A stretch of 51,977 nucleotides of DNA from NCBI GenBank assembly GCA_022841625.1, contig JALHRD010000035.1, forward strand, positions 1 through 51,977, given 5' to 3'. The notes beneath the pieces are model-generated. The model ran no database searches. It had not been told where the DNA came from and saw only the letters and a list, made by a program, of their open reading frames with translations. Every line of letters begins with the position of its first letter. Within the stretch, counting starts at the first letter, position 1. This document shows, piece by piece, positions 1 to 51,977 of the stretch. Source of the DNA: Xanthobacteraceae bacterium. GTDB taxonomy: Bacteria; Pseudomonadota; Alphaproteobacteria; Rhizobiales; Xanthobacteraceae. Made by a program: the position numbers and the translations under genes.

Positions 1-111
1 CGTATCCGGCACGGGAGAGCCCGGTGCACAACGAAAGGTGCACGCCGGGTTCGGGAACGGGGGCTGGGGAAACCGGCGGGGGCAACCCCGATATCGGCGC
101 CTCGCCCCCAC
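1..111 (+). mobile_element. 3' end of a group II intron (domains V and VI)
   Basis: Positions 17-52 fold as a typical domain V. The lower helix pairs 17-24 with 45-52 and opens with GAGC, which places the AGC catalytic triad at 18-20. The upper helix pairs 25-29 with 38-42, a two-base CG bulge sits at 43-44, and the loop contains GAAA. After a short linker, 59-64 (GGGGGC) pairs with 104-109 (GCCCCC) to close a domain VI-like arm with inner stems (78-82 with 86-89; 73-75 with 95-97). The segment ends in AC at 110-111, as group II introns usually do. Domains I-IV and any reverse transcriptase would lie to the left. The exact splice site is inferred. Confidence 0.75.
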
Positions 112-977
112 GTTCGCTGCGCTCGCATGTGCAACGCGGCCATGGCGGCCTCGCCAAGCTCGACCCCAGGACCGAAAAGCTCGACATGTATGTCCCGCCG
201 ACCACGATGTCGGGCACCGCCGGCACCATCGACGCCGACATGAAGGGCAATATCTGGGTCACCTCGCCCGACGGCGCGCTGCGCTTCAACATCAAGGAAG
301 AAAAGTTCACCGAGTTCAAATCGGTGACCTACAAGGACAAGCACGGCACTGCGACCGTCTATGGTCTGGCCGCCGACCGCGCCGGCAACGGCTGGTGGCT
401 GTTGATGACGCACGACCTCGTCAATTACAGCGACATCACCACCGGCAAGACCCATCAGTTCAAGCTACCGCCCGAACAGGCGGTGATGGAAAACCTGACG
501 CCGGAACAGCAAAAGCTCTACGAGAGCTTCGTGGTGCCGGATTTCAACACGCCATTCGCCTGGGCGCAGGCGCCGCGCCGCATGGGCGCCGACAAGAACG
601 GCAACCATGTCTGGATCGGCAATTCCTTCGGCGGCAACCTCGCCAAGGTCGACATCAACACCAAGGAAGTCACCTTGGTGCCGCTGCCAAATCCGGAAGC
701 GCATCAGCCGTATCATGTGGTGGTCGACAAGAACCATAATGTCTGGACGCATTTGTGGAGTACCGACAAGCTTGCGAAGTTCAATCCGAGCACCTCGCAA
801 TGGACGCTGTTCGACCTGCCCAACCGCGGCACCGAGTCACGCCACATCGCGCTGTTCGAGCGGGATGGCCAGCCATTGCAGGTGATCGTGCCTTATTACC
901 GCACCCGCAAGGTCGCGGTGATCACGCCGCGCAGCGAAGCCGAGATCGATGCGCTGCAAAAGCAGGCCGGGCGCTAA
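112..977 (+). CDS. Streptogramin-lyase-like beta-propeller protein, 3' exon only
   Basis: Open frame of about 288 residues ending in TAA. It shows repeated propeller blades of the Vgb/SMP-30 type: GLAKLDPRTEKLDMY, an IDADMKGNIWVTSPDG blade, LAADRAGNGWW, a GADKNGNHVWIGNSFGG blade and VVVDKNHNVWTHLW. Such proteins are usually seven-bladed and often exported; substrates in this branch are unknown. The frame runs left to an ATG at 24, but bases 1-111 fold as a group II intron end, so that start is not real. The true 5' exon lies outside the window. A TTT receptor follows 96 bp downstream on the same strand. Whether a full protein is made depends on splicing. Confidence 0.7.
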
Positions 978-1073
978 AAGCGCCCAGCATTGATATCGAT
1001 TCACCGATTGGCGTGACGCCAATCGCACGGGGCGCAAGCGTGCTTTAACGGCGCTCCGCCGGGGAGGAGTACT

Positions 1074-2033
1074 ATGTTCAAACGTTTGGCTGTGGCTTGC
1101 GTCACTCTGAGCTTGCTCGCACTCGCCGCGCCCGACACCTGGTCGCAGGCCCGAACCATCCGCATCGTGGTGCCGTTCCCCGCCGGCGGCAGCGCCGACA
1201 TCCTGGCGCGGCTGTTGGGCGAGCAGATCGCCAAGGCGCAAGGACCTTCCGTGGTGATCGAAAACCGCCCGGGTGGCGGCGCTTCGATCGCCTATGAATC
1301 GGTGGCGCGCGCCGCGCCGGACGGCAACACGCTGGTCATCAACGGCAATTCACTGGTCATCAATCCGCATCTGCGCAAGGTGAACTACGATCCGCTGACC
1401 AGTTTCGAACCGGTCTGCTACCTCTTGAGTTCGCCGCAAGTGTTTGTCGTCAACAGCGATTCGCCGTTCAAGACGCTGGCCGACCTGGTTGCGGCGGCGC
1501 GCGCCAAGCCCAAGGAACTGGTGTTTGCAACGGTGGGGCCTGCGACCACCCAGCATATCGGCTACGAGCAATTCCGGCGCATGGCGAATGTCGACTTCAC
1601 CTATGTGCCCTATCCCGGCGGCGCGCCGGCGATGACGGCGCTGCTCGGCGGCCATGTCACGGCGTCATTGACGAATTATTCGGAAGCGGTCGAGTTGCTT
1701 CATAGCGGCAAAGCCCGCGCGCTCGCCTCGACCACGCTCAAGCGCATTCCGCCACTGCCCGGCGTGCCGACCGTCGATGAGCTCGGCTACAAAGGCTACA
1801 ATGTCGCGGTGTGGTTTGGCGTGGTGGCGCCCGCCAAAACGCCGCGCGACGCGACCGCGCAGCTGGCATCCTGGTTCCAGGCCGCGCTCAAGGCGCCTGA
1901 ACTGGCGCCGCGGCTGGAAAAGCTCGGGCTTTATCCGGTCGGGACTTGCCTCGACGATTTCGGCAAGCACATCCGCGACCAATATGACGACTATGGCCGC
2001 ATCATCCGCGAAGCCGGGATCAAGGGGTCATAG
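1074..2033 (+). CDS. TTT-1: Bug-family tripartite tricarboxylate receptor protein
   Basis: A 319-residue periplasmic substrate-binding protein of the TctC/Bug family. The N-terminal signal peptide ends near TWSQA. Then come the family marks TIRIVVPFPAGGSADILAR (strand and ligand loop), VIENRPGGG, and the C-terminal hinge GVPTVDELGYKGYN. These proteins bind carboxylates or other small organic acids and normally deliver them to a TctA/TctB membrane pair; none is in this window. The start has a strong ribosome site, GGGGAGGAG, six bases upstream. It belongs with TTT-3 and TTT-4 in the classical Bug subgroup. The ligand cannot be read from sequence. Confidence 0.93.
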   Translation: MFKRLAVACVTLSLLALAAPDTWSQARTIRIVVPFPAGGSADILARLLGEQIAKAQGPSVVIENRPGGGASIAYESVARAAPDGNTLVINGNSLVINPHLRKVNYDPLTSFEPVCYLLSSPQVFVVNSDSPFKTLADLVAAARAKPKELVFATVGPATTQHIGYEQFRRMANVDFTYVPYPGGAPAMTALLGGHVTASLTNYSEAVELLHSGKARALASTTLKRIPPLPGVPTVDELGYKGYNVAVWFGVVAPAKTPRDATAQLASWFQAALKAPELAPRLEKLGLYPVGTCLDDFGKHIRDQYDDYGRIIREAGIKGS

Positions 2034-2053
2034 AACAAATCAGCGCACGACGC

Positions 2054-2896
2054 TCAAAACCGCATCGCCTGGCCTTCGATGGTCAGCCGGCGCATCAGTC
2101 GCGGTTCCTCGCGCGGGAAGTCCTTGCGCGCGTGGATCGAACACCAATTGTCCCAAATCACCAGATCGCCGAGTTTCCAGGCGTGCTCATAGACAATGGC
2201 CGGATCCTCGGAGAGATCGAACAATTGCTCCAGCGCCGCTTCGCTCTCCTCACGGGACAGCCCGAGCACCCGCGCCGACATCAGCCGGCTGATATAGAGC
2301 GCCTTTCGCCCGGTCGCCGGATGGGTGATGAAGATCGGCTGCTCGTGGTGGCGCACGCTGCTGAGATCGATCTTGTCGATATCGAGCCGCTCGCGCCGCT
2401 TATAGTCGTGGACTTGCAGCACCTTCTTGCCTTCAAGCTTGTCGCGCAGCACCCGCGGGATGTTTTCGTAGGCCTTGTACATATTGGAGAAGCAGGTGTT
2501 GCCGCCCCACGACGGCAGTTTCATCGAATAAAGCAAAGTCGCCCGATGCGGCTCCGGATAATAGCTGGTGTCGTGGTGGAACCACATCTCACCGTCGCCG
2601 AACACGCCGATGGCTTTGCCGTTTTCGACGATATTGGTGACCAGCATGAATGGCGTATCGAATTGGCCGCCCGGGTCGCGGGTGGTGACGGGCTTTCGCC
2701 GGACATGGACCTTGCCGAAATAGCTGGCGGTGCGCTGCTGATCGTCCTCGGACAATTCCTGCTCGCGAAACACAACGACAATATAGCGATCGAAAGCGTC
2801 GCGGATGGCCTGTACCGCGGCGGCGTCCAGCGGCTGGCGCAGGTCGAGCCCGGTGATCTCCGCACCGAGCGCGTCGGATAACGGCGTGATCTTCAT
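2054..2896 (-). CDS. TauD/TfdA-family Fe(II)/2-oxoglutarate dioxygenase
   Basis: 280 residues, the usual family length. The iron triad is visible: H-x-D in EMWFHHDTSYY near residue 107 and the distal His in WDNWCSIHARKDFP. The 2-oxoglutarate-binding Arg is in EEPRLMRRLTIEG near the C-terminus. Family members hydroxylate taurine, phenoxyacetates, sulfonates and similar compounds, using O2 and 2-oxoglutarate. It is convergent with TTT-1 (20 bp between stops) and 24 bp downstream of the MerR-type gene on the same strand. The specific substrate is unknown; 'taurine dioxygenase' would be over-calling. Confidence 0.9.
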   Translation of the reverse strand: MKITPLSDALGAEITGLDLRQPLDAAAVQAIRDAFDRYIVVVFREQELSEDDQQRTASYFGKVHVRRKPVTTRDPGGQFDTPFMLVTNIVENGKAIGVFGDGEMWFHHDTSYYPEPHRATLLYSMKLPSWGGNTCFSNMYKAYENIPRVLRDKLEGKKVLQVHDYKRRERLDIDKIDLSSVRHHEQPIFITHPATGRKALYISRLMSARVLGLSREESEAALEQLFDLSEDPAIVYEHAWKLGDLVIWDNWCSIHARKDFPREEPRLMRRLTIEGQAMRF

Positions 2897-2920
2897 GGGC
2901 TTACCTCTTTCAATGTCGCC

Positions 2921-3535
2921 TCACGCACTATCGCGGAGCGCCACGTCGAGAAGTCTGCGACATTCGGCCAATTCATGCAACGCAGCTTGCAACCGCCGCA
3001 GATCTTCCCGTGGGATTCCGGTCGAGCCGGGCACCGGTGGCACCGGCCGTTGCAACGACGCCGGTAATTCGGGTCCAAGGTCGACGGCGGAAAACTCCGG
3101 CGACGGCGCACCGTTGCGATCGCCCAACAGCGATGGCAGCAGCGCGAACAAGCCGCGGCTGCGTTCACCATCGCCGGCAACCTCAGAAGTCTCGACCTCG
3201 TCGATCAGTTCTTCCGATTCGCTGTCGTTCTGCGGGGCCTCGATAGTGGATTGCCCGTCAATATTGGATTGCCCGGCGGTTTGTACGAATTTGATGCCCT
3301 GCTCGCGGATAATCCGCTGCACGCCCCGGATGGTATAGCCTTCGCCATAGAGCAGCTGACGGATACCGCGCAGCAGCAGGACATCTTCAGGACGGTAATA
3401 GCGGCGACCGCCGCCACGCTTCATGGGTCTGACTTCGCGGAAGCGACTTTCCCAAAATCGAAGCACATGCTGCGGCACGTCAAGATCGACCGCCACTTCG
3501 CTGATGGTCCGGAAAGCGTCCGGCGATTTTTCCAC
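2921..3535 (-). CDS. MerR-family transcriptional regulator
   Basis: 204 residues. The N-terminal 80 residues form a winged helix-turn-helix of MerR type: [20 protein letters not shown], then the wing [18 protein letters not shown]. The remainder is acidic, low-complexity and proline-rich, with a predicted C-terminal helix ([18 protein letters not shown]). No metal-binding Cys pattern is seen. A MerR-like gene directly downstream of ihfA is a standing arrangement in alphaproteobacteria; the gap here is 31 bp. The target genes are unknown. Confidence 0.9.
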
Positions 3536-3566
3536 CGCTATCTTGCCCCGACTGAATGGTCTGAAA

Positions 3567-3881
3567 CTACTCTTGCACTGCGCCTTCGGCCTCGCCGTTG
3601 ATGCGCTGCTTTAAGATCGCCGACGGCTTGAATACCATAACGCGGCGCGGCGAGATCGGCACTTCCTTACCGGTCTTGGGATTGCGACCAATCCGCTGGC
3701 CCTTTTTGCGCACGACAAAGGAGCCAAAGGAGGAAAGCTTCACCGTTTCACCCCGTTCGAGGCAATCGGTGATTTCCTTCAGGACCAGTTCCACAAGTGT
3801 GGCAGACTCGGTACGAGACAAGCCTACCTTTTGGTAAACTGCCTCGCAGAGGTCTGCGCGTGTGATGGTTTTTGCACTCAC
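3567..3881 (-). CDS. ihfA: Integration host factor subunit alpha
   Basis: 104-residue HU/IHF-fold protein with the DNA-arm signature [17 protein letters not shown] and the dimer-core motif [22 protein letters not shown] alpha pairs with IhfB to bend DNA sharply at promoters, origins and recombination sites. The start codon is GTG (3879-3881), preceded by a G-rich ribosome site. It is transcribed toward the MerR-like gene and probably co-transcribed with it. Upstream (3895-3965) is a locally AT-rich stretch likely to hold its promoter, separating it from fabH. Confidence 0.96.
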
Positions 3882-3986
3882 GTTCCCGCCCCCCGGCGAT
3901 TATCATATCCCTCTGTTATTTCAAACGATATTAGCTTGCAACGGGTCGGTCAACCGGGACTTCTGCGGTTCAACCGAAGCGACGCC

Positions 3987-4964
3987 CTACCAGCGGATCA
4001 GGGTCGCACCCCAGGTGAAGCCGCCGCCCATGGCCTCAAGCATCACCAAATCGCCACGTTTGATACGGCGATCGGCGACCGCGTCGGTGAGCGCCAAGGG
4101 AATCGAAGCCGCCGACGTATTGCCATGCCGGTCGAGCGTCAGGACCACTTGATCGGGCTTCAACCCGAGTTTGCGGGCAACGCCATCGATGATCCGCTTG
4201 TTGGCCTGATGCGGGACGAACCAATCGATATCTTCCGAGCGGAACCCGGATTGCGCCAACGCGCCCTCGACCGCCTCCGATATGGCGCCGACCGCATAGC
4301 GGAATACTTCTCGGCCATCCATGCGCAGGTGGCCCACGGTCTGGGTCGATGACGGTCCGCCGTCGACATAGAGCTTATCCCGGTAACGGCCGTCGGAGCG
4401 CAGATAGGAGGTCAGGATACCACGATCCTCTTTGGTGCCGGGCTGCTCTTGGGCTTCCAGCACCACCGCGCCTGCGCCATCGCCGAACAACACGCAGGTG
4501 GCGCGATCCTTCCAGTCCAGAATGCGCGAGAAGGTCTCGCCGCCGATCACCAGCGCGCGCTTGAAGGAGCCCGTGCGCAATAGGCCGTCGGCGGTCGCAA
4601 GGCCATAAACGAAGCCCGAGCAAACCGCCTGAAGGTCGAAGGCAGCGCCGTGATGGATCCCAAGCCCGGCCTGCACGGTGACGGCGGTCGCGGGGAATGT
4701 CTGGTCGGGCGTAGACGTGGCCAGCACGATCAGGTCGATCGACTGCGCATCCACCTTGGCATGCGCAAGCGCGGCGCGCGCGGCATGCAGACTGAGATCG
4801 GAGGTCAATTCACCGGGCGCGGCAATCCGACGTTCATGAATGCCCGTACGCTGCACAATCCACTCGTCAGAGGTATCAACCGTTCGCGCCAGCTCGGTGT
4901 TGGTCAACACGCGCGCCGGCAGATAGCTGCCGCAGCCCAGAACCACCGAACGGATCGCACTCAC
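3987..4964 (-). CDS. fabH: 3-oxoacyl-ACP synthase III (FabH)
   Basis: 325 residues, standard length. FabH condenses acetyl-CoA with malonyl-ACP to begin type II fatty-acid synthesis in the cytoplasm. The catalytic triad is visible: Cys in AVCSGFVYG (near residue 114), His in [14 protein letters not shown], and Asn in [10 protein letters not shown]. Its ATG overlaps the stop of plsX by four bases (4961-4964), so translation is probably coupled. The fabH-plsX pair, followed by ihfA, is the usual alphaproteobacterial order. Confidence 0.97.
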
Positions 4965-6022
4965 GACCGGCCTCCCCCGGTGAGACGGGGCGGTACTAAG
5001 CTGTCACCCTTACCCACGAGCGTTTGGCCAATTTGCGCCAACAGATCGTGCCTGATCATGTCGTAGCCCATATCCACCGCATAAGCGAAACCTTCAGCAT
5101 CGGTGCCGCCGTGGCTTTTAATAACGACACCGTTCAAACCGAGGAAGACCCCGCCATTGGCCTTGCGCGGATCCATGCTCCCGGCCAGCGAACGAAGCGC
5201 ATCTTTGGCGAATAGATATCCAATTCTCGTCCAGATCGAGCGACCCATGGCCGCCTTGAGCAGATGGGCAATTTGGCGGGCGGTCCCCTCGGCGGCTTTT
5301 AGCGCGATATTGCCAGCAAACCCCTCGGTAACGACGACATCGACAACGCCCTGGCCGATATCGTCCCCCTCGACGTAGCCGGTATATTCGATGAAGGGAA
5401 AATTGTGCTCGCGCAAGATTCGGCCGGCCTCCCGCACCGGCTCGAGACCCTTCACTTCTTCGACCCCAATATTGAGCAGCCCCACCGTCGGCCGTTCGCG
5501 CCCGAACAGTATCCGCGCCATCGCGCCGCCCATCACCGCAAGATCGACTAAGTGCGCCGCATCGGCGCCGATACTGGCGCCAAGATCGAGCACGATCGAT
5601 TCACCGCGCACCGTCGGCCAGCGCGCAGCGATCGCCGGCCGGCTAATTCCGGGCATGGTCTTGAGCTGGAATTTCGCGAGCGCCATCAGCGCGCCGGTAT
5701 TGCCAGCGGATACCGCAAGATCCGCGTCACCGCGTTTGACGGCGTCAATGGCGAGCGCCATCGACGACTTCCAGCGCCCTTGACGCAATGCCTGGCTCGG
5801 CTTGGCGTCCATGGCAATTGCGATATCGGTATGCACGATGCGGCTGACCGCCTTGAGCCGCGGCCTGGCATCAACCAGCGGTGCGATCAAAGCGCTGTCG
5901 CCGAACAAAAGGAATTCAACGCCAGGATGCCGCTCAAGGCAGAGCTGCGCACCTGGTATCACCACGGCCGGGCCAATGTCGCCACCCATGGCGTCAAGCG
6001 CGATACGAACCCTATTCGGCAT
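4961..6022 (-). CDS. plsX: Phosphate acyltransferase PlsX
   Basis: 353 residues from the chosen ATG at 6020-6022, which opens with [19 protein letters not shown], the conserved PlsX N-terminus, and has an AAGG ribosome site. The frame extends 36 residues further upstream without recognisable content, so the longer start is rejected. PlsX makes acyl-phosphate from acyl-ACP for phospholipid synthesis at the membrane. Other motifs: [28 protein letters not shown] and [17 protein letters not shown]. It overlaps fabH by four bases, and a DUF177 gene lies about 100 bp upstream. Confidence 0.95.
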
Positions 6023-6126
6023 GAATGACCTTGAACGCCCGTCCATCGCCGCCGGAGATTCGGTGGCCGGGAAGCGGCGACTCGCAACGATAATAGCCCG
6101 CCGGCCATGGCGGTAGCCAGTACGGT

Positions 6127-6675
6127 TCAACGGCCATCGCCGCCCTGCCCCTTCTTGAGCGCCGCTAAAGCAGCGAATGGATGCTCGGAATCGTCCGCGG
6201 TCGCCGGCACATCGAACGTCGCGCCTGGTTTTCGCGGATAGGGATCGAGCCCCAAGGTCAAGAACTCGGTTGCCACCGCGCCAAGATCGATCGCGCCACC
6301 GATCAGCGGCTCCGGCGCCTCATCGGGCGCGATCATGTTGTCATCCGTGACGGCGCCAGCCAGATCGGTCCGCGCCGCCGGAGGGAGGAATAAAAGATCG
6401 ACTGTTTCATTGACGTCACTCTCGACCGGCTCAAGCGTGACCACGCAGTCTTGAGTGACGGTTGCGGCGATGTCGCCAACGACGCGCAAACCGCCGCGGC
6501 CGTGCCTACTGACCTCGAAGTTGGCCGCCAAGCGCGACAAATCACGCAGGCCGACGGCACGTGCGATGGCCGCGCGCGTGCCGGCATCGGCCGCGAGTTG
6601 GAACTGCCGACCGGTTTCCGGCACCTGGTGGATGGCGACCGGCACGCTCCACGGTGGCGGGCCAACGCGCTTCAT
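6127..6675 (-). CDS. DUF177/YceD-family protein
   Basis: 182 residues with the DUF177 core: a cysteine-bearing [18 protein letters not shown] segment near residue 80, followed by a VDLLFLPP strand and the conserved [12 protein letters not shown] tail. In bacteria the family (YceD) affects 23S rRNA accumulation and is usually beside rpmF or plsX; in alphaproteobacteria it sits upstream of plsX, as here. The start overlaps the stop of the upstream chaperone gene by four bases (6672-6675), so the two are probably translated together. Confidence 0.88.
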
Positions 6676-7286
6676 GCCGCACCCACGCCACGCGGTTCCA
6701 GCAGCGCTTGCGGATCGGGAAATTCGACCCGCCCGCCAAGCAATGCCACGCCCTCCGCCTCGCTTAGCTTTCGTGTCGCCGCACGCATGTAAAGCGCCAA
6801 TGGCTCCATGCTTGGCGCACAGGTACTTGGCGCATCACTTGGCGCATCGCTTGACGCATCAATTGGCGCATCGGCGGCAACCGCCCGAACATTGCGGACA
6901 AGCGCGGCCACCAGCGCTGCAAGCCCCGGCGCCGCGATCGCGGCTTGGTAGGCCCGTTTGCGCCCATAAAAGGCTTCCGCGATGGTCTTCATCTTGCGGG
7001 GAACCGCCATGTCGCCGACCCCCATTTCCCGCAAATTAGCGTCCATATCGCTGCAAAAATGATCGAATAGCAATTGGCCGAAGCGTTGGCTGGACCCACC
7101 CTCGGTTTGCAGGCGTAAAAGCACCAAAACCGCATGGAGGATAATCATCTCCAGCCGGCCATTGGCGGTATCGGGAACGCCATAATGTGCATAAAATGCC
7201 GGTTGCCGGGCTTGCGCCACGATCACGCCATAGAGAGCAGCGATGCTATCGTCACGCGGGGAGCGCTGAAAAAGCTTCAAAATCAT
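6672..7286 (-). CDS. Ubiquinol-cytochrome c chaperone family protein (CBP3-like)
   Basis: 204 residues matching the CBP3/UQCC1 family, which helps assemble the cytochrome bc1 complex. Conserved features include YGVIVAQARQPAFYAHYGVPD near residue 20, the acidic FDHFCSDMDANLREMGVGD and VPRKMKTIAEAFYGRKRAY. In place of a typical loop it carries a low-complexity run of DAPS-type tetrapeptides (encoded by 6826-6873). It is the first gene of a minus-strand run with DUF177, plsX and fabH, and is divergent from bamE. Confidence 0.9.
   Translation of the reverse strand: MILKLFQRSPRDDSIAALYGVIVAQARQPAFYAHYGVPDTANGRLEMIILHAVLVLLRLQTEGGSSQRFGQLLFDHFCSDMDANLREMGVGDMAVPRKMKTIAEAFYGRKRAYQAAIAAPGLAALVAALVRNVRAVAADAPIDASSDAPSDAPSTCAPSMEPLALYMRAATRKLSEAEGVALLGGRVEFPDPQALLEPRGVGAA
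6826..6873 (-). repeat. Four 12-bp tandem units inside the bc1 chaperone gene
   Basis: Four near-identical 12-bp units (6826, 6838, 6850, 6862), plus strand form CTTGGCGCATCA with one or two changes each. They encode tetrapeptides of DAPS/DAPI/DASS type on the minus strand and keep the frame. This suggests slippage growth of a surface loop. Confidence 0.85.
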
Positions 7287-7423
7287 CGGGATAGCTCATG
7301 GGCCATAACGCCCAAGACAACGACCTAGAACGCGACCAGAGATGCGATCAAGGACCGGATCGGTTGCAAAAGGCGGCGCTGCCCGGTACGTCAATGGCCG
7401 CACGATTGCAATGGGCTGTGGGT

Positions 7424-7885
7424 ATGTTTGAGGCTTTGCTTAAACTTCGGCCGGGCAGTTGGATTGCCGCGCGGACCATCGCCGCCACGCTGGCGCTGGC
7501 GCTGCCGCTTGGCGGCTGCTTTTCCGAGACTTACCAAAAAGGCTACGTGGTTCCCGAAGGCGCGCTGGAACAGATTCCGATCGGCGCGAGCCAGGAACAG
7601 GTCTTGATCCTGATGGGCACGCCATCGACGGTCGCAACCGTCAGCGGCGAAGTGTTCTACTACATCTCGCAGCGCGCCGAGCGGCGGGTTGCATTCATGC
7701 CGCAGTCGGTCGTCGACCAGCGCGTGGTGGCGGTGTACTTCGATCGCAACCGGCGCGTCCAGCGGCTTGCGAATTATGGAATGCGGGACGGTCGAATCTT
7801 CGACTATGTCAGCCGCACCACACCGAGCGGTGGCGAAGAAATCAATTATCTCGGCAGCGTGCTCAAAGCCTTCACCAGCTTCTGA
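7424..7885 (+). CDS. bamE: Outer-membrane assembly lipoprotein BamE (SmpA/OmlA)
   Basis: 153 residues from ATG 7424; an earlier in-frame ATG at 7394 (or 7298) is possible and ribosome sites are weak for all. The N-terminus is a lipoprotein signal with lipobox LPLGGC near residues 27-32, so the mature protein is anchored by its lipid-modified Cys. The BamE fold is clear: EQIPIGASQEQVLILMGTPS, then EVFYYISQRAER and VVAVYFDRNRRVQRLANYG. BamE is the small lipoprotein of the BAM complex that inserts beta-barrel proteins. It is divergent from the chaperone-plsX-fabH run, the usual place in Rhizobiales. Confidence 0.9.
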   Translation: MFEALLKLRPGSWIAARTIAATLALALPLGGCFSETYQKGYVVPEGALEQIPIGASQEQVLILMGTPSTVATVSGEVFYYISQRAERRVAFMPQSVVDQRVVAVYFDRNRRVQRLANYGMRDGRIFDYVSRTTPSGGEEINYLGSVLKAFTSF

Positions 7886-7928
7886 GCGTCGGGCTTATAC
7901 TAATCGTTGTAGTGCCTGACACTTTCCA

Positions 7929-8050
7929 CGTCATGGCCGGGCATAGCCCGTCGAAGACGGGCGTAAACGCCCTGGTGTCCCGGCCATCCATGTCTTTGAT
8001 TCGATTCATGATTTAAGACGTGGATGCCCGCGACGAGCGCGGGCATGACG
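7929..8050. repeat. Interspersed palindromic repeat (CATGGCCGGG... type)
   Basis: Non-coding DNA downstream of bamE. It contains CGTCATGGCCGGG (7929-7941) facing CCCGGCCATCCATG (from about 7979), and a second hairpin 8014-8050 with arms GATGCCCGCG and CGCGGGCATGACG. This style of element is common in intergenic regions of Bradyrhizobium-like genomes (recalled, not searched). It may act as a transcription end between bamE and the convergent VOC gene. Confidence 0.6.
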
Positions 8051-8086
8051 AGTCAAATTTTGTGCGTCTCAGTATTACCCGCCGCG

Positions 8087-8494
8087 TCAATCGTCGTTCT
8101 GGCTTACCGGGCCGCGCACGAGATGCATAATCTCAATGACATTGCGATCCGGATCGAGAAAATAAGCGCTGCGGCCCTGGAACGTGCCGGCGCCCCGGTC
8201 TTCTTCTTTGAAGATCTCGATACCCTTTGATGCCAGGAACGTCTTGGCCCGATCATATTCTTCCGCGGTCAGCCGAAACGCGCTGTGGATTTCGTGCTTG
8301 CCCGCCGGATTGGGATCGATCGGCTTCTCGGAAAAAGTGAGCACAAAATTGTCCTTGCCGGCGGCGCGCAAGAACACCATGTGGCCGGTGCGCCGAACTT
8401 TTTCCATGCCGAGAATCTCGGTGTAGAATTTCTCCGACCGGTCGAGATCCTTGACCGGTATGGTGAAGTGCAGAACGCCCTCGGTCTTCAGCAT
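8087..8494 (-). CDS. VOC (glyoxalase/bleomycin-resistance fold) family protein
   Basis: 135 residues forming the two beta-alpha-beta-beta-beta modules of the vicinal-oxygen-chelate fold. Candidate metal ligands are His in VLHFTIPVKDLDRSEKFY (near residue 9), His in KHEIHSAFRL and Glu in DPDRNVIEIMH. Family members include glyoxalase I, ring-cleaving dioxygenases and antibiotic-binding proteins; sequence alone does not say which. It is followed 50 bp upstream on the same strand by TTT-2. A ribosome site GGGAGACGAC precedes the start. Confidence 0.85.
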   Translation of the reverse strand: MLKTEGVLHFTIPVKDLDRSEKFYTEILGMEKVRRTGHMVFLRAAGKDNFVLTFSEKPIDPNPAGKHEIHSAFRLTAEEYDRAKTFLASKGIEIFKEEDRGAGTFQGRSAYFLDPDRNVIEIMHLVRGPVSQNDD

Positions 8495-8544
8495 TGTCGT
8501 CTCCCTGGCAATCGTCGCCGTTCCGGCAATTCAGGCGATGGCCA

Positions 8545-9606
8545 TCAACCTGGATTCATGATTTTCCGCAGCCGCGCAATCACATGCTGCGGAGTCTGCG
8601 TGTAGACTTTTTGCAGTAGCGCTTGCAACTCCTGGCCGCTGCGTTGGGAATTGACATCGAGGCGACGCTTCGCGGCTTCCTCCAGGAATGCCGGGTCCTT
8701 GAAAGTGTCCATCAACGCCTGACGCATGGCTGCGACACGATCGGCGGGCGCGCCGGGTGGCATCAGGAACGGCCGCCCCGCAGCGAGCGGCCCAGCGCCG
8801 GCTTCGATCAGGAGTCGGTCGTCGGCATTGCTGGCAAGATCGAGCGCCGACGGCACGTCCGGAAGGGCCCGCTCTTTCTCAAGACCGATCTGCACCAGCA
8901 GCTTCACCTTTTTCTCTGGCAACCAGTCTGGGCGCGTCGATGTCAGGGCGCTGTAGAACACACTGGGATAGCCGTCGACTTCGCCACGCTCCATCGCGAG
9001 AAAAACCCGGCTCTGCGATTCATAACCGACAATCAGCTTGAGCTTGAGGCCGAGCGTTTCGATCAGCAGGCGACCGTAGAAGCTCGGGGTCGAATTGACG
9101 CCCGACGAGCCCATGGTGATTTCGCGGGTGAGCACATCCTTCCAGCTGCCAACCGGCGTCTGGTGCCACACCGTCAACAGCGCGGTTTCGATCGAAGGCG
9201 TGCCGAGCCAATTGAACTTCAGCGGGTCGTACATCGCCTCCTTGGTGCCGAACAATGGTTCGAATGGCGTATTGTTCTGCACATTGCCGATAACGGTGCC
9301 ATCCTTGGTGGCGACATTGAACAGGTGATTGACCGCGACAATGCCGCCGGCGCCCGACATGTTGCGCACCACGACGGACGGATTGCCAGGAATGTGGCGC
9401 GCGAGATGCGGCGCAACCGTGCGTGCGAGCGCATCATAGCCGCCGCCCGGCGCCGAGCTGACAATAAGGGTGACGGTCTTACCCTTGTAGAATTCAGCGA
9501 CCGGCTGCGCGCCCGCGGGCGAGCGCATGAGCGCCAATGCGGCAATCGCCAAGTTCAGACTCAAGATCAGAGCGCAATGCACGCGATTGTTCTGCCGTTC
9601 TTGCAC
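8545..9606 (-). CDS. TTT-2: tripartite tricarboxylate receptor-like protein
   Basis: 353 residues starting at a GTG (9604-9606) with ribosome site GGGAG seven bases upstream. The signal peptide ends near SPAGAQ. It belongs to the second receptor subgroup in this window (with TTT-5, -6, -7), marked by AEFYKGKTVTLIV, a GGGYD ligand loop, HIPGNPSVVVRNM and a tail beginning DPAFLEEAAKRRLDV. It should bind an organic acid in the periplasm; no TctA/TctB partner is present. It is transcribed toward the VOC gene and divergent from TTT-3. Confidence 0.92.
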   Translation of the reverse strand: MQERQNNRVHCALILSLNLAIAALALMRSPAGAQPVAEFYKGKTVTLIVSSAPGGGYDALARTVAPHLARHIPGNPSVVVRNMSGAGGIVAVNHLFNVATKDGTVIGNVQNNTPFEPLFGTKEAMYDPLKFNWLGTPSIETALLTVWHQTPVGSWKDVLTREITMGSSGVNSTPSFYGRLLIETLGLKLKLIVGYESQSRVFLAMERGEVDGYPSVFYSALTSTRPDWLPEKKVKLLVQIGLEKERALPDVPSALDLASNADDRLLIEAGAGPLAAGRPFLMPPGAPADRVAAMRQALMDTFKDPAFLEEAAKRRLDVNSQRSGQELQALLQKVYTQTPQHVIARLRKIMNPG

Positions 9607-9755
9607 AGATGTCTCCCACTGGGGCCGCCACCATAGTCAACCGGTTTACGCGCGGCGACAAGTCACCCCATGGCCGGCGGCCAAGGCTGGCACAAGGCTT
9701 GCGGGCACGCGTCCGCGCCCACACAATGCCCGCCTTGCCGTTCAGGAGCCCGACC

Positions 9756-10742
9756 ATGAACCGACGCATTGTTTCGATTGCCGCGCTCGCGACGGCATGC
9801 GCGCTCGCAGCGGTTTTCTCCCAATCTCTGGCGCAGGATCGCTACCCCAACCGGCCGATCCGGCTGGTAGTGGCATCCGCGCCAGGCGGCGTGCACGACG
9901 TGATCGCGCGGCTGTGGGCCGACGGGCTCAATCCTTCGTTCGGCACGATCGTGATCGACAATCGCGGCGGCGGCGGCGGCGTTATCGGCATTCACGAGGC
10001 CCAGCGCGCCGCGCCGGACGGCTACAATCTGCTGTTGGGCAGCAACAGCACACACATTTTGATTCCACTGATTTCCAAGCAAGCCGGCTTCGATCCGCGC
10101 AAGGATTTCGACTTGGCGACGGTGTTCTCCATCACAGCGACCGCCATCGCGGTTGAGCCGGGCTCGCCGTTCCGAACGCTCAAGCAATTGATCGACGCCG
10201 CCAAGGCCAATCCGGGCAAGTTTTCGTTTGCCCATGCCGGCGTTGGGTCGATCAGCCATGTCGCCGGCGAGATGTTCAAACAGCTTGCGGGCGGACTCGA
10301 CATCCTGCCGGTGCCCTATAAGGGCATGGGTCCCGCCCAGATGGATGTCGTCAACGGCACGGTGTCAATGTTCGTGCCCAACATCACCGGCGCGGTGATC
10401 GGGCTGCACCATGGCGACAAGATCCGCATCCTCGCCGTCAACGCGCCGACGCGGCATCCCGGCATGCCGGAAATTCCCACAGCGATCGAATCCGGGCTCG
10501 CCGGAATGATCACTCAGAATTTTTTCGGCATCTATGCCCCGGCCGGTACGCCCAAAGCATTTCTCGACCGGATCAATGAAGCAACCCAACAAGCGCTCGC
10601 CGACCGAGGGTTTCAAGATCGGCTCGCCAAAGCGGCGTTCGACCCGGTTCGCGGCCTTGGTCCGGAACAATCCAAAGCCTATGTGGCGGAAGAATTCGAC
10701 CGCTGGCGCAAAGTCGTCGAGGCCGCCGGAATCAAGCATTGA
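9756..10742 (+). CDS. TTT-3: Bug-family tripartite tricarboxylate receptor protein
   Basis: 328 residues from ATG 9756, chosen because CAGGAG lies at 9743-9748 and a clean signal peptide ending at SQSLAQD begins there. The frame is open 73 codons further upstream without meaning. Motifs: PIRLVVASAPGGVHDVIAR, IVIDNRGGGGGVIG, and ILPVPYKGMGPAQMDVVNG. Classical Bug subgroup with TTT-1 and TTT-4. It is divergent from TTT-2 with about 150 bp between, so the two could share a control region. Confidence 0.92.
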   Translation: MNRRIVSIAALATACALAAVFSQSLAQDRYPNRPIRLVVASAPGGVHDVIARLWADGLNPSFGTIVIDNRGGGGGVIGIHEAQRAAPDGYNLLLGSNSTHILIPLISKQAGFDPRKDFDLATVFSITATAIAVEPGSPFRTLKQLIDAAKANPGKFSFAHAGVGSISHVAGEMFKQLAGGLDILPVPYKGMGPAQMDVVNGTVSMFVPNITGAVIGLHHGDKIRILAVNAPTRHPGMPEIPTAIESGLAGMITQNFFGIYAPAGTPKAFLDRINEATQQALADRGFQDRLAKAAFDPVRGLGPEQSKAYVAEEFDRWRKVVEAAGIKH

Positions 10743-10763
10743 GCGCGGCAACGACGCTGTTCT

Positions 10764-10805
10764 GGAAAAAGAAAGTCCCGGGATGCCGTTCGGCAACCCC
10801 GGGAC
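10764..10805 (-). terminator. Intrinsic terminator after the small membrane protein gene
   Basis: Perfect 8-bp stem GTCCCGGG (10775-10782) with CCCGGGAC (10798-10805) and an inner GCCG/CGGC. On the minus strand it is followed by a T-rich tract (plus strand AAAAAGAAA at 10766-10774). It suits the gene at 10911-11045 and may also stop read-through from TTT-3. Confidence 0.75.
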
Positions 10806-10910
10806 ACAGTTCGTATAGAAACTCGTTTCGCTTCTGTCGTTCGCGGGTACGCAATACCAAACCCGCGGTAGCGGCTCACTCCGCAGAGCGGCCGCAATCG
10901 TCTAAACCGT

Positions 10911-11045
10911 TCAGCCGACCAGAACCCAACAGATGAAGAAACCGACCAGAAACGGCGTCATGTATTTCTGCATTACACGCTCCGATGCGCGCATGTCAGT
11001 GTGGGGCGTCGGCGCAATAGCTTCTTTGTCAGTCTTGTCGGCCAT
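10911..11045 (-). CDS. Small membrane protein, 44 residues
   Basis: Begins MADKTDKEAIAP and ends TPFLVGFFICWVLVG, giving a charged N-terminal half and one C-terminal membrane segment (about residues 31-44). The ATG at 11043-11045 has GGAGG eight bases upstream (11048-11053 on the plus strand), and the gene is followed by a clear intrinsic terminator. A strong ribosome site, a single hydrophobic helix and its own terminator together argue it is real despite its size. It lies between TTT-3 and the barrel gene. No family is recognised. Confidence 0.7.
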   Translation of the reverse strand: MADKTDKEAIAPTPHTDMRASERVMQKYMTPFLVGFFICWVLVG

Positions 11046-11098
11046 TGTGTGACGCCTCCACGATTATTTTGCGATTACCGATTACACCTTCGCTTCGA

Positions 11099-11887
11099 TC
11101 AGTAACGGGCCACCAGCGGACCGCCGCCGAAGCGGTAATTGATGCCGGCCTTGATCAGGTGGATCTTCTGGTCGATGTCGACATTCGCGGTGCCGATTCG
11201 GTACCTCCCCTTCATCAGTGGGAACGCAATGTTGTCGCTGCCGAAGTCGATGTAGTTGTATTCGATCTTGGCCGACCAGTTTGAGGTGACGGCGTATTCA
11301 ACGCCGGTGCCAAACATCAGGCCAGTGCGCGTGTCGCTGGCGCTGGCGCTGATCGGGCCCGCGGTGAACTTGTAGTTGCTGTCCGCCCAGGCAGCGCCGC
11401 CCTTGACGTACCAAAGCGCCTTGTCGACCGCCAAACCGAACCGGCCGGCGAGGGTCGCAACCCAGTCGACCTTGGTGGAGCAAGCCGCAACGATTAAGCA
11501 GGGCGTGGTGCCGTCGATATTGGCGGCGCTGAGTTGGCCCTCGACGCCGAACACGACCAGACCGGACTGCCAGTTCACACCGACCTGACCGCCGCCAAGA
11601 AAGCCGTTGATGCCGTGCGAGGAGAGCGGCAACGATCCGGAGCCGAACCCGTTGAACCCGTTAAACCCTCCCTCATAGTCATAGCCCGACAATTTGGTGA
11701 GGCTCGACTCAACCGTGCCCCAGGCCGCGCCGACATGCGCGCCAATGTAGAACCCGCTCCAATTATGCGGTGCCGCTACGGCGGCGATAACCGGCGCCTT
11801 GCGCGGCATGTCCGCGGCTTGCGCGACGCTGGTAAAGGTGAAACCGGCGAGCGCCGCAGTGAGTAACGAAACCGTTCTGGTACGCAT
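11099..11887 (-). CDS. Outer-membrane beta-barrel protein (Omp25/Omp31-like)
   Basis: 262 residues from the ATG at 11885-11887, which gives a clean signal peptide ending SVAQAADMPRKAP. The barrel begins NWSGFYIGAHVGAAWG, the standard first strand of Rhizobiales 8-stranded porin-family proteins, and ends KAGINYRFGGG with terminal aromatic VARY for BAM recognition. Other strands include EYAVTSNWSAKIEYNYIDFG. Role likely structural or envelope stability. The upstream spacer is the long AT-rich one. Confidence 0.9.
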   Translation of the reverse strand: MRTRTVSLLTAALAGFTFTSVAQAADMPRKAPVIAAVAAPHNWSGFYIGAHVGAAWGTVESSLTKLSGYDYEGGFNGFNGFGSGSLPLSSHGINGFLGGGQVGVNWQSGLVVFGVEGQLSAANIDGTTPCLIVAACSTKVDWVATLAGRFGLAVDKALWYVKGGAAWADSNYKFTAGPISASASDTRTGLMFGTGVEYAVTSNWSAKIEYNYIDFGSDNIAFPLMKGRYRIGTANVDIDQKIHLIKAGINYRFGGGPLVARY

Positions 11888-12260
11888 GACTAATCCCCAC
11901 ACTCAACTTCGAGATCGCGTCCTGCCATCTCGTGTAAGGAATTTTTAACGCATCCCGACTCAAAATGTGTGCTAAAAAAGTCACGTCAAAATGAAAAATG
12001 GTAAAATATTAACCTTTTCTGTGGACAACTTATCTGCCGAAGAAAATCAGTTTTATTATGATATTTCAATTATATAGAGAGTTATCAACAAGAATAGCAC
12101 CAATGTTATCCACAGGTGCCCGGGTATTCTTTGTACTCCTGGTGTAATTCGGCAAAATCGTCCGACCCATTGACGCAAGAACGTCACCCGACGATTCGTT
12201 CGCGCGCAATCGATCCGCGACGGGGTTCCAGCAGCCGGCATTTCCGCAAGCGGTCGATCG
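11888..12260. other. AT-rich intergenic spacer with DnaA-box-like sites
   Basis: About 370 bp with no convincing gene. The part 11940-12115 is far more AT-rich than its surroundings. It contains TTATCCACA (12106-12114), a perfect match to the bacterial DnaA box, plus two one-mismatch sites: TGTGGACAA at 12020-12028 (reverse strand TTGTCCACA) and TTATCAACA at 12082-12090. It also holds the promoter region of the barrel gene. It could be an origin-like or DnaA-regulated region, or simply a horizontally stable AT-rich promoter; no usual origin neighbour gene is seen. Confidence 0.45.
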
Positions 12261-12290
12261 AAAAAGAAGCCCCGCAACCTGCGGGGCTTC
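12261..12290 (-). terminator. Intrinsic terminator downstream of hppA
   Basis: Perfect 10-bp stem GAAGCCCCGC (12266-12275) with GCGGGGCTTC (12281-12290), five-base loop. On the minus strand it is followed by a T run (AAAAA at 12261-12265 on the plus strand), 32 bases after the hppA stop. Confidence 0.88.
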
Positions 12291-12321
12291 GAAACGTCGA
12301 GCGTCGCGCCAAGCGTTGCGC

Positions 12322-14451
12322 TTAATGCGCCAACACTGCCAACAGCAGGAGCGCCACGATGTTGGTGATCTTGATCATCGGGTTCACCGCTGGGCCGGCC
12401 GTGTCCTTATAGGGATCGCCGACGGTATCGCCGGTCACCGCGGCTTTATGGGCTTCGGAGCCCTTGCCGCCATAATTGCCGTCCTCGATGTATTTCTTGG
12501 CATTGTCCCAGGCGCCGCCACCGGAGGTCATCGAGATCGCAACAAAGATTCCGGTGACGATGACGCCGAGCAGCATCGCGCCGACCGCCGAGAATGCCGC
12601 CGACTTGCCGGCCGCGCCACCACCCGCAACGAAGAAGATCACGTAGTACACAACGATGGGCGACAGCACCGGCAACAGCGACGGCACGATCATCTCTTTG
12701 ATCGCCGCCTTGGTGAGCATGTCGACCGCCGCGCCGTAATCCGGCTTTTCGGTGCCCTTCATGATGCCTGGCTTGGCGCGGAACTGCCGGCGCACTTCCT
12801 CGACGATCGCTGAGGCGGCTCGGCCGACCGCGGTCATGCCCATCGATGCGAACAGATAGGGCAACAGGCCGCCAAACAACAGGCCGACGACGACATAGGG
12901 ATTGCTCAGCGAGAAGTCGAGCACCACGCCTTTGAAATAAGCGTGCTGGGCCGAATTGGCGATGAAGTGCTTGAGATCCTCATTATAGGCTGCAAACAGC
13001 ACCAGCGCGCCAAGGCCAGCCGAGCCGATGGCATAGCCCTTGGTGATGGCCTTGGTGGTGTTGCCGACCGCATCGAGCGCGTCGGTCGACTTGCGCACCT
13101 CCTTGGGCAGACCGGCCATTTCGGCAATGCCACCGGCGTTATCGGTGACCGGACCGAAGGCATCGAGCGCGACAATAAAGCCGGCGAGTGCCAGCATGGT
13201 GGTGACCGCAATCGCGATACCAAACAGGCCAGCCAGCGCATATGTAATTAGAATGCCGGCGATGATGACAATGGTCGGCAGCGCGGTCGATTCCATCGAC
13301 ACCGCCAGGCCCTGGATGATGTTGGTGCCATGGCCGGTAACCGATGCCTTGGCGATCGACTGCACCGGGCCATAATTCGTGCCGGTGTAGTATTCCGTAA
13401 TCCACACGATCAATCCGGTCACTGCGAGCCCGACCAGGCCGCAATAGAACAGCGCGGTGCCGTTGAACGTGATGCTCGCGACCTTGATCGGCGTGTTGAA
13501 ACCAACCAGCCAATAGATCACCAGCGCCAGCGCAAAAACCGAAAGCACGCCAGTCGCAATCAGGCCTTTGTAGAGCGCACCCATGATCGACTGACTAGGC
13601 CCGAGCTTCACGAAGAACGTGCCGATGATTGAGGTAACGATGCATACGCCGCCGATTGCGAGTGGCAGCGTCATCATGCTGAGCAGGTGCGGCGTGCCGG
13701 CGAAGAAGATCGCTGCCAACACCATGGTCGCGACCGCGGTCACCGCATAGGTTTCAAACAGATCGGCGGCCATGCCGGCGCAATCGCCAACATTGTCGCC
13801 GACATTGTCGGCGATGGTCGCCGGATTGCGCGGATCGTCCTCCGGGATGCCGGCTTCGACCTTGCCGACCAGATCGCCGCCGACGTCGGCGCCCTTGGTG
13901 AAGATGCCGCCGCCAAGCCGGGCGAAGATCGAAATCAGCGAGGCGCCAAAGCCGAGCGCCACCAGGGCGTCGACCACCACCCGGCTGCTGGCGGCGTAAC
14001 CAAAGGGCCCGATCAGAATCACGAAATAGACCGCGACCCCAAGCAGCGCGAGGCCAGCCACCAGCATGCCGGTGATGGCGCCCGCCTTGAAGGCGAGTTC
14101 GAGGCCGCCGGCCAATGAGCTAATGGCGGCCTGTGCGGTGCGCACATTGGCCTGAACCGAAATATTCATCCCGATGAAGCCGGCCGCGCCCGAAAGCACC
14201 GCGCCGATCAGGAAGCCGATCGCCACCAGAAATCCCAGGAAGTACCAGACCACGACAAAGATCGCCGCCCCGACGATCCCGATGGTTGTGTATTGCCGCT
14301 TGAGATAGGCCTGCGCGCCCTCGCGCACCGCGCCAGCAATCTCCTGCATGCGCGCATTGCCCGGATCGGCCTTCATGACCGACATGGTCGCCCAGACGCC
14401 ATAGGCAATGGCGAGCAGACCGCAAACGATAATCACCCCAAGAGCTGTCAT
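12322..14451 (-). CDS. hppA: Membrane-bound proton-translocating pyrophosphatase, K+-independent type
   Basis: 709 residues from the chosen ATG (14449-14451), where a membrane helix begins at once; the frame runs 25 residues further upstream. About 16 membrane helices. It hydrolyses cytoplasmic pyrophosphate and pumps H+. Pyrophosphate/Mg-binding motifs are [20 protein letters not shown] and [19 protein letters not shown], plus a C-terminal [14 protein letters not shown]. In the motif [10 protein letters not shown] a Lys and a Thr stand where K+-dependent enzymes carry Ala and Gly, so the K+-independent class is expected. A terminator follows; the spacer 14452-14621 should hold its promoter. 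Confidence 0.97.
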
Positions 14452-14621
14452 TTGATGGGAATCCCGGTTGTTCGTGGCACCGGACAACCCCTTGTCCGGC
14501 TTAAGGAATTTGATGTCGACGGGCAATGCCCGTCAGAAAGTGCGCGGACATTGCCAAAAACGCCCGCTGCGCGCAACGTTTGTGGGGCACTTGTCCCGGT
14601 CGGAAGGTCAAATAATCGACC

Positions 14622-15845
14622 TCACGCCGCCTGCGGTCGTCCGCGCATAGCCTGCCAAATCAGCAGGGCGGCGGCGGTCAGGATGACCGGGAACACGATA
14701 TTGTTGACCGCGGCCCAACCAAAATGCGCCAGCACCGCGCCCGATGAGAACGACCCGATCGCCATTGAACCGAACACCAGGAAATCGTTGAACGCTTGAA
14801 CCTTGTTGCGCTCTTCCGGGCGATGACACTGGGTGACCATGGTGGTGGCGCCGACAAAGGCGAAGTTCCAGCCGACGCCGAGCAGGCAAAGCCCGATCCA
14901 GAAATGCCAGAGCGAGATGCCGGCAACGCTGATGATCGCGCTCAGCACAATCAGGCCGAGCCCGAGACCGACCATGCGTTCGACCCCGAACCGCAGGATC
15001 AACGACCCCGTGACCAGACTGGGCACAAACATCCCCATCACGTGCCATTGGATGCCAAGGGTGGCCTCTGCCACCGAGTGATTGCACTCGACCATGGCGA
15101 GCGGCGCCGAGGTCATTACCATGTTCATCATCGAATAGCTGGCGACGCCACAAACCACCGCCACGACAAAACGCGGCTGACGCGCGAGTTCGGACAGCGG
15201 TCGCCCTTGATTGGTGGCGGTGCGCGGCGGCGGTTTTGGAATCTTCACCAGCGCCAGCACCGCGGCGGACACGATCGCAACGACGGACTGCGCGAGATAA
15301 GTGCCGGCGAACAAATATGGCTGCCAGAGATCCTTAGTTCCAATGATCAGCTGAGGTCCGAAAATGCCGGCGAAAATGCCGCCTACCATCACCCAGGAGA
15401 TCGCCTTCGGCCGGAACTTGTCGCTTGCGGTGTCGGCAGCGGCAAACCGATACGACTGATGCGCCGAAGCATAGAACCCGCTGAACACCGCAGCCACGCA
15501 GAACAGAACGAATGACGCGGACAGGACCGCCGCGCAGGCGGCCAGGCCAGTCAAAACACCAAAGGCTGTGCCGGCGAAAAACGAGGTCCGGCGGCCGTAA
15601 CGGCGCGCCAACCATCCGATTGGCAAGGTGCCCAGCCACATGCCAAGCACATAGATCGAGACCGGCACTGTCGCGAGGCTGCGATCCGGCGCCAACATCG
15701 CCCCGACCAGCGCGCCCGTGGCGACCAGCACCACATTGTTGGCGCCGGCCAGCGCCTGCGCGAACGCCAGGATAATCGCATTGCGCCGGGCGAGCCGGTC
15801 GCCGGCCGCCGCGGCGTCGATCGATGTTTCGGCCACCGCCGACAT
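14622..15845 (-). CDS. Major facilitator superfamily transporter
   Basis: 407 residues with about 12 membrane helices. The MFS loop 2-3 motif appears as GWLARRYGRRTSFFAG, and the inter-domain loop is LALVKIPKPPPRTATNQGRP. The second half contains MVTQCHRPEERNKVQAFNDF, typical of an MFS subgroup often found near riboflavin or hppA genes in Rhizobiales. Substrate unknown. It is 170 bp upstream of hppA on the same strand. The 183 bp between its start and the small gene at 16029 hold nothing I recognise. Confidence 0.9.
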   Translation of the reverse strand: MSAVAETSIDAAAAGDRLARRNAIILAFAQALAGANNVVLVATGALVGAMLAPDRSLATVPVSIYVLGMWLGTLPIGWLARRYGRRTSFFAGTAFGVLTGLAACAAVLSASFVLFCVAAVFSGFYASAHQSYRFAAADTASDKFRPKAISWVMVGGIFAGIFGPQLIIGTKDLWQPYLFAGTYLAQSVVAIVSAAVLALVKIPKPPPRTATNQGRPLSELARQPRFVVAVVCGVASYSMMNMVMTSAPLAMVECNHSVAEATLGIQWHVMGMFVPSLVTGSLILRFGVERMVGLGLGLIVLSAIISVAGISLWHFWIGLCLLGVGWNFAFVGATTMVTQCHRPEERNKVQAFNDFLVFGSMAIGSFSSGAVLAHFGWAAVNNIVFPVILTAAALLIWQAMRGRPQAA

Positions 15846-16028
15846 TCATTGTCTCCGAAGCGCAAGACGAATCCGCCAGGCGGCGCTCTGTCTATCGGTC
15901 CAGGCGCGAAATTGCCACCTCGGGATGCGCGGGACAGCAATGCCGACCGCGCGGCGTCCTTTGAAGCTTAGCTTCGTTTGCGGCGACGCCAGCTACCGGA
16001 ACGCCCCTTGATGCGTTACTATTTAATG

Positions 16029-16187
16029 ATGAGCACCGTTGAAGATATCGAAAAAGCCGTCACCAATCTTTCGCCCGACGAGCTTGCCCGTTTTCGCCGC
16101 TGGTTCGAGGAATTCGACGCGGCGCGGTTCGACGCCAAGATCGAGCGCGATGCCCGGAGCGGCAAGCTCGACCGGCTGGCCCGATAA
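16029..16187 (+). CDS. Short antitoxin-like protein, 52 residues
   Basis: Begins MSTVEDIEKAVTNLSPDELA and continues RFRRWFEEFDAARFDAKI. This matches the start of a family of small proteins annotated as type II antitoxin components (about 70 residues, usually with an 'LA-E-ALA-(x)-RAG' tail), but here it stops after KLDRLAR. The tail is therefore missing or altered. No toxin gene follows; the next gene is on the other strand. A second in-frame ATG sits directly before (16026). It could be an orphan or a decayed antitoxin. Confidence 0.5.
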   Translation: MSTVEDIEKAVTNLSPDELARFRRWFEEFDAARFDAKIERDARSGKLDRLAR

Positions 16188-16237
16188 GCGCTTGCCGCGA
16201 CGCAAAGCGGCCGCGAGCAACGCGCGTCGCATTTGTG

Positions 16238-17482
16238 TCAGAACTCCGGAAACGCCAGCGCGCCGGGATGCCGGATCACCCCCTTGCGCGCGTCGGCTGG
16301 CGATTGCGCGCCGATCTGGCCGAGCGAAGCACGGGTCTCGTCAATCATGAGATCAAGCACATGCCCCGGCCCTTTGCCGCCGAGCGCGCCCAGGCCCCAC
16401 AGGAACGCCTTGCCGGCAAACGCGGCTTGCGCACCGAGCGCCACCGCCCGCACCACATCGAGGCCGCTGCGCACCCCTGAATCGAACAGCACCGTCGCGC
16501 GGGCGCCGACCTGCGCCGCAACCGCCGGCAGCACATCGATCGGCGCCGGCAGCGCCTCGATCTGGCGACCGCCGTGGTTCGACACCCAGACACCGTCGAT
16601 GCCAAGCGCAATCGCACGTTCGGCGTCGGCCGGATGCATAATGCCCTTGAGCACCAGCGGCTTCTTCCATTTATCGCGGAACCGCGCGATCTCGTCCCAG
16701 GTGAAGGCGCCGCCGATCTCGTTGCGCGCAAAGCTGATGACATCGTTCACGCTGGCATTGTTGCCGGCATAATTCTTGATGTTGGCAAATCGCGGCTGGC
16801 CGCGCTGCCATAGCGACAGCAACCAGCCGGGCGAACGCAACATCTGGTAGAGCATGCGCGGCCCCGGCGAAAACTTGCTGCCGCCAAGCCCAACCACAAC
16901 CTCGCGCGGTCGCACGGTGCGAACCGGCACGTCGACCGTCATCACCAGAACATGCACGCCCGCCGCCTCGCAGCGGCGCATCAGCTCAAAGCCGAGCCAA
17001 TGGTCGTTGCGTGCCATGCGGTAGAGCTGAAACCACAGGACGTCGGGCGCGAGCGTCGCCGCCTGCTCGATGGTGATGCCGCCGACCGTGCCAAGCGTAT
17101 AGGGCACGCGGGCGCGCTGCGCCGCCACCGCCATATAGGAATCGGCGCCGGGCCACACGATCGCCGGGCCGCCCATTGGCGCGATGCCGATCGGAGCCGC
17201 ATATTTCCGGCCGAACAAAGTGATTTCGACCGGCGGCAACGCCGGCATCACGCCATAACGCGGGACCAGTTCCACCGCGTCGAGCCCAGCCCAATTGCGC
17301 CGGATGCCGCCATCCGTTCCAGCGCCACCATCGCTGTATTCGAACGCAAAGTGCGGAATGCGCCCGCGGGCGCGGCGGCGCAGATAATCCACGGTCGGAT
17401 AATGCTGACGTAGCTTGGTTCCGCCCCGATAGGCAGCCTGCTGGCCGGCGGGAACCGTTGCCGCCGCGGTCTTGTCATCCAT
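16238..17482 (-). CDS. FMN-dependent alpha-hydroxy-acid oxidase/dehydrogenase
   Basis: 414 residues from the ATG at 17480-17482, chosen because GGAGAG lies seven bases upstream; the earlier ATG at 17504-17506 overlaps thiL by four bases. A TIM-barrel flavoprotein of the lactate dehydrogenase (LldD)/glycolate oxidase family. Visible are the FMN-binding APIGIAPMGGP and FQLYRMARND segments, the Lys of PLVLKGIMHPADAE, the catalytic His and Arg in VSNHGGRQIEALPAPIDVLP, and the phosphate site LFDSGVRSGLDVVRAVALGA. It oxidises a 2-hydroxyacid, probably lactate or mandelate-like; the exact substrate is uncertain. Confidence 0.9.
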   Translation of the reverse strand: MDDKTAAATVPAGQQAAYRGGTKLRQHYPTVDYLRRRARGRIPHFAFEYSDGGAGTDGGIRRNWAGLDAVELVPRYGVMPALPPVEITLFGRKYAAPIGIAPMGGPAIVWPGADSYMAVAAQRARVPYTLGTVGGITIEQAATLAPDVLWFQLYRMARNDHWLGFELMRRCEAAGVHVLVMTVDVPVRTVRPREVVVGLGGSKFSPGPRMLYQMLRSPGWLLSLWQRGQPRFANIKNYAGNNASVNDVISFARNEIGGAFTWDEIARFRDKWKKPLVLKGIMHPADAERAIALGIDGVWVSNHGGRQIEALPAPIDVLPAVAAQVGARATVLFDSGVRSGLDVVRAVALGAQAAFAGKAFLWGLGALGGKGPGHVLDLMIDETRASLGQIGAQSPADARKGVIRHPGALAFPEF

Positions 17483-17502
17483 GGGACTCTCCGTGGCCGC
17501 CT

Positions 17503-18507
17503 TCAAAAATGGCTGAAGGAGGTCTGCTTGAATACCAGTGGCCGGCCATCATGGCCAAAGAACTCCGGCGCGGCCCCGTCGGCGGTGACATGTCCGACTT
17601 CCACGATCGGCACGTGCGCGGCGGCCGCGGCGGCCCGGAACGCGGCAAGCCGCTCGGGCGGAACGGTGCAGACGATCTCATAATCGTCGCCGCCGGTGAG
17701 AATTTTCTCGATCGATGTCGCGTCCGACGCAATTACTTTCGCCGCCGCATCCGACAGCGGGACGCGCGTCACATCGATCTCGGCGGAAACCCCGGACGCG
17801 CCGCACAGTTTGGCAAGGTCGCCGACCAGCCCATCCGAAACATCCATCGCCGCACTGGCATGCAAGCGAATTGCCTCCGCCAAAGCGCTGCGCGGCTGCG
17901 GCAACAGATAGCGGCCGAGCAGATGGTCGCAGGCTTGCTTGTCGAGCTTCCAGCGCTTTGCGCTATCGGCCGACGCGCGCAGCGCAAGCCCCAACGCCGC
18001 ATCGCCAATCGTGCCGGTCACCATCACGACATCGCCGGTGCGGGCGCCGCTCCGGCGCACCATCGAACCCTTCGGTAATGCGCCAAACGCGGTGATCGAA
18101 ATCGTCAACGGGCCGGGCGTCCGCACCGAATCGCCGCCGAGCAGCGGACATCGATAAAGCGTGGCGTCGGCGCCAAGACCCCGCGCAAAGCGACCGATCC
18201 AACGCTCTTCCACTGTTTTCGGCAGCGCCAGCGTGAGCAAATAGCCAAGCGGCTTGGCGCCCTTGGCCGCCAGATCGGAGAGGTTTACGCGTAACGCCTT
18301 TTTCGCCACCGCGTCGGCGGGATCGTCGGCGAAAAAATGCACGCCCTCGACAACCGCATCGACCGTCAGCACCAGGTCGTGGCCGCTTGGCGGCGAGATC
18401 GCCGCCGCGTCGTCGGTCAGGCCGAGCGCGCCGGGATCGGTCGCCAGCGGACGAAAATAAGTCGCGATCAGGCGATCCTCGGCCGATTGCGGTCGACGGG
18501 CGGCCAT
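17503..18507 (-). CDS. thiL: Thiamine-monophosphate kinase
   Basis: 334 residues. ThiL phosphorylates thiamine monophosphate to the active diphosphate. The Mg/ATP motifs are present: GLTDDAAAISPPSGHDLVLT, VDAVVEGVHFF, the NLSDLAAKGAKPLGYLL helix, AMDVSDGLVGDLAKL and TGGDDYEIVCTVP. Its start directly abuts the nusB stop (18507/18508). The ribH-nusB-thiL order is standard in Rhizobiales. No thiamine riboswitch is seen upstream. Confidence 0.95.
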   Translation of the reverse strand: MAARRPQSAEDRLIATYFRPLATDPGALGLTDDAAAISPPSGHDLVLTVDAVVEGVHFFADDPADAVAKKALRVNLSDLAAKGAKPLGYLLTLALPKTVEERWIGRFARGLGADATLYRCPLLGGDSVRTPGPLTISITAFGALPKGSMVRRSGARTGDVVMVTGTIGDAALGLALRASADSAKRWKLDKQACDHLLGRYLLPQPRSALAEAIRLHASAAMDVSDGLVGDLAKLCGASGVSAEIDVTRVPLSDAAAKVIASDATSIEKILTGGDDYEIVCTVPPERLAAFRAAAAAAHVPIVEVGHVTADGAAPEFFGHDGRPLVFKQTSFSHF

Positions 18508-18996
18508 CTACCCTGCCCGCTCGAATTCGCCGGCGCGCAATTGGCGAGCGATCTGATCCAACACCGCATTGGCCATGCCGGTCTCGTCGCGTCCGACAAA
18601 GGCGTGTGCGATATCGACATATTCAGCCACCACGACGCGCGCCGGCACGTCGCGCCGCTGATCGAGTTCATAGGCGCCGGCGCGCAGCACCGCGCGCAGG
18701 ATCGTTTCGATGCGCTTGAGCGGCCAGGACTTCGCCAGGGCATCGTCGATCATCGGATCGAGCTTGCGCTGTTCGCGCACCACGCCGCCAACCACGTCGC
18801 GGAAATACGCCGCCTCCGCCGGCAGATATTGCGCGCCTTCGACTTCACGGCCGATCCAATGGCTTTCGAATTCGGCCAGAATCTCGTTAAGCCCGGTCGA
18901 TGCGATGTCCATCTGGTAGAGCGCCTGCACCGCCGCCAGACGCGCCGCGCCGCGCCGGTTGGCCTTGCGCTCCTCGGTTGGTTGGGTCTGCGCCAT
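18508..18996 (-). CDS. nusB: Transcription antitermination factor NusB
   Basis: 162 residues from ATG 18994-18996, chosen since it falls four bases after the ribH stop and begins the recognisable protein; the frame reads 46 residues further upstream into ribH. NusB binds boxA RNA with NusE to prevent early termination of rRNA transcription. Family motifs: RRGAARLAAVQALYQMDIA, LDPMIDDALAKSWPLKRIE, ILRAGAYEL-type helix and VVVAEYVDIAHAF. Confidence 0.95.
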   Translation of the reverse strand: MAQTQPTEERKANRRGAARLAAVQALYQMDIASTGLNEILAEFESHWIGREVEGAQYLPAEAAYFRDVVGGVVREQRKLDPMIDDALAKSWPLKRIETILRAVLRAGAYELDQRRDVPARVVVAEYVDIAHAFVGRDETGMANAVLDQIARQLRAGEFERAG

Positions 18997-19000
18997 GGCG

Positions 19001-19486
19001 CTATTTGGCTCGGTGTTTGAGATGAATGAGTGCGAGCGCGGCGCGCGCCGCATCTCCGCCCTTGTCGCCTTTATCCATCGACGCGCGTTCGCGCGCTTGC
19101 GCATCGGTATCGACGGTAATGATGCCGTTGCCAATCGGGATCAGGCGCGCCACCGACAGATCCATCAAGGCGCGCGCCGATTCAAACGATACGATCTCAA
19201 AATGCAGCGTCTCACCGCGAATGACGCAGCCAAGCCCGACCGCGCCGGCGAATGGCTTGCCGGCCCGCTCGGCCGCGTCGAGCGCAATCGCTATCGCGGG
19301 CGGCACTTCCAGCGAGCCAGGCACGCTGACCCGCTCGAATGTCGCACCAACCGCTTCAATGGCGCGCGCGGCGCCAGCCAGCAGCGCGTCGGCGATATCG
19401 TCGTAGAAACGCGCCTCTACGACCAAAAGGCGCACGCCCTTTAGGTCGCCGGCGTCGACGCCGGTCAAGCGACGCGGTTCGGCCAT
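19001..19486 (-). CDS. ribH: 6,7-dimethyl-8-ribityllumazine synthase
   Basis: 161 residues, the normal length. Lumazine synthase makes the penultimate riboflavin intermediate. Active-site features: ARFYDDIADALLAGA (N-terminal Phe), VPGSLEVPPAI, the catalytic His in VIRGETLHFEIVS near residue 96, and IPIGNGIITVDT. A strong ribosome site GGAGAGAGG precedes the ATG. First gene of a ribH-nusB-thiL run. Its upstream spacer carries paired-hairpin repeat copy A (19551-19711). ribE and ribD, normally adjacent, are displaced 5 kb upstream by inserted genes. Confidence 0.96.
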   Translation of the reverse strand: MAEPRRLTGVDAGDLKGVRLLVVEARFYDDIADALLAGAARAIEAVGATFERVSVPGSLEVPPAIAIALDAAERAGKPFAGAVGLGCVIRGETLHFEIVSFESARALMDLSVARLIPIGNGIITVDTDAQARERASMDKGDKGGDAARAALALIHLKHRAK

Positions 19487-19550
19487 TCGCCTCTCTCCAG
19501 GTGTAGGGCGAATTCAGTACAAGCGGATCGCGGTAGCCGCAAGGGCGGCT

Positions 19551-19711
19551 GGTGCCCCGTTTCCGAAGTTCGTGATACGTCGCAGCAACCACTGACACGA
19601 ACTTCGGAAACCAAGGGGCACCAGCAACTCCATGAATCCAATGCCGCTTTTCGATTTGAAGTTCCTAACCGAATTTGCAGCAAGCAGCGTAGGAACTTCA
19701 AATCGGCGGCA
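19551..19711 (+). repeat. Paired-hairpin repeat, copy A
   Basis: Two long hairpins joined by a short linker. Hairpin 1 (19551-19622) has outer arms GGTGCCCC/GGGGCACC and inner arms TTCCGAAGTTCGTG/CACGAACTTCGGAA, with GCAGCAACC in the loop. The linker begins AGCAACTCCATGAATC. Hairpin 2 (19642-19711) has outer arms TGCCGC/GCGGCA and inner arms ATTTGAAGTTCCTA/TAGGAACTTCAAAT, with TTTGCAGCAA in the loop. Two further copies lie at 25434-25594 and 26405-26560. Type of element unknown. Confidence 0.9.
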
Positions 19712-19790
19712 CTGGCTCGCCCGCCGAATTTTGCCTAAGCTTGCCAAAACCGGCCAAGGATAGGCCGGCAAAGTTAATGGGAGGCTCGCA

Positions 19791-21731
19791 ATGCGCGATT
19801 GGCTGGCAGGATTGGCGCTGATTGCCGGATTATCGGGGCTGGTTGACCAGGCGTTCGCCAAGGTCCTCTGGTTCGAGGTGGTCCGGATCGAGCCCGCCTA
19901 TGAGGGCCGCGTGTTCGGAGCGGTCGGCAGCTATGAGCGGGTAATTGCCCGCGTCACCGTCGCGCTGTCGCCGAACGATCCGCGCAACGCCATCATTGTC
20001 GATCTCGATCGCGCGCCACGCAACGCCCAGGGCTTGGTGGAAGCGGTCGCCGAGGTCGAAATCCTGCGCCCGAGCGACCCGACCCGCGGCAACCGCCGGC
20101 TGCTCTACGACGTCGTTAATCGCGGCAATCAGCGCGCACTCACACATTTCAATGACGCGCCGACCAACAATGATTTCTCAAAGGCCGCCGCCGCCGGCAA
20201 CGGCTTCCTGATGAACCGCGGCTACACTTATGTGATCAGCGGCTGGCAGGGTGACCTCACCCCGCGCGCCGCCTGGAAAACCATCACAGTCCCGGTGGTG
20301 CCGAATGTCACCGGCGTTTCCCGCGAAGAATTCATCTTCGACCATGCGCGCAACCCAGCGGTCGCAACGCTGACATATCCGGCCGCCGATCTCGATCCGG
20401 CAAAGGCACGGCTGACGGTGCGTCAACGCGAGAGCGATCCGCGAGTCACGCCCGCCGATCTCCGCTTCAGCTTCGATGGGCCGGACAAAATATCGATCGT
20501 GCGGCCCGCCGGCTTCGACGCTGCCGCGATCTATGAGCTGATCTATCAGGCCAGGGATCCAAAGGTGCTGGGCATGGGCTTCGCGGCCACGCGCGACATC
20601 ATCTCGTTCCTGCGGCGCGACAATGCCGACCAAACCGGCGCGGCAAACCCACTTGCCGGCCGCATCGACTACGCCTTCGCCATGGGTGTGTCGCAAAGCG
20701 GGCGGTTCCTGCATGATTTTCTGTATCTCGGTTTTAACGATGACGAAGCCGGCCGCATGGTGTTCGACGGGCTGATGCCCCACATCGCCGCCGCCAAGAC
20801 AATGTTCACCAACTACCGTTTCGCGCAGCCCGGCCGCAACATGCAGGAACATGCCGACTCGCTTTATCCGGGCACCGCGTTTCCGTTCAGCTATCCGGTA
20901 ACGACCGACCCGATCACCGGCCGCACTGACGGCTGGCTGGCGCGCTGCCTCGCGAGCAAGAGCTGTCCGAAGATCATGCAGACCGACACCGATCTGGAAT
21001 TCTACCAGTCGTTCGGATCGCTGGTGACCACCGACACCAATGGCGCGCCGCTCACCATGCCCGATAATGTACGGCTGTATTATTTCGCAAGCCTCCAGCA
21101 TTCCACGACCGCGAACGCAAAACCACAACTGCACCCGCACTGCACTTACCCGACCAATCCGCTCTATGCCGGACCGGTGTTGCGCGCGTTGCTCATCGCC
21201 ATGGAAGCCTGGACCGCCGACGGCAAAGCGCCGCCGACCAGCCGCTATCCGAGCCGCGCCGACGGAACGCTGGTGACGCCCACCGAAAACGCGGCGAACT
21301 TTCCAAATATCCCCGGCTTCCGTTACACCGGCCTGGTGCATCGGCCGACCGTGGTGGACCACGGCGCCATGCCGCCAGTCAGAAAGACCGCCTATCCGGT
21401 GTTCGTGCCCAAGACCGATGCCGACGGCAACGCCATCGCCGGCATCCGGCTGCCGACGCTGGTTGCGCCGGTCGCGACCCATCTCGGTTGGAACCTGCGC
21501 AAGACCGGACTTGCCGAAGGCGCCCTGTGCGGCAATTTCGGATCGATGCTGCCGTTCGCTAAGACCCGCGACGAGCGCATCAAGTCGAACGATCCACGGC
21601 TGTCGCTGGAAGAGCGCTACCCGACCGCCGCCACGCGCGCGGCCTTGATCGAAAAAGCCGCACGGCAATTGGTGCAAGACCGACTACTGCTGGAGGACGA
21701 TATCGCCGGCTATTTGCAACAGACCAATTGA
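19791..21731 (+). CDS. Exported alpha/beta hydrolase domain protein
   Basis: 646 residues with an N-terminal hydrophobic signal (about residues 3-23, ending DQAFAKV). It resembles a large family of roughly 600-residue proteins annotated as alpha/beta hydrolase domain-containing. The probable nucleophile elbow is MGVSQSGRFLHDFL (G-x-S-x-S-G), and a late GTPHHG-like element is not seen. The N-terminal 150 residues, including LLYDVVNRGNQRALTHFND and YTYVISGWQGD, form a family-specific beta domain. Substrate unknown; exported esterase or carbohydrate hydrolase is possible. It stands alone on the plus strand among rib genes, so it is probably an insertion. Confidence 0.75.
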   Translation: MRDWLAGLALIAGLSGLVDQAFAKVLWFEVVRIEPAYEGRVFGAVGSYERVIARVTVALSPNDPRNAIIVDLDRAPRNAQGLVEAVAEVEILRPSDPTRGNRRLLYDVVNRGNQRALTHFNDAPTNNDFSKAAAAGNGFLMNRGYTYVISGWQGDLTPRAAWKTITVPVVPNVTGVSREEFIFDHARNPAVATLTYPAADLDPAKARLTVRQRESDPRVTPADLRFSFDGPDKISIVRPAGFDAAAIYELIYQARDPKVLGMGFAATRDIISFLRRDNADQTGAANPLAGRIDYAFAMGVSQSGRFLHDFLYLGFNDDEAGRMVFDGLMPHIAAAKTMFTNYRFAQPGRNMQEHADSLYPGTAFPFSYPVTTDPITGRTDGWLARCLASKSCPKIMQTDTDLEFYQSFGSLVTTDTNGAPLTMPDNVRLYYFASLQHSTTANAKPQLHPHCTYPTNPLYAGPVLRALLIAMEAWTADGKAPPTSRYPSRADGTLVTPTENAANFPNIPGFRYTGLVHRPTVVDHGAMPPVRKTAYPVFVPKTDADGNAIAGIRLPTLVAPVATHLGWNLRKTGLAEGALCGNFGSMLPFAKTRDERIKSNDPRLSLEERYPTAATRAALIEKAARQLVQDRLLLEDDIAGYLQQTN

Positions 21732-21818
21732 CGCCGGCATGCGCGAGACGCGCGTGGTCGGATTCTAACAGTCGCATCCCGCGCAAGCCGCAAAAGGCTA
21801 GCGAATGTCAAATCCACT

Positions 21819-21935
21819 CTACCAGAGCGTGGACTCATTGACGCGCAGCCGTAAGCGAATTGACGCGCGTTGGATGAATGCGAGGTGGTTGGCCGCGCAT
21901 TTATCATAGCGCGTTGCGACTCGACGGACTGCGGT
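21819..21935 (-). pseudogene. IS5-family transposase relic (C-terminus only)
   Basis: The minus frame reads RRVATRYDKCAANHLAFIQR then ASIRLRLRVNEST before a stop. This is the characteristic C-terminal end of IS5-family transposases (ATRYDK-AANYLAF, ASIR-WLRVNEST). Nothing upstream in frame is transposase, so only about 39 codons remain. The surrounding spacer 21732-22091 holds no other gene; 21936-22076 looks like further degraded intergenic repeat DNA. Confidence 0.75.
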
Positions 21936-22091
21936 CGCGGTGCACCCGAAAGCGGACCTATTATGCTCACTGCGAGTTTTGTCGGTTATGACCCTGAACG
22001 GACTCGGGGCCAAATGGCAGCACAAGTAATGCCCGGGACAAACCAGCGGCTTCAGTGACAAACGATGGGGTACCATCCGCTCCAGCTACGA

Positions 22092-23072
22092 CTACGGTTG
22101 ACTAACGATGGGCCACCATAGCTTCTGCTCGCTATCAATGAACTGAGCCAGCTCTGCCCCGAACAACGGCCGGAACGGGGTGCCGATCTCCTTTACCCGC
22201 TTCTGGACCTCGGGTGCCTCGAGTGCCTTTCGCAGGTCATCGGCGATCCGACGTGTGACCGCCTCTGGCGTCCCCTTGGGTGCGCTCAACACATTCCACC
22301 CGATTACGCGCAGCCCAGGCACAGTCTCGGCCGCCGTGGGCAACTCGGGAAAGATGGGCACGCGCTCGGATGTCATGACGGCGATCGGCTTCAGGTCGCC
22401 CGAATCGATCCAACCCTTGAGGGCGGGCAGGGCATCGATGACCACGTGGACGCGGCCGCCCATGATGTCCTGGATCGCCGCATTCGTACCGCCGGTCGAA
22501 TAGGGCACGATCGTCATTGGCGCACTCGATTGCGCGACAATCAGCTTGGCCGCGAGATGCGTTAGCGATCCTGCAGGATTGGTGCCGATCACGAGCTTCT
22601 CCGGCTCCTTCTTCGCCCTGGCGATCAGTTCGGCAAGGCTGGTGACGCCAAGCTTCGGCGACACGGCGATCACCATTCCTTCGGACACCATGGTGCCGAT
22701 CGGAATGAGATCGCGATTGATGTCAAAGGGCAGCTTGTTCTCCTGCGCTGGCAGGATCGTGAAGATCGATGCCGGGCCGGCGAGTAGCGTATAACCGTCC
22801 GGAGCTGCCGCAAGGACGGCCCGCGTGCCGATGACACCGCCACCGCCCGGGCGGTTCTCCACCACGACCTGCTGGCCAGCAAACTTCGTGAGGGCCTCGG
22901 CCACAATGCGAACACGAATATCGGGGGACGAGCCGGACGGCAGCGGCAAGACGATCTTGATGGGGCGCGAGGGGAATTTGTCCTGGACTGACTGCGCAAG
23001 CGCCGAGCAACCAAGCGTGGCAAATGTGGCGCCGAGTGCCGTCGTGGCGATCAGAAGAGCGCGTCGGTTCAT
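22092..23072 (-). CDS. TTT-4: Bug-family tripartite tricarboxylate receptor protein
   Basis: 326 residues from ATG 23070-23072, where a signal peptide MNRRALLIATTALG begins; the frame extends 12 residues further. Motifs: RPIKIVLPLPSGSSPDIRVR, VVVENRPGGGGVIGTRA and TIVPYSTGGTNAAIQDIMGG. Classical Bug subgroup. It lies 47 bp downstream of the lipocalin-like gene on the same strand, both facing away from a LysR gene, so the LysR protein probably controls both in response to the transported compound. Confidence 0.92.
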   Translation of the reverse strand: MNRRALLIATTALGATFATLGCSALAQSVQDKFPSRPIKIVLPLPSGSSPDIRVRIVAEALTKFAGQQVVVENRPGGGGVIGTRAVLAAAPDGYTLLAGPASIFTILPAQENKLPFDINRDLIPIGTMVSEGMVIAVSPKLGVTSLAELIARAKKEPEKLVIGTNPAGSLTHLAAKLIVAQSSAPMTIVPYSTGGTNAAIQDIMGGRVHVVIDALPALKGWIDSGDLKPIAVMTSERVPIFPELPTAAETVPGLRVIGWNVLSAPKGTPEAVTRRIADDLRKALEAPEVQKRVKEIGTPFRPLFGAELAQFIDSEQKLWWPIVSQP

Positions 23073-23119
23073 CGTTGTCTTCCGTTGCTTTCGAGACCAG
23101 ACTCCCAACTGGTGTGCGG

Positions 23120-23629
23120 CTACATGGCTCGCTTCATCACTACTTCAACTTTCCCACCGGTGCCCGCTGGGTTGCTGAGCCTCAGCTCATCCCCCGCTAC
23201 AGCGATGGAGCGTGCCGAGTCCGTCCCCGCCAAGTTTGGGAACATGTTGCCCTCGGTGCGCAGCGTGAGAATCATGCTCGCCTCATCGACTAACCAGGTG
23301 CCAAAGTGAGCGACGGTTCCCCTCACTACTGCCGTGTTTTCCTCTGGAGTGCCCCCCAAACGGTTGTTGGATTTGAACTTGGGAACGTCGGATCGCGTCA
23401 GCACTTGAACATATCGCCCACTAACATCGAAGATAAGGATGCCTTTCGGATTGGCACCAAAGAGCGACCGCTTGGAGCCATCCGGAGCAATGCTGTCCGA
23501 GGAGACAAGCGTCCAGATCCCGGTGACCTGCTCCTTGAGAGACTTTTGTTGGGCGACGGTGCTGCCTGGCAGCAAGGCAAGCCCCAACGCGGTGGTCGCA
23601 AACAGACTGAAGATGTTACGTCGATTCAT
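23120..23629 (-). CDS. Exported lipocalin-like domain protein
   Basis: 169 residues with a signal peptide ending PGSTVAQQ. The rest matches the lipocalin-like domain family (EQVTGIWTLVSSDSIAPDGS, GILIFDVSGRYVQVL, VAHFGTWLVDE, LRLSNPA), a small beta-barrel seen in many bacterial secreted proteins and polyketide clusters. It may bind a small hydrophobic molecule. The first gene of a probable two-gene operon with TTT-4, divergent from the LysR regulator. Confidence 0.8.
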   Translation of the reverse strand: MNRRNIFSLFATTALGLALLPGSTVAQQKSLKEQVTGIWTLVSSDSIAPDGSKRSLFGANPKGILIFDVSGRYVQVLTRSDVPKFKSNNRLGGTPEENTAVVRGTVAHFGTWLVDEASMILTLRTEGNMFPNLAGTDSARSIAVAGDELRLSNPAGTGGKVEVVMKRAM

Positions 23630-23701
23630 TGTGTCGCTCCCTGATCATTGATGCTGCGCGCATACGCGCAACCAGACCTACCCGTCATACCCCGAAGCCA
23701 C

Positions 23702-23716
23702 ATATTCAGATAATAT
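23702..23716. promoter_or_regulatory. Candidate LysR operator in the divergent spacer
   Basis: ATATTCAGATAATAT is a perfect interrupted palindrome (5-bp arms, 5-bp spacer) and fits the T-N11-A core of LysR-type sites. It sits 35 bp before the LysR start and 73 bp before the lipocalin-like start, in a locally AT-rich stretch with promoter-like TATAAG (23733-23738). Confidence 0.5.
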
Positions 23717-23750
23717 GGAAGTGTGATACTGTTATAAGTGTAGGGAATGG

Positions 23751-24695
23751 ATGTCAGCCATGCCGTGGAATGATCGTGTCCGCCGCCGCCTACGACTGCG
23801 CGATCTCGATATCCTGATGGCCGTCGTCAACGCAGGAAGCATGACCAAAGCAGCCACGCTCTTCAATATGACCCAGCCTGCCGTCACGAAAGTGATCGCC
23901 GATCTCGAGCAGACCTTGGGCGCCCGTCTGCTCAACCGTTCCAGGCGCGGCGTCGAGCCCACGCCCCACGGCCTTGCACTGGTGAAGCGCGGTACTGCCG
24001 TCTTCGATGAGTTGCGGCAGGGCGTTCAAGACCTCGACTTTCTCTCCGACCCGACAGTGGGAGAGCTCCGCATTGGCTGCACAGAGGTGGCAGCCTCTGC
24101 CATCGTCTGGCCGGTCCTCGACCGCCTGACGCAGAAATATCCGCGGATGGTCTTTCATGTCGTCGCGGCCAGCTCGCCGGGGATGCATCGCGACCTTTTG
24201 GAGCGAAAGTTCGAGCTGGCATTGTCGCGGGTCGCGGTTCCAAACCCGGACGAGCACACGGAAATCCTGTTTCAGGATCGCATGGTGGTGGCCACCGGGG
24301 TGCAGAACCCGCTGACGCGCCGCCGCAAGATCGCACTGGCCGATCTTGCCGATCAGCCGTGGCTTCTGCCATCCGATAGCATGTTCGCCGCGGCGGTAGC
24401 CGGCAGCTTCCGCGCATCGGGGCTCGCGCCACCGCAAATGACCGTGTCGACGTCGTCGATCAACCTGCGAAACGAGCTTTGGGCGACCGGCCGCTTCGTG
24501 ACAGTACTTCCCGGCTTTGCGCTTCGGCTGCCGCGCCGCCATCCCCTATTGCGCGCCCTCCCGGTGGATCTTGCCAACGCGCAGCAGCCGGTTGCGATCC
24601 GAACCTTGAAGAACCGCCAACTTAGTCCCCTCGCGGAGATGTTTTGCGAGCGGGTGCGCACCATTATCAAACCGCTGGCAAGAACCGTAGTCTGA
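23751..24695 (+). CDS. LysR-family transcriptional regulator
   Basis: 314 residues. N-terminal winged helix-turn-helix LRDLDILMAVVNAGSMTKAA, then TLFNMTQPAVTKVIADLEQT and the LNRSRRGVEPTPHG wing. The C-terminal half is the periplasmic-binding-fold effector domain (VGELRIGCTEVAASAIVWPV, FHVVAASSPGMHRDLLERKF). An alternative start at 23760 would remove three residues. It is divergent from the lipocalin-like/TTT-4 pair with a palindromic operator between, so it probably activates that pair with the transported ligand as effector. Confidence 0.93.
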   Translation: MSAMPWNDRVRRRLRLRDLDILMAVVNAGSMTKAATLFNMTQPAVTKVIADLEQTLGARLLNRSRRGVEPTPHGLALVKRGTAVFDELRQGVQDLDFLSDPTVGELRIGCTEVAASAIVWPVLDRLTQKYPRMVFHVVAASSPGMHRDLLERKFELALSRVAVPNPDEHTEILFQDRMVVATGVQNPLTRRRKIALADLADQPWLLPSDSMFAAAVAGSFRASGLAPPQMTVSTSSINLRNELWATGRFVTVLPGFALRLPRRHPLLRALPVDLANAQQPVAIRTLKNRQLSPLAEMFCERVRTIIKPLARTVV

Positions 24696-24737
24696 CGCTG
24701 AAGACGTCAGGTCTTGGCCCAAAGCGGCGGTTTTCCA

Positions 24738-24776
24738 ATGTCCGCTTTTCTACCGCTTCTGGGGTTAAGCGGACAT
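24738..24776. repeat. Hairpin with ATGTCCGCTT arms
   Basis: Arms ATGTCCGCTT (24738-24747) and AAGCGGACAT (24767-24776) form a 10-bp stem between the convergent ends of the LysR gene and ribE. The sequence type recurs in Bradyrhizobium-like intergenic DNA (recalled, not searched). It could serve as a bidirectional transcription end. Confidence 0.55.
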
Positions 24777-24826
24777 GGCGAATTTATGAATACACGGCCT
24801 CGCCAGACGAAACCGACGTCCGACCC

Positions 24827-25432
24827 TTAGCGCGGCTCCATCAGCCGCGCCGCGTAGCGCGCCATCAGATCGACTTCCAGATTGAGCGCATCGCCGGCTG
24901 TTAGCGCACCCAGTGTGGTGACCTTCAGCGTGTGCGGAATAATCAGCACGGTGAAGATATCGCCATCGACCGCATTCACCGTCAGCGACACGCCATCGAG
25001 TGTCACCGACCCTTTTGCCGCGATGAAGCGAGATAGCGCGTGCGGCGCACGCAAAGTCAACCGCGCCATTTCGGTCAGATCCTCGCGATGAACCAGAGCG
25101 GCAAGCCCGTCGGTATGTCCGGCAACGATATGGCCGCCGAGCTCATCGCCGACTTTCATGGCGCGCTCCAGATTGACCTTGGTGCCGTGCCGCCACTGCC
25201 CAACCGTGGTCAGACGCAAGGTTTCGGCGGCGGCATCGATCGAGAACCAGGTCCGGCCGTCGTCTTCACCAATCGCAACCACGGTCAGGCACACGCCGGA
25301 ACAAGCAATCGACGCGCCCTCGACGATCGACGCACGCGGATAGCTGCACGCGATCTTGAGCCGGTGCAGTTCGTCGCCGCGCGGACGCACCGCGACCACC
25401 TCGCCGATATCGGTTACGATGCCAGTGAACAT
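24827..25432 (-). CDS. ribE: Riboflavin synthase
   Basis: 201 residues made of two similar lumazine-binding halves: FTGIVTDIGEVVAVRPRGDE at the N-terminus and TDGLAALVHREDLTEMARLT with KGSVTLDGVSLTVNAVDGD in the second half. It dismutates two lumazines to riboflavin. The start codon (25430-25432) is two bases from the hairpin of repeat copy B, so no normal Shine-Dalgarno site is free; the nearest is GGGAC inside the hairpin arm. ribD lies 1.85 kb upstream with a hydrolase and a methyltransferase inserted between. Confidence 0.96.
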   Translation of the reverse strand: MFTGIVTDIGEVVAVRPRGDELHRLKIACSYPRASIVEGASIACSGVCLTVVAIGEDDGRTWFSIDAAAETLRLTTVGQWRHGTKVNLERAMKVGDELGGHIVAGHTDGLAALVHREDLTEMARLTLRAPHALSRFIAAKGSVTLDGVSLTVNAVDGDIFTVLIIPHTLKVTTLGALTAGDALNLEVDLMARYAARLMEPR

Positions 25433-25433
25433 G

Positions 25434-25594
25434 CTAGTGTCCCGATTCCGAAGTTCGTATCATTTTGCAGCACCCCCGTTTACGAACTTCAGAATCGAAG
25501 GACACTAGCAACTCATTGAGTCTAGTGTGGCTTTGGTTCAGAAGTTCGCTACCGATCCAGCCGCAATGTATAGCGAACTTCTGAACCGCCACAC
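25434..25594 (+). repeat. Paired-hairpin repeat, copy B
   Basis: Same architecture as copy A but diverged. Hairpin 1 (25434-25508) has outer arms CTAGTGTCC/GGACACTAG and inner arms CGAAGTTCGTA/TACGAACTTC, loop with GCAGCACCC. The linker is CAACTCATTGAGTC. Hairpin 2 (25525-25594) has outer GTGTGGC/GCCACAC and inner GGTTCAGAAGTTCGCTA/TAGCGAACTTCTGAACC. It fills the gap between the hydrolase stop (25601) and the ribE start (25432). Confidence 0.9.
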
Positions 25595-25600
25595 CAGCCC

Positions 25601-26389
25601 TCACAATGCCGGCATCAGTTGACGCGATTGCAGAAACTCAATCACCAGGCGATCGAACCCGGCCGGATCTTCCAGACAGCAGGCATGCCCGGTACCGGGC
25701 AACACTTTATGAATGCCGCCCGGCACCAAGCTCGCGGTTTTGCGCCCCGCCGGCAGCGAATGATCGTGTTCGCCATTGATCACCAGGGTCGGCACTTTCA
25801 TGCTGCCGAGACGATCGGTTGTATCGGTGTGGTTGCCGGCCATAAACACTTGTGCAATCGCCTCACCCGCAAGACGCGGCTCGCGTTCGACCCACATATT
25901 CAGAAGATGCCTGCCCAACGGGCTGTCGGCAAAGGCCGGCGCAACCAATTCGCGCAAATGCTTAATGTGATAGGCGCCGAGATCCGTGCGATAGCCGTCA
26001 ATACGGCCCTGGTAGCGCGCGCTTGAGCCGCTATTGCCGCCGACCAGGACCACCGCGTCAAACAGCTGCGGATGATCAAGCGCCAATAACAGCGCAATCG
26101 AGGAGCCAACGCTGCAACCGCCCAACACCGCGCGCGCAATTCCACAGGCCCGCATGACGCCGACCACGTCGTCGCACATGTCCTTCAGCGAATAGGGCTC
26201 AGTCACTTTGGTGGACCGCCCATAGCCGCGAATATCGATCCCGATCACCTTGAACCAGGTCGAGAAATGCGCGCTCTGATACATCCAGAGATCATGGTCG
26301 AACGGATTGGCGTGGATCAGCACCATGGCCGGGCCGTCGCCCTTGACCTCGTACCAGATGTCGATCCCATTCACGCGGCAAGCCGGCAT
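25601..26389 (-). CDS. Alpha/beta hydrolase
   Basis: 262 residues from ATG 26387-26389 with GAGG six bases upstream; a longer frame (to 26461) only reads into repeat copy C. A compact alpha/beta hydrolase: oxyanion region MVLIHANPFDHDLW, nucleophile elbow VLGGCSVGSSIALLLALD (Ser in G-C-S-V-G), acid Asp in VINGEHDHSLPAGR and His in LPGTGHACCLEDP. Likely an esterase, lactonase (3-oxoadipate enol-lactonase-like) or haloperoxidase-type enzyme. It is flanked by repeat copies B and C, so it may have entered the rib run with them. Confidence 0.85.
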   Translation of the reverse strand: MPACRVNGIDIWYEVKGDGPAMVLIHANPFDHDLWMYQSAHFSTWFKVIGIDIRGYGRSTKVTEPYSLKDMCDDVVGVMRACGIARAVLGGCSVGSSIALLLALDHPQLFDAVVLVGGNSGSSARYQGRIDGYRTDLGAYHIKHLRELVAPAFADSPLGRHLLNMWVEREPRLAGEAIAQVFMAGNHTDTTDRLGSMKVPTLVINGEHDHSLPAGRKTASLVPGGIHKVLPGTGHACCLEDPAGFDRLVIEFLQSRQLMPAL

Positions 26390-26404
26390 CGCAACCTCAC
26401 GCCA

Positions 26405-26560
26405 GTGCCGCCGATTTGAAGTTCCTACAGCAGTTGCCGCAAACGCGATTAGGAACTTCAAATCGAAAAGCGACCCTGGACACAGTCACGTGCCCGTTTG
26501 CTTCCGAAGTTCGTGTCGGTGGGTGCTGCAACATATCACGAACTTCGGAAGCCGGGCACG
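26405..26560 (-). repeat. Paired-hairpin repeat, copy C (opposite orientation)
   Basis: On the minus strand the order is hairpin 1 (26490-26560, arms GTGCCCG/CGGGCAC outer and CTTCCGAAGTTCGTG/CACGAACTTCGGAAG inner, loop with GCAGCACCC), a linker, then hairpin 2 (26405-26474, inner arms GATTTGAAGTTCCTA/TAGGAACTTCAAATC, loop with TTTGCGGCAA). It is very close to copy A, including the GGCGGCACTGGC flank. Hairpin 1 overlaps the end of the methyltransferase gene. Confidence 0.9.
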
Positions 26561-27237
26561 AGGGCCTTGAGCACCGCCGTCGGGTGCTTGTGCCAAACCA
26601 GATCGACCGCGGTGAAGCCCGCGACCCTCATGGAGTGTTGGTGCAGCGGCACGCCGCCAAAATTATCGAAATGATCGTAGTCGAGAAAGCAGCCGCCGGG
26701 CTTGAGCAGCCGGCGCACCGCTTCGTAGCAATCGGCCATCGCCGCCAGATCCTTGAGATTGTGAATCGCAATGCCCGAAACCACGAGGTCGAACGGCCCG
26801 CCGACTTGCCGTGACCAAGCCGGATCCTGCAGATCGCATTGCACGTAAGCGATTGCCCGATCGTGGCTTGCGAACCGTTCGCGCGCGCGTGCCAACATCG
26901 GCGCGGAGAAATCTTGCACGGTCAACCGCGCGGCTGGAAACGCATCGAGCAGCGCCTCGGCGACCGCCCCCGCACCGCCGCCGACATCCAAAACATCGAT
27001 CGCGACATCGGCGGGAAACGGCACTGCCGCGACCAGCGCTTCAAGGATCGGCTCGCGTTCGGCGATGCGCCGCGCATCGCGCGCAATCCAATCGGCGGCA
27101 TAGTGCTCGGAATGCCAATCGTGGTCGTGGTGGTGATGGTGGTCGTCACCATGGTGGTGGTGATCGTGGTGATGGTGGTCGTGACCATGATGATGGTCGT
27201 GGCCATGAGAATGGCCATCTTTGGGGTCGTGCGACAT
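26536..27237 (-). CDS. Class I SAM methyltransferase with a histidine-rich N-terminus
   Basis: 233 residues from ATG 27235-27237 (GAGGAG upstream). Residues 1-45 contain 24 histidines, in runs split by Asp and Gly; this would bind Zn, Ni or Cu. The rest is a UbiE-like methyltransferase: motif I VAIDVLDVGGGAGAVAEALL, motif II LTVQDFSAPMLARARERF, then DLVVSGIAIHNLKDL and LLKPGGCFLDYDHFD. The last seven residues and the stop codon are encoded by repeat copy C, so the natural C-terminus has been replaced. It lies 45 bp downstream of ribD. Substrate unknown. Confidence 0.85.
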   Translation of the reverse strand: MSHDPKDGHSHGHDHHHGHDHHHHDHHHHGDDHHHHHDHDWHSEHYAADWIARDARRIAEREPILEALVAAVPFPADVAIDVLDVGGGAGAVAEALLDAFPAARLTVQDFSAPMLARARERFASHDRAIAYVQCDLQDPAWSRQVGGPFDLVVSGIAIHNLKDLAAMADCYEAVRRLLKPGGCFLDYDHFDNFGGVPLHQHSMRVAGFTAVDLVWHKHPTAVLKALVPGFRSS

Positions 27238-27281
27238 CTGCAATCTCCTCACGGCCATTGATCACCCGGCGGCGGCAGAGG

Positions 27282-28397
27282 TCAACCGGGCCGCCGCAGG
27301 AAGCTTTCGGCCGTGTCATCGCCGAGGGTTTCCGTCCCAATCTGGATCAGCCGCGACGACGCGCGCAAAGCGTCAAGCGATAGCCCTTCCAAGGCGTCGA
27401 TCCCGTCCGGACCGATGACCTTCGGGGAGCGAAACAGCACCGCCTCGTCGACCAGATCGGCCGCGATGAAGGCGGCCGACACGATTGGCCCGGCCTCGAT
27501 CATCAAACGGGTGATCCCGCGCTCCGCCAAGGCCTGCAATACCGCAATGAGATCGCGCTTGCCGTTCGCCGAACCAACCCGCAGCACCTCGACACCGCGC
27601 GCTTGCAGGGCGCGTTCGCGGTCGGGCGCCGCCGCTTCTGTGGCAATGACCCACAGCGGCGCCTGCCACGCCGTCGCCACCAACCGTCCCTCCAGCGGCA
27701 GCCGCAGCTGACTATCCAGGATCACCCGCACCGGCGAAGCCATGCCGGGTAACCGACAGGTCAGAAGCGGATCGTCGGACAGCGCAGTGCCGATGCCGCT
27801 GAGAACGGCATCGCTCATCCCGCGCATCCGGTGGACCCGATTGCGCACGGCCGAACCGGTAATCTGCACCGGTCGCCGACCGGACAGGCCAGCTTTGCCA
27901 TCGGCGGACACAGCGAGCTTGAGAATGCTATGCGGCCGGCCGGCCGTCATGCGGCTGATATGGCCGGCATGGTCGCGCCGCGCCTGGTCCGCGCCAAGGC
28001 CAACTTCGACGGTCACGCCATTTTCCGCAAGCCGCCAATGCCCGGCGCCCGCGACTTGCGGATTGGGATCGGCAAGCGCCGAAACCACCCGCGCAATGCC
28101 AGCCTGCAGGATTGCTTCAGCGCAAGGCGGCGTTCGGCCCTGATGCGAGCATGGCTCCAACGTCACATAAAGCGTGGCGCCGCGCGCGGCTTCTCCGGCC
28201 CGGCGCAAGGCCTCGGTCTCGGCATGCGGCCGCCCGCCCGGCTGCGTCCAACCGCGTCCGACAATCATCGGGCCGGCGTCTCGATCACGCACCACCACGG
28301 CGCCGACCGCCGGATTGGGCCAAGTTCGCCCAAGGCCGCGACGACCGAGCGCCAGCGCCAACGCCATGAAATGCGCGTCATCGGCGGCAGAAATCAT
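27282..28397 (-). CDS. ribD: Bifunctional riboflavin deaminase/reductase RibD
   Basis: 371 residues. The N-terminal deaminase half has the zinc motif: His in GRPHAETEAL and the two Cys in TLEPCSHQGRTPPCAEAILQ. The C-terminal reductase half (from about residue 150) carries KLAVSADGKAGLSGRR and LMIEAGPIVSAAFIAADLVD. It performs the second and third steps of riboflavin synthesis. A ribosome site AAGGATC precedes the ATG. Genes downstream on the same strand are the methyltransferase, a hydrolase and ribE. Confidence 0.96.
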   Translation of the reverse strand: MISAADDAHFMALALALGRRGLGRTWPNPAVGAVVVRDRDAGPMIVGRGWTQPGGRPHAETEALRRAGEAARGATLYVTLEPCSHQGRTPPCAEAILQAGIARVVSALADPNPQVAGAGHWRLAENGVTVEVGLGADQARRDHAGHISRMTAGRPHSILKLAVSADGKAGLSGRRPVQITGSAVRNRVHRMRGMSDAVLSGIGTALSDDPLLTCRLPGMASPVRVILDSQLRLPLEGRLVATAWQAPLWVIATEAAAPDRERALQARGVEVLRVGSANGKRDLIAVLQALAERGITRLMIEAGPIVSAAFIAADLVDEAVLFRSPKVIGPDGIDALEGLSLDALRASSRLIQIGTETLGDDTAESFLRRPG

Positions 28398-28462
28398 GTG
28401 ATCCTTGTTGCATCCCGCAGTGGCATCCCGTGAATTAGCTCATTCTCGCGCAACCCGCGAAG

Positions 28463-30928
28463 TCATTGGCCGGTGTCTTGCGACTCCAATGCCTTTCGCA
28501 GCTGGCGCCGCATCGCTTCCGAACCGACAAAGAGATCGCTTGGAAATTTGCGCGTTCGCACCAACTCCTCAAAGATCTCCGCGGCCAAATACGACGTCGA
28601 GCTCATTCCAGCCAGATATTGCAGCCGCAGATTACGGTCGGTGTTGATCTGCGCATCCTTCAACCAATGCTCCAGGCCGCTCGCCCGGTTAAGGTAGGTT
28701 GCCAACAGAGCTGTCGCGGAGTGAAGGTTGACCTCCGCGAGGGATTCTTTCACGCGCGGGGCGCTATCAAGGTGCCGCTGAATGCGATCGATGTCGATTG
28801 GCATCGGGTCCACTTCGCCGAAAACGACCGTGTCGCTGTCCGCGCGCTGGCCTTCGTTTCCAAAAATGACCGCACGGGGAAATACGCCGAAGAACGTCGC
28901 AAGCTGGCTCTTCACCACCTCAGGCGCGCTTTCGTAGAGCGGCACCCACTGGGTAACCACGCCACCGGGGTTGAGACGTCGCTTCACCAGCTCGAAATAA
29001 TCCCGCGTGGATAGCGTCGCCGCGCCCTTGACCCAGGGGTGAATCGGGTCAGACGTGATGATGTCGAACTTCTCCCGCGTGGTGAGCAGGTAATGACGGG
29101 CGTCGTCATAAATGACCTGAACCCGGGGATCGTTCAAAACCGCGTAGTTTTCCTTGCTGAAATGGGTGGAGACGACCTTCGGAATCAACGGCTCAAGCTC
29201 GCAAATAACAATGCGCTCGATGTCCGGATACTGCGTGAACGCACCGGCCGTGACCCCGGCGCCGAAGCCGACGATCAACACCGAGCGCGGTTTACGATGC
29301 AGCAGAGCGGACATATGCCCCAGCATGCGCTGCACCCGCATGTCGTGCGGGCTGTTTGAGGCCTCAGCCCGCCCACTGACCAGAAAACTGCGGATACCCT
29401 CGTCAATTTCCGCCACCGCTACCGTCGAATTGATCCCCTCACCCACAAACAGGACCGGCGGCAAGGGATTCAACTTCAGCAATTCGCGACCAAAGGCGAG
29501 CACGCCCGGCGCCGGCGCCGGCACTATCCAGATCAGTGCCGCCGCAGCCGTCATCGCGGCCAACCCACCGGCCATCCCGCCACGAGCCGACAACGGCGGC
29601 TCACCTTCTGCAGCGACGCTCCTTCGATCCGGCATGAGCGCAACTAACATCAGCAGACCTGCCAACAGGCATATCCCGATGAGCAAGCGCTGCGACTGAA
29701 ACGTACCAATGGCGGGAATTAGGACGATACTGAAAACCAGCGCGCCGACGATGGCTCCGACCGTGTTGGCGGCATAGACCGCGCCCGTCAGCCGCCCCGG
29801 ATCGTCGCCGGGAGCGGCGGCGGCCGCGAGCGCCAGCGGAAAGCTCGCTCCCCACAGACATGCAGCCGGGAAAATCGCCCATAGCGCGCGCAGCAAGTCG
29901 AGTTGAAAATTGAACCAAGGGCTTCGGGTGAGTGCCTGGTCGATCGGCCAATAGGGCAGCGACGCATTGATGACCGCCGCGGCCCAGGCGACGCCGGCCA
30001 CCAGCAGCAATTGACAAACGGCGAGCGCGAGGCGCGGCTTGGCGCGCGTGCGGGCAAGACGCGATCCAATGCCGCTGCCGACCCCAAGGCCGATCAGGAT
30101 CACCGCCAGGATGATCGAGAACGTGTAGACGGTTGCACCCATCAGCAGCGCCAGCACACGCGTCCATACCACCTGCGCGCCAAGCGCCGTCAATCCGGAT
30201 AGACCGATCACGACATAGACCACCCATGCGCCGGACGAACGCGCAGCGGGACGATCGGCGGCCGGTGTTTCGGTTGCAGCCCGATACGTCGTCGTTCTGA
30301 CCAAGGCGAACGCGATCGCTGCGAGAGCCACATTGATCGTCACCGCAACGAAAGTGGCGACCGCCATATCATGAACTCGGAGCAAGTAGAACCCGGCGAG
30401 CAGGCAGCCGAACACGCCACCGGCGATATTGGCGGTGTACAGCGTCCCCAACCAGGACATGCCCTTGGCCGAGCTTTCGACCCACCGCGCCATGACCGGC
30501 AGCGTCGCACCCATCAAAACCGTGGGAGGCAACAGCAGCAGCGCGCAGATTCCACCGCGCATAACAATGTTTGCCAGGCCGTAATCGGCGTAGGCCACAT
30601 ATATGCCCGCCACCGACGGCAGACCCAGCAACACCGCGATTGCGGAAACGCCGATGCCGAGTTCCAATATGCCGTAAACTAGCAGCGGGTGCAGCCGCGC
30701 GGGCGCCACGCGCGGCGCCGCAAGGCTGCCCAAACATAATCCGCCCATAAACGTTCCGAGCAGGATGCCGAGTGAGACGGAAGACGAACCGATGACCAAC
30801 TCGAGCAATTGAAACCAGACAATCTCGTAAATTAGTGCCGCGGCGCCGCTGGCAGCAAAAAACAATAGCAGCAGCGGCAGCATCCTTTCGGACGCGGATA
30901 CGCCTGTCGTTTGTTCCGCGCCCGCCAT
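28463..30928 (-). CDS. Fused membrane domain / spermidine-synthase-like protein
   Basis: 821 residues. About residues 15-480 form some 13 membrane helices resembling an MFS-like domain (SGAAALIYEIVWFQLLELVI, LGTFMGGLCLGSLAAPR). The C-terminal 330 residues are a spermidine-synthase/methyltransferase fold: VLIVGFGAGVTAGAF, ERIVICELEPLIPKV, DDARHYLL, and ITSDPIHPWVKGAATLSTRD in place of the catalytic Asp loop. Such fusions are widespread in proteobacteria with no settled function. A GGGAG ribosome site precedes the start. The operon partner may be ribD (65 bp downstream), but that is probably incidental. Confidence 0.85.
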   Translation of the reverse strand: MAGAEQTTGVSASERMLPLLLLFFAASGAAALIYEIVWFQLLELVIGSSSVSLGILLGTFMGGLCLGSLAAPRVAPARLHPLLVYGILELGIGVSAIAVLLGLPSVAGIYVAYADYGLANIVMRGGICALLLLPPTVLMGATLPVMARWVESSAKGMSWLGTLYTANIAGGVFGCLLAGFYLLRVHDMAVATFVAVTINVALAAIAFALVRTTTYRAATETPAADRPAARSSGAWVVYVVIGLSGLTALGAQVVWTRVLALLMGATVYTFSIILAVILIGLGVGSGIGSRLARTRAKPRLALAVCQLLLVAGVAWAAAVINASLPYWPIDQALTRSPWFNFQLDLLRALWAIFPAACLWGASFPLALAAAAAPGDDPGRLTGAVYAANTVGAIVGALVFSIVLIPAIGTFQSQRLLIGICLLAGLLMLVALMPDRRSVAAEGEPPLSARGGMAGGLAAMTAAAALIWIVPAPAPGVLAFGRELLKLNPLPPVLFVGEGINSTVAVAEIDEGIRSFLVSGRAEASNSPHDMRVQRMLGHMSALLHRKPRSVLIVGFGAGVTAGAFTQYPDIERIVICELEPLIPKVVSTHFSKENYAVLNDPRVQVIYDDARHYLLTTREKFDIITSDPIHPWVKGAATLSTRDYFELVKRRLNPGGVVTQWVPLYESAPEVVKSQLATFFGVFPRAVIFGNEGQRADSDTVVFGEVDPMPIDIDRIQRHLDSAPRVKESLAEVNLHSATALLATYLNRASGLEHWLKDAQINTDRNLRLQYLAGMSSTSYLAAEIFEELVRTRKFPSDLFVGSEAMRRQLRKALESQDTGQ

Positions 30929-31095
30929 TCCAAAACACTCCCGTTATCACTGTGAACGCCACTACTAAGCGAAGTATCCCGCCGCGCGACCGGACATGTC
31001 CAGCACCAGTGATGGCGCAATGGTCGCTGACGGAGCGATTCGGCGGTCTCACCGACCGCAGGCTTTGTTTTCAGGACACGCGCCACACATATGAA

Positions 31096-31119
31096 GACGG
31101 GCGGCCAGGACCGCCCGTC
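31096..31119 (-). terminator. GC-rich hairpin after the RPT-repeat gene
   Basis: Perfect 9-bp stem GACGGGCGG (31096-31104) with CCGCCCGTC (31111-31119), six-base loop, 55 bp past the stop of the RPT-repeat gene. The following T tract on the minus strand is weak. Confidence 0.6.
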
Positions 31120-31173
31120 ACAACAGGATGGTACCTCGCATTTTGCGCCGCAGCCGGCGTAAAAGCGTGCGCG

Positions 31174-32736
31174 TCAGTTGCCCGTCGGCTGCCCGCCGGC
31201 GACCAGCCAGTGCTCCCAAGTCTGGAACGGCGCGCCAATGCGATCATAGTTGACCCGGAGATAACCGTCGTCACCGCGCACGACCGCTTCAGGCCGCACG
31301 GCCTGGACCTCCTGCGCGACCACGCCGACATAGGCCTGATCGCTCCAATGATACCGGAAGCGATACAAGCCAATCCCGTTAGCCAGCGTGTCGATCTTGA
31401 CCACGTCGTGCTTCAACTGGATGTCCGATGGAAACGTCGGACTGACCGTCGGACTGACCGTCGGACTGACCGTCGGACGCAGCGTCGGACGCAACGTCGG
31501 ACGCAACGTCGGACGCAACGTCGGACGCAACGTTGGCCTGATCGTGGTGCCCCCTCCCGTCGGACGCAGCGTTGGGCGCACCGTCGGAGCGAGAGTCGGA
31601 CGCAACGTGGGGGCCAGGGTCGGACGCAGCGTTGGGCGCACCGTCGGAGCGAGAGTCGGACGCAACGTGGGGGCCAGGGTCGGACGCAGCGTTGGCCGCA
31701 GCGTCGGGGCCAGGGTCGGACGCAACGTCGGCCGCAGGGTCGGGCGCAACGTCGGCCGCAGCGTCGGAGCCAAGGTCGGGCGCAGCGTTGGACGCAACGT
31801 CGGAGCCAAGGTCGGACGCACAGTCGGACGCAACGTCGGAGCCAAGGTCGGACGCAGCGTTGGACGCAATGTCGGAACCAGGGTCGGCCGTAGCGTCGGC
31901 CGCAGCACCGGTCTGATCACCGGCCTAAAGGTCGGCCGCAGCGTCGGGGTCGGAACCCATCCATGACCGGGGAACCACCAATTGTTCCAGAACATCGGGC
32001 CGCCCCAGCCGATACCGGGCGTAAGATATTGGCCGCATCGGTACCAACCGGAACCATTCCAACCGTCCGGGTACCAGCAATAGCGATGGCCTTCGCGCCA
32101 ATAATATACCGGCTCGGGATGGGTTTCGTACACGACGCGGGCGGCGCCAGCCGGGCGCACGATCGGACCGCTCAGCCAGCCCTGGGCCGGCGCTTCCTGG
32201 CATTCATCCAGGATCAACGGCACCCCGGGACCAACCGAGGTGCCCGCGACGGTGACGCACAGACCAGCCGGGTTGACGATCGCGAAGATGTTTTCCGCGC
32301 TCTTGAACGGATGCAACTCCCAAACTTGGTTATCGCTGCCGACACACTCGGTAATGCCGGCCGGATCGCCGGCGCTGGCAGCCGGTTGACCGCTCCGCGA
32401 TAGACCGTCAAGGCACAGGCCACCGGCGATCAGGTTGATGCCGCTTTCATAATTGAACGCCTGATTGGGCGCTCCCGTGCAACTCGCGATCACCAAACCT
32501 GTGCCCGGCTGATAGCGCGATCCCGGAATATCGATACACCAATTTGCATTGCCGGAAGAAAGCGCGGATCTGAAATTGTAGTACTGCTCTGGGGCTGGTA
32601 CTTGAGCCTGCGCCTGAATACCGCCAAGGCAGTAAACCATTAAGGCAATTGGCACGGTAAACCGAAGCCCAGCAATCAATCTGCCAATTTGGCTGGCTGC
32701 GTAGCCGACAAGCAATCCTATGAATTTGTCGCGCAC
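31174..32736 (-). CDS. Secreted lectin-(xRPT)n-peptidase S74 protein
   Basis: 520 residues from a GTG at 32734-32736, chosen for GGGAG eight bases upstream and a following hydrophobic export signal (about residues 20-50). Residues 60-170 form a ricin-type beta-trefoil: WCIDIPGSRYQPGTGLVIAS and QVWELHPFKS type repeats. Then an aromatic segment (WREGHRYCWYPDGWNGSGW), about 40 tetrapeptides of TLRP/TLAP type (residues 262-433) and a C-terminal peptidase S74 chaperone domain (SDIQLKHDVVKIDTLANGIG, YVGVVAQEVQAVRPEAV). S74 domains trimerise and self-cleave in phage tail spikes and some surface proteins. A cell-surface fibre is likely. Confidence 0.75.
   Translation of the reverse strand: MRDKFIGLLVGYAASQIGRLIAGLRFTVPIALMVYCLGGIQAQAQVPAPEQYYNFRSALSSGNANWCIDIPGSRYQPGTGLVIASCTGAPNQAFNYESGINLIAGGLCLDGLSRSGQPAASAGDPAGITECVGSDNQVWELHPFKSAENIFAIVNPAGLCVTVAGTSVGPGVPLILDECQEAPAQGWLSGPIVRPAGAARVVYETHPEPVYYWREGHRYCWYPDGWNGSGWYRCGQYLTPGIGWGGPMFWNNWWFPGHGWVPTPTLRPTFRPVIRPVLRPTLRPTLVPTLRPTLRPTLAPTLRPTVRPTLAPTLRPTLRPTLAPTLRPTLRPTLRPTLRPTLAPTLRPTLRPTLAPTLRPTLAPTVRPTLRPTLAPTLRPTLAPTVRPTLRPTGGGTTIRPTLRPTLRPTLRPTLRPTLRPTVSPTVSPTVSPTFPSDIQLKHDVVKIDTLANGIGLYRFRYHWSDQAYVGVVAQEVQAVRPEAVVRGDDGYLRVNYDRIGAPFQTWEHWLVAGGQPTGN
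31438..31950 (-). repeat. 12-bp degenerate tandem repeat array encoding TLRP/TLAP
   Basis: About 40 units of 12 bp, plus-strand form GTCGGACGCAAC with variants. Within it, 31561-31620 and 31621-31680 are an identical 60-bp tandem duplication, which indicates recent expansion. It all stays in frame. Confidence 0.95.
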
Positions 32737-33152
32737 TGAATGATCTCCCGGATAAGATTTACGGGCCACCAATACCACCCTAACACCGAAATCACGCCGT
32801 CGACTAGACCTCCCGGCAGCGAAGTCGAGAAATTCATCGACGACGCCATCACTGCACATTCATCACTCCGGTCCGTTCGGTTGCCGTCCGCCTTCGGAAA
32901 GAATGCTGCGCCGCAGAACAAGACAATTGACAGTGCCCAGCCCGCCTCACCGGCTCTGCTAGCGCGTGCATTCCGTATCCCGTTGAACTGCCGACCGCCA
33001 ATCCACTATGATTGCAAACATTGCCGGACGCTACGAACCGAGGAGCAACTGGCTTTGCTTTGCAACCCATTCGATGCAAGGAAGGCGGCGGCGACCCGCG
33101 AACGAATTTCCTGCAAAGCCTGTAAATCCAATTTTTTCAGGAGCCGGCAACC
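32737..33152. other. Intergenic region, no gene recognised
   Basis: 416 bp between the divergent RPT-repeat gene and the gene starting at 33153. Frames open here have no recognisable content and no good ribosome sites, except CAGGAG at 33138-33143 that serves the TTG start at 33153. It probably holds the two promoters. Confidence 0.5.
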
Positions 33153-33680
33153 TTGATTGCAGAACCATGGCGGCGCCGTCTGACCTACCTGGCGATGTCA
33201 ATGGTCGTCGCATGGCATAGCCTTGCCATTATCATTGCACCTATGCCGACCGACAGCGTCCTGGTACAAACGCTCCGTGACCTGGTGCAACCCTATCTCT
33301 CATTGTTCCGGCTAGACAATAAATGGAACTTTTTCGCGCCGCGGGTCGAGAAGCACACCCAATTCCGCTACATCGTCGAAGACGCCGCCGGCAAACAACA
33401 CCTCTTCATCCCCGTTCAAGATGCCAGCGAGTCCATTCCGCATTATGTCATGTGGCGCGAGTTCAAATACTTCTTTGAAGGCGTGATGGAGTCTCCCGAC
33501 GTCCGCGGCCGGCCGATCAGCGCCCTGCTCTGTAAGAAACACGCCTCGCTCAAGCCGGCTGCAATCTCCTTAATCCAAGTGCAGGAACTGGAGTTCTTGC
33601 CGGACGACTATTTGCAGGGTCACCGCCCTCTGGATCCGGAATTTATTGCCGTCCATCCACTGGCAAAGCACAAATGCTGA
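33153..33680 (+). CDS. Membrane-anchored hypothetical protein preceding the HTTM gene
   Basis: 175 residues, apparently starting at TTG (33153-33155) with CAGGAG nine bases upstream; the next in-frame ATG is at about residue 15. One N-terminal membrane segment (residues 10-32, YLAMSMVVAWHSLAIIIAP) and a soluble part with DNKWNFFAPRVEKHTQFRY and a Trp/Phe-rich YVMWREFKYFFEG. Such a small protein typically sits directly upstream of HTTM genes, so it is probably their partner. Function unknown. Confidence 0.75.
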   Translation: MIAEPWRRRLTYLAMSMVVAWHSLAIIIAPMPTDSVLVQTLRDLVQPYLSLFRLDNKWNFFAPRVEKHTQFRYIVEDAAGKQHLFIPVQDASESIPHYVMWREFKYFFEGVMESPDVRGRPISALLCKKHASLKPAAISLIQVQELEFLPDDYLQGHRPLDPEFIAVHPLAKHKC

Positions 33681-33755
33681 AATGAACCGTGCTAAGGTAT
33701 TGGAAATGCTCTCGCACGATCGCGATCGTTTCACGCGAGTAACCAACAACGTCCG

Positions 33756-35102
33756 ATGTCCATGCTAGCCACCCTCGTGCGCATTGCCCAAGAAACGTTT
33801 GCCGGGCTTGGGCGCGCATGGACCCAGATTTGGTTCCAGCCCGGCGCCACAACACAACTGGAAATCATACGCATCGGCGTTGGCTCGGCGGTCCTCCTCC
33901 ACTACGCCATGGCGACGCCCTTTCTTTTCATGTTCTGGGGCGACACCGACTGGATGCCACGCGAAGTAGCGCGGCAGTACATCGAAGGACCGTGGATGCA
34001 ATCGGTCCATTACTATTTTTCAGCGCCCTGGCACTGGATCGCCTTTCACGCTCTGTTTCTGTTTTGCGGCACTGCTTTTGTGGTGGGATGGCGAACAGCC
34101 TGGGTTAAGTGGGTCGTCCTGGTCGGCCACATTTCATACGACTACCGCAACATAACGGTCTCGTATGGCGCGGAGAGTATCGCAGCCTGCTTATTGCTGA
34201 TCCTTTGTCTCGCGCCGGTCGGTCGCGCCATGAGCCTGGATCGCGTGCGCGCCGTGCGCCGTGCCAAGCGTGGCAATCTCGCAGCGACGCTCCCGCCATA
34301 CGTTAGCCCGTGGGCCTTCGCTTGCACGCGGCTGGTGCAGATCCAAATGGTCGCGCTGTTCTTTTTCAGCGGCGTCGAAAAAGTACGCGGCGACGAGTGG
34401 TGGTCCGGCGATGCGGTGTGGCTCGCCTTCATCACTAACGAGTTCTACAACGGCCCAATCGTATGGCTGATGGCGCACCAATACTGGCTCGTTCCGGTGG
34501 CGACATACGGCACTATTCTTATCGAAATTGCTTTTGCATTTTTGATCTGGCAACGTAGCACACGCCCGTATTTGCTTGCGGCCGCCGTCTTCCTCCATCT
34601 CAGCTTCGGCTTGGGTCTGGGGCTGATTTATTTTTCCTTTATCATGGTTTGCGGACACATGAGTTTCCTGCAACCCGAATGGCTTGCGCATCTCGCTGCG
34701 TGGTGGAAGCGAAGAACCGGCGCCATGGAGATGATCTACGATGGCCGCTGCGGATTCTGCGTGCGGTCGATGGCGTGGCTGTTGGCATTTGATGGGCTGC
34801 GACAGATATCGATCCGCGATTTTCGCACCAATCCGTCGCCCGTCGTTACCGATGCGCAGATGGAACGGGCGCTCTACCTGGTGCTACCCGATGGCCGGGC
34901 ACTGCCCGGCTTTGATGCCTATCGATATGTCGTTCTGCGCGTGCCCGGACTGTGGTGGCTGGTGCCATTGTTCTATGTGCCGGTGCTGAGCCGCCTGTTC
35001 GGTCGCCCGATTTACAATTGGGTCGCGGCAAACCGCAGCCGCCTCTCGGCCCTGCGGTTGAGTAAGCCATCGCCGTATTCAACCGACCGAACGCCATCGT
35101 GA
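33756..35102 (+). CDS. HTTM (gamma-carboxylase-like) membrane domain fused to a DCC thiol-disulfide domain
   Basis: 448 residues. Residues 20-320 form several membrane helices of the HTTM domain, which is related to vitamin-K-dependent gamma-carboxylase (DWMPREVARQYIEGPWMQSV, GVEKVRGDEWWSGDAVWLAF). From about residue 325 a DCC/DUF393 domain begins: MIYDGRCGFCVRSMAWLLAF, with the C-x-x-C thiol pair, then LVLPDGRALPGFDAYRYV. Both domains occur separately and adjacent elsewhere; here they are one chain. The likely role is membrane redox or lipid/quinone-linked chemistry, but this is unproven. An alternative start is two codons on. Confidence 0.82.
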   Translation: MSMLATLVRIAQETFAGLGRAWTQIWFQPGATTQLEIIRIGVGSAVLLHYAMATPFLFMFWGDTDWMPREVARQYIEGPWMQSVHYYFSAPWHWIAFHALFLFCGTAFVVGWRTAWVKWVVLVGHISYDYRNITVSYGAESIAACLLLILCLAPVGRAMSLDRVRAVRRAKRGNLAATLPPYVSPWAFACTRLVQIQMVALFFFSGVEKVRGDEWWSGDAVWLAFITNEFYNGPIVWLMAHQYWLVPVATYGTILIEIAFAFLIWQRSTRPYLLAAAVFLHLSFGLGLGLIYFSFIMVCGHMSFLQPEWLAHLAAWWKRRTGAMEMIYDGRCGFCVRSMAWLLAFDGLRQISIRDFRTNPSPVVTDAQMERALYLVLPDGRALPGFDAYRYVVLRVPGLWWLVPLFYVPVLSRLFGRPIYNWVAANRSRLSALRLSKPSPYSTDRTPS

Positions 35103-35121
35103 CCACAGGAAACCCAGCGCC

Positions 35122-36246
35122 ATGCCCCCGAGCCCGGACCTGCGATCTGAATGCGAGGTGATGCTGCGACGGTACGGTACACCGGCGTTCGGCGTAGCAC
35201 GAATTGTCGGATCGGAGGTCGAGCCGGTCTGCTGCTTGGGCGAGCGACGACATGGCTCGGGCATCGCGGTCAACGACGGCGATCTCTGGCATATCGGTTC
35301 GTGCACCAAGTCGATGACCGCAACCTTGCTGGCGCGTTTTGTCGAGCAAGGCACGCTGGAATGGGACGCACCGCTCGCACCATTGTTCGAGGCATATGGC
35401 TTTGAACTGCATCCGGGTTTTGCGCAACTCACGCTGCGGCATCTCATGAGCCACCGTTCCGGCATGCCGCAGGATCCATCGTCGACGGCCGTCGACTCAT
35501 GCTTTGCATACACCGCGATCTTGGAGCAGCGCGCGGCGTTCGCAGGCGCGACTTTGCTGGACGGCCCAACCCAAAGACTGGGCGAGGCCTATTGCTACTC
35601 CAACCCGGGCTACATCGTTGCCGGCGCGCTGATCGAAGCGATGACCGGGATGACCTGGGAAACATTGATGCAACGCGAATTGTTCGCGCCGCTTGGCTTG
35701 ACGACCGCAAGTTTTGGCGCACCGGGCAAGTCATCGCGCGGCGTGTTCGCGCGAATGTTTGGCGGCAGCACCGTCACGCAACCATGGGGCCATTTGGCGG
35801 GATCGTCGGGCAGTCGGTTCACCGAACTCAGCCCGGATGACGAACAAGCCGACGGGCCGGCCATGAGCGGACCGGCCGGGACCGTTCACTTGTCGCTGCC
35901 CGACCTTGCTCGCTATGTCGCCTTCCATGTCAGCCGCGGCGCCAATGTGCCTGGCTATCTCACCCCGGAAACCATCGCGGCGCTGCATACGCCGGCGCCT
36001 GGCGAGGACTATGCGCTCGGCTGGTTTGCGCCGCCGGTGGACGCAACCGGGCTTGGCAAACGCGCGGTCTGGCATGAAGGCACCAACAGCGCATGGTATG
36101 CCGGCATGTTGCTGATCCCCGAAGATGAGCGCGGGCTCGCTTGGGTCAGCAACGCATGTCCCGATTCGATTCTTGACCCGACCACCGGCGCAATGGCGAG
36201 AATGATCGAGGAAGTCTATCCGCGATGGACCAATCCACGCGCTTGA
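35122..36246 (+). CDS. Class C beta-lactamase-fold serine hydrolase
   Basis: 374 residues. The penicillin-binding-fold motifs are present: S-x-x-K in IGSCTKSMTATLLARF (near residue 64), Y-x-N in EAYCYSNPGYIVAGALIE and H-x-G in VWHEGTNSAWYAGMLL. No export signal is seen, so it is probably a cytoplasmic or peripheral esterase or D-aminopeptidase rather than a drug-hydrolysing lactamase. It starts 20 bp after the HTTM-DCC stop and may be in the same transcript. Confidence 0.85.
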   Translation: MPPSPDLRSECEVMLRRYGTPAFGVARIVGSEVEPVCCLGERRHGSGIAVNDGDLWHIGSCTKSMTATLLARFVEQGTLEWDAPLAPLFEAYGFELHPGFAQLTLRHLMSHRSGMPQDPSSTAVDSCFAYTAILEQRAAFAGATLLDGPTQRLGEAYCYSNPGYIVAGALIEAMTGMTWETLMQRELFAPLGLTTASFGAPGKSSRGVFARMFGGSTVTQPWGHLAGSSGSRFTELSPDDEQADGPAMSGPAGTVHLSLPDLARYVAFHVSRGANVPGYLTPETIAALHTPAPGEDYALGWFAPPVDATGLGKRAVWHEGTNSAWYAGMLLIPEDERGLAWVSNACPDSILDPTTGAMARMIEEVYPRWTNPRA

Positions 36247-36294
36247 ACGTCGGCGCGCGATATCTTCGGCAGCGCCCGACTGCTTGGAGGACAC

Positions 36295-37083
36295 ATGAAT
36301 CGCAAGGCCGTCAGCTTTCTCAGCATCGTCGTGCCGGCGCTCATCATCGGCGCTTCGGTTTCCGCCGAAAATCGGCGGACCTCCTATACGCGCGTCAAAG
36401 TCGCGTTGATGCCCGCCCACACACCCGACGCGGCATTCAACCGCTTTCGTAAGCAATTCATCGAAGCGACCTCCAAAAAAAATGCCGATGCATTGTTCGC
36501 GCTGGTGGCGCCAGGATTCGTCTGGACCCACGGCGACAATGTGCTGAGCGGTTACGACCCGGGACGTGACGCGCAACATAACTTTAAGGTGGTGTTTGGC
36601 TTTCGCGCACCCGACAAGGACGTCGATGGCCCAGTCGAAGGCGGACCATTCTGGGATGTCCTGACAGCCTTTGCCAACGACGGCACCCACTATCGTTTGA
36701 GCGAGACGGGATCGCTGGTTTGCAGTCCGATTGCCGCCTCGATCGTCGATCCCACCGCATTTGAGCGCGCACGCACGCGGATTGACCCGCTCGACGACGT
36801 GCTCGGCTGGTACTTCAGCTTGCGCAGCACACCGGTTACACACCAGCCCGCCGAGAAGAGCACGCCGATCAGCACTATCGAACTGGAAGCGTTTCCGGTC
36901 GTGAACGTCCACCCATCCGCCGGCGAAGGCGCGAGCCCAACGCATTACCAAATATTGCTGCCATCGGGCCGCAACGGCTGGATCCCGGCGAGCGTGGCGC
37001 GCCCCATTGTTACTGAGCGATTATGCTACGCGCTAACCGCGAATGGCGATTGGAAGATCGCGATCTTCAGCATGGTCGATTAG
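36295..37083 (+). CDS. Exported protein with an NTF2-like domain and an SH3-like tail
   Basis: 262 residues with a signal ending GASVSAENR. The middle part (AAFNRFRKQFIEATSKKNAD, FALVAPGFVWTHGDN) resembles SnoaL/NTF2-like ligand-binding folds. The C-terminal 60 residues (YQILLPSGRNGWIPASVARP, ALTANGDWKIAIF) look like an SH3-type domain. A GGAGG ribosome site precedes the start. It follows the serine hydrolase gene by 48 bp. Function not recognised. Confidence 0.65.
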   Translation: MNRKAVSFLSIVVPALIIGASVSAENRRTSYTRVKVALMPAHTPDAAFNRFRKQFIEATSKKNADALFALVAPGFVWTHGDNVLSGYDPGRDAQHNFKVVFGFRAPDKDVDGPVEGGPFWDVLTAFANDGTHYRLSETGSLVCSPIAASIVDPTAFERARTRIDPLDDVLGWYFSLRSTPVTHQPAEKSTPISTIELEAFPVVNVHPSAGEGASPTHYQILLPSGRNGWIPASVARPIVTERLCYALTANGDWKIAIFSMVD

Positions 37084-37098
37084 AGCGGCCCGGCCGGC

Positions 37099-38580
37099 TC
37101 AGCGCTTGGCGGTGCGCGGCTCGGCGCCCGTGGCGGCGACGATGGCCTGGTATGCATTGACCAGACCCGCGCCGAAATCGCGCGCGCGCTCGCCTTGACC
37201 GAGCGATTTCGCGGTGCGCGTCAAAATTCTGCGAACGTCGCTTGGCGTTAATTTGGGATTGCGCTCGATCAACAGCGCAGCAATGCCGCTGACATGGGCG
37301 GCCGCCACCGAGGTTCCGGTGGTGAATTGATAATCGCCATTCGGCGCCGGCACCAGGATATCGACGCCCGGCGCCGCCACCGCGATATGCCCGCCCCGAT
37401 TGGCGCCAGTAAACAGCCGATCCTCAATGTCGGTGGCGGTGACCGCGACGACATTGCGGTTGGCCGCCGGATAAAGCGGCGGCGAATTCGGCCCGGCATT
37501 GCCGGCCGCGGCAATCAATACGACGCCGCGCTTTGCGGCGCGCTCCAGCACATCGTTGAGCCGCGGATCGGACGGTCCGGCAAAGCTCATGTTCACAACC
37601 CGCGCGCCGTTTTCAATCGACCAATCGAGGCCTTTGATGATGTTGAAGGTGGTGCCGTCGCCACCCGTGCTGCGCGGGTCGAACGCCCGCACCGCAAGTA
37701 CGCCGACCCGCGGCGCGGCGCTGAGCACGTTGCGGCGGGCTGCGATCGCACCCGCCATTCCGGTACCGTGCGGATGGGCCGGACCGCTGCCGGCGGCATC
37801 GAAGCTGCGCACCACCGCGCCCACCAGATCCGGATGCGACGAATCAATCCCAGAATCAATCACCGCCACCAGCACGCGGTTGCCGGTCGCCAGCCGATGC
37901 GCCTCGGTCAGATTAAGCTTATCGGGCGCATATTGATCGCCATTGATTTGCGGGAGCGGTTCCTGCGCCAGCGTAAACAGATAGTTCGGCTGCGCGCCGG
38001 CAACCTGCGGCTCGTGCGCCGCCAGTGCGCGGATCATGTCGGCGACGTTGCCGCGACCGTCGATCCGCCAGCGAAACATCCGGCGTCCGCTGAGCCGGAA
38101 AGTCTGGGTCTCGATGCGGGTCATCGCATGACGCGCCGCAAGCGCGTTAAGGTGCGCCTCCGACACGCTCGTGGGCACGTCGAGGATTATTTCATTGGGC
38201 ACAAAGCGCATTTCGCCCACAGGCGGCAGGTCAAAGCCCTTGCGCGCCACCGGCCCGGACTTGGACTTGGGAGCGCTCTTACTCCTGGCGGGCGGTGGCT
38301 GATTGTCGGCTAAGGGCGGCGGGTCGCTCGGCGGCGGTTGCTGCGGCAGACCACGCTCCGGCGTTGGAAACAGCCGCGACGCGATAAAAACGCCAAGCCC
38401 AGCAGCAACAACGCCGCCTAGCGCATACCAGACGTGATTGCGATTGGAGTCGGATGGCGCCGGCGTTGGAGGTGGACTTGGCGGGCAGGCAAACGTGCAT
38501 TGCGCCCGCGCTCCCGCAATCGGGAGCGTCAGCGCCAATACCAATGCAAGCAGCATACGCAACGGCATCGTCAAGGCCAT
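37099..38580 (-). CDS. Subtilisin-family (S8) serine protease
   Basis: 493 residues. N-terminal signal, a proline-rich stretch, one membrane segment (VWYALGGVVAAGLGVFIAS), then an inhibitor-like region and the S8 domain. The catalytic triad is Asp in VLVAVIDSGIDSSHPD (about residue 240), His in HPHGTGMAGAIAAR and Ser in TGTSVAAAHVSGIAALLIE, with the oxyanion Asn in IAAAGNAGPNSP. It should be an envelope-anchored protease facing outside the cytoplasm. It is convergent with the preceding gene (15 bp between stops). No cleavage partner is evident. Confidence 0.9.
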   Translation of the reverse strand: MALTMPLRMLLALVLALTLPIAGARAQCTFACPPSPPPTPAPSDSNRNHVWYALGGVVAAGLGVFIASRLFPTPERGLPQQPPPSDPPPLADNQPPPARSKSAPKSKSGPVARKGFDLPPVGEMRFVPNEIILDVPTSVSEAHLNALAARHAMTRIETQTFRLSGRRMFRWRIDGRGNVADMIRALAAHEPQVAGAQPNYLFTLAQEPLPQINGDQYAPDKLNLTEAHRLATGNRVLVAVIDSGIDSSHPDLVGAVVRSFDAAGSGPAHPHGTGMAGAIAARRNVLSAAPRVGVLAVRAFDPRSTGGDGTTFNIIKGLDWSIENGARVVNMSFAGPSDPRLNDVLERAAKRGVVLIAAAGNAGPNSPPLYPAANRNVVAVTATDIEDRLFTGANRGGHIAVAAPGVDILVPAPNGDYQFTTGTSVAAAHVSGIAALLIERNPKLTPSDVRRILTRTAKSLGQGERARDFGAGLVNAYQAIVAATGAEPRTAKR

Positions 38581-38714
38581 GCGGCCCCCAAATACGCGGT
38601 TACCCCAGCAACACTGAAAAGCGCAGCCACCCGCTCGGGCAAATGCCGGAATCCAATGGCAAAACTGTGTTGTCCATCAAAGGGCCTGTGAATAGTTAGC
38701 GCCGCGGCAGCGGG

Positions 38715-39749
38715 CTATTGATTGCCTGTCACATAGGCGGTGCGGACCTTGGCCAGCATTTCAGGTGACAGGCCGCTCACGGTGCCGATGAGCCTTTGCA
38801 GAGCGTCGCCGCCCATCGGACCCACCGTCAGCTTGATCTTGGCGGCATCGGCCAGGAACTCCGGGTCCTTCATGGTGGCATCAAACGCCGCGCGCAGCGC
38901 GGCCAGCCGTTCCGGCGGCACGCCCGGCGCGGTAAAAAACGCCGAGCCGATCTCGGCCGCGACCATAATCGCACTCAGCACCTGCCGCTCTTCGTCATTG
39001 CGTGCAAGCTCGACCGCGGTCGGGATTTCCGGCAGTTCCGGATGCCGCGTCAGCGAGAACTGCACCAGAATCGAGATCGTTTTTTTCGGCCACCAGTCCG
39101 GATGGCCGACCTTCACCGCGGTCCAAGAGGTCGAATGGCCCTCGACCTCGCCGCGCATCACCGCAAGCTGCGCTTCCGCCGATCCCTTGTAGCCCATGAT
39201 CAATTTGAACTTGGTCCCGAACACATTATTCATCACGGTCGGATAGATCGAGACGGTCGAACCGGCGCCCGTCCCCGACAGCGTCGACTCATATTTCTGC
39301 GCATCGGCGAAGGTCTTCACCTTCGACGTATGCCACATGAACACCATGTTGATCAGCGAATCGATGCGGCCGACCCAATTGAGTTCGGAGGTCTTGAACC
39401 GCACATTGGCGGTGCCAAGCCGCTCGTCGAGCGCGAGGGTCGGCGCGCCGATTGCCAGCACGGTGCCATCCTTGGGCGCAACGCTGTAGACGTGATTGAC
39501 CGCCAGGAAGCTGCCGGCGCCCGGCATGTTCTTCGGGACCACATTGGGTTGCCCCGGAATATGCTTGCCGATGTGGCGCGCCAGCGCCCGCGCATAGGTG
39601 TCGTTCGAGCCGGCGGGCGGATAGCCGATAATAATGTCGATCGACTTGCCCTTGTAAAACTGCTCGATCGCCGGCTGCGCCAAGACTGGCGCGCCAAGTC
39701 CAGCCAAAGCGGCAAAGGCTATAGCTGCTCGAACGGTCAACTGCATCAT
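38715..39749 (-). CDS. TTT-5: tripartite tricarboxylate receptor-like protein
   Basis: 344 residues from the ATG at 39747-39749 (an ATG directly follows), with AAAAGGGA upstream and a signal ending APVLAQP. Second receptor subgroup: AIEQFYKGKSIDIIIGYPPA, GSNDTYARALARHIGKHIPG, PKNMPGAGSFLAVNHVY and ATMKDPEFLADAAKIKLTV. The frame reads on for 48 residues upstream without content. It is divergent from the first exported methyltransferase. Ligand unknown. Confidence 0.92.
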   Translation of the reverse strand: MMQLTVRAAIAFAALAGLGAPVLAQPAIEQFYKGKSIDIIIGYPPAGSNDTYARALARHIGKHIPGQPNVVPKNMPGAGSFLAVNHVYSVAPKDGTVLAIGAPTLALDERLGTANVRFKTSELNWVGRIDSLINMVFMWHTSKVKTFADAQKYESTLSGTGAGSTVSIYPTVMNNVFGTKFKLIMGYKGSAEAQLAVMRGEVEGHSTSWTAVKVGHPDWWPKKTISILVQFSLTRHPELPEIPTAVELARNDEERQVLSAIMVAAEIGSAFFTAPGVPPERLAALRAAFDATMKDPEFLADAAKIKLTVGPMGGDALQRLIGTVSGLSPEMLAKVRTAYVTGNQ

Positions 39750-40066
39750 CGGTCCCTTTTCTACCGCGCCGAGCCGCACAGGCTCGGCGACGAATCGCTT
39801 GCCCAATCGGCGAGCGGTTTTCTGACCGCTTCCAAGGGCACCTGCTGGCCCCGCGACGGCATCGAACAGTCGCACCCAAAGCCTGCCAGCCATCGTCTAG
39901 GCCGGAATTCATAGCAAGAATTGCCGCACGCGTGCGAAAGTCTTTTAACCCCCCCGTATCTCTACTGACAAAGGTTTCCCGTGCCGCTAAGGTCCCGCCC
40001 GGGCGGCAGAATTCCCATTGTATCCTTGGCGCACAGCTTGGCGTCACGCATTTGCTGGAGATGGTA
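39750..40066. other. Intergenic region between TTT-5 and the first exported methyltransferase
   Basis: 317 bp with two divergent starts. No recognisable gene or repeat; the ribosome site GGAG at 40057-40060 belongs to the start at 40067. It may hold divergent promoters. Confidence 0.5.
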
Positions 40067-40876
40067 ATGAAGTTATCGCATGCTCTCGCGCGATCGCTCG
40101 CGCTTTCATGTTTAACGATCGCAATCGTAGCCAGCGCCGCGCTTGCCGAAAAATTCGAACCGCGTGTCGGCCAGCCCGGCCGCGACGTGGTCTGGGTGCC
40201 GACGCCGCAGGCGCTGGTCGACCGCATGCTCGACATGGCCAAGGTTACGCCCGGCGACTTCTTGATGGATCTCGGTTCCGGCGACGGCCGCACCGTTATC
40301 ACCGCCGCCAAGCGCGGCGTGCGCGCGGTGGGCGTCGAGTTCAACCCGAACATGGTCACTCTGGCGCGCGACAACGCCAAGCAGGCCGGCGTCACCGAAC
40401 TCGCCACCTTCCAGGAAGGCGATCTGTTCCAGGCCGACATTTCCAAGGCGACAGTCATCACGCTGTTCCTGTTGCCCGATATCAATCTGCGTCTGCGCCC
40501 GAAGATCCTCGACCTGGCGCCCGGAACGCGCATCGTGTCGAACTCCTTCGACATGGGCGATTGGTCTCCCGACCAGACCATTCAAGCCGGCGCCGATTGC
40601 ACATCCTGGTGCCGGGCGCATCTTTGGCTGGTTCCGGCCAAGGTCCATGGCACCTGGAAGCTGCCGGATGGCGGCGAGCTGACGCTCGACCAGAAATATC
40701 AGGTGGTCACCGGCTCGCTGCGGAGCGGCGCGAGCACCATGACCATCAACACCGGCAAGGTGATCGGCGACCAGTTGACCTTCACCGCCGGCGCCCAGCA
40801 ATACACCGGCCGCGTCAGCGGCAACGCCATCGAAGGCATTGCTCAAAGCTCAACCGGCTGGCGCGCCACGCGCTAA
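40067..40876 (+). CDS. Exported class I methyltransferase-fold protein with C-terminal beta domain, paralogue 1
   Basis: 269 residues from ATG 40067 (GGAG six bases upstream). Signal peptide to about residue 25 (IVASAALAEKFE). Then EPRVGQPGRDVVWVPTPQAL, and the SAM motif I FLMDLGSGDGRTVITAAKRG, motif II VGVEFNPNM, and a FLLPDINLRLRPKILDLAPG strand. A Cys pair follows (ADCTSWCRAHLWLVPAK). The last 80 residues are a beta-rich domain (WKLPDGGELTLDQKYQVVTG, INTGKVIGDQLTF, YTGRVSG). The fold resembles the FAM173/ATPSC-KMT methyltransferase family, but export is unusual because SAM is made in the cytoplasm. Two paralogues lie at 40950 and 45435. Confidence 0.8.
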   Translation: MKLSHALARSLALSCLTIAIVASAALAEKFEPRVGQPGRDVVWVPTPQALVDRMLDMAKVTPGDFLMDLGSGDGRTVITAAKRGVRAVGVEFNPNMVTLARDNAKQAGVTELATFQEGDLFQADISKATVITLFLLPDINLRLRPKILDLAPGTRIVSNSFDMGDWSPDQTIQAGADCTSWCRAHLWLVPAKVHGTWKLPDGGELTLDQKYQVVTGSLRSGASTMTINTGKVIGDQLTFTAGAQQYTGRVSGNAIEGIAQSSTGWRATR

Positions 40877-40897
40877 CCCGCCGCGCTTGCGATCTGC

Positions 40898-40920
40898 GGG
40901 TGGGATCATCGGTCCCACCC
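40898..40920 (+). terminator. GC hairpin between the first two methyltransferase paralogues
   Basis: Perfect stem GGGTGGGA (40898-40905) with TCCCACCC (40913-40920), seven-base loop. No T tract follows, so it may attenuate or stabilise RNA rather than end it fully. Confidence 0.5.
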
Positions 40921-40949
40921 GATCATTGTCCGCGTTAGTGGAGACAACC

Positions 40950-41771
40950 ATGAACCGATCCCGATCATTTGCCTGGTCGCTGCCGGCCACCGGCATCGCG
41001 GCGATCGCAGCGCTCAGCCTTGCGATCGCCGAACCGAAAGCGCCGTTCGAACCGCGCGTCGGACAGGCCGGCAGGGATGTGATCTGGGTGCCGACCGCGC
41101 AGGCGCTGGTCGACCGGATGCTCGACCTCGCCCAAATCACGCCGGCGGACCTGGTGATGGATCTCGGTTCCGGCGACGGCCGCACCGTCATCACCGCCGC
41201 CAAACGCGGCACCCGCGCCATCGGCGTCGAATATAATCCTGACATGGTGGAGCTATCGCGGCGCAACGCCAAGGAAGCCGGCGTCGCGGAGCTCGCGACC
41301 TTCATCCGGGCCGACCTGTTCGCCACCGATTTCTCCAAGGCAACCGTCGTCACCATGTTCCTGTTGCCCAGCATCAACATCAAATTACGCCCCAAAATTC
41401 TGGAGATGCGGCCCGGCACCCGCGTGGTGTCGAACTCCTTCGACATGGAAGACTGGCGGCCGGAACAGACGGTCGAGGCGCAGGGCGACTGCTCGTCCTA
41501 TTGCCGGGCGCATTTGTGGATCGTGCCGGCCAAGGTCGAAGGCATCTGGAAACTGCCGGACGGCGACCTGCGGCTCGAACAGAGCTACCAAATGCTGCTC
41601 GGCACCCTGCGTAGCGGCAACAACACCATGAACATTACCGACGGCAAGGTGATCGGCGAGACGATTTCGTTCGTGGCCGGCGACAGCCGCTATATCGGCC
41701 GCGTGAGCGGCAACACCATCACCGGCATCAGCCAGACCGCGGTCGGCTGGCGCGCGACGCGCGGGAACTGA
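40950..41771 (+). CDS. Exported class I methyltransferase-fold protein with C-terminal beta domain, paralogue 2
   Basis: 273 residues from ATG 40950, with a signal or anchor (SLPATGIAAIAALSLAIAEP). The same layout as paralogue 1: EPRVGQAGRDVIWVPTAQAL, DLVMDLGSGDGRTVITAAKR, IGVEYNPDMVELSRRNAKEA, the Cys pair GDCSSYCRAHLWIVPAK and the beta tail DGDLRLEQSYQMLLGTLRSG with GKVIGETISFVAGD. It starts 73 bp after paralogue 1, so they arose by tandem duplication and may share a transcript. Confidence 0.8.
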   Translation: MNRSRSFAWSLPATGIAAIAALSLAIAEPKAPFEPRVGQAGRDVIWVPTAQALVDRMLDLAQITPADLVMDLGSGDGRTVITAAKRGTRAIGVEYNPDMVELSRRNAKEAGVAELATFIRADLFATDFSKATVVTMFLLPSINIKLRPKILEMRPGTRVVSNSFDMEDWRPEQTVEAQGDCSSYCRAHLWIVPAKVEGIWKLPDGDLRLEQSYQMLLGTLRSGNNTMNITDGKVIGETISFVAGDSRYIGRVSGNTITGISQTAVGWRATRGN

Positions 41772-41894
41772 CCGGCTGGCCGACATCGCGACCCTGCGCC
41801 GGCACGCACCGACACCCGCCTTTCTCGCGCACACAGTTTGCGCGTAACGGCTGCGGCTGTGCTATCCTCTCCGCACTTGTATTGGGAGCTCGTC

Positions 41895-42590
41895 ATGGCA
41901 CGCGATTTTGAAGACCACTGCTGGCAAGACGTGATCGATCCGGACACGCTGCGGATCTATCAGGCCTATCAGCGCAAGCTCTATGTCGGCAGTAATCCCG
42001 CCGTGTTGGCGATCGATCTCTACAACAAGGCCTATCTTGGCGGAAACCGCCCGGTGATCGAGGTCGATCGTGAATTCTCCGGCTCCTGCGGCGAAAACGC
42101 CTGGCGCGCGCTGCCGCATACCCAGAAACTGTTCGCGGCGGCGCGCCGCGCCGGCGTGCCGGTCATTTACTCGACTCGCCATGTCGACACCGGCGGCGTG
42201 CAATCGACCAACCGCAATCTGGAGCGGTTGGCGCCCGACATCTATGACATCAAGGCCGAGCTTGCGCCGCAGCCGGGCGAACTGGTGATCTACAAGGAGC
42301 GCGCCTCGGCGTTTTTCGGCACGCCTTTAATTGCGCATTTACAGATGAAGGGCATCGACAGCCTGATCATCTGCGGCGAGAGCACCTCCGGCTGCGTGCG
42401 CGCCTCGACCGTGGACGCCTATTCCTACGGTTTCCACAACACCGTGGTCGAAGAGTGCACCTACGACCGTTCGATGATCACCCACAAGGTCAATCTGTTC
42501 GACCTGCATCACAAATATGCCGACGTGATGCATATCGAGGAGGTGCTGACGCATCTCGATGGGCTGGCGCAGCAGCGCAAGGTGGCATGA
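41895..42590 (+). CDS. Isochorismatase-family cysteine hydrolase, paralogue 1
   Basis: 231 residues from ATG 41895 (GGGAGC upstream). The catalytic triad of the family is visible: Asp in VLAIDLYNKAYLGG, Lys in ELVIYKERASAFFGT and nucleophile Cys in CGESTSGCVRASTVDAYS. Members hydrolyse amides such as N-carbamoylsarcosine, maleamate and ureidoacrylate. It is clearly related to the protein at 48358-49137. Set in an island of TTT receptors and oxidoreductases, an amidase in small-molecule degradation is likely; substrate unknown. Confidence 0.9.
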   Translation: MARDFEDHCWQDVIDPDTLRIYQAYQRKLYVGSNPAVLAIDLYNKAYLGGNRPVIEVDREFSGSCGENAWRALPHTQKLFAAARRAGVPVIYSTRHVDTGGVQSTNRNLERLAPDIYDIKAELAPQPGELVIYKERASAFFGTPLIAHLQMKGIDSLIICGESTSGCVRASTVDAYSYGFHNTVVEECTYDRSMITHKVNLFDLHHKYADVMHIEEVLTHLDGLAQQRKVA

Positions 42591-42630
42591 GCGTTACGCG
42601 ATCCGAACAACACCAACCGGTGCTCATGAC

Positions 42631-42795
42631 TGCGCCCTCTCCCCTTGCGGGAGGGCCCAAGAAAGAATCCACGCACACAAATTGGGTGAGGGGTATCTTC
42701 GGAAGAGACCCGAGTTGTCGGGACGACACCCCTCACCCAATTGAGTTTGCCGATACCGTTGAGCTGCCCTCTCCCGCAAGGGGAGGGCACATTCA
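42631..42795. repeat. MITE-like nested inverted repeat, about 165 bp
   Basis: Outer arms CCCTCTCCCCTTGCGGGAGG (from about 42635) and its imperfect complement CCCTCTCCCGCAAGGGGAGG (about 42768-42787). Inside are a second pair AATTGGGTGAGGGGT (about 42679) and ACCCCTCACCCAATT (about 42728). No coding frame fits. The CCCTCTCCC style repeats are common in Bradyrhizobium-like intergenic DNA (recalled). It sits between convergent genes. Confidence 0.75.
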
Positions 42796-42822
42796 TGCGC
42801 ACCCTGCATCTTTGCTTGCGCG

Positions 42823-43881
42823 CTATTTCGGCACTTTGATTTCCTGCGTGTGCTCGTCGCGCGGCTGCAACGCGACTTTCATGCGGTCGCGCACATCCTG
42901 CGGCGCGTTGAGCAGGCCGAGAATGATCTGCGACAGCACCTCGGCCGACTGCGGCCTGATCTCCATATTTTCCTTTTTGGCGGTGGCGATGAATTCCGGG
43001 TCCTTGACCATTGCGTCGAAGGCGCGGCGCAGCGCCGCGACCCGCTCCGCCGGCACGCCCGGAGTCGTGGCCAAGGGCCGCCCAACCGACGATGAATTCG
43101 CCATGAATTGCAACAACGGCCGGTCCTCGGCGCGCACTTTCTGATCGACGATCAGCGGCACATCGGGCAGCGCCGGCTCCTTCTCGACGCCGGCCTGCAT
43201 CAACGGAATGATCTTCTTTTCCGGTATCCAGGTCGGCTTCGACGCCATCCAGCCGGAATAGGGATTGGTACCGCGGCCTTCGACCTCGCCACGCTCCATC
43301 GCAAGGTCGATATGCTGGCCGCCAGGATAGCCGAACACGATTTTGAACCTTGTGCCGAGCACATTGTTGTAGAACGCCGGGTACTGCACCGACGACGAGC
43401 CGGCCCCGGTGGTGCCGACAGTGGTGACGCGCTTTTTTGCGTCCTCAATCGTCTTGGTGGGCGAGGTGTGCCAAACCACCAACAACTGGTTGGAATGGAC
43501 CACATTGGCGATCCAGCTGAACTCGCGCAGATCGGCCTTGAGCTGCGGCGAGGATGCCAGCGCCTGATCGACCGCCAGCCCTTGGCTGACGATCCCGATC
43601 ACCGTGCCGTCGCGCGGCGCAATTTGCGCCATGTAATTGGCCGCGGTAATGCCGCCGCCGCCCGGCATGTTGACCACCACCATGGCCGGATTGCCCGGGA
43701 TGTATTTGCCCATGAATCGGGCGATCAAGCGGCTGTAGTGGTCATAGTCGCCGCCGACTGTGGTGCGCACCACAAATCGGATTTGTTTGCCCTTGTAGAA
43801 ATCGGCGACTGCATCGGCCGAGGCCGGCCCCGCGCCGAGACCAAACGCACATACCAAACTCGCAACGACAATCCTGATCAT
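42823..43881 (-). CDS. TTT-6: tripartite tricarboxylate receptor-like protein
   Basis: 352 residues with a signal ending GPASADAV. Second receptor subgroup: AVADFYKGKQIRFVVRTTVG, GDYDHYSRLIARFMGKYIPG, AMVVVNMPGGGGITAANYMA, and a tail DAMVKDPEFIATAKKENMEI. The GGDYDHYSR loop differs from the GGGYD of TTT-2 and TTT-7, hinting at a different ligand. It lies about 20 bp downstream of the flavin monooxygenase stop on the same strand, so the two are likely co-transcribed. Confidence 0.92.
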   Translation of the reverse strand: MIRIVVASLVCAFGLGAGPASADAVADFYKGKQIRFVVRTTVGGDYDHYSRLIARFMGKYIPGNPAMVVVNMPGGGGITAANYMAQIAPRDGTVIGIVSQGLAVDQALASSPQLKADLREFSWIANVVHSNQLLVVWHTSPTKTIEDAKKRVTTVGTTGAGSSSVQYPAFYNNVLGTRFKIVFGYPGGQHIDLAMERGEVEGRGTNPYSGWMASKPTWIPEKKIIPLMQAGVEKEPALPDVPLIVDQKVRAEDRPLLQFMANSSSVGRPLATTPGVPAERVAALRRAFDAMVKDPEFIATAKKENMEIRPQSAEVLSQIILGLLNAPQDVRDRMKVALQPRDEHTQEIKVPK

Positions 43882-43901
43882 TGAGTTCCGCTCCCTCGCC
43901 G

Positions 43902-45266
43902 CTACTCAGCGGCCGCCCGCTCCGAAGCGTTCCTGGCGAACCGGCTTACCGGCCGCGGCAGTCCGAGATTCTCGCGCAGGGTTTTACCCTCATAGGCGGT
44001 GCGATACAGCCCACGACGCTGCAATTCCGGCACCACCAACGCGTTGAAAGCCTCAAGCGAATTGGGGAAGAATGGCGGCAGCACATTGAAACCGTCGGCG
44101 CCGCCGGTCGTGAACCATTCTTCCATCAGATCGACCACATCCTTAGGCGAGCCAACCACCTGGAAATGGCCGCGGCCGCCGGCGATGCGTTGATAAAGCT
44201 GGCGGATGGTCAGACCTTCGGCGCGCGCGGTTTCGCTCAGCAGTTGCGAACGCGACGGTTGGCCTTTCTGCTCGACAACCGGCACCGGGCCGTCAATGTC
44301 GAGGCCCGTCAAATCGCAGAACAAATATTTCGACAAAAGCGCCACGCCCACTTCGGGATGGATCAGATCTTGCAGCTCTTGATACTGATCCTGCGCCTCT
44401 TGCCGCGACGGCGCCACCATCACACCGAGCCCGGGCATGACCTTGAGATGATCGGGGTCGCGGCCGTAGCGCGCCATGCGCTGCTTGACGTCGCGATAAT
44501 ATTCGCGTGCGCCGTCGGTCGACTGGTGCGCGCAGAACACCACCTCGGCGGTTTCCGCCGCCAACTGCCGGCCATCGTCGGATGCGCCGGCCTGCACCAC
44601 CACCGGCTGACCCTGCGGCGACCGCGACACCGTCAGCGGCCCCCGCACCTTGAAGAATTCGCCGGCATGGTCGAGCACATGGCGGCGGTCGGGTTCGTAG
44701 AAGCAGCCATTGGCCTTATCGAACACAAAGGCGCCGTCGTCCCAGGAATCCCAAAGGCCCTGCACGATATCGACAAATTCGCGCGCCCGGCGATAGCGCA
44801 CTGCTTTCGGCAAATGATCTTCGCGGCCGAAATTCTTCGCCTCGGCATCGTTGGCGGAGGTGACGAGATTCCAGCCCGAACGGCCGCCGCTGATCAGATC
44901 GAGCGACGCAAAGCGGCGCGCAATGTGATAGGGCTCGTCATAGGTGGTGGTCGCAGTGCAAACGAGGCCAATATTCTGTGTCACCGGCGCCAGCGCCGTG
45001 AGCAGCGACATCGGATCGATCCAGGCGACATAGCTGGTGCGTGACAAGGTTTCGCGGTCGTAGCGCTCGCCGGTCAGCGCATCGGCGGAAAATAATAGGT
45101 CAAACAGCCCGCGTTCGGCCGCCTGCGCGGTTTCGACATAGCGCCCGAAATTCAGGCCGCCATCGGCCCAAGCATCCCGATGCCGCCAGCCCGCAATGTG
45201 GTGGGCCGCCGGACGCAGGAACATGCCAAGCTTGATCTGACGCCGCGCGGTCATCGGTTCGCCCAT
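43902..45266 (-). CDS. LLM-class flavin-dependent monooxygenase (NtaA/SnaA/DszA group)
   Basis: 454 residues from ATG 45264-45266; an ATG four codons later or one 21 codons earlier is possible, and ribosome sites are weak. Family features: IKLGMFLRPAAHHIAGWRH, the ALTGERYDRETL segment, NIGLVCTATTTYDEPYHIAR, DLISGGRSGWNLVTSANDAE and VVQAGASDDGRQLAAETAEV. These two-component enzymes oxidise aminopolycarboxylates, dibenzothiophene sulfone and similar compounds with reduced FMN from a partner reductase, which is not in the window. Next to TTT-6, so the imported acid may be its substrate. Confidence 0.9.
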   Translation of the reverse strand: MGEPMTARRQIKLGMFLRPAAHHIAGWRHRDAWADGGLNFGRYVETAQAAERGLFDLLFSADALTGERYDRETLSRTSYVAWIDPMSLLTALAPVTQNIGLVCTATTTYDEPYHIARRFASLDLISGGRSGWNLVTSANDAEAKNFGREDHLPKAVRYRRAREFVDIVQGLWDSWDDGAFVFDKANGCFYEPDRRHVLDHAGEFFKVRGPLTVSRSPQGQPVVVQAGASDDGRQLAAETAEVVFCAHQSTDGAREYYRDVKQRMARYGRDPDHLKVMPGLGVMVAPSRQEAQDQYQELQDLIHPEVGVALLSKYLFCDLTGLDIDGPVPVVEQKGQPSRSQLLSETARAEGLTIRQLYQRIAGGRGHFQVVGSPKDVVDLMEEWFTTGGADGFNVLPPFFPNSLEAFNALVVPELQRRGLYRTAYEGKTLRENLGLPRPVSRFARNASERAAAE

Positions 45267-45434
45267 TCGTTCGGCATTAGATTGTGCCGCTTCCGGGGCC
45301 TTGGCAAGAAGGCGCAAAAAGCGCCCCAAATTGGGACCTATCGCTGCTGACAGCGATGGTCCGGCCGGCTAAGGTCGCCAACGGCGGGCAATAATCGCGT
45401 GGCGAAAAACGCCGCGCATCGATCGGAGGTATCC

Positions 45435-46250
45435 ATGCGTTTCTCTCACTTGGCCGCGCGGTCGCTGGCGATTGCCGGCGTTGTGGCAACCGTCAGCTTG
45501 AGCTTCGCGCTGGCGCAAAACGGCAAGAAGCCATTCGAGCCGCAGGTCGGCCAGGCCGGCAAGGATGTGATCTGGGTCCCGACGCCGGAGGCGCTGGTCG
45601 AGAAGATGCTCGATCTGAGCAAGATCACAGCCAACGACATTCATTACGATCTCGGCTCCGGCGATGGCCGCACCGTCATCGCCGCGGCCAAGCGCGGCGC
45701 CCGGGCCTTCGGCGTCGAGTACAATCCCGACATGGTCGAACTTTCGCGCGCGGCCGCCGAAAAGGCCAAGGTCAGCGATCGCGCCACCTTCATCCATGGC
45801 GACATCTTCAAGACCGACTTCTCGAAGGCCAATGTCATTACGCTCTATCTGCTCACCAGCCTGAACGCCAAGCTGCGCCCGACCATCCTCGACATGCGAC
45901 CCGGCACGCGGGTTGCTTCGAATTCCTTTGACATGGGCGAATGGCGGCCGGACACCACCGTCAACGGCTTTGACGGTTGCCAATATTGCACCGCGCATTA
46001 CTGGATCGTTCCGGCGAAGGTGGCCGGCACCTGGAAACTGCCTAATGGCGAATTGCGGCTGGAGCAGCGCTTCCAGGTGGTCAACGGCCGCGCCGTGATC
46101 GGCGGCAAGGAAATGCCCATCAGCGACGGCAAGCTGACCGGCGCCGAAATCAGCTTCACCGTCGGCGGCACCACCTATACCGGCAAAGTCGACGGCAACA
46201 GCATGGAAGGCACCGCCGGCGGCGCGGCGTTCAAGGCGACGCGCGGCTAG
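45435..46250 (+). CDS. Exported class I methyltransferase-fold protein with C-terminal beta domain, paralogue 3
   Basis: 271 residues from ATG 45435 (GGAGG upstream). The signal ends SFALAQNGKK. Again EPQVGQAGKDVIWVPTPEAL, IHYDLGSGDGRTVIAAAKRG, FGVEYNPDM, and a Cys pair with one residue fewer between (DGCQYCTAHYWIVPAK). The tail GTWKLPNGELRLEQRFQVVN and GKLTGAEISFTVGG is conserved. It is separated from paralogues 1 and 2 by five kb, with an isochorismatase, TTT-6 and the monooxygenase between. Confidence 0.8.
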   Translation: MRFSHLAARSLAIAGVVATVSLSFALAQNGKKPFEPQVGQAGKDVIWVPTPEALVEKMLDLSKITANDIHYDLGSGDGRTVIAAAKRGARAFGVEYNPDMVELSRAAAEKAKVSDRATFIHGDIFKTDFSKANVITLYLLTSLNAKLRPTILDMRPGTRVASNSFDMGEWRPDTTVNGFDGCQYCTAHYWIVPAKVAGTWKLPNGELRLEQRFQVVNGRAVIGGKEMPISDGKLTGAEISFTVGGTTYTGKVDGNSMEGTAGGAAFKATRG

Positions 46251-46282
46251 GCGGACGTTCCGCTCGATTTCGATCTCTCCTC

Positions 46283-46362
46283 CGCTCATTCCCGCGCACG
46301 CGGGAATCCAGAAATTTCTTCTAGTCCTGGGTCCCCGCTTTCGCGGACGAGCGGAGAAGATC
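46283..46362. repeat. Palindromic repeat (CGCGGGAATCC / GGTCCCCGCTTTCGCG type)
   Basis: Contains TTCCCGCGCACGCGGGAA (about 46288-46307), a hairpin, and a diverged second copy of the CCCCGCTTTCGCG type (about 46331). This kind of short repeated palindrome is widespread in proteobacterial intergenic DNA (recalled). It lies downstream of methyltransferase paralogue 3. Confidence 0.6.
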
Positions 46363-46416
46363 TCACATTGAACGGGAATTTGTAGTGGCACTTCAGTTCT
46401 GAATGGCTACATAAAA

Positions 46417-46435
46417 GCGGGAGCGAAACTCCCGC
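46417..46435 (+). terminator. Hairpin before msrB
   Basis: Perfect 7-bp stem GCGGGAG (46417-46423) with CTCCCGC (46429-46435) and loop CGAAA, followed by CTTTC and preceded by ATAAAA, so it could end transcription in either direction. Confidence 0.5.
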
Positions 46436-46463
46436 CTTTCGCCGTCCGGCCCCGGAGGATGTC

Positions 46464-46865
46464 ATGCAGACCAAGCAATACCCGGTAACCCGCACCGACG
46501 CAGAGTGGCGCAAGCTCCTGACGCCCGAGCAGTATCACGTCATGCGCGAGCACGGCACCGAACGACCCGGCAGCTGCGCACTCAATTACGAAAAGCGCCC
46601 GGGCACCTTCGTCTGCGCCGGCTGCGAGCAGCCGCTGTTCACGTCGGGCAAAAAATTCGATAGCGGCACCGGCTGGCCAAGCTTCAACGACCCGCTCGCC
46701 GGCGCGGTCGAAACCACCGAGGATCGCGCCTATGGCATGTTGCGCACCGAAGTGCATTGCAGCCGCTGTGGCAGCCATCTCGGCCACGTCTTTCCGGACG
46801 GTCCGCCGCCGACCGGGCTGCGCTATTGCATCAACGGGGTCGCAACCGATTTCCGGCCGGAGTAG
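46464..46865 (+). CDS. msrB: Peptide-methionine (R)-S-oxide reductase MsrB
   Basis: 133 residues, no export signal. Zinc-binding Cys pairs [11 protein letters not shown] and [12 protein letters not shown], and the catalytic [10 protein letters not shown] near residue 125. Other motifs: [14 protein letters not shown] and [10 protein letters not shown]. It repairs oxidised methionine. A GGAGG ribosome site precedes the ATG. It is convergent with the next gene (6 bp between stops). Confidence 0.96.
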
Positions 46866-46871
46866 CCGCGC

Positions 46872-47240
46872 TCAGACACCGAGGCGCTTGGCCAGCGCGT
46901 GGACGTAGCGACGATCGTCGTTGTCGAGACTGCCGTCGCCAAGCTGGCGTTTCATTTCAAGCAGGTCCTGGCGCAGATCGTTGGACACGCCCTTGCGCAG
47001 CAGGCGATCGATCAACCGCAAGGTCTCGGCGCCGTCGGGACTGGGCGCCGCCACGACCTCGGCCTCGTCATCCCCGTCATCCTCGGCCTGCCGCTCCAGC
47101 GTAATCAGCTCGTCCCAGGACAGACCGGCTGCGGCGGCCGCGCGATGCAAGGCACGCGCCGCCTCCAGCACCGCGGCGTCGTCGTCGGAACCGAGGCGAT
47201 CCAACAGCGTAATCAGCGCAACGCGATCCACATTGGTCAT
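46872..47240 (-). CDS. Small alpha-helical hypothetical protein
   Basis: 122 residues from ATG 47238-47240 (GAGGG upstream). It begins MTNVDRVALITLLDRLGSDD, and reads as soluble helices with an acidic middle (EDDGDDEAE). It resembles short proteins common in Rhizobiales beside msrB (recalled), with no known function. Two tandem 16-bp units lie directly upstream (47258-47289). Confidence 0.75.
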   Translation of the reverse strand: MTNVDRVALITLLDRLGSDDDAAVLEAARALHRAAAAAGLSWDELITLERQAEDDGDDEAEVVAAPSPDGAETLRLIDRLLRKGVSNDLRQDLLEMKRQLGDGSLDNDDRRYVHALAKRLGV

Positions 47241-47257
47241 GGCCCGGCCCTCAAACA

Positions 47258-47289
47258 TTTGGGAACACAGCGATTTGGGAACACAGCGA
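47258..47289. repeat. Tandem 16-bp direct repeat before a hypothetical gene
   Basis: TTTGGGAACACAGCGA occurs twice head-to-tail (47258-47273 and 47274-47289), 18 bp upstream of the start at 47240. The position overlaps the likely promoter, so the units may be a regulatory site or replication slippage. Confidence 0.8.
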
Positions 47290-47437
47290 TTAAGGTGGCT
47301 TTGCGTTACGCGCAAGCCCCTCCTGCCAAGATGATTGGGTGCGGCAATATAATCCGCCCGGCCTTGCGGAACCGCGGCATCTTCGCCTATTGTTATCGCC
47401 GTGTCCTGGTAACCGTGGCAGCGAACCAATAGACGCC

Positions 47438-47788
47438 ATGCTCCGACGCGCCCTCCTTCGCCTCTTTCCAGCGCTGCTTGCGCTGGCGGTTCTATGCGGA
47501 ACGCCTAGCCCGTCGATGAGCCAGCCGGGCGTCGGCGCCACTTCCTGGAGCGCCCCCACCGCGCCGTCGCTTCTTGGTCGTGGCAACGTAGCCCAGGACA
47601 ACCCAGACGGCGCCATCGTTAGCCGCGCCGATCAAGACGATACCCCCAACGACCGCGTCGCTCAGCCGTCCACCGCGGTTGTCTGGCCCGACCGCGCTCC
47701 GAATGTCGCCTTGCTTTACGCGAGCTGTGCATTCGACCGCAGCCACCGGCCTTGCGCCGCCCGGCCGCGCGCGCCCCCGACCATCTAA
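47438..47788 (+). CDS. Small exported hypothetical protein
   Basis: 116 residues from ATG 47438. An N-terminal signal (LRRALLRLFPALLALAVL) ends near PSMSQPG; the rest is low-complexity and contains two Cys (YASCAFDRSHRPCAARP). No family is recognised and the ribosome site is weak. The longer frame from 47339 has no recognisable N-terminus. Confidence 0.45.
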   Translation: MLRRALLRLFPALLALAVLCGTPSPSMSQPGVGATSWSAPTAPSLLGRGNVAQDNPDGAIVSRADQDDTPNDRVAQPSTAVVWPDRAPNVALLYASCAFDRSHRPCAARPRAPPTI

Positions 47789-47973
47789 AGCAGGATCGCG
47801 GCCAGCCCGACTGCGGGCGACCGCGCGCGTAATCCGCGTCCTGCGCCCACCCGACCTGCACTGATCCCATCCATCGCGCCGTCATTGCCGGCAGGACCGA
47901 GTCCGGATCGACGGCCATTAAAGCGAATGCACCGCGCTTTGCGCGTGTTGTCGCGTCGCTTGGAGCAAACACC

Positions 47974-48201
47974 ATGAAGTTGATGACCTATTACGTCGCG
48001 CTGGCAATGCTCGGCAGCACCGCCACCGCCCTGATCTGCATCGCAATCGAAACCTACTTGGCGCCTTGGCTCGGCCTGCCGCTGTTCCTGACCGCGTTCT
48101 TCCTGATCCTGTGGGGAGCATGGGCCTGGGCCGTAAAGCTCACCGAACCGAAGCCTGCATCTGCACCGATTATTGGTGCCACGAGCGACCAGCCGGCCTG
48201 A
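47974..48201 (+). CDS. Small two-helix membrane protein
   Basis: 75 residues with GGAG upstream of the ATG. Two membrane segments: YYVALAMLGSTATALICIA and LPLFLTAFFLILWGAWAWAV, then a short polar tail KLTEPKPASAPIIGA. Family unknown. A strong hairpin follows at 48227. Confidence 0.65.
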   Translation: MKLMTYYVALAMLGSTATALICIAIETYLAPWLGLPLFLTAFFLILWGAWAWAVKLTEPKPASAPIIGATSDQPA

Positions 48202-48226
48202 ACCTCCCTCTCAGGCTTCGCTGGAA

Positions 48227-48267
48227 CGGCGGGGAAGCCGGTTCACTGGCCGGCTTCCCTACCGCCG
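48227..48267 (+). terminator. Long GC hairpin after the small membrane protein
   Basis: A near-perfect stem: 48227-48241 (CGGCGGGGAAGCCGG) pairs with 48250-48267 (CCGGCTTCCC then TACCGCCG). No T tract follows, so it may be a factor-dependent end or RNA stabiliser. Confidence 0.55.
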
Positions 48268-48357
48268 CCCCGACCACCTTTGGCATGATCGACCTTTCCG
48301 TCGCGGTGTCCTATTCTGGGGATCGATTTCGAACCCCACACAGGCGCAGGAGGATGC

Positions 48358-49137
48358 ATGTCGGAGCCGGTCTGGACCAAATTTCTCACCGAACGCGATC
48401 GCGCGGTCTTCGAGGCCTCCGGCTACGGCACCCGCGGCGGCTTCGGCAATCGGCCCGCGCTCATTATCATCGACGTCAACTGGGCGTTCTGCGGCGATCG
48501 GCCGGAACCGATCCTTCAGTCGATCAAGCGCTGGCGTAATTCCTGCGGCGAGGACGCCTGGGTCGCCCTGCCCTATATCCGCTCGCTGATCGACAAGTGC
48601 CACCAGAAGGGCGTGCCGGTGATCTACACCACTGGCGTACGGCGCGACGACAATTGGGATTCCGGCTCCTGGAGCTGGAAGAACAACCGCAATAGCGAGG
48701 ATGTCCACGCGCTGGTGCCCAATATCGATGGCAACGAAATCGTCACACCGATTGCGCCGTCGCCGCAGGACATCGTGATTTACAAGCAGAAGCCGTCCGG
48801 CTTTTTCGGCTCCAACCTGGCAAGCTATCTGACGCTGCTCGGCTGCGACAGCGTGCTGGTGACCGGCACCACCACCTCGGGCTGCGTGCGCGCGACCGTG
48901 CTCGATGCGTTCAGTCTCAATTACCGGGTGGCGATCGCCGAAGAAGGCTGCTTCGACCGCTCGCAGGCAAGCCATGCAATCAACCTCTGCGACATGAACG
49001 CCAAATATGCCGACGTGGTGAAGACCTCCGATATCCTGAGCTTCCTCGATGGACTGCAACCCGGCCAGTTCGATTTGCCGAAGGGCTCCGGCCACCGCGC
49101 CCCCGGCGCACGCGACAAGCTGAACGCGCAGGCCTGA
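48358..49137 (+). CDS. Isochorismatase-family cysteine hydrolase, paralogue 2
   Basis: 259 residues with GGAGG upstream of the ATG. The triad is Asp in ALIIIDVNWAFCGDRP, Lys in DIVIYKQKPSGFFGSNLA and Cys in TGTTTSGCVRATVLDAFS. It shares ordered blocks with the enzyme at 41895 (SCGEDAWVALPY against SCGENAWRALPH; the FDRSQASHAINLCDMNAKYA block), so the two are paralogues. It starts a plus-strand run with TTT-7, a cupin and a D-2-hydroxyacid dehydrogenase, probably one operon. Confidence 0.9.
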   Translation: MSEPVWTKFLTERDRAVFEASGYGTRGGFGNRPALIIIDVNWAFCGDRPEPILQSIKRWRNSCGEDAWVALPYIRSLIDKCHQKGVPVIYTTGVRRDDNWDSGSWSWKNNRNSEDVHALVPNIDGNEIVTPIAPSPQDIVIYKQKPSGFFGSNLASYLTLLGCDSVLVTGTTTSGCVRATVLDAFSLNYRVAIAEEGCFDRSQASHAINLCDMNAKYADVVKTSDILSFLDGLQPGQFDLPKGSGHRAPGARDKLNAQA

Positions 49138-49157
49138 CGACGGAACGAAGGATGGCA

Positions 49158-50192
49158 ATGACTGCGCGATCGGCGCTGCTTGCACCGGCTTTTCTGGCGC
49201 TGCTCGGCGCGCTTGCCGGCGACCGCGCCGCGGCACAAAGCGTGGCGGAATTCTACAAAGGCAAGCAGATCGACCTGTTCATCGGAACGCCGCCCGGTGG
49301 CGGCTACGATCAATATGGCCGCGTGTTGGGCCGTCACATGACGCGCCATATTCCCGGCAATCCCGCCATCGTCTACCGCAACATGCCGGCGGGCGGCGGC
49401 CGACAGGCGATGAACCACGTCTACAATGTCGCGCCCGGCGATGGCACCGCCATCGGCACAACGCTGCGCAACATCGCCTTCGACCCGCTGTTTGGCGAAG
49501 AGGCGACCCGGATCGACGCCGGCAAGCTTAGCTGGATCGGCAGCCTCAACAGCGAGGTCAGCGTGTGCGTGGCCTGGCACACCGCGCCGTTTCGTACCGT
49601 CGCCGATCTCCGGAAGGCCGAAATCCTGATGGGATCGAGTGGACCGACCTCATCCGACACCATCCAGGCCCGGCTGATCAACCGGATCGCCGGCACCAAA
49701 CTGCGGCTGGTGCATGGCTATAAGGGTTCGATCGAAGTCCATGTCGCGATGGAACGCGGCGAGGTACAGGGCCGCTGCGGACTCGGCTGGGATTCGATCG
49801 TCGCGCGCTACCAGCATTGGATCGACGACAAGAAGGTTGCTGTGCTAGCGCAGTTTGCGCTGCGCAAACATCCCGATATCCCCGAGGTCACCGCGATCCT
49901 CGACCTGGCGCAGAAACAAGAGGATCGCCAGTTGGTCGATGTCATGCTGGCGCCGTTGGAAATGGGCCGACCGTTCTACGCGCCGCCGCATGTGCCGGCC
50001 GACCGGGTCGCTGCGCTGCGCCGCGCCTTCGACGCCACCGCCAAGGATCCCGAATTCCTGGCCGACGTAAAGAAGCAGAAGATGGAGCTCTCGCTGCTGA
50101 CCGGCGAGGAGGTTGCAACACTGGTCCAGCGCATCTACCGCACCCCCAAGGCGGTGGTCGATGTCGCCAAACAAATCGCCAGCGGCGGTTAA
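49158..50192 (+). CDS. TTT-7: tripartite tricarboxylate receptor-like protein
   Basis: 344 residues from ATG 49158, which has GAAGG six bases upstream; ATG 49152 would lack spacing. Signal ending DRAAAQS. Second receptor subgroup: AEFYKGKQIDLFIGTPPGGG, YDQYGRVLGRHMTRHIPGNP, YRNMPAGGGRQAMNHVYN, and DPEFLADVKKQKMEL tail. It lies 20 bp after the isochorismatase-like gene and 16 bp before the cupin, so it is likely the uptake part of this operon. Confidence 0.93.
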   Translation: MTARSALLAPAFLALLGALAGDRAAAQSVAEFYKGKQIDLFIGTPPGGGYDQYGRVLGRHMTRHIPGNPAIVYRNMPAGGGRQAMNHVYNVAPGDGTAIGTTLRNIAFDPLFGEEATRIDAGKLSWIGSLNSEVSVCVAWHTAPFRTVADLRKAEILMGSSGPTSSDTIQARLINRIAGTKLRLVHGYKGSIEVHVAMERGEVQGRCGLGWDSIVARYQHWIDDKKVAVLAQFALRKHPDIPEVTAILDLAQKQEDRQLVDVMLAPLEMGRPFYAPPHVPADRVAALRRAFDATAKDPEFLADVKKQKMELSLLTGEEVATLVQRIYRTPKAVVDVAKQIASGG

Positions 50193-50208
50193 CACAGAGA
50201 TTTTGACC

Positions 50209-50694
50209 ATGACCATCGCACCAACCGAATCCGCGATACCGACGCAGGTGTTCCGGCTGCGCACGCCGCTCCTGAGCCAGGGCCGCAGCCACACCATCCT
50301 GGCTTCGAGCAAGGCCGCGACCGGCGCAATGAACGTCGCGATCAAGTGCTACGCCGAGGGCGGCGAGAACGAATTTCACGCCCACGCCAAGGAGGACCAC
50401 ACCTTCATCGTGCTGCAAGGCCGCGCACGGTTTTATCAGCCGGATCAGGCCGCGCGCGAACTCGGCCGCAATGAAGGCATTCTGATTCCCGCCGGCGCGC
50501 TCTACAAGTTCGAGGTGTCGTCCGACGAGCCGCTGGTGCTGCTGCGCGTTGGCAATGTCTGGCAACCGGTCGCCGGCGAAGCCGCGGCCGGCAATAGCGG
50601 CCGGCAGGACACCGACGGCGCGGAATTCGGCTCGCAAGCCAAGGCCAACAAAGGCGCCAAGGGCGTGCCGATCCCCGGTACGTTCTACGAATAA
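50209..50694 (+). CDS. Cupin-domain protein
   Basis: 161 residues from ATG 50209; the ribosome site is weak (AACACAGAG). A single cupin barrel with the metal motif GGENEFHAHAKEDHTFIVLQ (two His, one Glu) and the second motif GILIPAGALYKFEVSSDEPL. Cupins include dioxygenases, isomerases and sensors. It is in a four-gene operon with an isochorismatase-like hydrolase, TTT-7 and a D-2-hydroxyacid dehydrogenase. Exact activity unknown. Confidence 0.88.
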   Translation: MTIAPTESAIPTQVFRLRTPLLSQGRSHTILASSKAATGAMNVAIKCYAEGGENEFHAHAKEDHTFIVLQGRARFYQPDQAARELGRNEGILIPAGALYKFEVSSDEPLVLLRVGNVWQPVAGEAAAGNSGRQDTDGAEFGSQAKANKGAKGVPIPGTFYE

Positions 50695-50714
50695 TCCCAC
50701 GGAGCATTGCCAGC

Positions 50715-51707
50715 ATGAGCGCCAACGGCCGCATTCGCGCCGCCTATATGCAGCAATTCGCCAAGGACGAGCTGTTCCCCCTGCTGGCGCGCAATCCCGC
50801 GCTGGAGGTTGCCGCTGCCCGCAACGCAGCCGAGCTGCGCGCCATTCTGCCCGGCGCTGAATTATTGATCGCCAACAATCGCTTCTACGACGAGGAAGTC
50901 GGGCGCGTGGTGCTGGAGCACGGCAAGGATCTGCGTTGGATCCAATATTGGACCGCCGGCATCGAACGCGGCATCCGCTTTGGCATGCCGCGTGGCATTC
51001 CGGTGTGCGCGGCGCCCGGCGTCAAGGGACCGACCGTGGCCGAACACGCCATGCTGTTGCTACTCGCAAGCTTCCGCCGGTTCCGCGCCATCGAACAAGC
51101 CCGTACCAAGCGAAAATGGATCCGCGACCAGATGCACGAGACCGCGCGCACGCTCGAAGGCGCCACTTTGGCGATTGTCGGATTCGGCGCCATCGGCCAG
51201 GAGATTGCGCGCAAGGCCAAGGCGTTTGACATGCGCGTCATCACCGTGACGCGCGCCGGCCGCGCCGGACCGACGGTCGATCAGGCGGTCGCGCGCGACC
51301 AGATGCATGCCGTGCTGCCGCAGGCCGATGCGGTGGTGCTCTGCCTACCGGTCGAACCGGACACCATCGACCTGTTCGGCGATCAAGCCTTCGCCCGGAT
51401 GAAGCCGGATGCGCTGCTGATCAATGTCGGCCGCGGCGAACTGGTCGACGAGGCGGCGCTGGCGCGCGCACTCGCGGCCGGCCGGATCGGCGGCGCCGCG
51501 CTCGATGTCACCGTCGTCGAGCCCTTGCCCAAGGACAGCCCGCTCTGGGGTTTCGACAACGTGCTGATCTCGCCGCACTGCGCCGGCTGCGGCAAGGACG
51601 GCTCCGAGCGCTTCAACGCAATCTTTGCCGAAAACCTGCGCCGCTACCGCGCCGGCGAACCGCTGGTCGGCGCGATCGATTGGGAAAAGATTGCCGATGG
51701 AGTGTAG
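50715..51707 (+). CDS. D-isomer-specific 2-hydroxyacid dehydrogenase
   Basis: 330 residues. NAD-binding Rossmann motif LAIVGFGAIGQEIARKAKAF, the Arg site INVGRGELVDEAALARALA, Glu in VVEPLPKDSPLWGFDN and His in ISPHCAGCGKDGSERF. It reduces a 2-oxoacid or oxidises a D-2-hydroxyacid in the cytoplasm; substrate not readable. The ribosome site GGAGC precedes the ATG. Last gene of the operon starting at 48358. The 150 bp that follow hold only a possible weak hairpin. Confidence 0.93.
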   Translation: MSANGRIRAAYMQQFAKDELFPLLARNPALEVAAARNAAELRAILPGAELLIANNRFYDEEVGRVVLEHGKDLRWIQYWTAGIERGIRFGMPRGIPVCAAPGVKGPTVAEHAMLLLLASFRRFRAIEQARTKRKWIRDQMHETARTLEGATLAIVGFGAIGQEIARKAKAFDMRVITVTRAGRAGPTVDQAVARDQMHAVLPQADAVVLCLPVEPDTIDLFGDQAFARMKPDALLINVGRGELVDEAALARALAAGRIGGAALDVTVVEPLPKDSPLWGFDNVLISPHCAGCGKDGSERFNAIFAENLRRYRAGEPLVGAIDWEKIADGV

Positions 51708-51863
51708 CGGGTGGTGCTGGAGGCAAGCTTGCTTTTGCGGACAAAGCGAAAAGCATTCTTGGCGACCGCATCCGGCCCTGCCACGCCGCCGCTGCAGGGC
51801 TGCGCCCCGCAACGACGCCGCGCCCCGACGGATGGACGGCATGCCCCAATAGAAAAATCACTA

Positions 51864-51977
51864 GAGCGTTATGAGTTTAGCCTGAATCGATTTGGGATTC
51901 CCAAATCAGAACGGTTCTGATTCAACATGCTGGCTGGGATGGAGGCCAGCATGGATGGGCAAACCTTATTCTGTCGA
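51864..51977 (+). mobile_element. Left end of an IS630-family insertion sequence
   Basis: From GAGCGTTATGAGTTTAGCCT the sequence resembles an IS630 end, with two nested palindromes (GATTTGGGATTCCCAAATC and CAGAACGGTTCTG). The element would begin after the TA at 51862-51863, matching the TA target of this family. The transposase start follows at 51955 and the element leaves the window. Confidence 0.75.
51955..51977 (+). CDS. IS630-family transposase, N-terminal fragment
   Basis: ATG 51955 reads MGKPYSV before the window ends, the usual opening of IS630-family transposases (MGKPYSxDLRERV). A GGAGG ribosome site lies at about 51940-51944. Cut by the window edge. Confidence 0.75.

Follow-up and report, generated by a model that had tools for sequence, protein, structure and literature searches.

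A CTAG-footed double-hairpin repeat of a Xanthobacteraceae bacterium and its order is probably a non-autonomous mobile element

Chen and Shapiro 2003 is reportedly the source paper on CIR, a class of two-armed repeats. In the part of PMC2229807 available to us, these Caulobacter CcrM-associated intergenic repeats (CIR) are described as two-armed, GANTC-bearing elements of about 110 bp that occur in alphaproteobacteria. The repeats Bru-RS1 and Bru-RS2 of Brucella measure 103-105 bp, and Bru-RS1 is a landing site for an IS that uses YTAR with TA duplication (PMC3163539 and PMC2267715, available sections). We analysed a stretch of 51,977 nt from a Xanthobacteraceae bacterium (contig JALHRD010000035.1; hereafter, the window), in which three copies of a paired-hairpin repeat had been predicted from sequence and assigned to no known family. 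That assignment holds for Rfam at gathering scores, which in the window returned no match to the repeat and only a group II intron; among described kinds of repeat, CIR has the same two-armed layout (PMC2229807, same part). An exact match to an IS, MITE or REP family, which would have spoken against a distinct family, was not found, several families not being comparable by sequence. In the literature searched, part of it accessible as excerpts, no double hairpin with CTAG feet was described.

The three copies lie where they had been predicted, with slightly shifted ends: copy A at 19549-19715 (plus strand), copy B at 25434-25597 (plus strand) and copy C at 26402-26562 (minus strand). The features of the window are as follows.

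19549-19624, plus strand: hairpin 1 of copy A, feet CTGG ... CCAG, loop of 21 nt, 3-nt bulge on the linker side
19625-19637, plus strand: linker of copy A, 13 nt, CAACTCCATGAAT
19638-19715, plus strand: hairpin 2 of copy A, inverted type, right foot CTGG
21799-21825, plus strand: right-end remnant of subfamily G, 27 nt, adjoining IS-like sequence, by eye against the G consensus
25434-25508, plus strand: hairpin 1 of copy B, feet CTAG ... CTAG
25509-25521, plus strand: linker of copy B, 13 nt, CAACTCATTGAGT, with the GANTC site GAGTC spanning the linker end
25522-25597, plus strand: hairpin 2 of copy B, left foot CTAG, right foot CCAG
26402-26479, minus strand: hairpin 2 of copy C, feet CCAG ... 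CTGG
26480-26486, minus strand: linker of copy C, shortened to about 7 nt
26487-26562, minus strand: hairpin 1 of copy C, left foot CTCG

Each copy folds as DNA into two hairpins (z-scores of -11.7 for A, -10.2 for B and -10.4 for C), and none of 200 shuffles per copy folded as well as the copy itself. Copy B had been called diverged; rather than a degraded form of A, it is a member of a separate, second subfamily. A third subfamily, G, is represented in the window by the remnant, which the covariance model matches weakly (21706-21826, E 0.002).

Searching the source genome and its relatives, as had been proposed, returned many further copies. Copies are dispersed in the source genome, with 136 non-overlapping matches in about 0.5 Mb of sequence retrieved around them, of which at least one is counted twice because two loci (L040 and L076) overlap. 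The searches of this genome scored 40 of 79, 40 of 120 and 40 of 76 candidates, and copy counts are therefore lower bounds. Three subfamilies (A, B, and G) are present, with mean column identities, gap columns included, of 94% in G (36 copies), 83% in B (24 copies) and 75% in A (29 copies); the aligned sets exclude copies that are truncated or interrupted by a contig end. The consensus reads CTAG-hairpin-CTAG, a 13-nt linker, and CTAG-hairpin-CTAG, is about 165 nt long (most full copies have about 161-171 nt), and carries no gene. Each hairpin unit is about 76 nt, the CTAG at all four consensus feet is paired, and hairpin 2 is an inverted version of hairpin 1, such that the element matches its own opposite strand. 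Across the order, the covariance model matches at least 30 of 199 genomes, in 15 families and 18 of 100 genera, and every match listed spans 1-168; 14 candidates were scored per genome, which again makes the copy counts lower bounds. Plasmid copies were found in Aminobacter, Ochrobactrum, Rhizobium, and Bradyrhizobium, and a plasmid search with subfamily B gave no match. The ribE region of 80 named relatives holds a copy in one of them (L167), by profile and by model. The grouping of three copies in the riboflavin region of the window would require no special cause. Distant copies fold as two arms in 21 of 22 cases, the other (L300) being a single long hairpin.

Its dispersal in subfamilies, the nesting of copies, orthologous sites that lack it, and its spread across the order together argue that the repeat is probably a non-autonomous mobile element, as the original prediction had suggested, of a two-armed, palindromic, MITE-like type. 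Nested insertions at CTAG place a G copy in a B copy (L034) and an A copy in a B copy (L033), and three pairs have a common foot (L010, L018, and L055). As in MITEs of the IS630/Tc1 type, TA stands at both consensus ends, and the nested copies went into TA. The sites of copies A, B, and C are all empty in a genome of the same genus (G001). Only one of the three is clean, that of copy C, where G001 reads CACG-CGAC-GGCC and the window CACG-CCAG[..]CGAG-GGCC; at the other two, divergence of about 20% or extra bases obscure the picture, and the sites examined with additional regions were nested, blurred or impossible to align. Target duplications, which had been proposed as a check, are unsupported. 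Left and right feet carry an identical variant in 3 cases versus 2.3 expected, so that a 4-bp direct target duplication is without statistical support. The outer feet of copy A, both CTGG, would fit a direct duplication, whereas copy C speaks against it, and a TA target is inseparable from the element ends.

Copies are found at the rare CTAG or close by, in some cases precisely where a gene has its stop codon, and the gene is then left undamaged. By a codon-position GC test, only 1 of 85 copies lies in coding sequence, versus 47.5% of 2751 random sites; this test replaced one based on disruption of stop-free frames, which is too lax in a GC-rich genome (random sites 88%, copies 43/84). Coding frames extend into a foot in 49 cases, and 35 of these frames terminate at the TAG of that foot. 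Eight of nine scanned proteins that stop at a foot TAG reach the end of their family model, and RefSeq annotates a Bradyrhizobium gene as ending in one. Counted per side, amber stops occur at a rate of 11.4%, which does not significantly exceed the 7.4% at other CTAGs (p 0.12; 306 of 338 sides kept, those dropped having no readable foot or lying too near the locus end), and the placement may be passive. CTAGs were counted in 350,558 bases fetched around copies, which inflates the share within elements. A transposase attacking TA within CTAG, or another enzyme reading the hairpin and its foot, would move the element in trans, and a foot landing in a TAG stop codon would restore that codon.

A transposase with the same ends, also proposed as a check, was not found among matches to PF13358 and PF01797, the two families searched. 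Clustering of neighbouring open reading frames (ORFs) revealed no transposase that recurs beside copies. The 482 ORFs from 96 loci of the source genome gave four clusters with at least three loci, three of which were scanned, the largest with 31 ORFs from 20 loci (TctC-type receptors in six of eight members scanned) and two others corresponding to an ABC transporter and a TPP enzyme (one member of each scanned); 89 ORFs from 30 loci of relatives added no transposase cluster by eye. PF13358 has two matches in the source genome, C12 and C17, and ends were read for C12. On the strength of C12, the one full-length match, we rejected an IS630 mobiliser: the element that carries C12 has different ends and has itself gone into a foot. 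The labels used for IS families besides PF13358 are presumptive.

It is conceivable, although we are doubtful, that the mobiliser is a recombinase that reads structure, namely a hairpin defined by its CTAG foot, its loop and a bulge on the linker side, and not a sequence-specific transposase of terminal inverted repeats. In favour of this reading, families whose stem sequences have changed keep the same layout, the same linker length and the bulge on the same side. Variant feet in G are also more frequent at outer than at inner positions (27/72 versus 12/72, p 0.008) and do not form direct repeats, which is not what a target duplication at both ends would produce. However, no such excess is seen in B (17/48 versus 15/48) or A (30/58 versus 27/58), and variant feet could be mutations. 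Shared ancestry with arm conversion would preserve the layout as well, and there is no candidate enzyme.

The original prediction also stated that the structure, not the sequence, is kept, which is right as an observation. Between subfamilies, stems are rewritten on both arms, with 126 double-changed versus 7 one-sided cells and double changes in 28 of 51 stem pairs. The complementarity of differing outer arms is likewise real: among 89 aligned copies, variant feet are matched by their complement 8 times versus 1.7 expected in hairpin 1 and 8 versus 2.4 in hairpin 2. Such matched feet are rarer in G (2/27) than in B and A together (14/47; hand count, Fisher p 0.04). Within subfamilies, summed one-sided changes exceed double changes (A, 49 versus 33; G, 31 versus 8; B, 12 versus 8), so that correction between arms is only occasional; in G, one slid control gives 7 double cells versus 8 observed. 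Single copies reveal individual events: L060 gained the complement of the bulge, L020 has no bulge and a perfect stem, L041 has no bulge, and in L196 the loop of hairpin 2 is reverse-complemented. The filled and lost bulges and the inverted loop suggest template switching between arms, in which one arm would serve as template for the other during replication; the filling and the inversion indicate that such copying in DNA contributes to the kept structure. Since template switching would in part keep the arms complementary, covariation alone does not prove an RNA function. The small number of one-sided cells between subfamilies fits a DNA process and is also compatible with selection on RNA, and selection on a hairpin may likewise be at work.

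These observations bear on a second alternative, an RNA structure or an element of mRNA 3' ends, acting as stabiliser, attenuator or sRNA, with a fold kept by selection. Very strong covariation between subfamilies and the position of some copies directly after a stop codon fit this proposal, but we consider it unlikely: the repair of bulges and the inversion of a loop take place in DNA, single changes decay stems within subfamilies, the scatter and nesting of the copies are those of mobile DNA, and the window gave no Rfam match at gathering scores.

There is little to recommend a REPIN, an inverted REP pair moved by a RAYT (Y1, HUH) tyrosine transposase, beyond a common logic. Here too an inverted hairpin doublet with a foot tetranucleotide is the unit, either strand would be usable, and the source genome has two Y1_Tnp matches (17 more in the relatives inspected). 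Against this, no copy lies in the 3.3 kb around the two Y1 genes, only 6 of 11 family genomes with strong element matches (E 1e-20 or better) have a Y1 match, and RAYT-like genes in three genomes (G010, G018, and G020) have palindromes of other kinds at their sides. The consensus feet are four paired CTAGs and not one unpaired GTAG, on a unit of about 76 nt and not 20-40. We rejected a RAYT mobiliser after inspecting all 19 Y1 loci: several had other palindromes on one or both sides, none was flanked by the double hairpin, and only L248 had a partial element match (290-372), about 1.1 kb away, the rest giving none at E 10. Finally, passive relics, palindromes targeted by IS and spread by recombination without mobility of their own, could account for the foreign recurrent end sequence at a foot in nine fetched loci (several of them at contig ends) but are highly improbable given the recent expansion of G at unrelated sites, the nested whole-unit insertions and the empty sites.

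The preferred reading, a non-autonomous mobile element, can be extended, tentatively and with the odds against it, to a class of mobile DNA that spans the order: its mobiliser would read shape (a bulged hairpin with a CTAG foot) and not sequence, its copies could land in amber stop codons and restore them, and its stems would be repaired by template switching, with CIR and Bru-RS as possible shorter members. The double-hairpin family may unite alphaproteobacterial palindromic repeats whose movement was left open in PMC2229807, as far as its available part goes. It would also be a testable case of a mobile element able to occupy an amber stop without harm. Covariation is usually taken as proof of functional RNA, and the many copies of differing age in this family let arm copying, the repair of bulges and the inversion of loops be separated from selection.

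Comparisons with described systems rest on the sections of the cited papers available to us. In REPINs and BIMEs, as here, an inverted palindrome doublet is an extragenic mobile unit, but their GTAG or CGTC tag is unpaired at one end, the units are small, and RAYT serves those with GTAG (PMC3116915, PMC3733652); the word CTAG is absent from the main text of PMC3733652. Br-REP1 and Br-REP2 of Bradyrhizobium are intergenic palindromes with neighbouring palindromes (PMC5082802); by eye, GATTCCG/CGGAATC is common to them and the double hairpin, the printed consensus otherwise differs, and the main text of that paper does not mention CTAG. RUP/IS630-Spn1 and other TA-flanked MITEs are likewise short, non-autonomous stem-loop elements with TA termini (PMC2229807), whereas our element has two hairpins instead of one, no clear target duplication, and no same-ended partner IS found. 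Bru-RS elements are repeated, palindromic and intergenic, and come from the same order; the IS landing on Bru-RS1 has a counterpart in the foreign ends on CTAG feet, and their length differs, this comparison being by description and not by sequence. By description, the nearest known kind is CIR. Both have two long inverted-repeat arms with a linker, TA termini and GANTC, and both are intergenic and alphaproteobacterial (PMC2229807). GANTC occurs 1.56 times per copy in G, 3.58 in B, 0.76 in A and 2.3 in the 22 distant copies, versus a background of 0.32 per 168 nt, and stands at position 11 in 15 of those 22. The double hairpin differs from CIR in its length (about 165 nt versus about 110 bp), in the CTAG at four consensus feet, and in the placement of GANTC, which lies at or in a terminal loop in CIR (PMC2229807) and in the hairpin 1 stem and linker end here; one GANTC column of B (141) falls in the hairpin 2 loop region, so that the loop placement of CIR is partly present in B.

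The three sites of the original prediction are copies of a single element, all located in the window:

19549-19715, + strand: copy A, two hairpins in tandem
25434-25597, + strand: copy B, two hairpins in tandem
26402-26562, - strand: copy C, two hairpins in tandem

As DNA, the three copies fold 10 to 12 standard deviations more stably than shuffles. Both hairpins carry their bulge on the linker side, and the element also aligns to its own reverse complement; hairpin 2 is therefore an inverted hairpin 1. A search for further copies found many more in the genome holding the window (G000; 4.9 Mb, 71 contigs), whose RibE is nearest (70-75%) to those of Hyphomicrobiales MAGs, Pseudolabrys and Rhodoplanes. 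We obtained at least 67 matching pieces with copy A (best 40 of 120 candidates scored), at least 76 with copy B (best 40 of 79) and at least 86 with a third type (best 40 of 76). The fetched G000 DNA, including the overlapping loci L040 and L076, holds 136 non-overlapping matches in three subfamilies (A, 51; G, 45; B, 40). Mean column identity of the aligned full-length copies, as printed, is 94% for G (n=36), 83% for B (n=24) and 75% for A (n=29). The consensus order is CTAG-hairpin-CTAG, a 13-nt linker starting CAA, then CTAG-hairpin-CTAG; we call the bounding tetranucleotides feet (outer at the element ends, inner on the linker side). The linker is lengthened, with a repeat, in a few copies (L028, L030, L057, L061), and single-hairpin copies (e.g., L041, L067, L071, L074) look like remnants. 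Elsewhere in the window, a group II intron match at 15-92 (+) exceeds the Rfam gathering score.

With copy B as query, 15 of 41 relatives have matches at E 0.001, and in 11 of 25 family genomes the matches reach 1e-20 or lower. A covariance model (R1) built from 17 copies, the kind of search proposed originally, matched 30 of 199 genomes sampled across the order and 18 of 100 genera, spanning 15 families by our own tally of the matches listed. Among 22 distant copies inspected, 21 fold into two hairpins and one (L300) into a single long hairpin; all four feet are CTAG in 11, and stem sequences diverge widely. Plasmids of Aminobacter, Ochrobactrum, Rhizobium and Bradyrhizobium carry relatives matching the whole model, the second hairpin being shortened in the Bradyrhizobium one. 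In the ribE region, only one of 80 named loci (L167) has a copy. The two-hairpin element is real, order-wide and apparently mobile.

The prediction of a mobile element is supported by (i) nested insertions at a CTAG foot (G inside B in L034, A inside B in L033) and (ii) the syntenic region of G001, a genome of the same genus with ~80% identity, which is without copies A, B and C. In L010, L018 and L055, two copies have a foot in common. At copy C, the empty site in G001 reads CACG-CGAC-GGCC and the filled site CACG-CCAG[element]CGAG-GGCC, with a near-target tetranucleotide at one end only. Copy A has CTGG at both feet, and at its left junction G001 reads CCGG. This pattern is compatible with target duplication, though G001 carries extra bases there. 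A copy in another genome, G003, has as its left foot the TTAG of the empty site, where extra bases again occur, and CTAG as its right; it fits both TA duplication and one-sided exchange. Target duplication, which the prediction had suggested looking for, did not emerge from the 89 copies: the same variant foot stands at both ends in 3, against 2.3 expected by chance. In subfamily G, outer feet are off CTAG more often than inner feet (27/72 vs 12/72, Fisher p 0.008); this excess is absent from B (17/48 vs 15/48) and A (30/58 vs 27/58). Insertion may have been by a TA-duplicating transposase, with later mutation, or by one-sided exchange.

Our preferred inference is that the element would be moved in trans by an enzyme attacking TA within CTAG. 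The suggested transposase sharing its ends was not found in searches with PF13358 and PF01797: none of the Y1_Tnp/RAYT-type genes inspected in G000 and relatives is flanked by the element, and no transposase recurs among neighbor genes of copies in G000 and relative loci. Other palindromes adjoin several of these Y1 genes; REP-like palindromes of different sequence adjoin RAYT-like genes of relatives on both sides in L246, L249, L250 and L254 and on one side in L251 and L257. An ORF family near G000 copies comprises 31 ORFs at 20 of 96 loci, with TctC-type receptors in 6 of 8 scanned.

Outside elements, CTAG occurs 94 times in ~339 kb of fetched G000 DNA versus ~1160 predicted by composition (~12-fold depletion); in the window it occurs 18 times versus 178 expected. 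Coding sequence is interrupted by 1 of 85 copies (of 89; four near ends were skipped), compared with 47.5% of 2751 sites placed at random in these loci. Of the rest, 5 are flanked on both sides by coding sequence in differing frames, 34 have it on one side and 45 on neither. For 169 copies from several genomes, a coding frame reaches the foot on 49 of 306 sides, and the foot TAG is the in-frame stop in 35 of these 49 (1/3 expected by frame, binomial p 6e-8); the corresponding count for other CTAGs is 21 of 58 (Fisher p 4e-4). Counted per side, amber stops are not significantly commoner at feet (11.4%) than at other CTAGs (7.4%, p 0.12); most simply, then, the element would insert at CTAG and copies would survive where genes are unharmed. 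A TAG stop codon would be a harmless target because the foot puts TAG back. In eight of the nine foot-terminated proteins scanned, the C-terminus matches a family model up to its final positions: ribosomal protein S2 and O-acetylhomoserine sulfhydrylase, plus BamB, an AmiC-like amidase, a carrier, a GST, Dps and LprI at scores under the NCBIfam cut-off or by Pfam alone. The ninth has only repeat matches. RefSeq annotation also ends a Bradyrhizobium sugar-binding protein at a foot TAG. Copy C restores no TAG stop, and the last residues of a methyltransferase are swapped for a few element codons. That end (window 26536-26570) reads KAVA in G001 and KALVPGFRSS in the window, with the stop within hairpin 1. 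Within window 25432-25640, copy B separates the ribE start codon from a putative ancestral Shine-Dalgarno sequence; G001 has GAGG just 5' of ATG, and the window has GTGAGGG beyond the element's far side.

Outer-arm complementarity was recovered as predicted, the feet of one hairpin covarying as complements. Between subfamilies, 28 of 51 stem pairs show double changes, with 126 cells altered on both arms versus 7 on one; 97.2% of cells pair versus 83.2% when shuffled, and double cells in the slid controls number 3 to 27. The excess is lower within subfamilies: 33 double cells versus 10.3 shuffled in A (49 one-sided), 8 versus 1.5 in G (31 one-sided) and 8 versus 2.6 in B (12 one-sided), the one-sided totals being our own sums. 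Some results run counter to a simple picture: for B, 62 of the 500 shuffles reached the pair count of 4; for G, 7 double cells arose in one slid control versus the 8 observed; and one-sided cells exceed double cells within subfamilies. Copies thus decay and are only sometimes corrected.

Single copies illustrate how arms might be corrected: in L060 the arm facing the bulge has acquired its complement, L020 lost the bulge and is now a perfect hairpin, L041 also lost it, and one G copy (L196:1466-1634) has the whole hairpin 2 loop reverse-complemented, an inversion. PMC8604942 gives arm homogenisation and spacer inversion as marks of template switching between inverted repeats, and PMC8794818 proposes such switching as a source of compensatory changes in RNA genes. 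Correction would proceed by template switching in these copies; since they show its marks, part of the covariation is explicable without selection. By hand count, corrected feet are rarer in G (2/27) than in B and A together (14/47, p 0.04). The stem length and bulge kept across many families despite sequence change may reflect recognition of shape.

A literature search, mostly outside subscription journals and without the CIR and RIME originals, gave, among the matches listed, no description of a palindromic CTAG element, of such rhizobial repeats or of MITE insertion at stop codons. By the description in PMC2229807, CIR repeats resemble our element in having two arms, a linker, TA termini, intergenic position, GANTC and alphaproteobacterial hosts; the same description sets them apart, as they are ~110 bp with GANTC at the loop, unlike the element. 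GANTC occurs 1.56 times per copy in G, 3.58 in B, 0.76 in A and 2.3 in distant copies (n=22), against a background of 0.32. Foreign end sequences of at least four kinds, one of them from an element that carries a PF13358 gene (full-length match at C12 in G000), lie at a foot in nine fetched loci (L020, L033, L035-L038, L040, L064, L066). At the contig terminus (window 51861-51977), CTAG is followed by an IS-like end identical to the one in the L035 element foot. IS711 inserts into Bru-RS1 at YTAR, according to PMC3163539, and the foreign ends on our element's feet resemble this arrangement.
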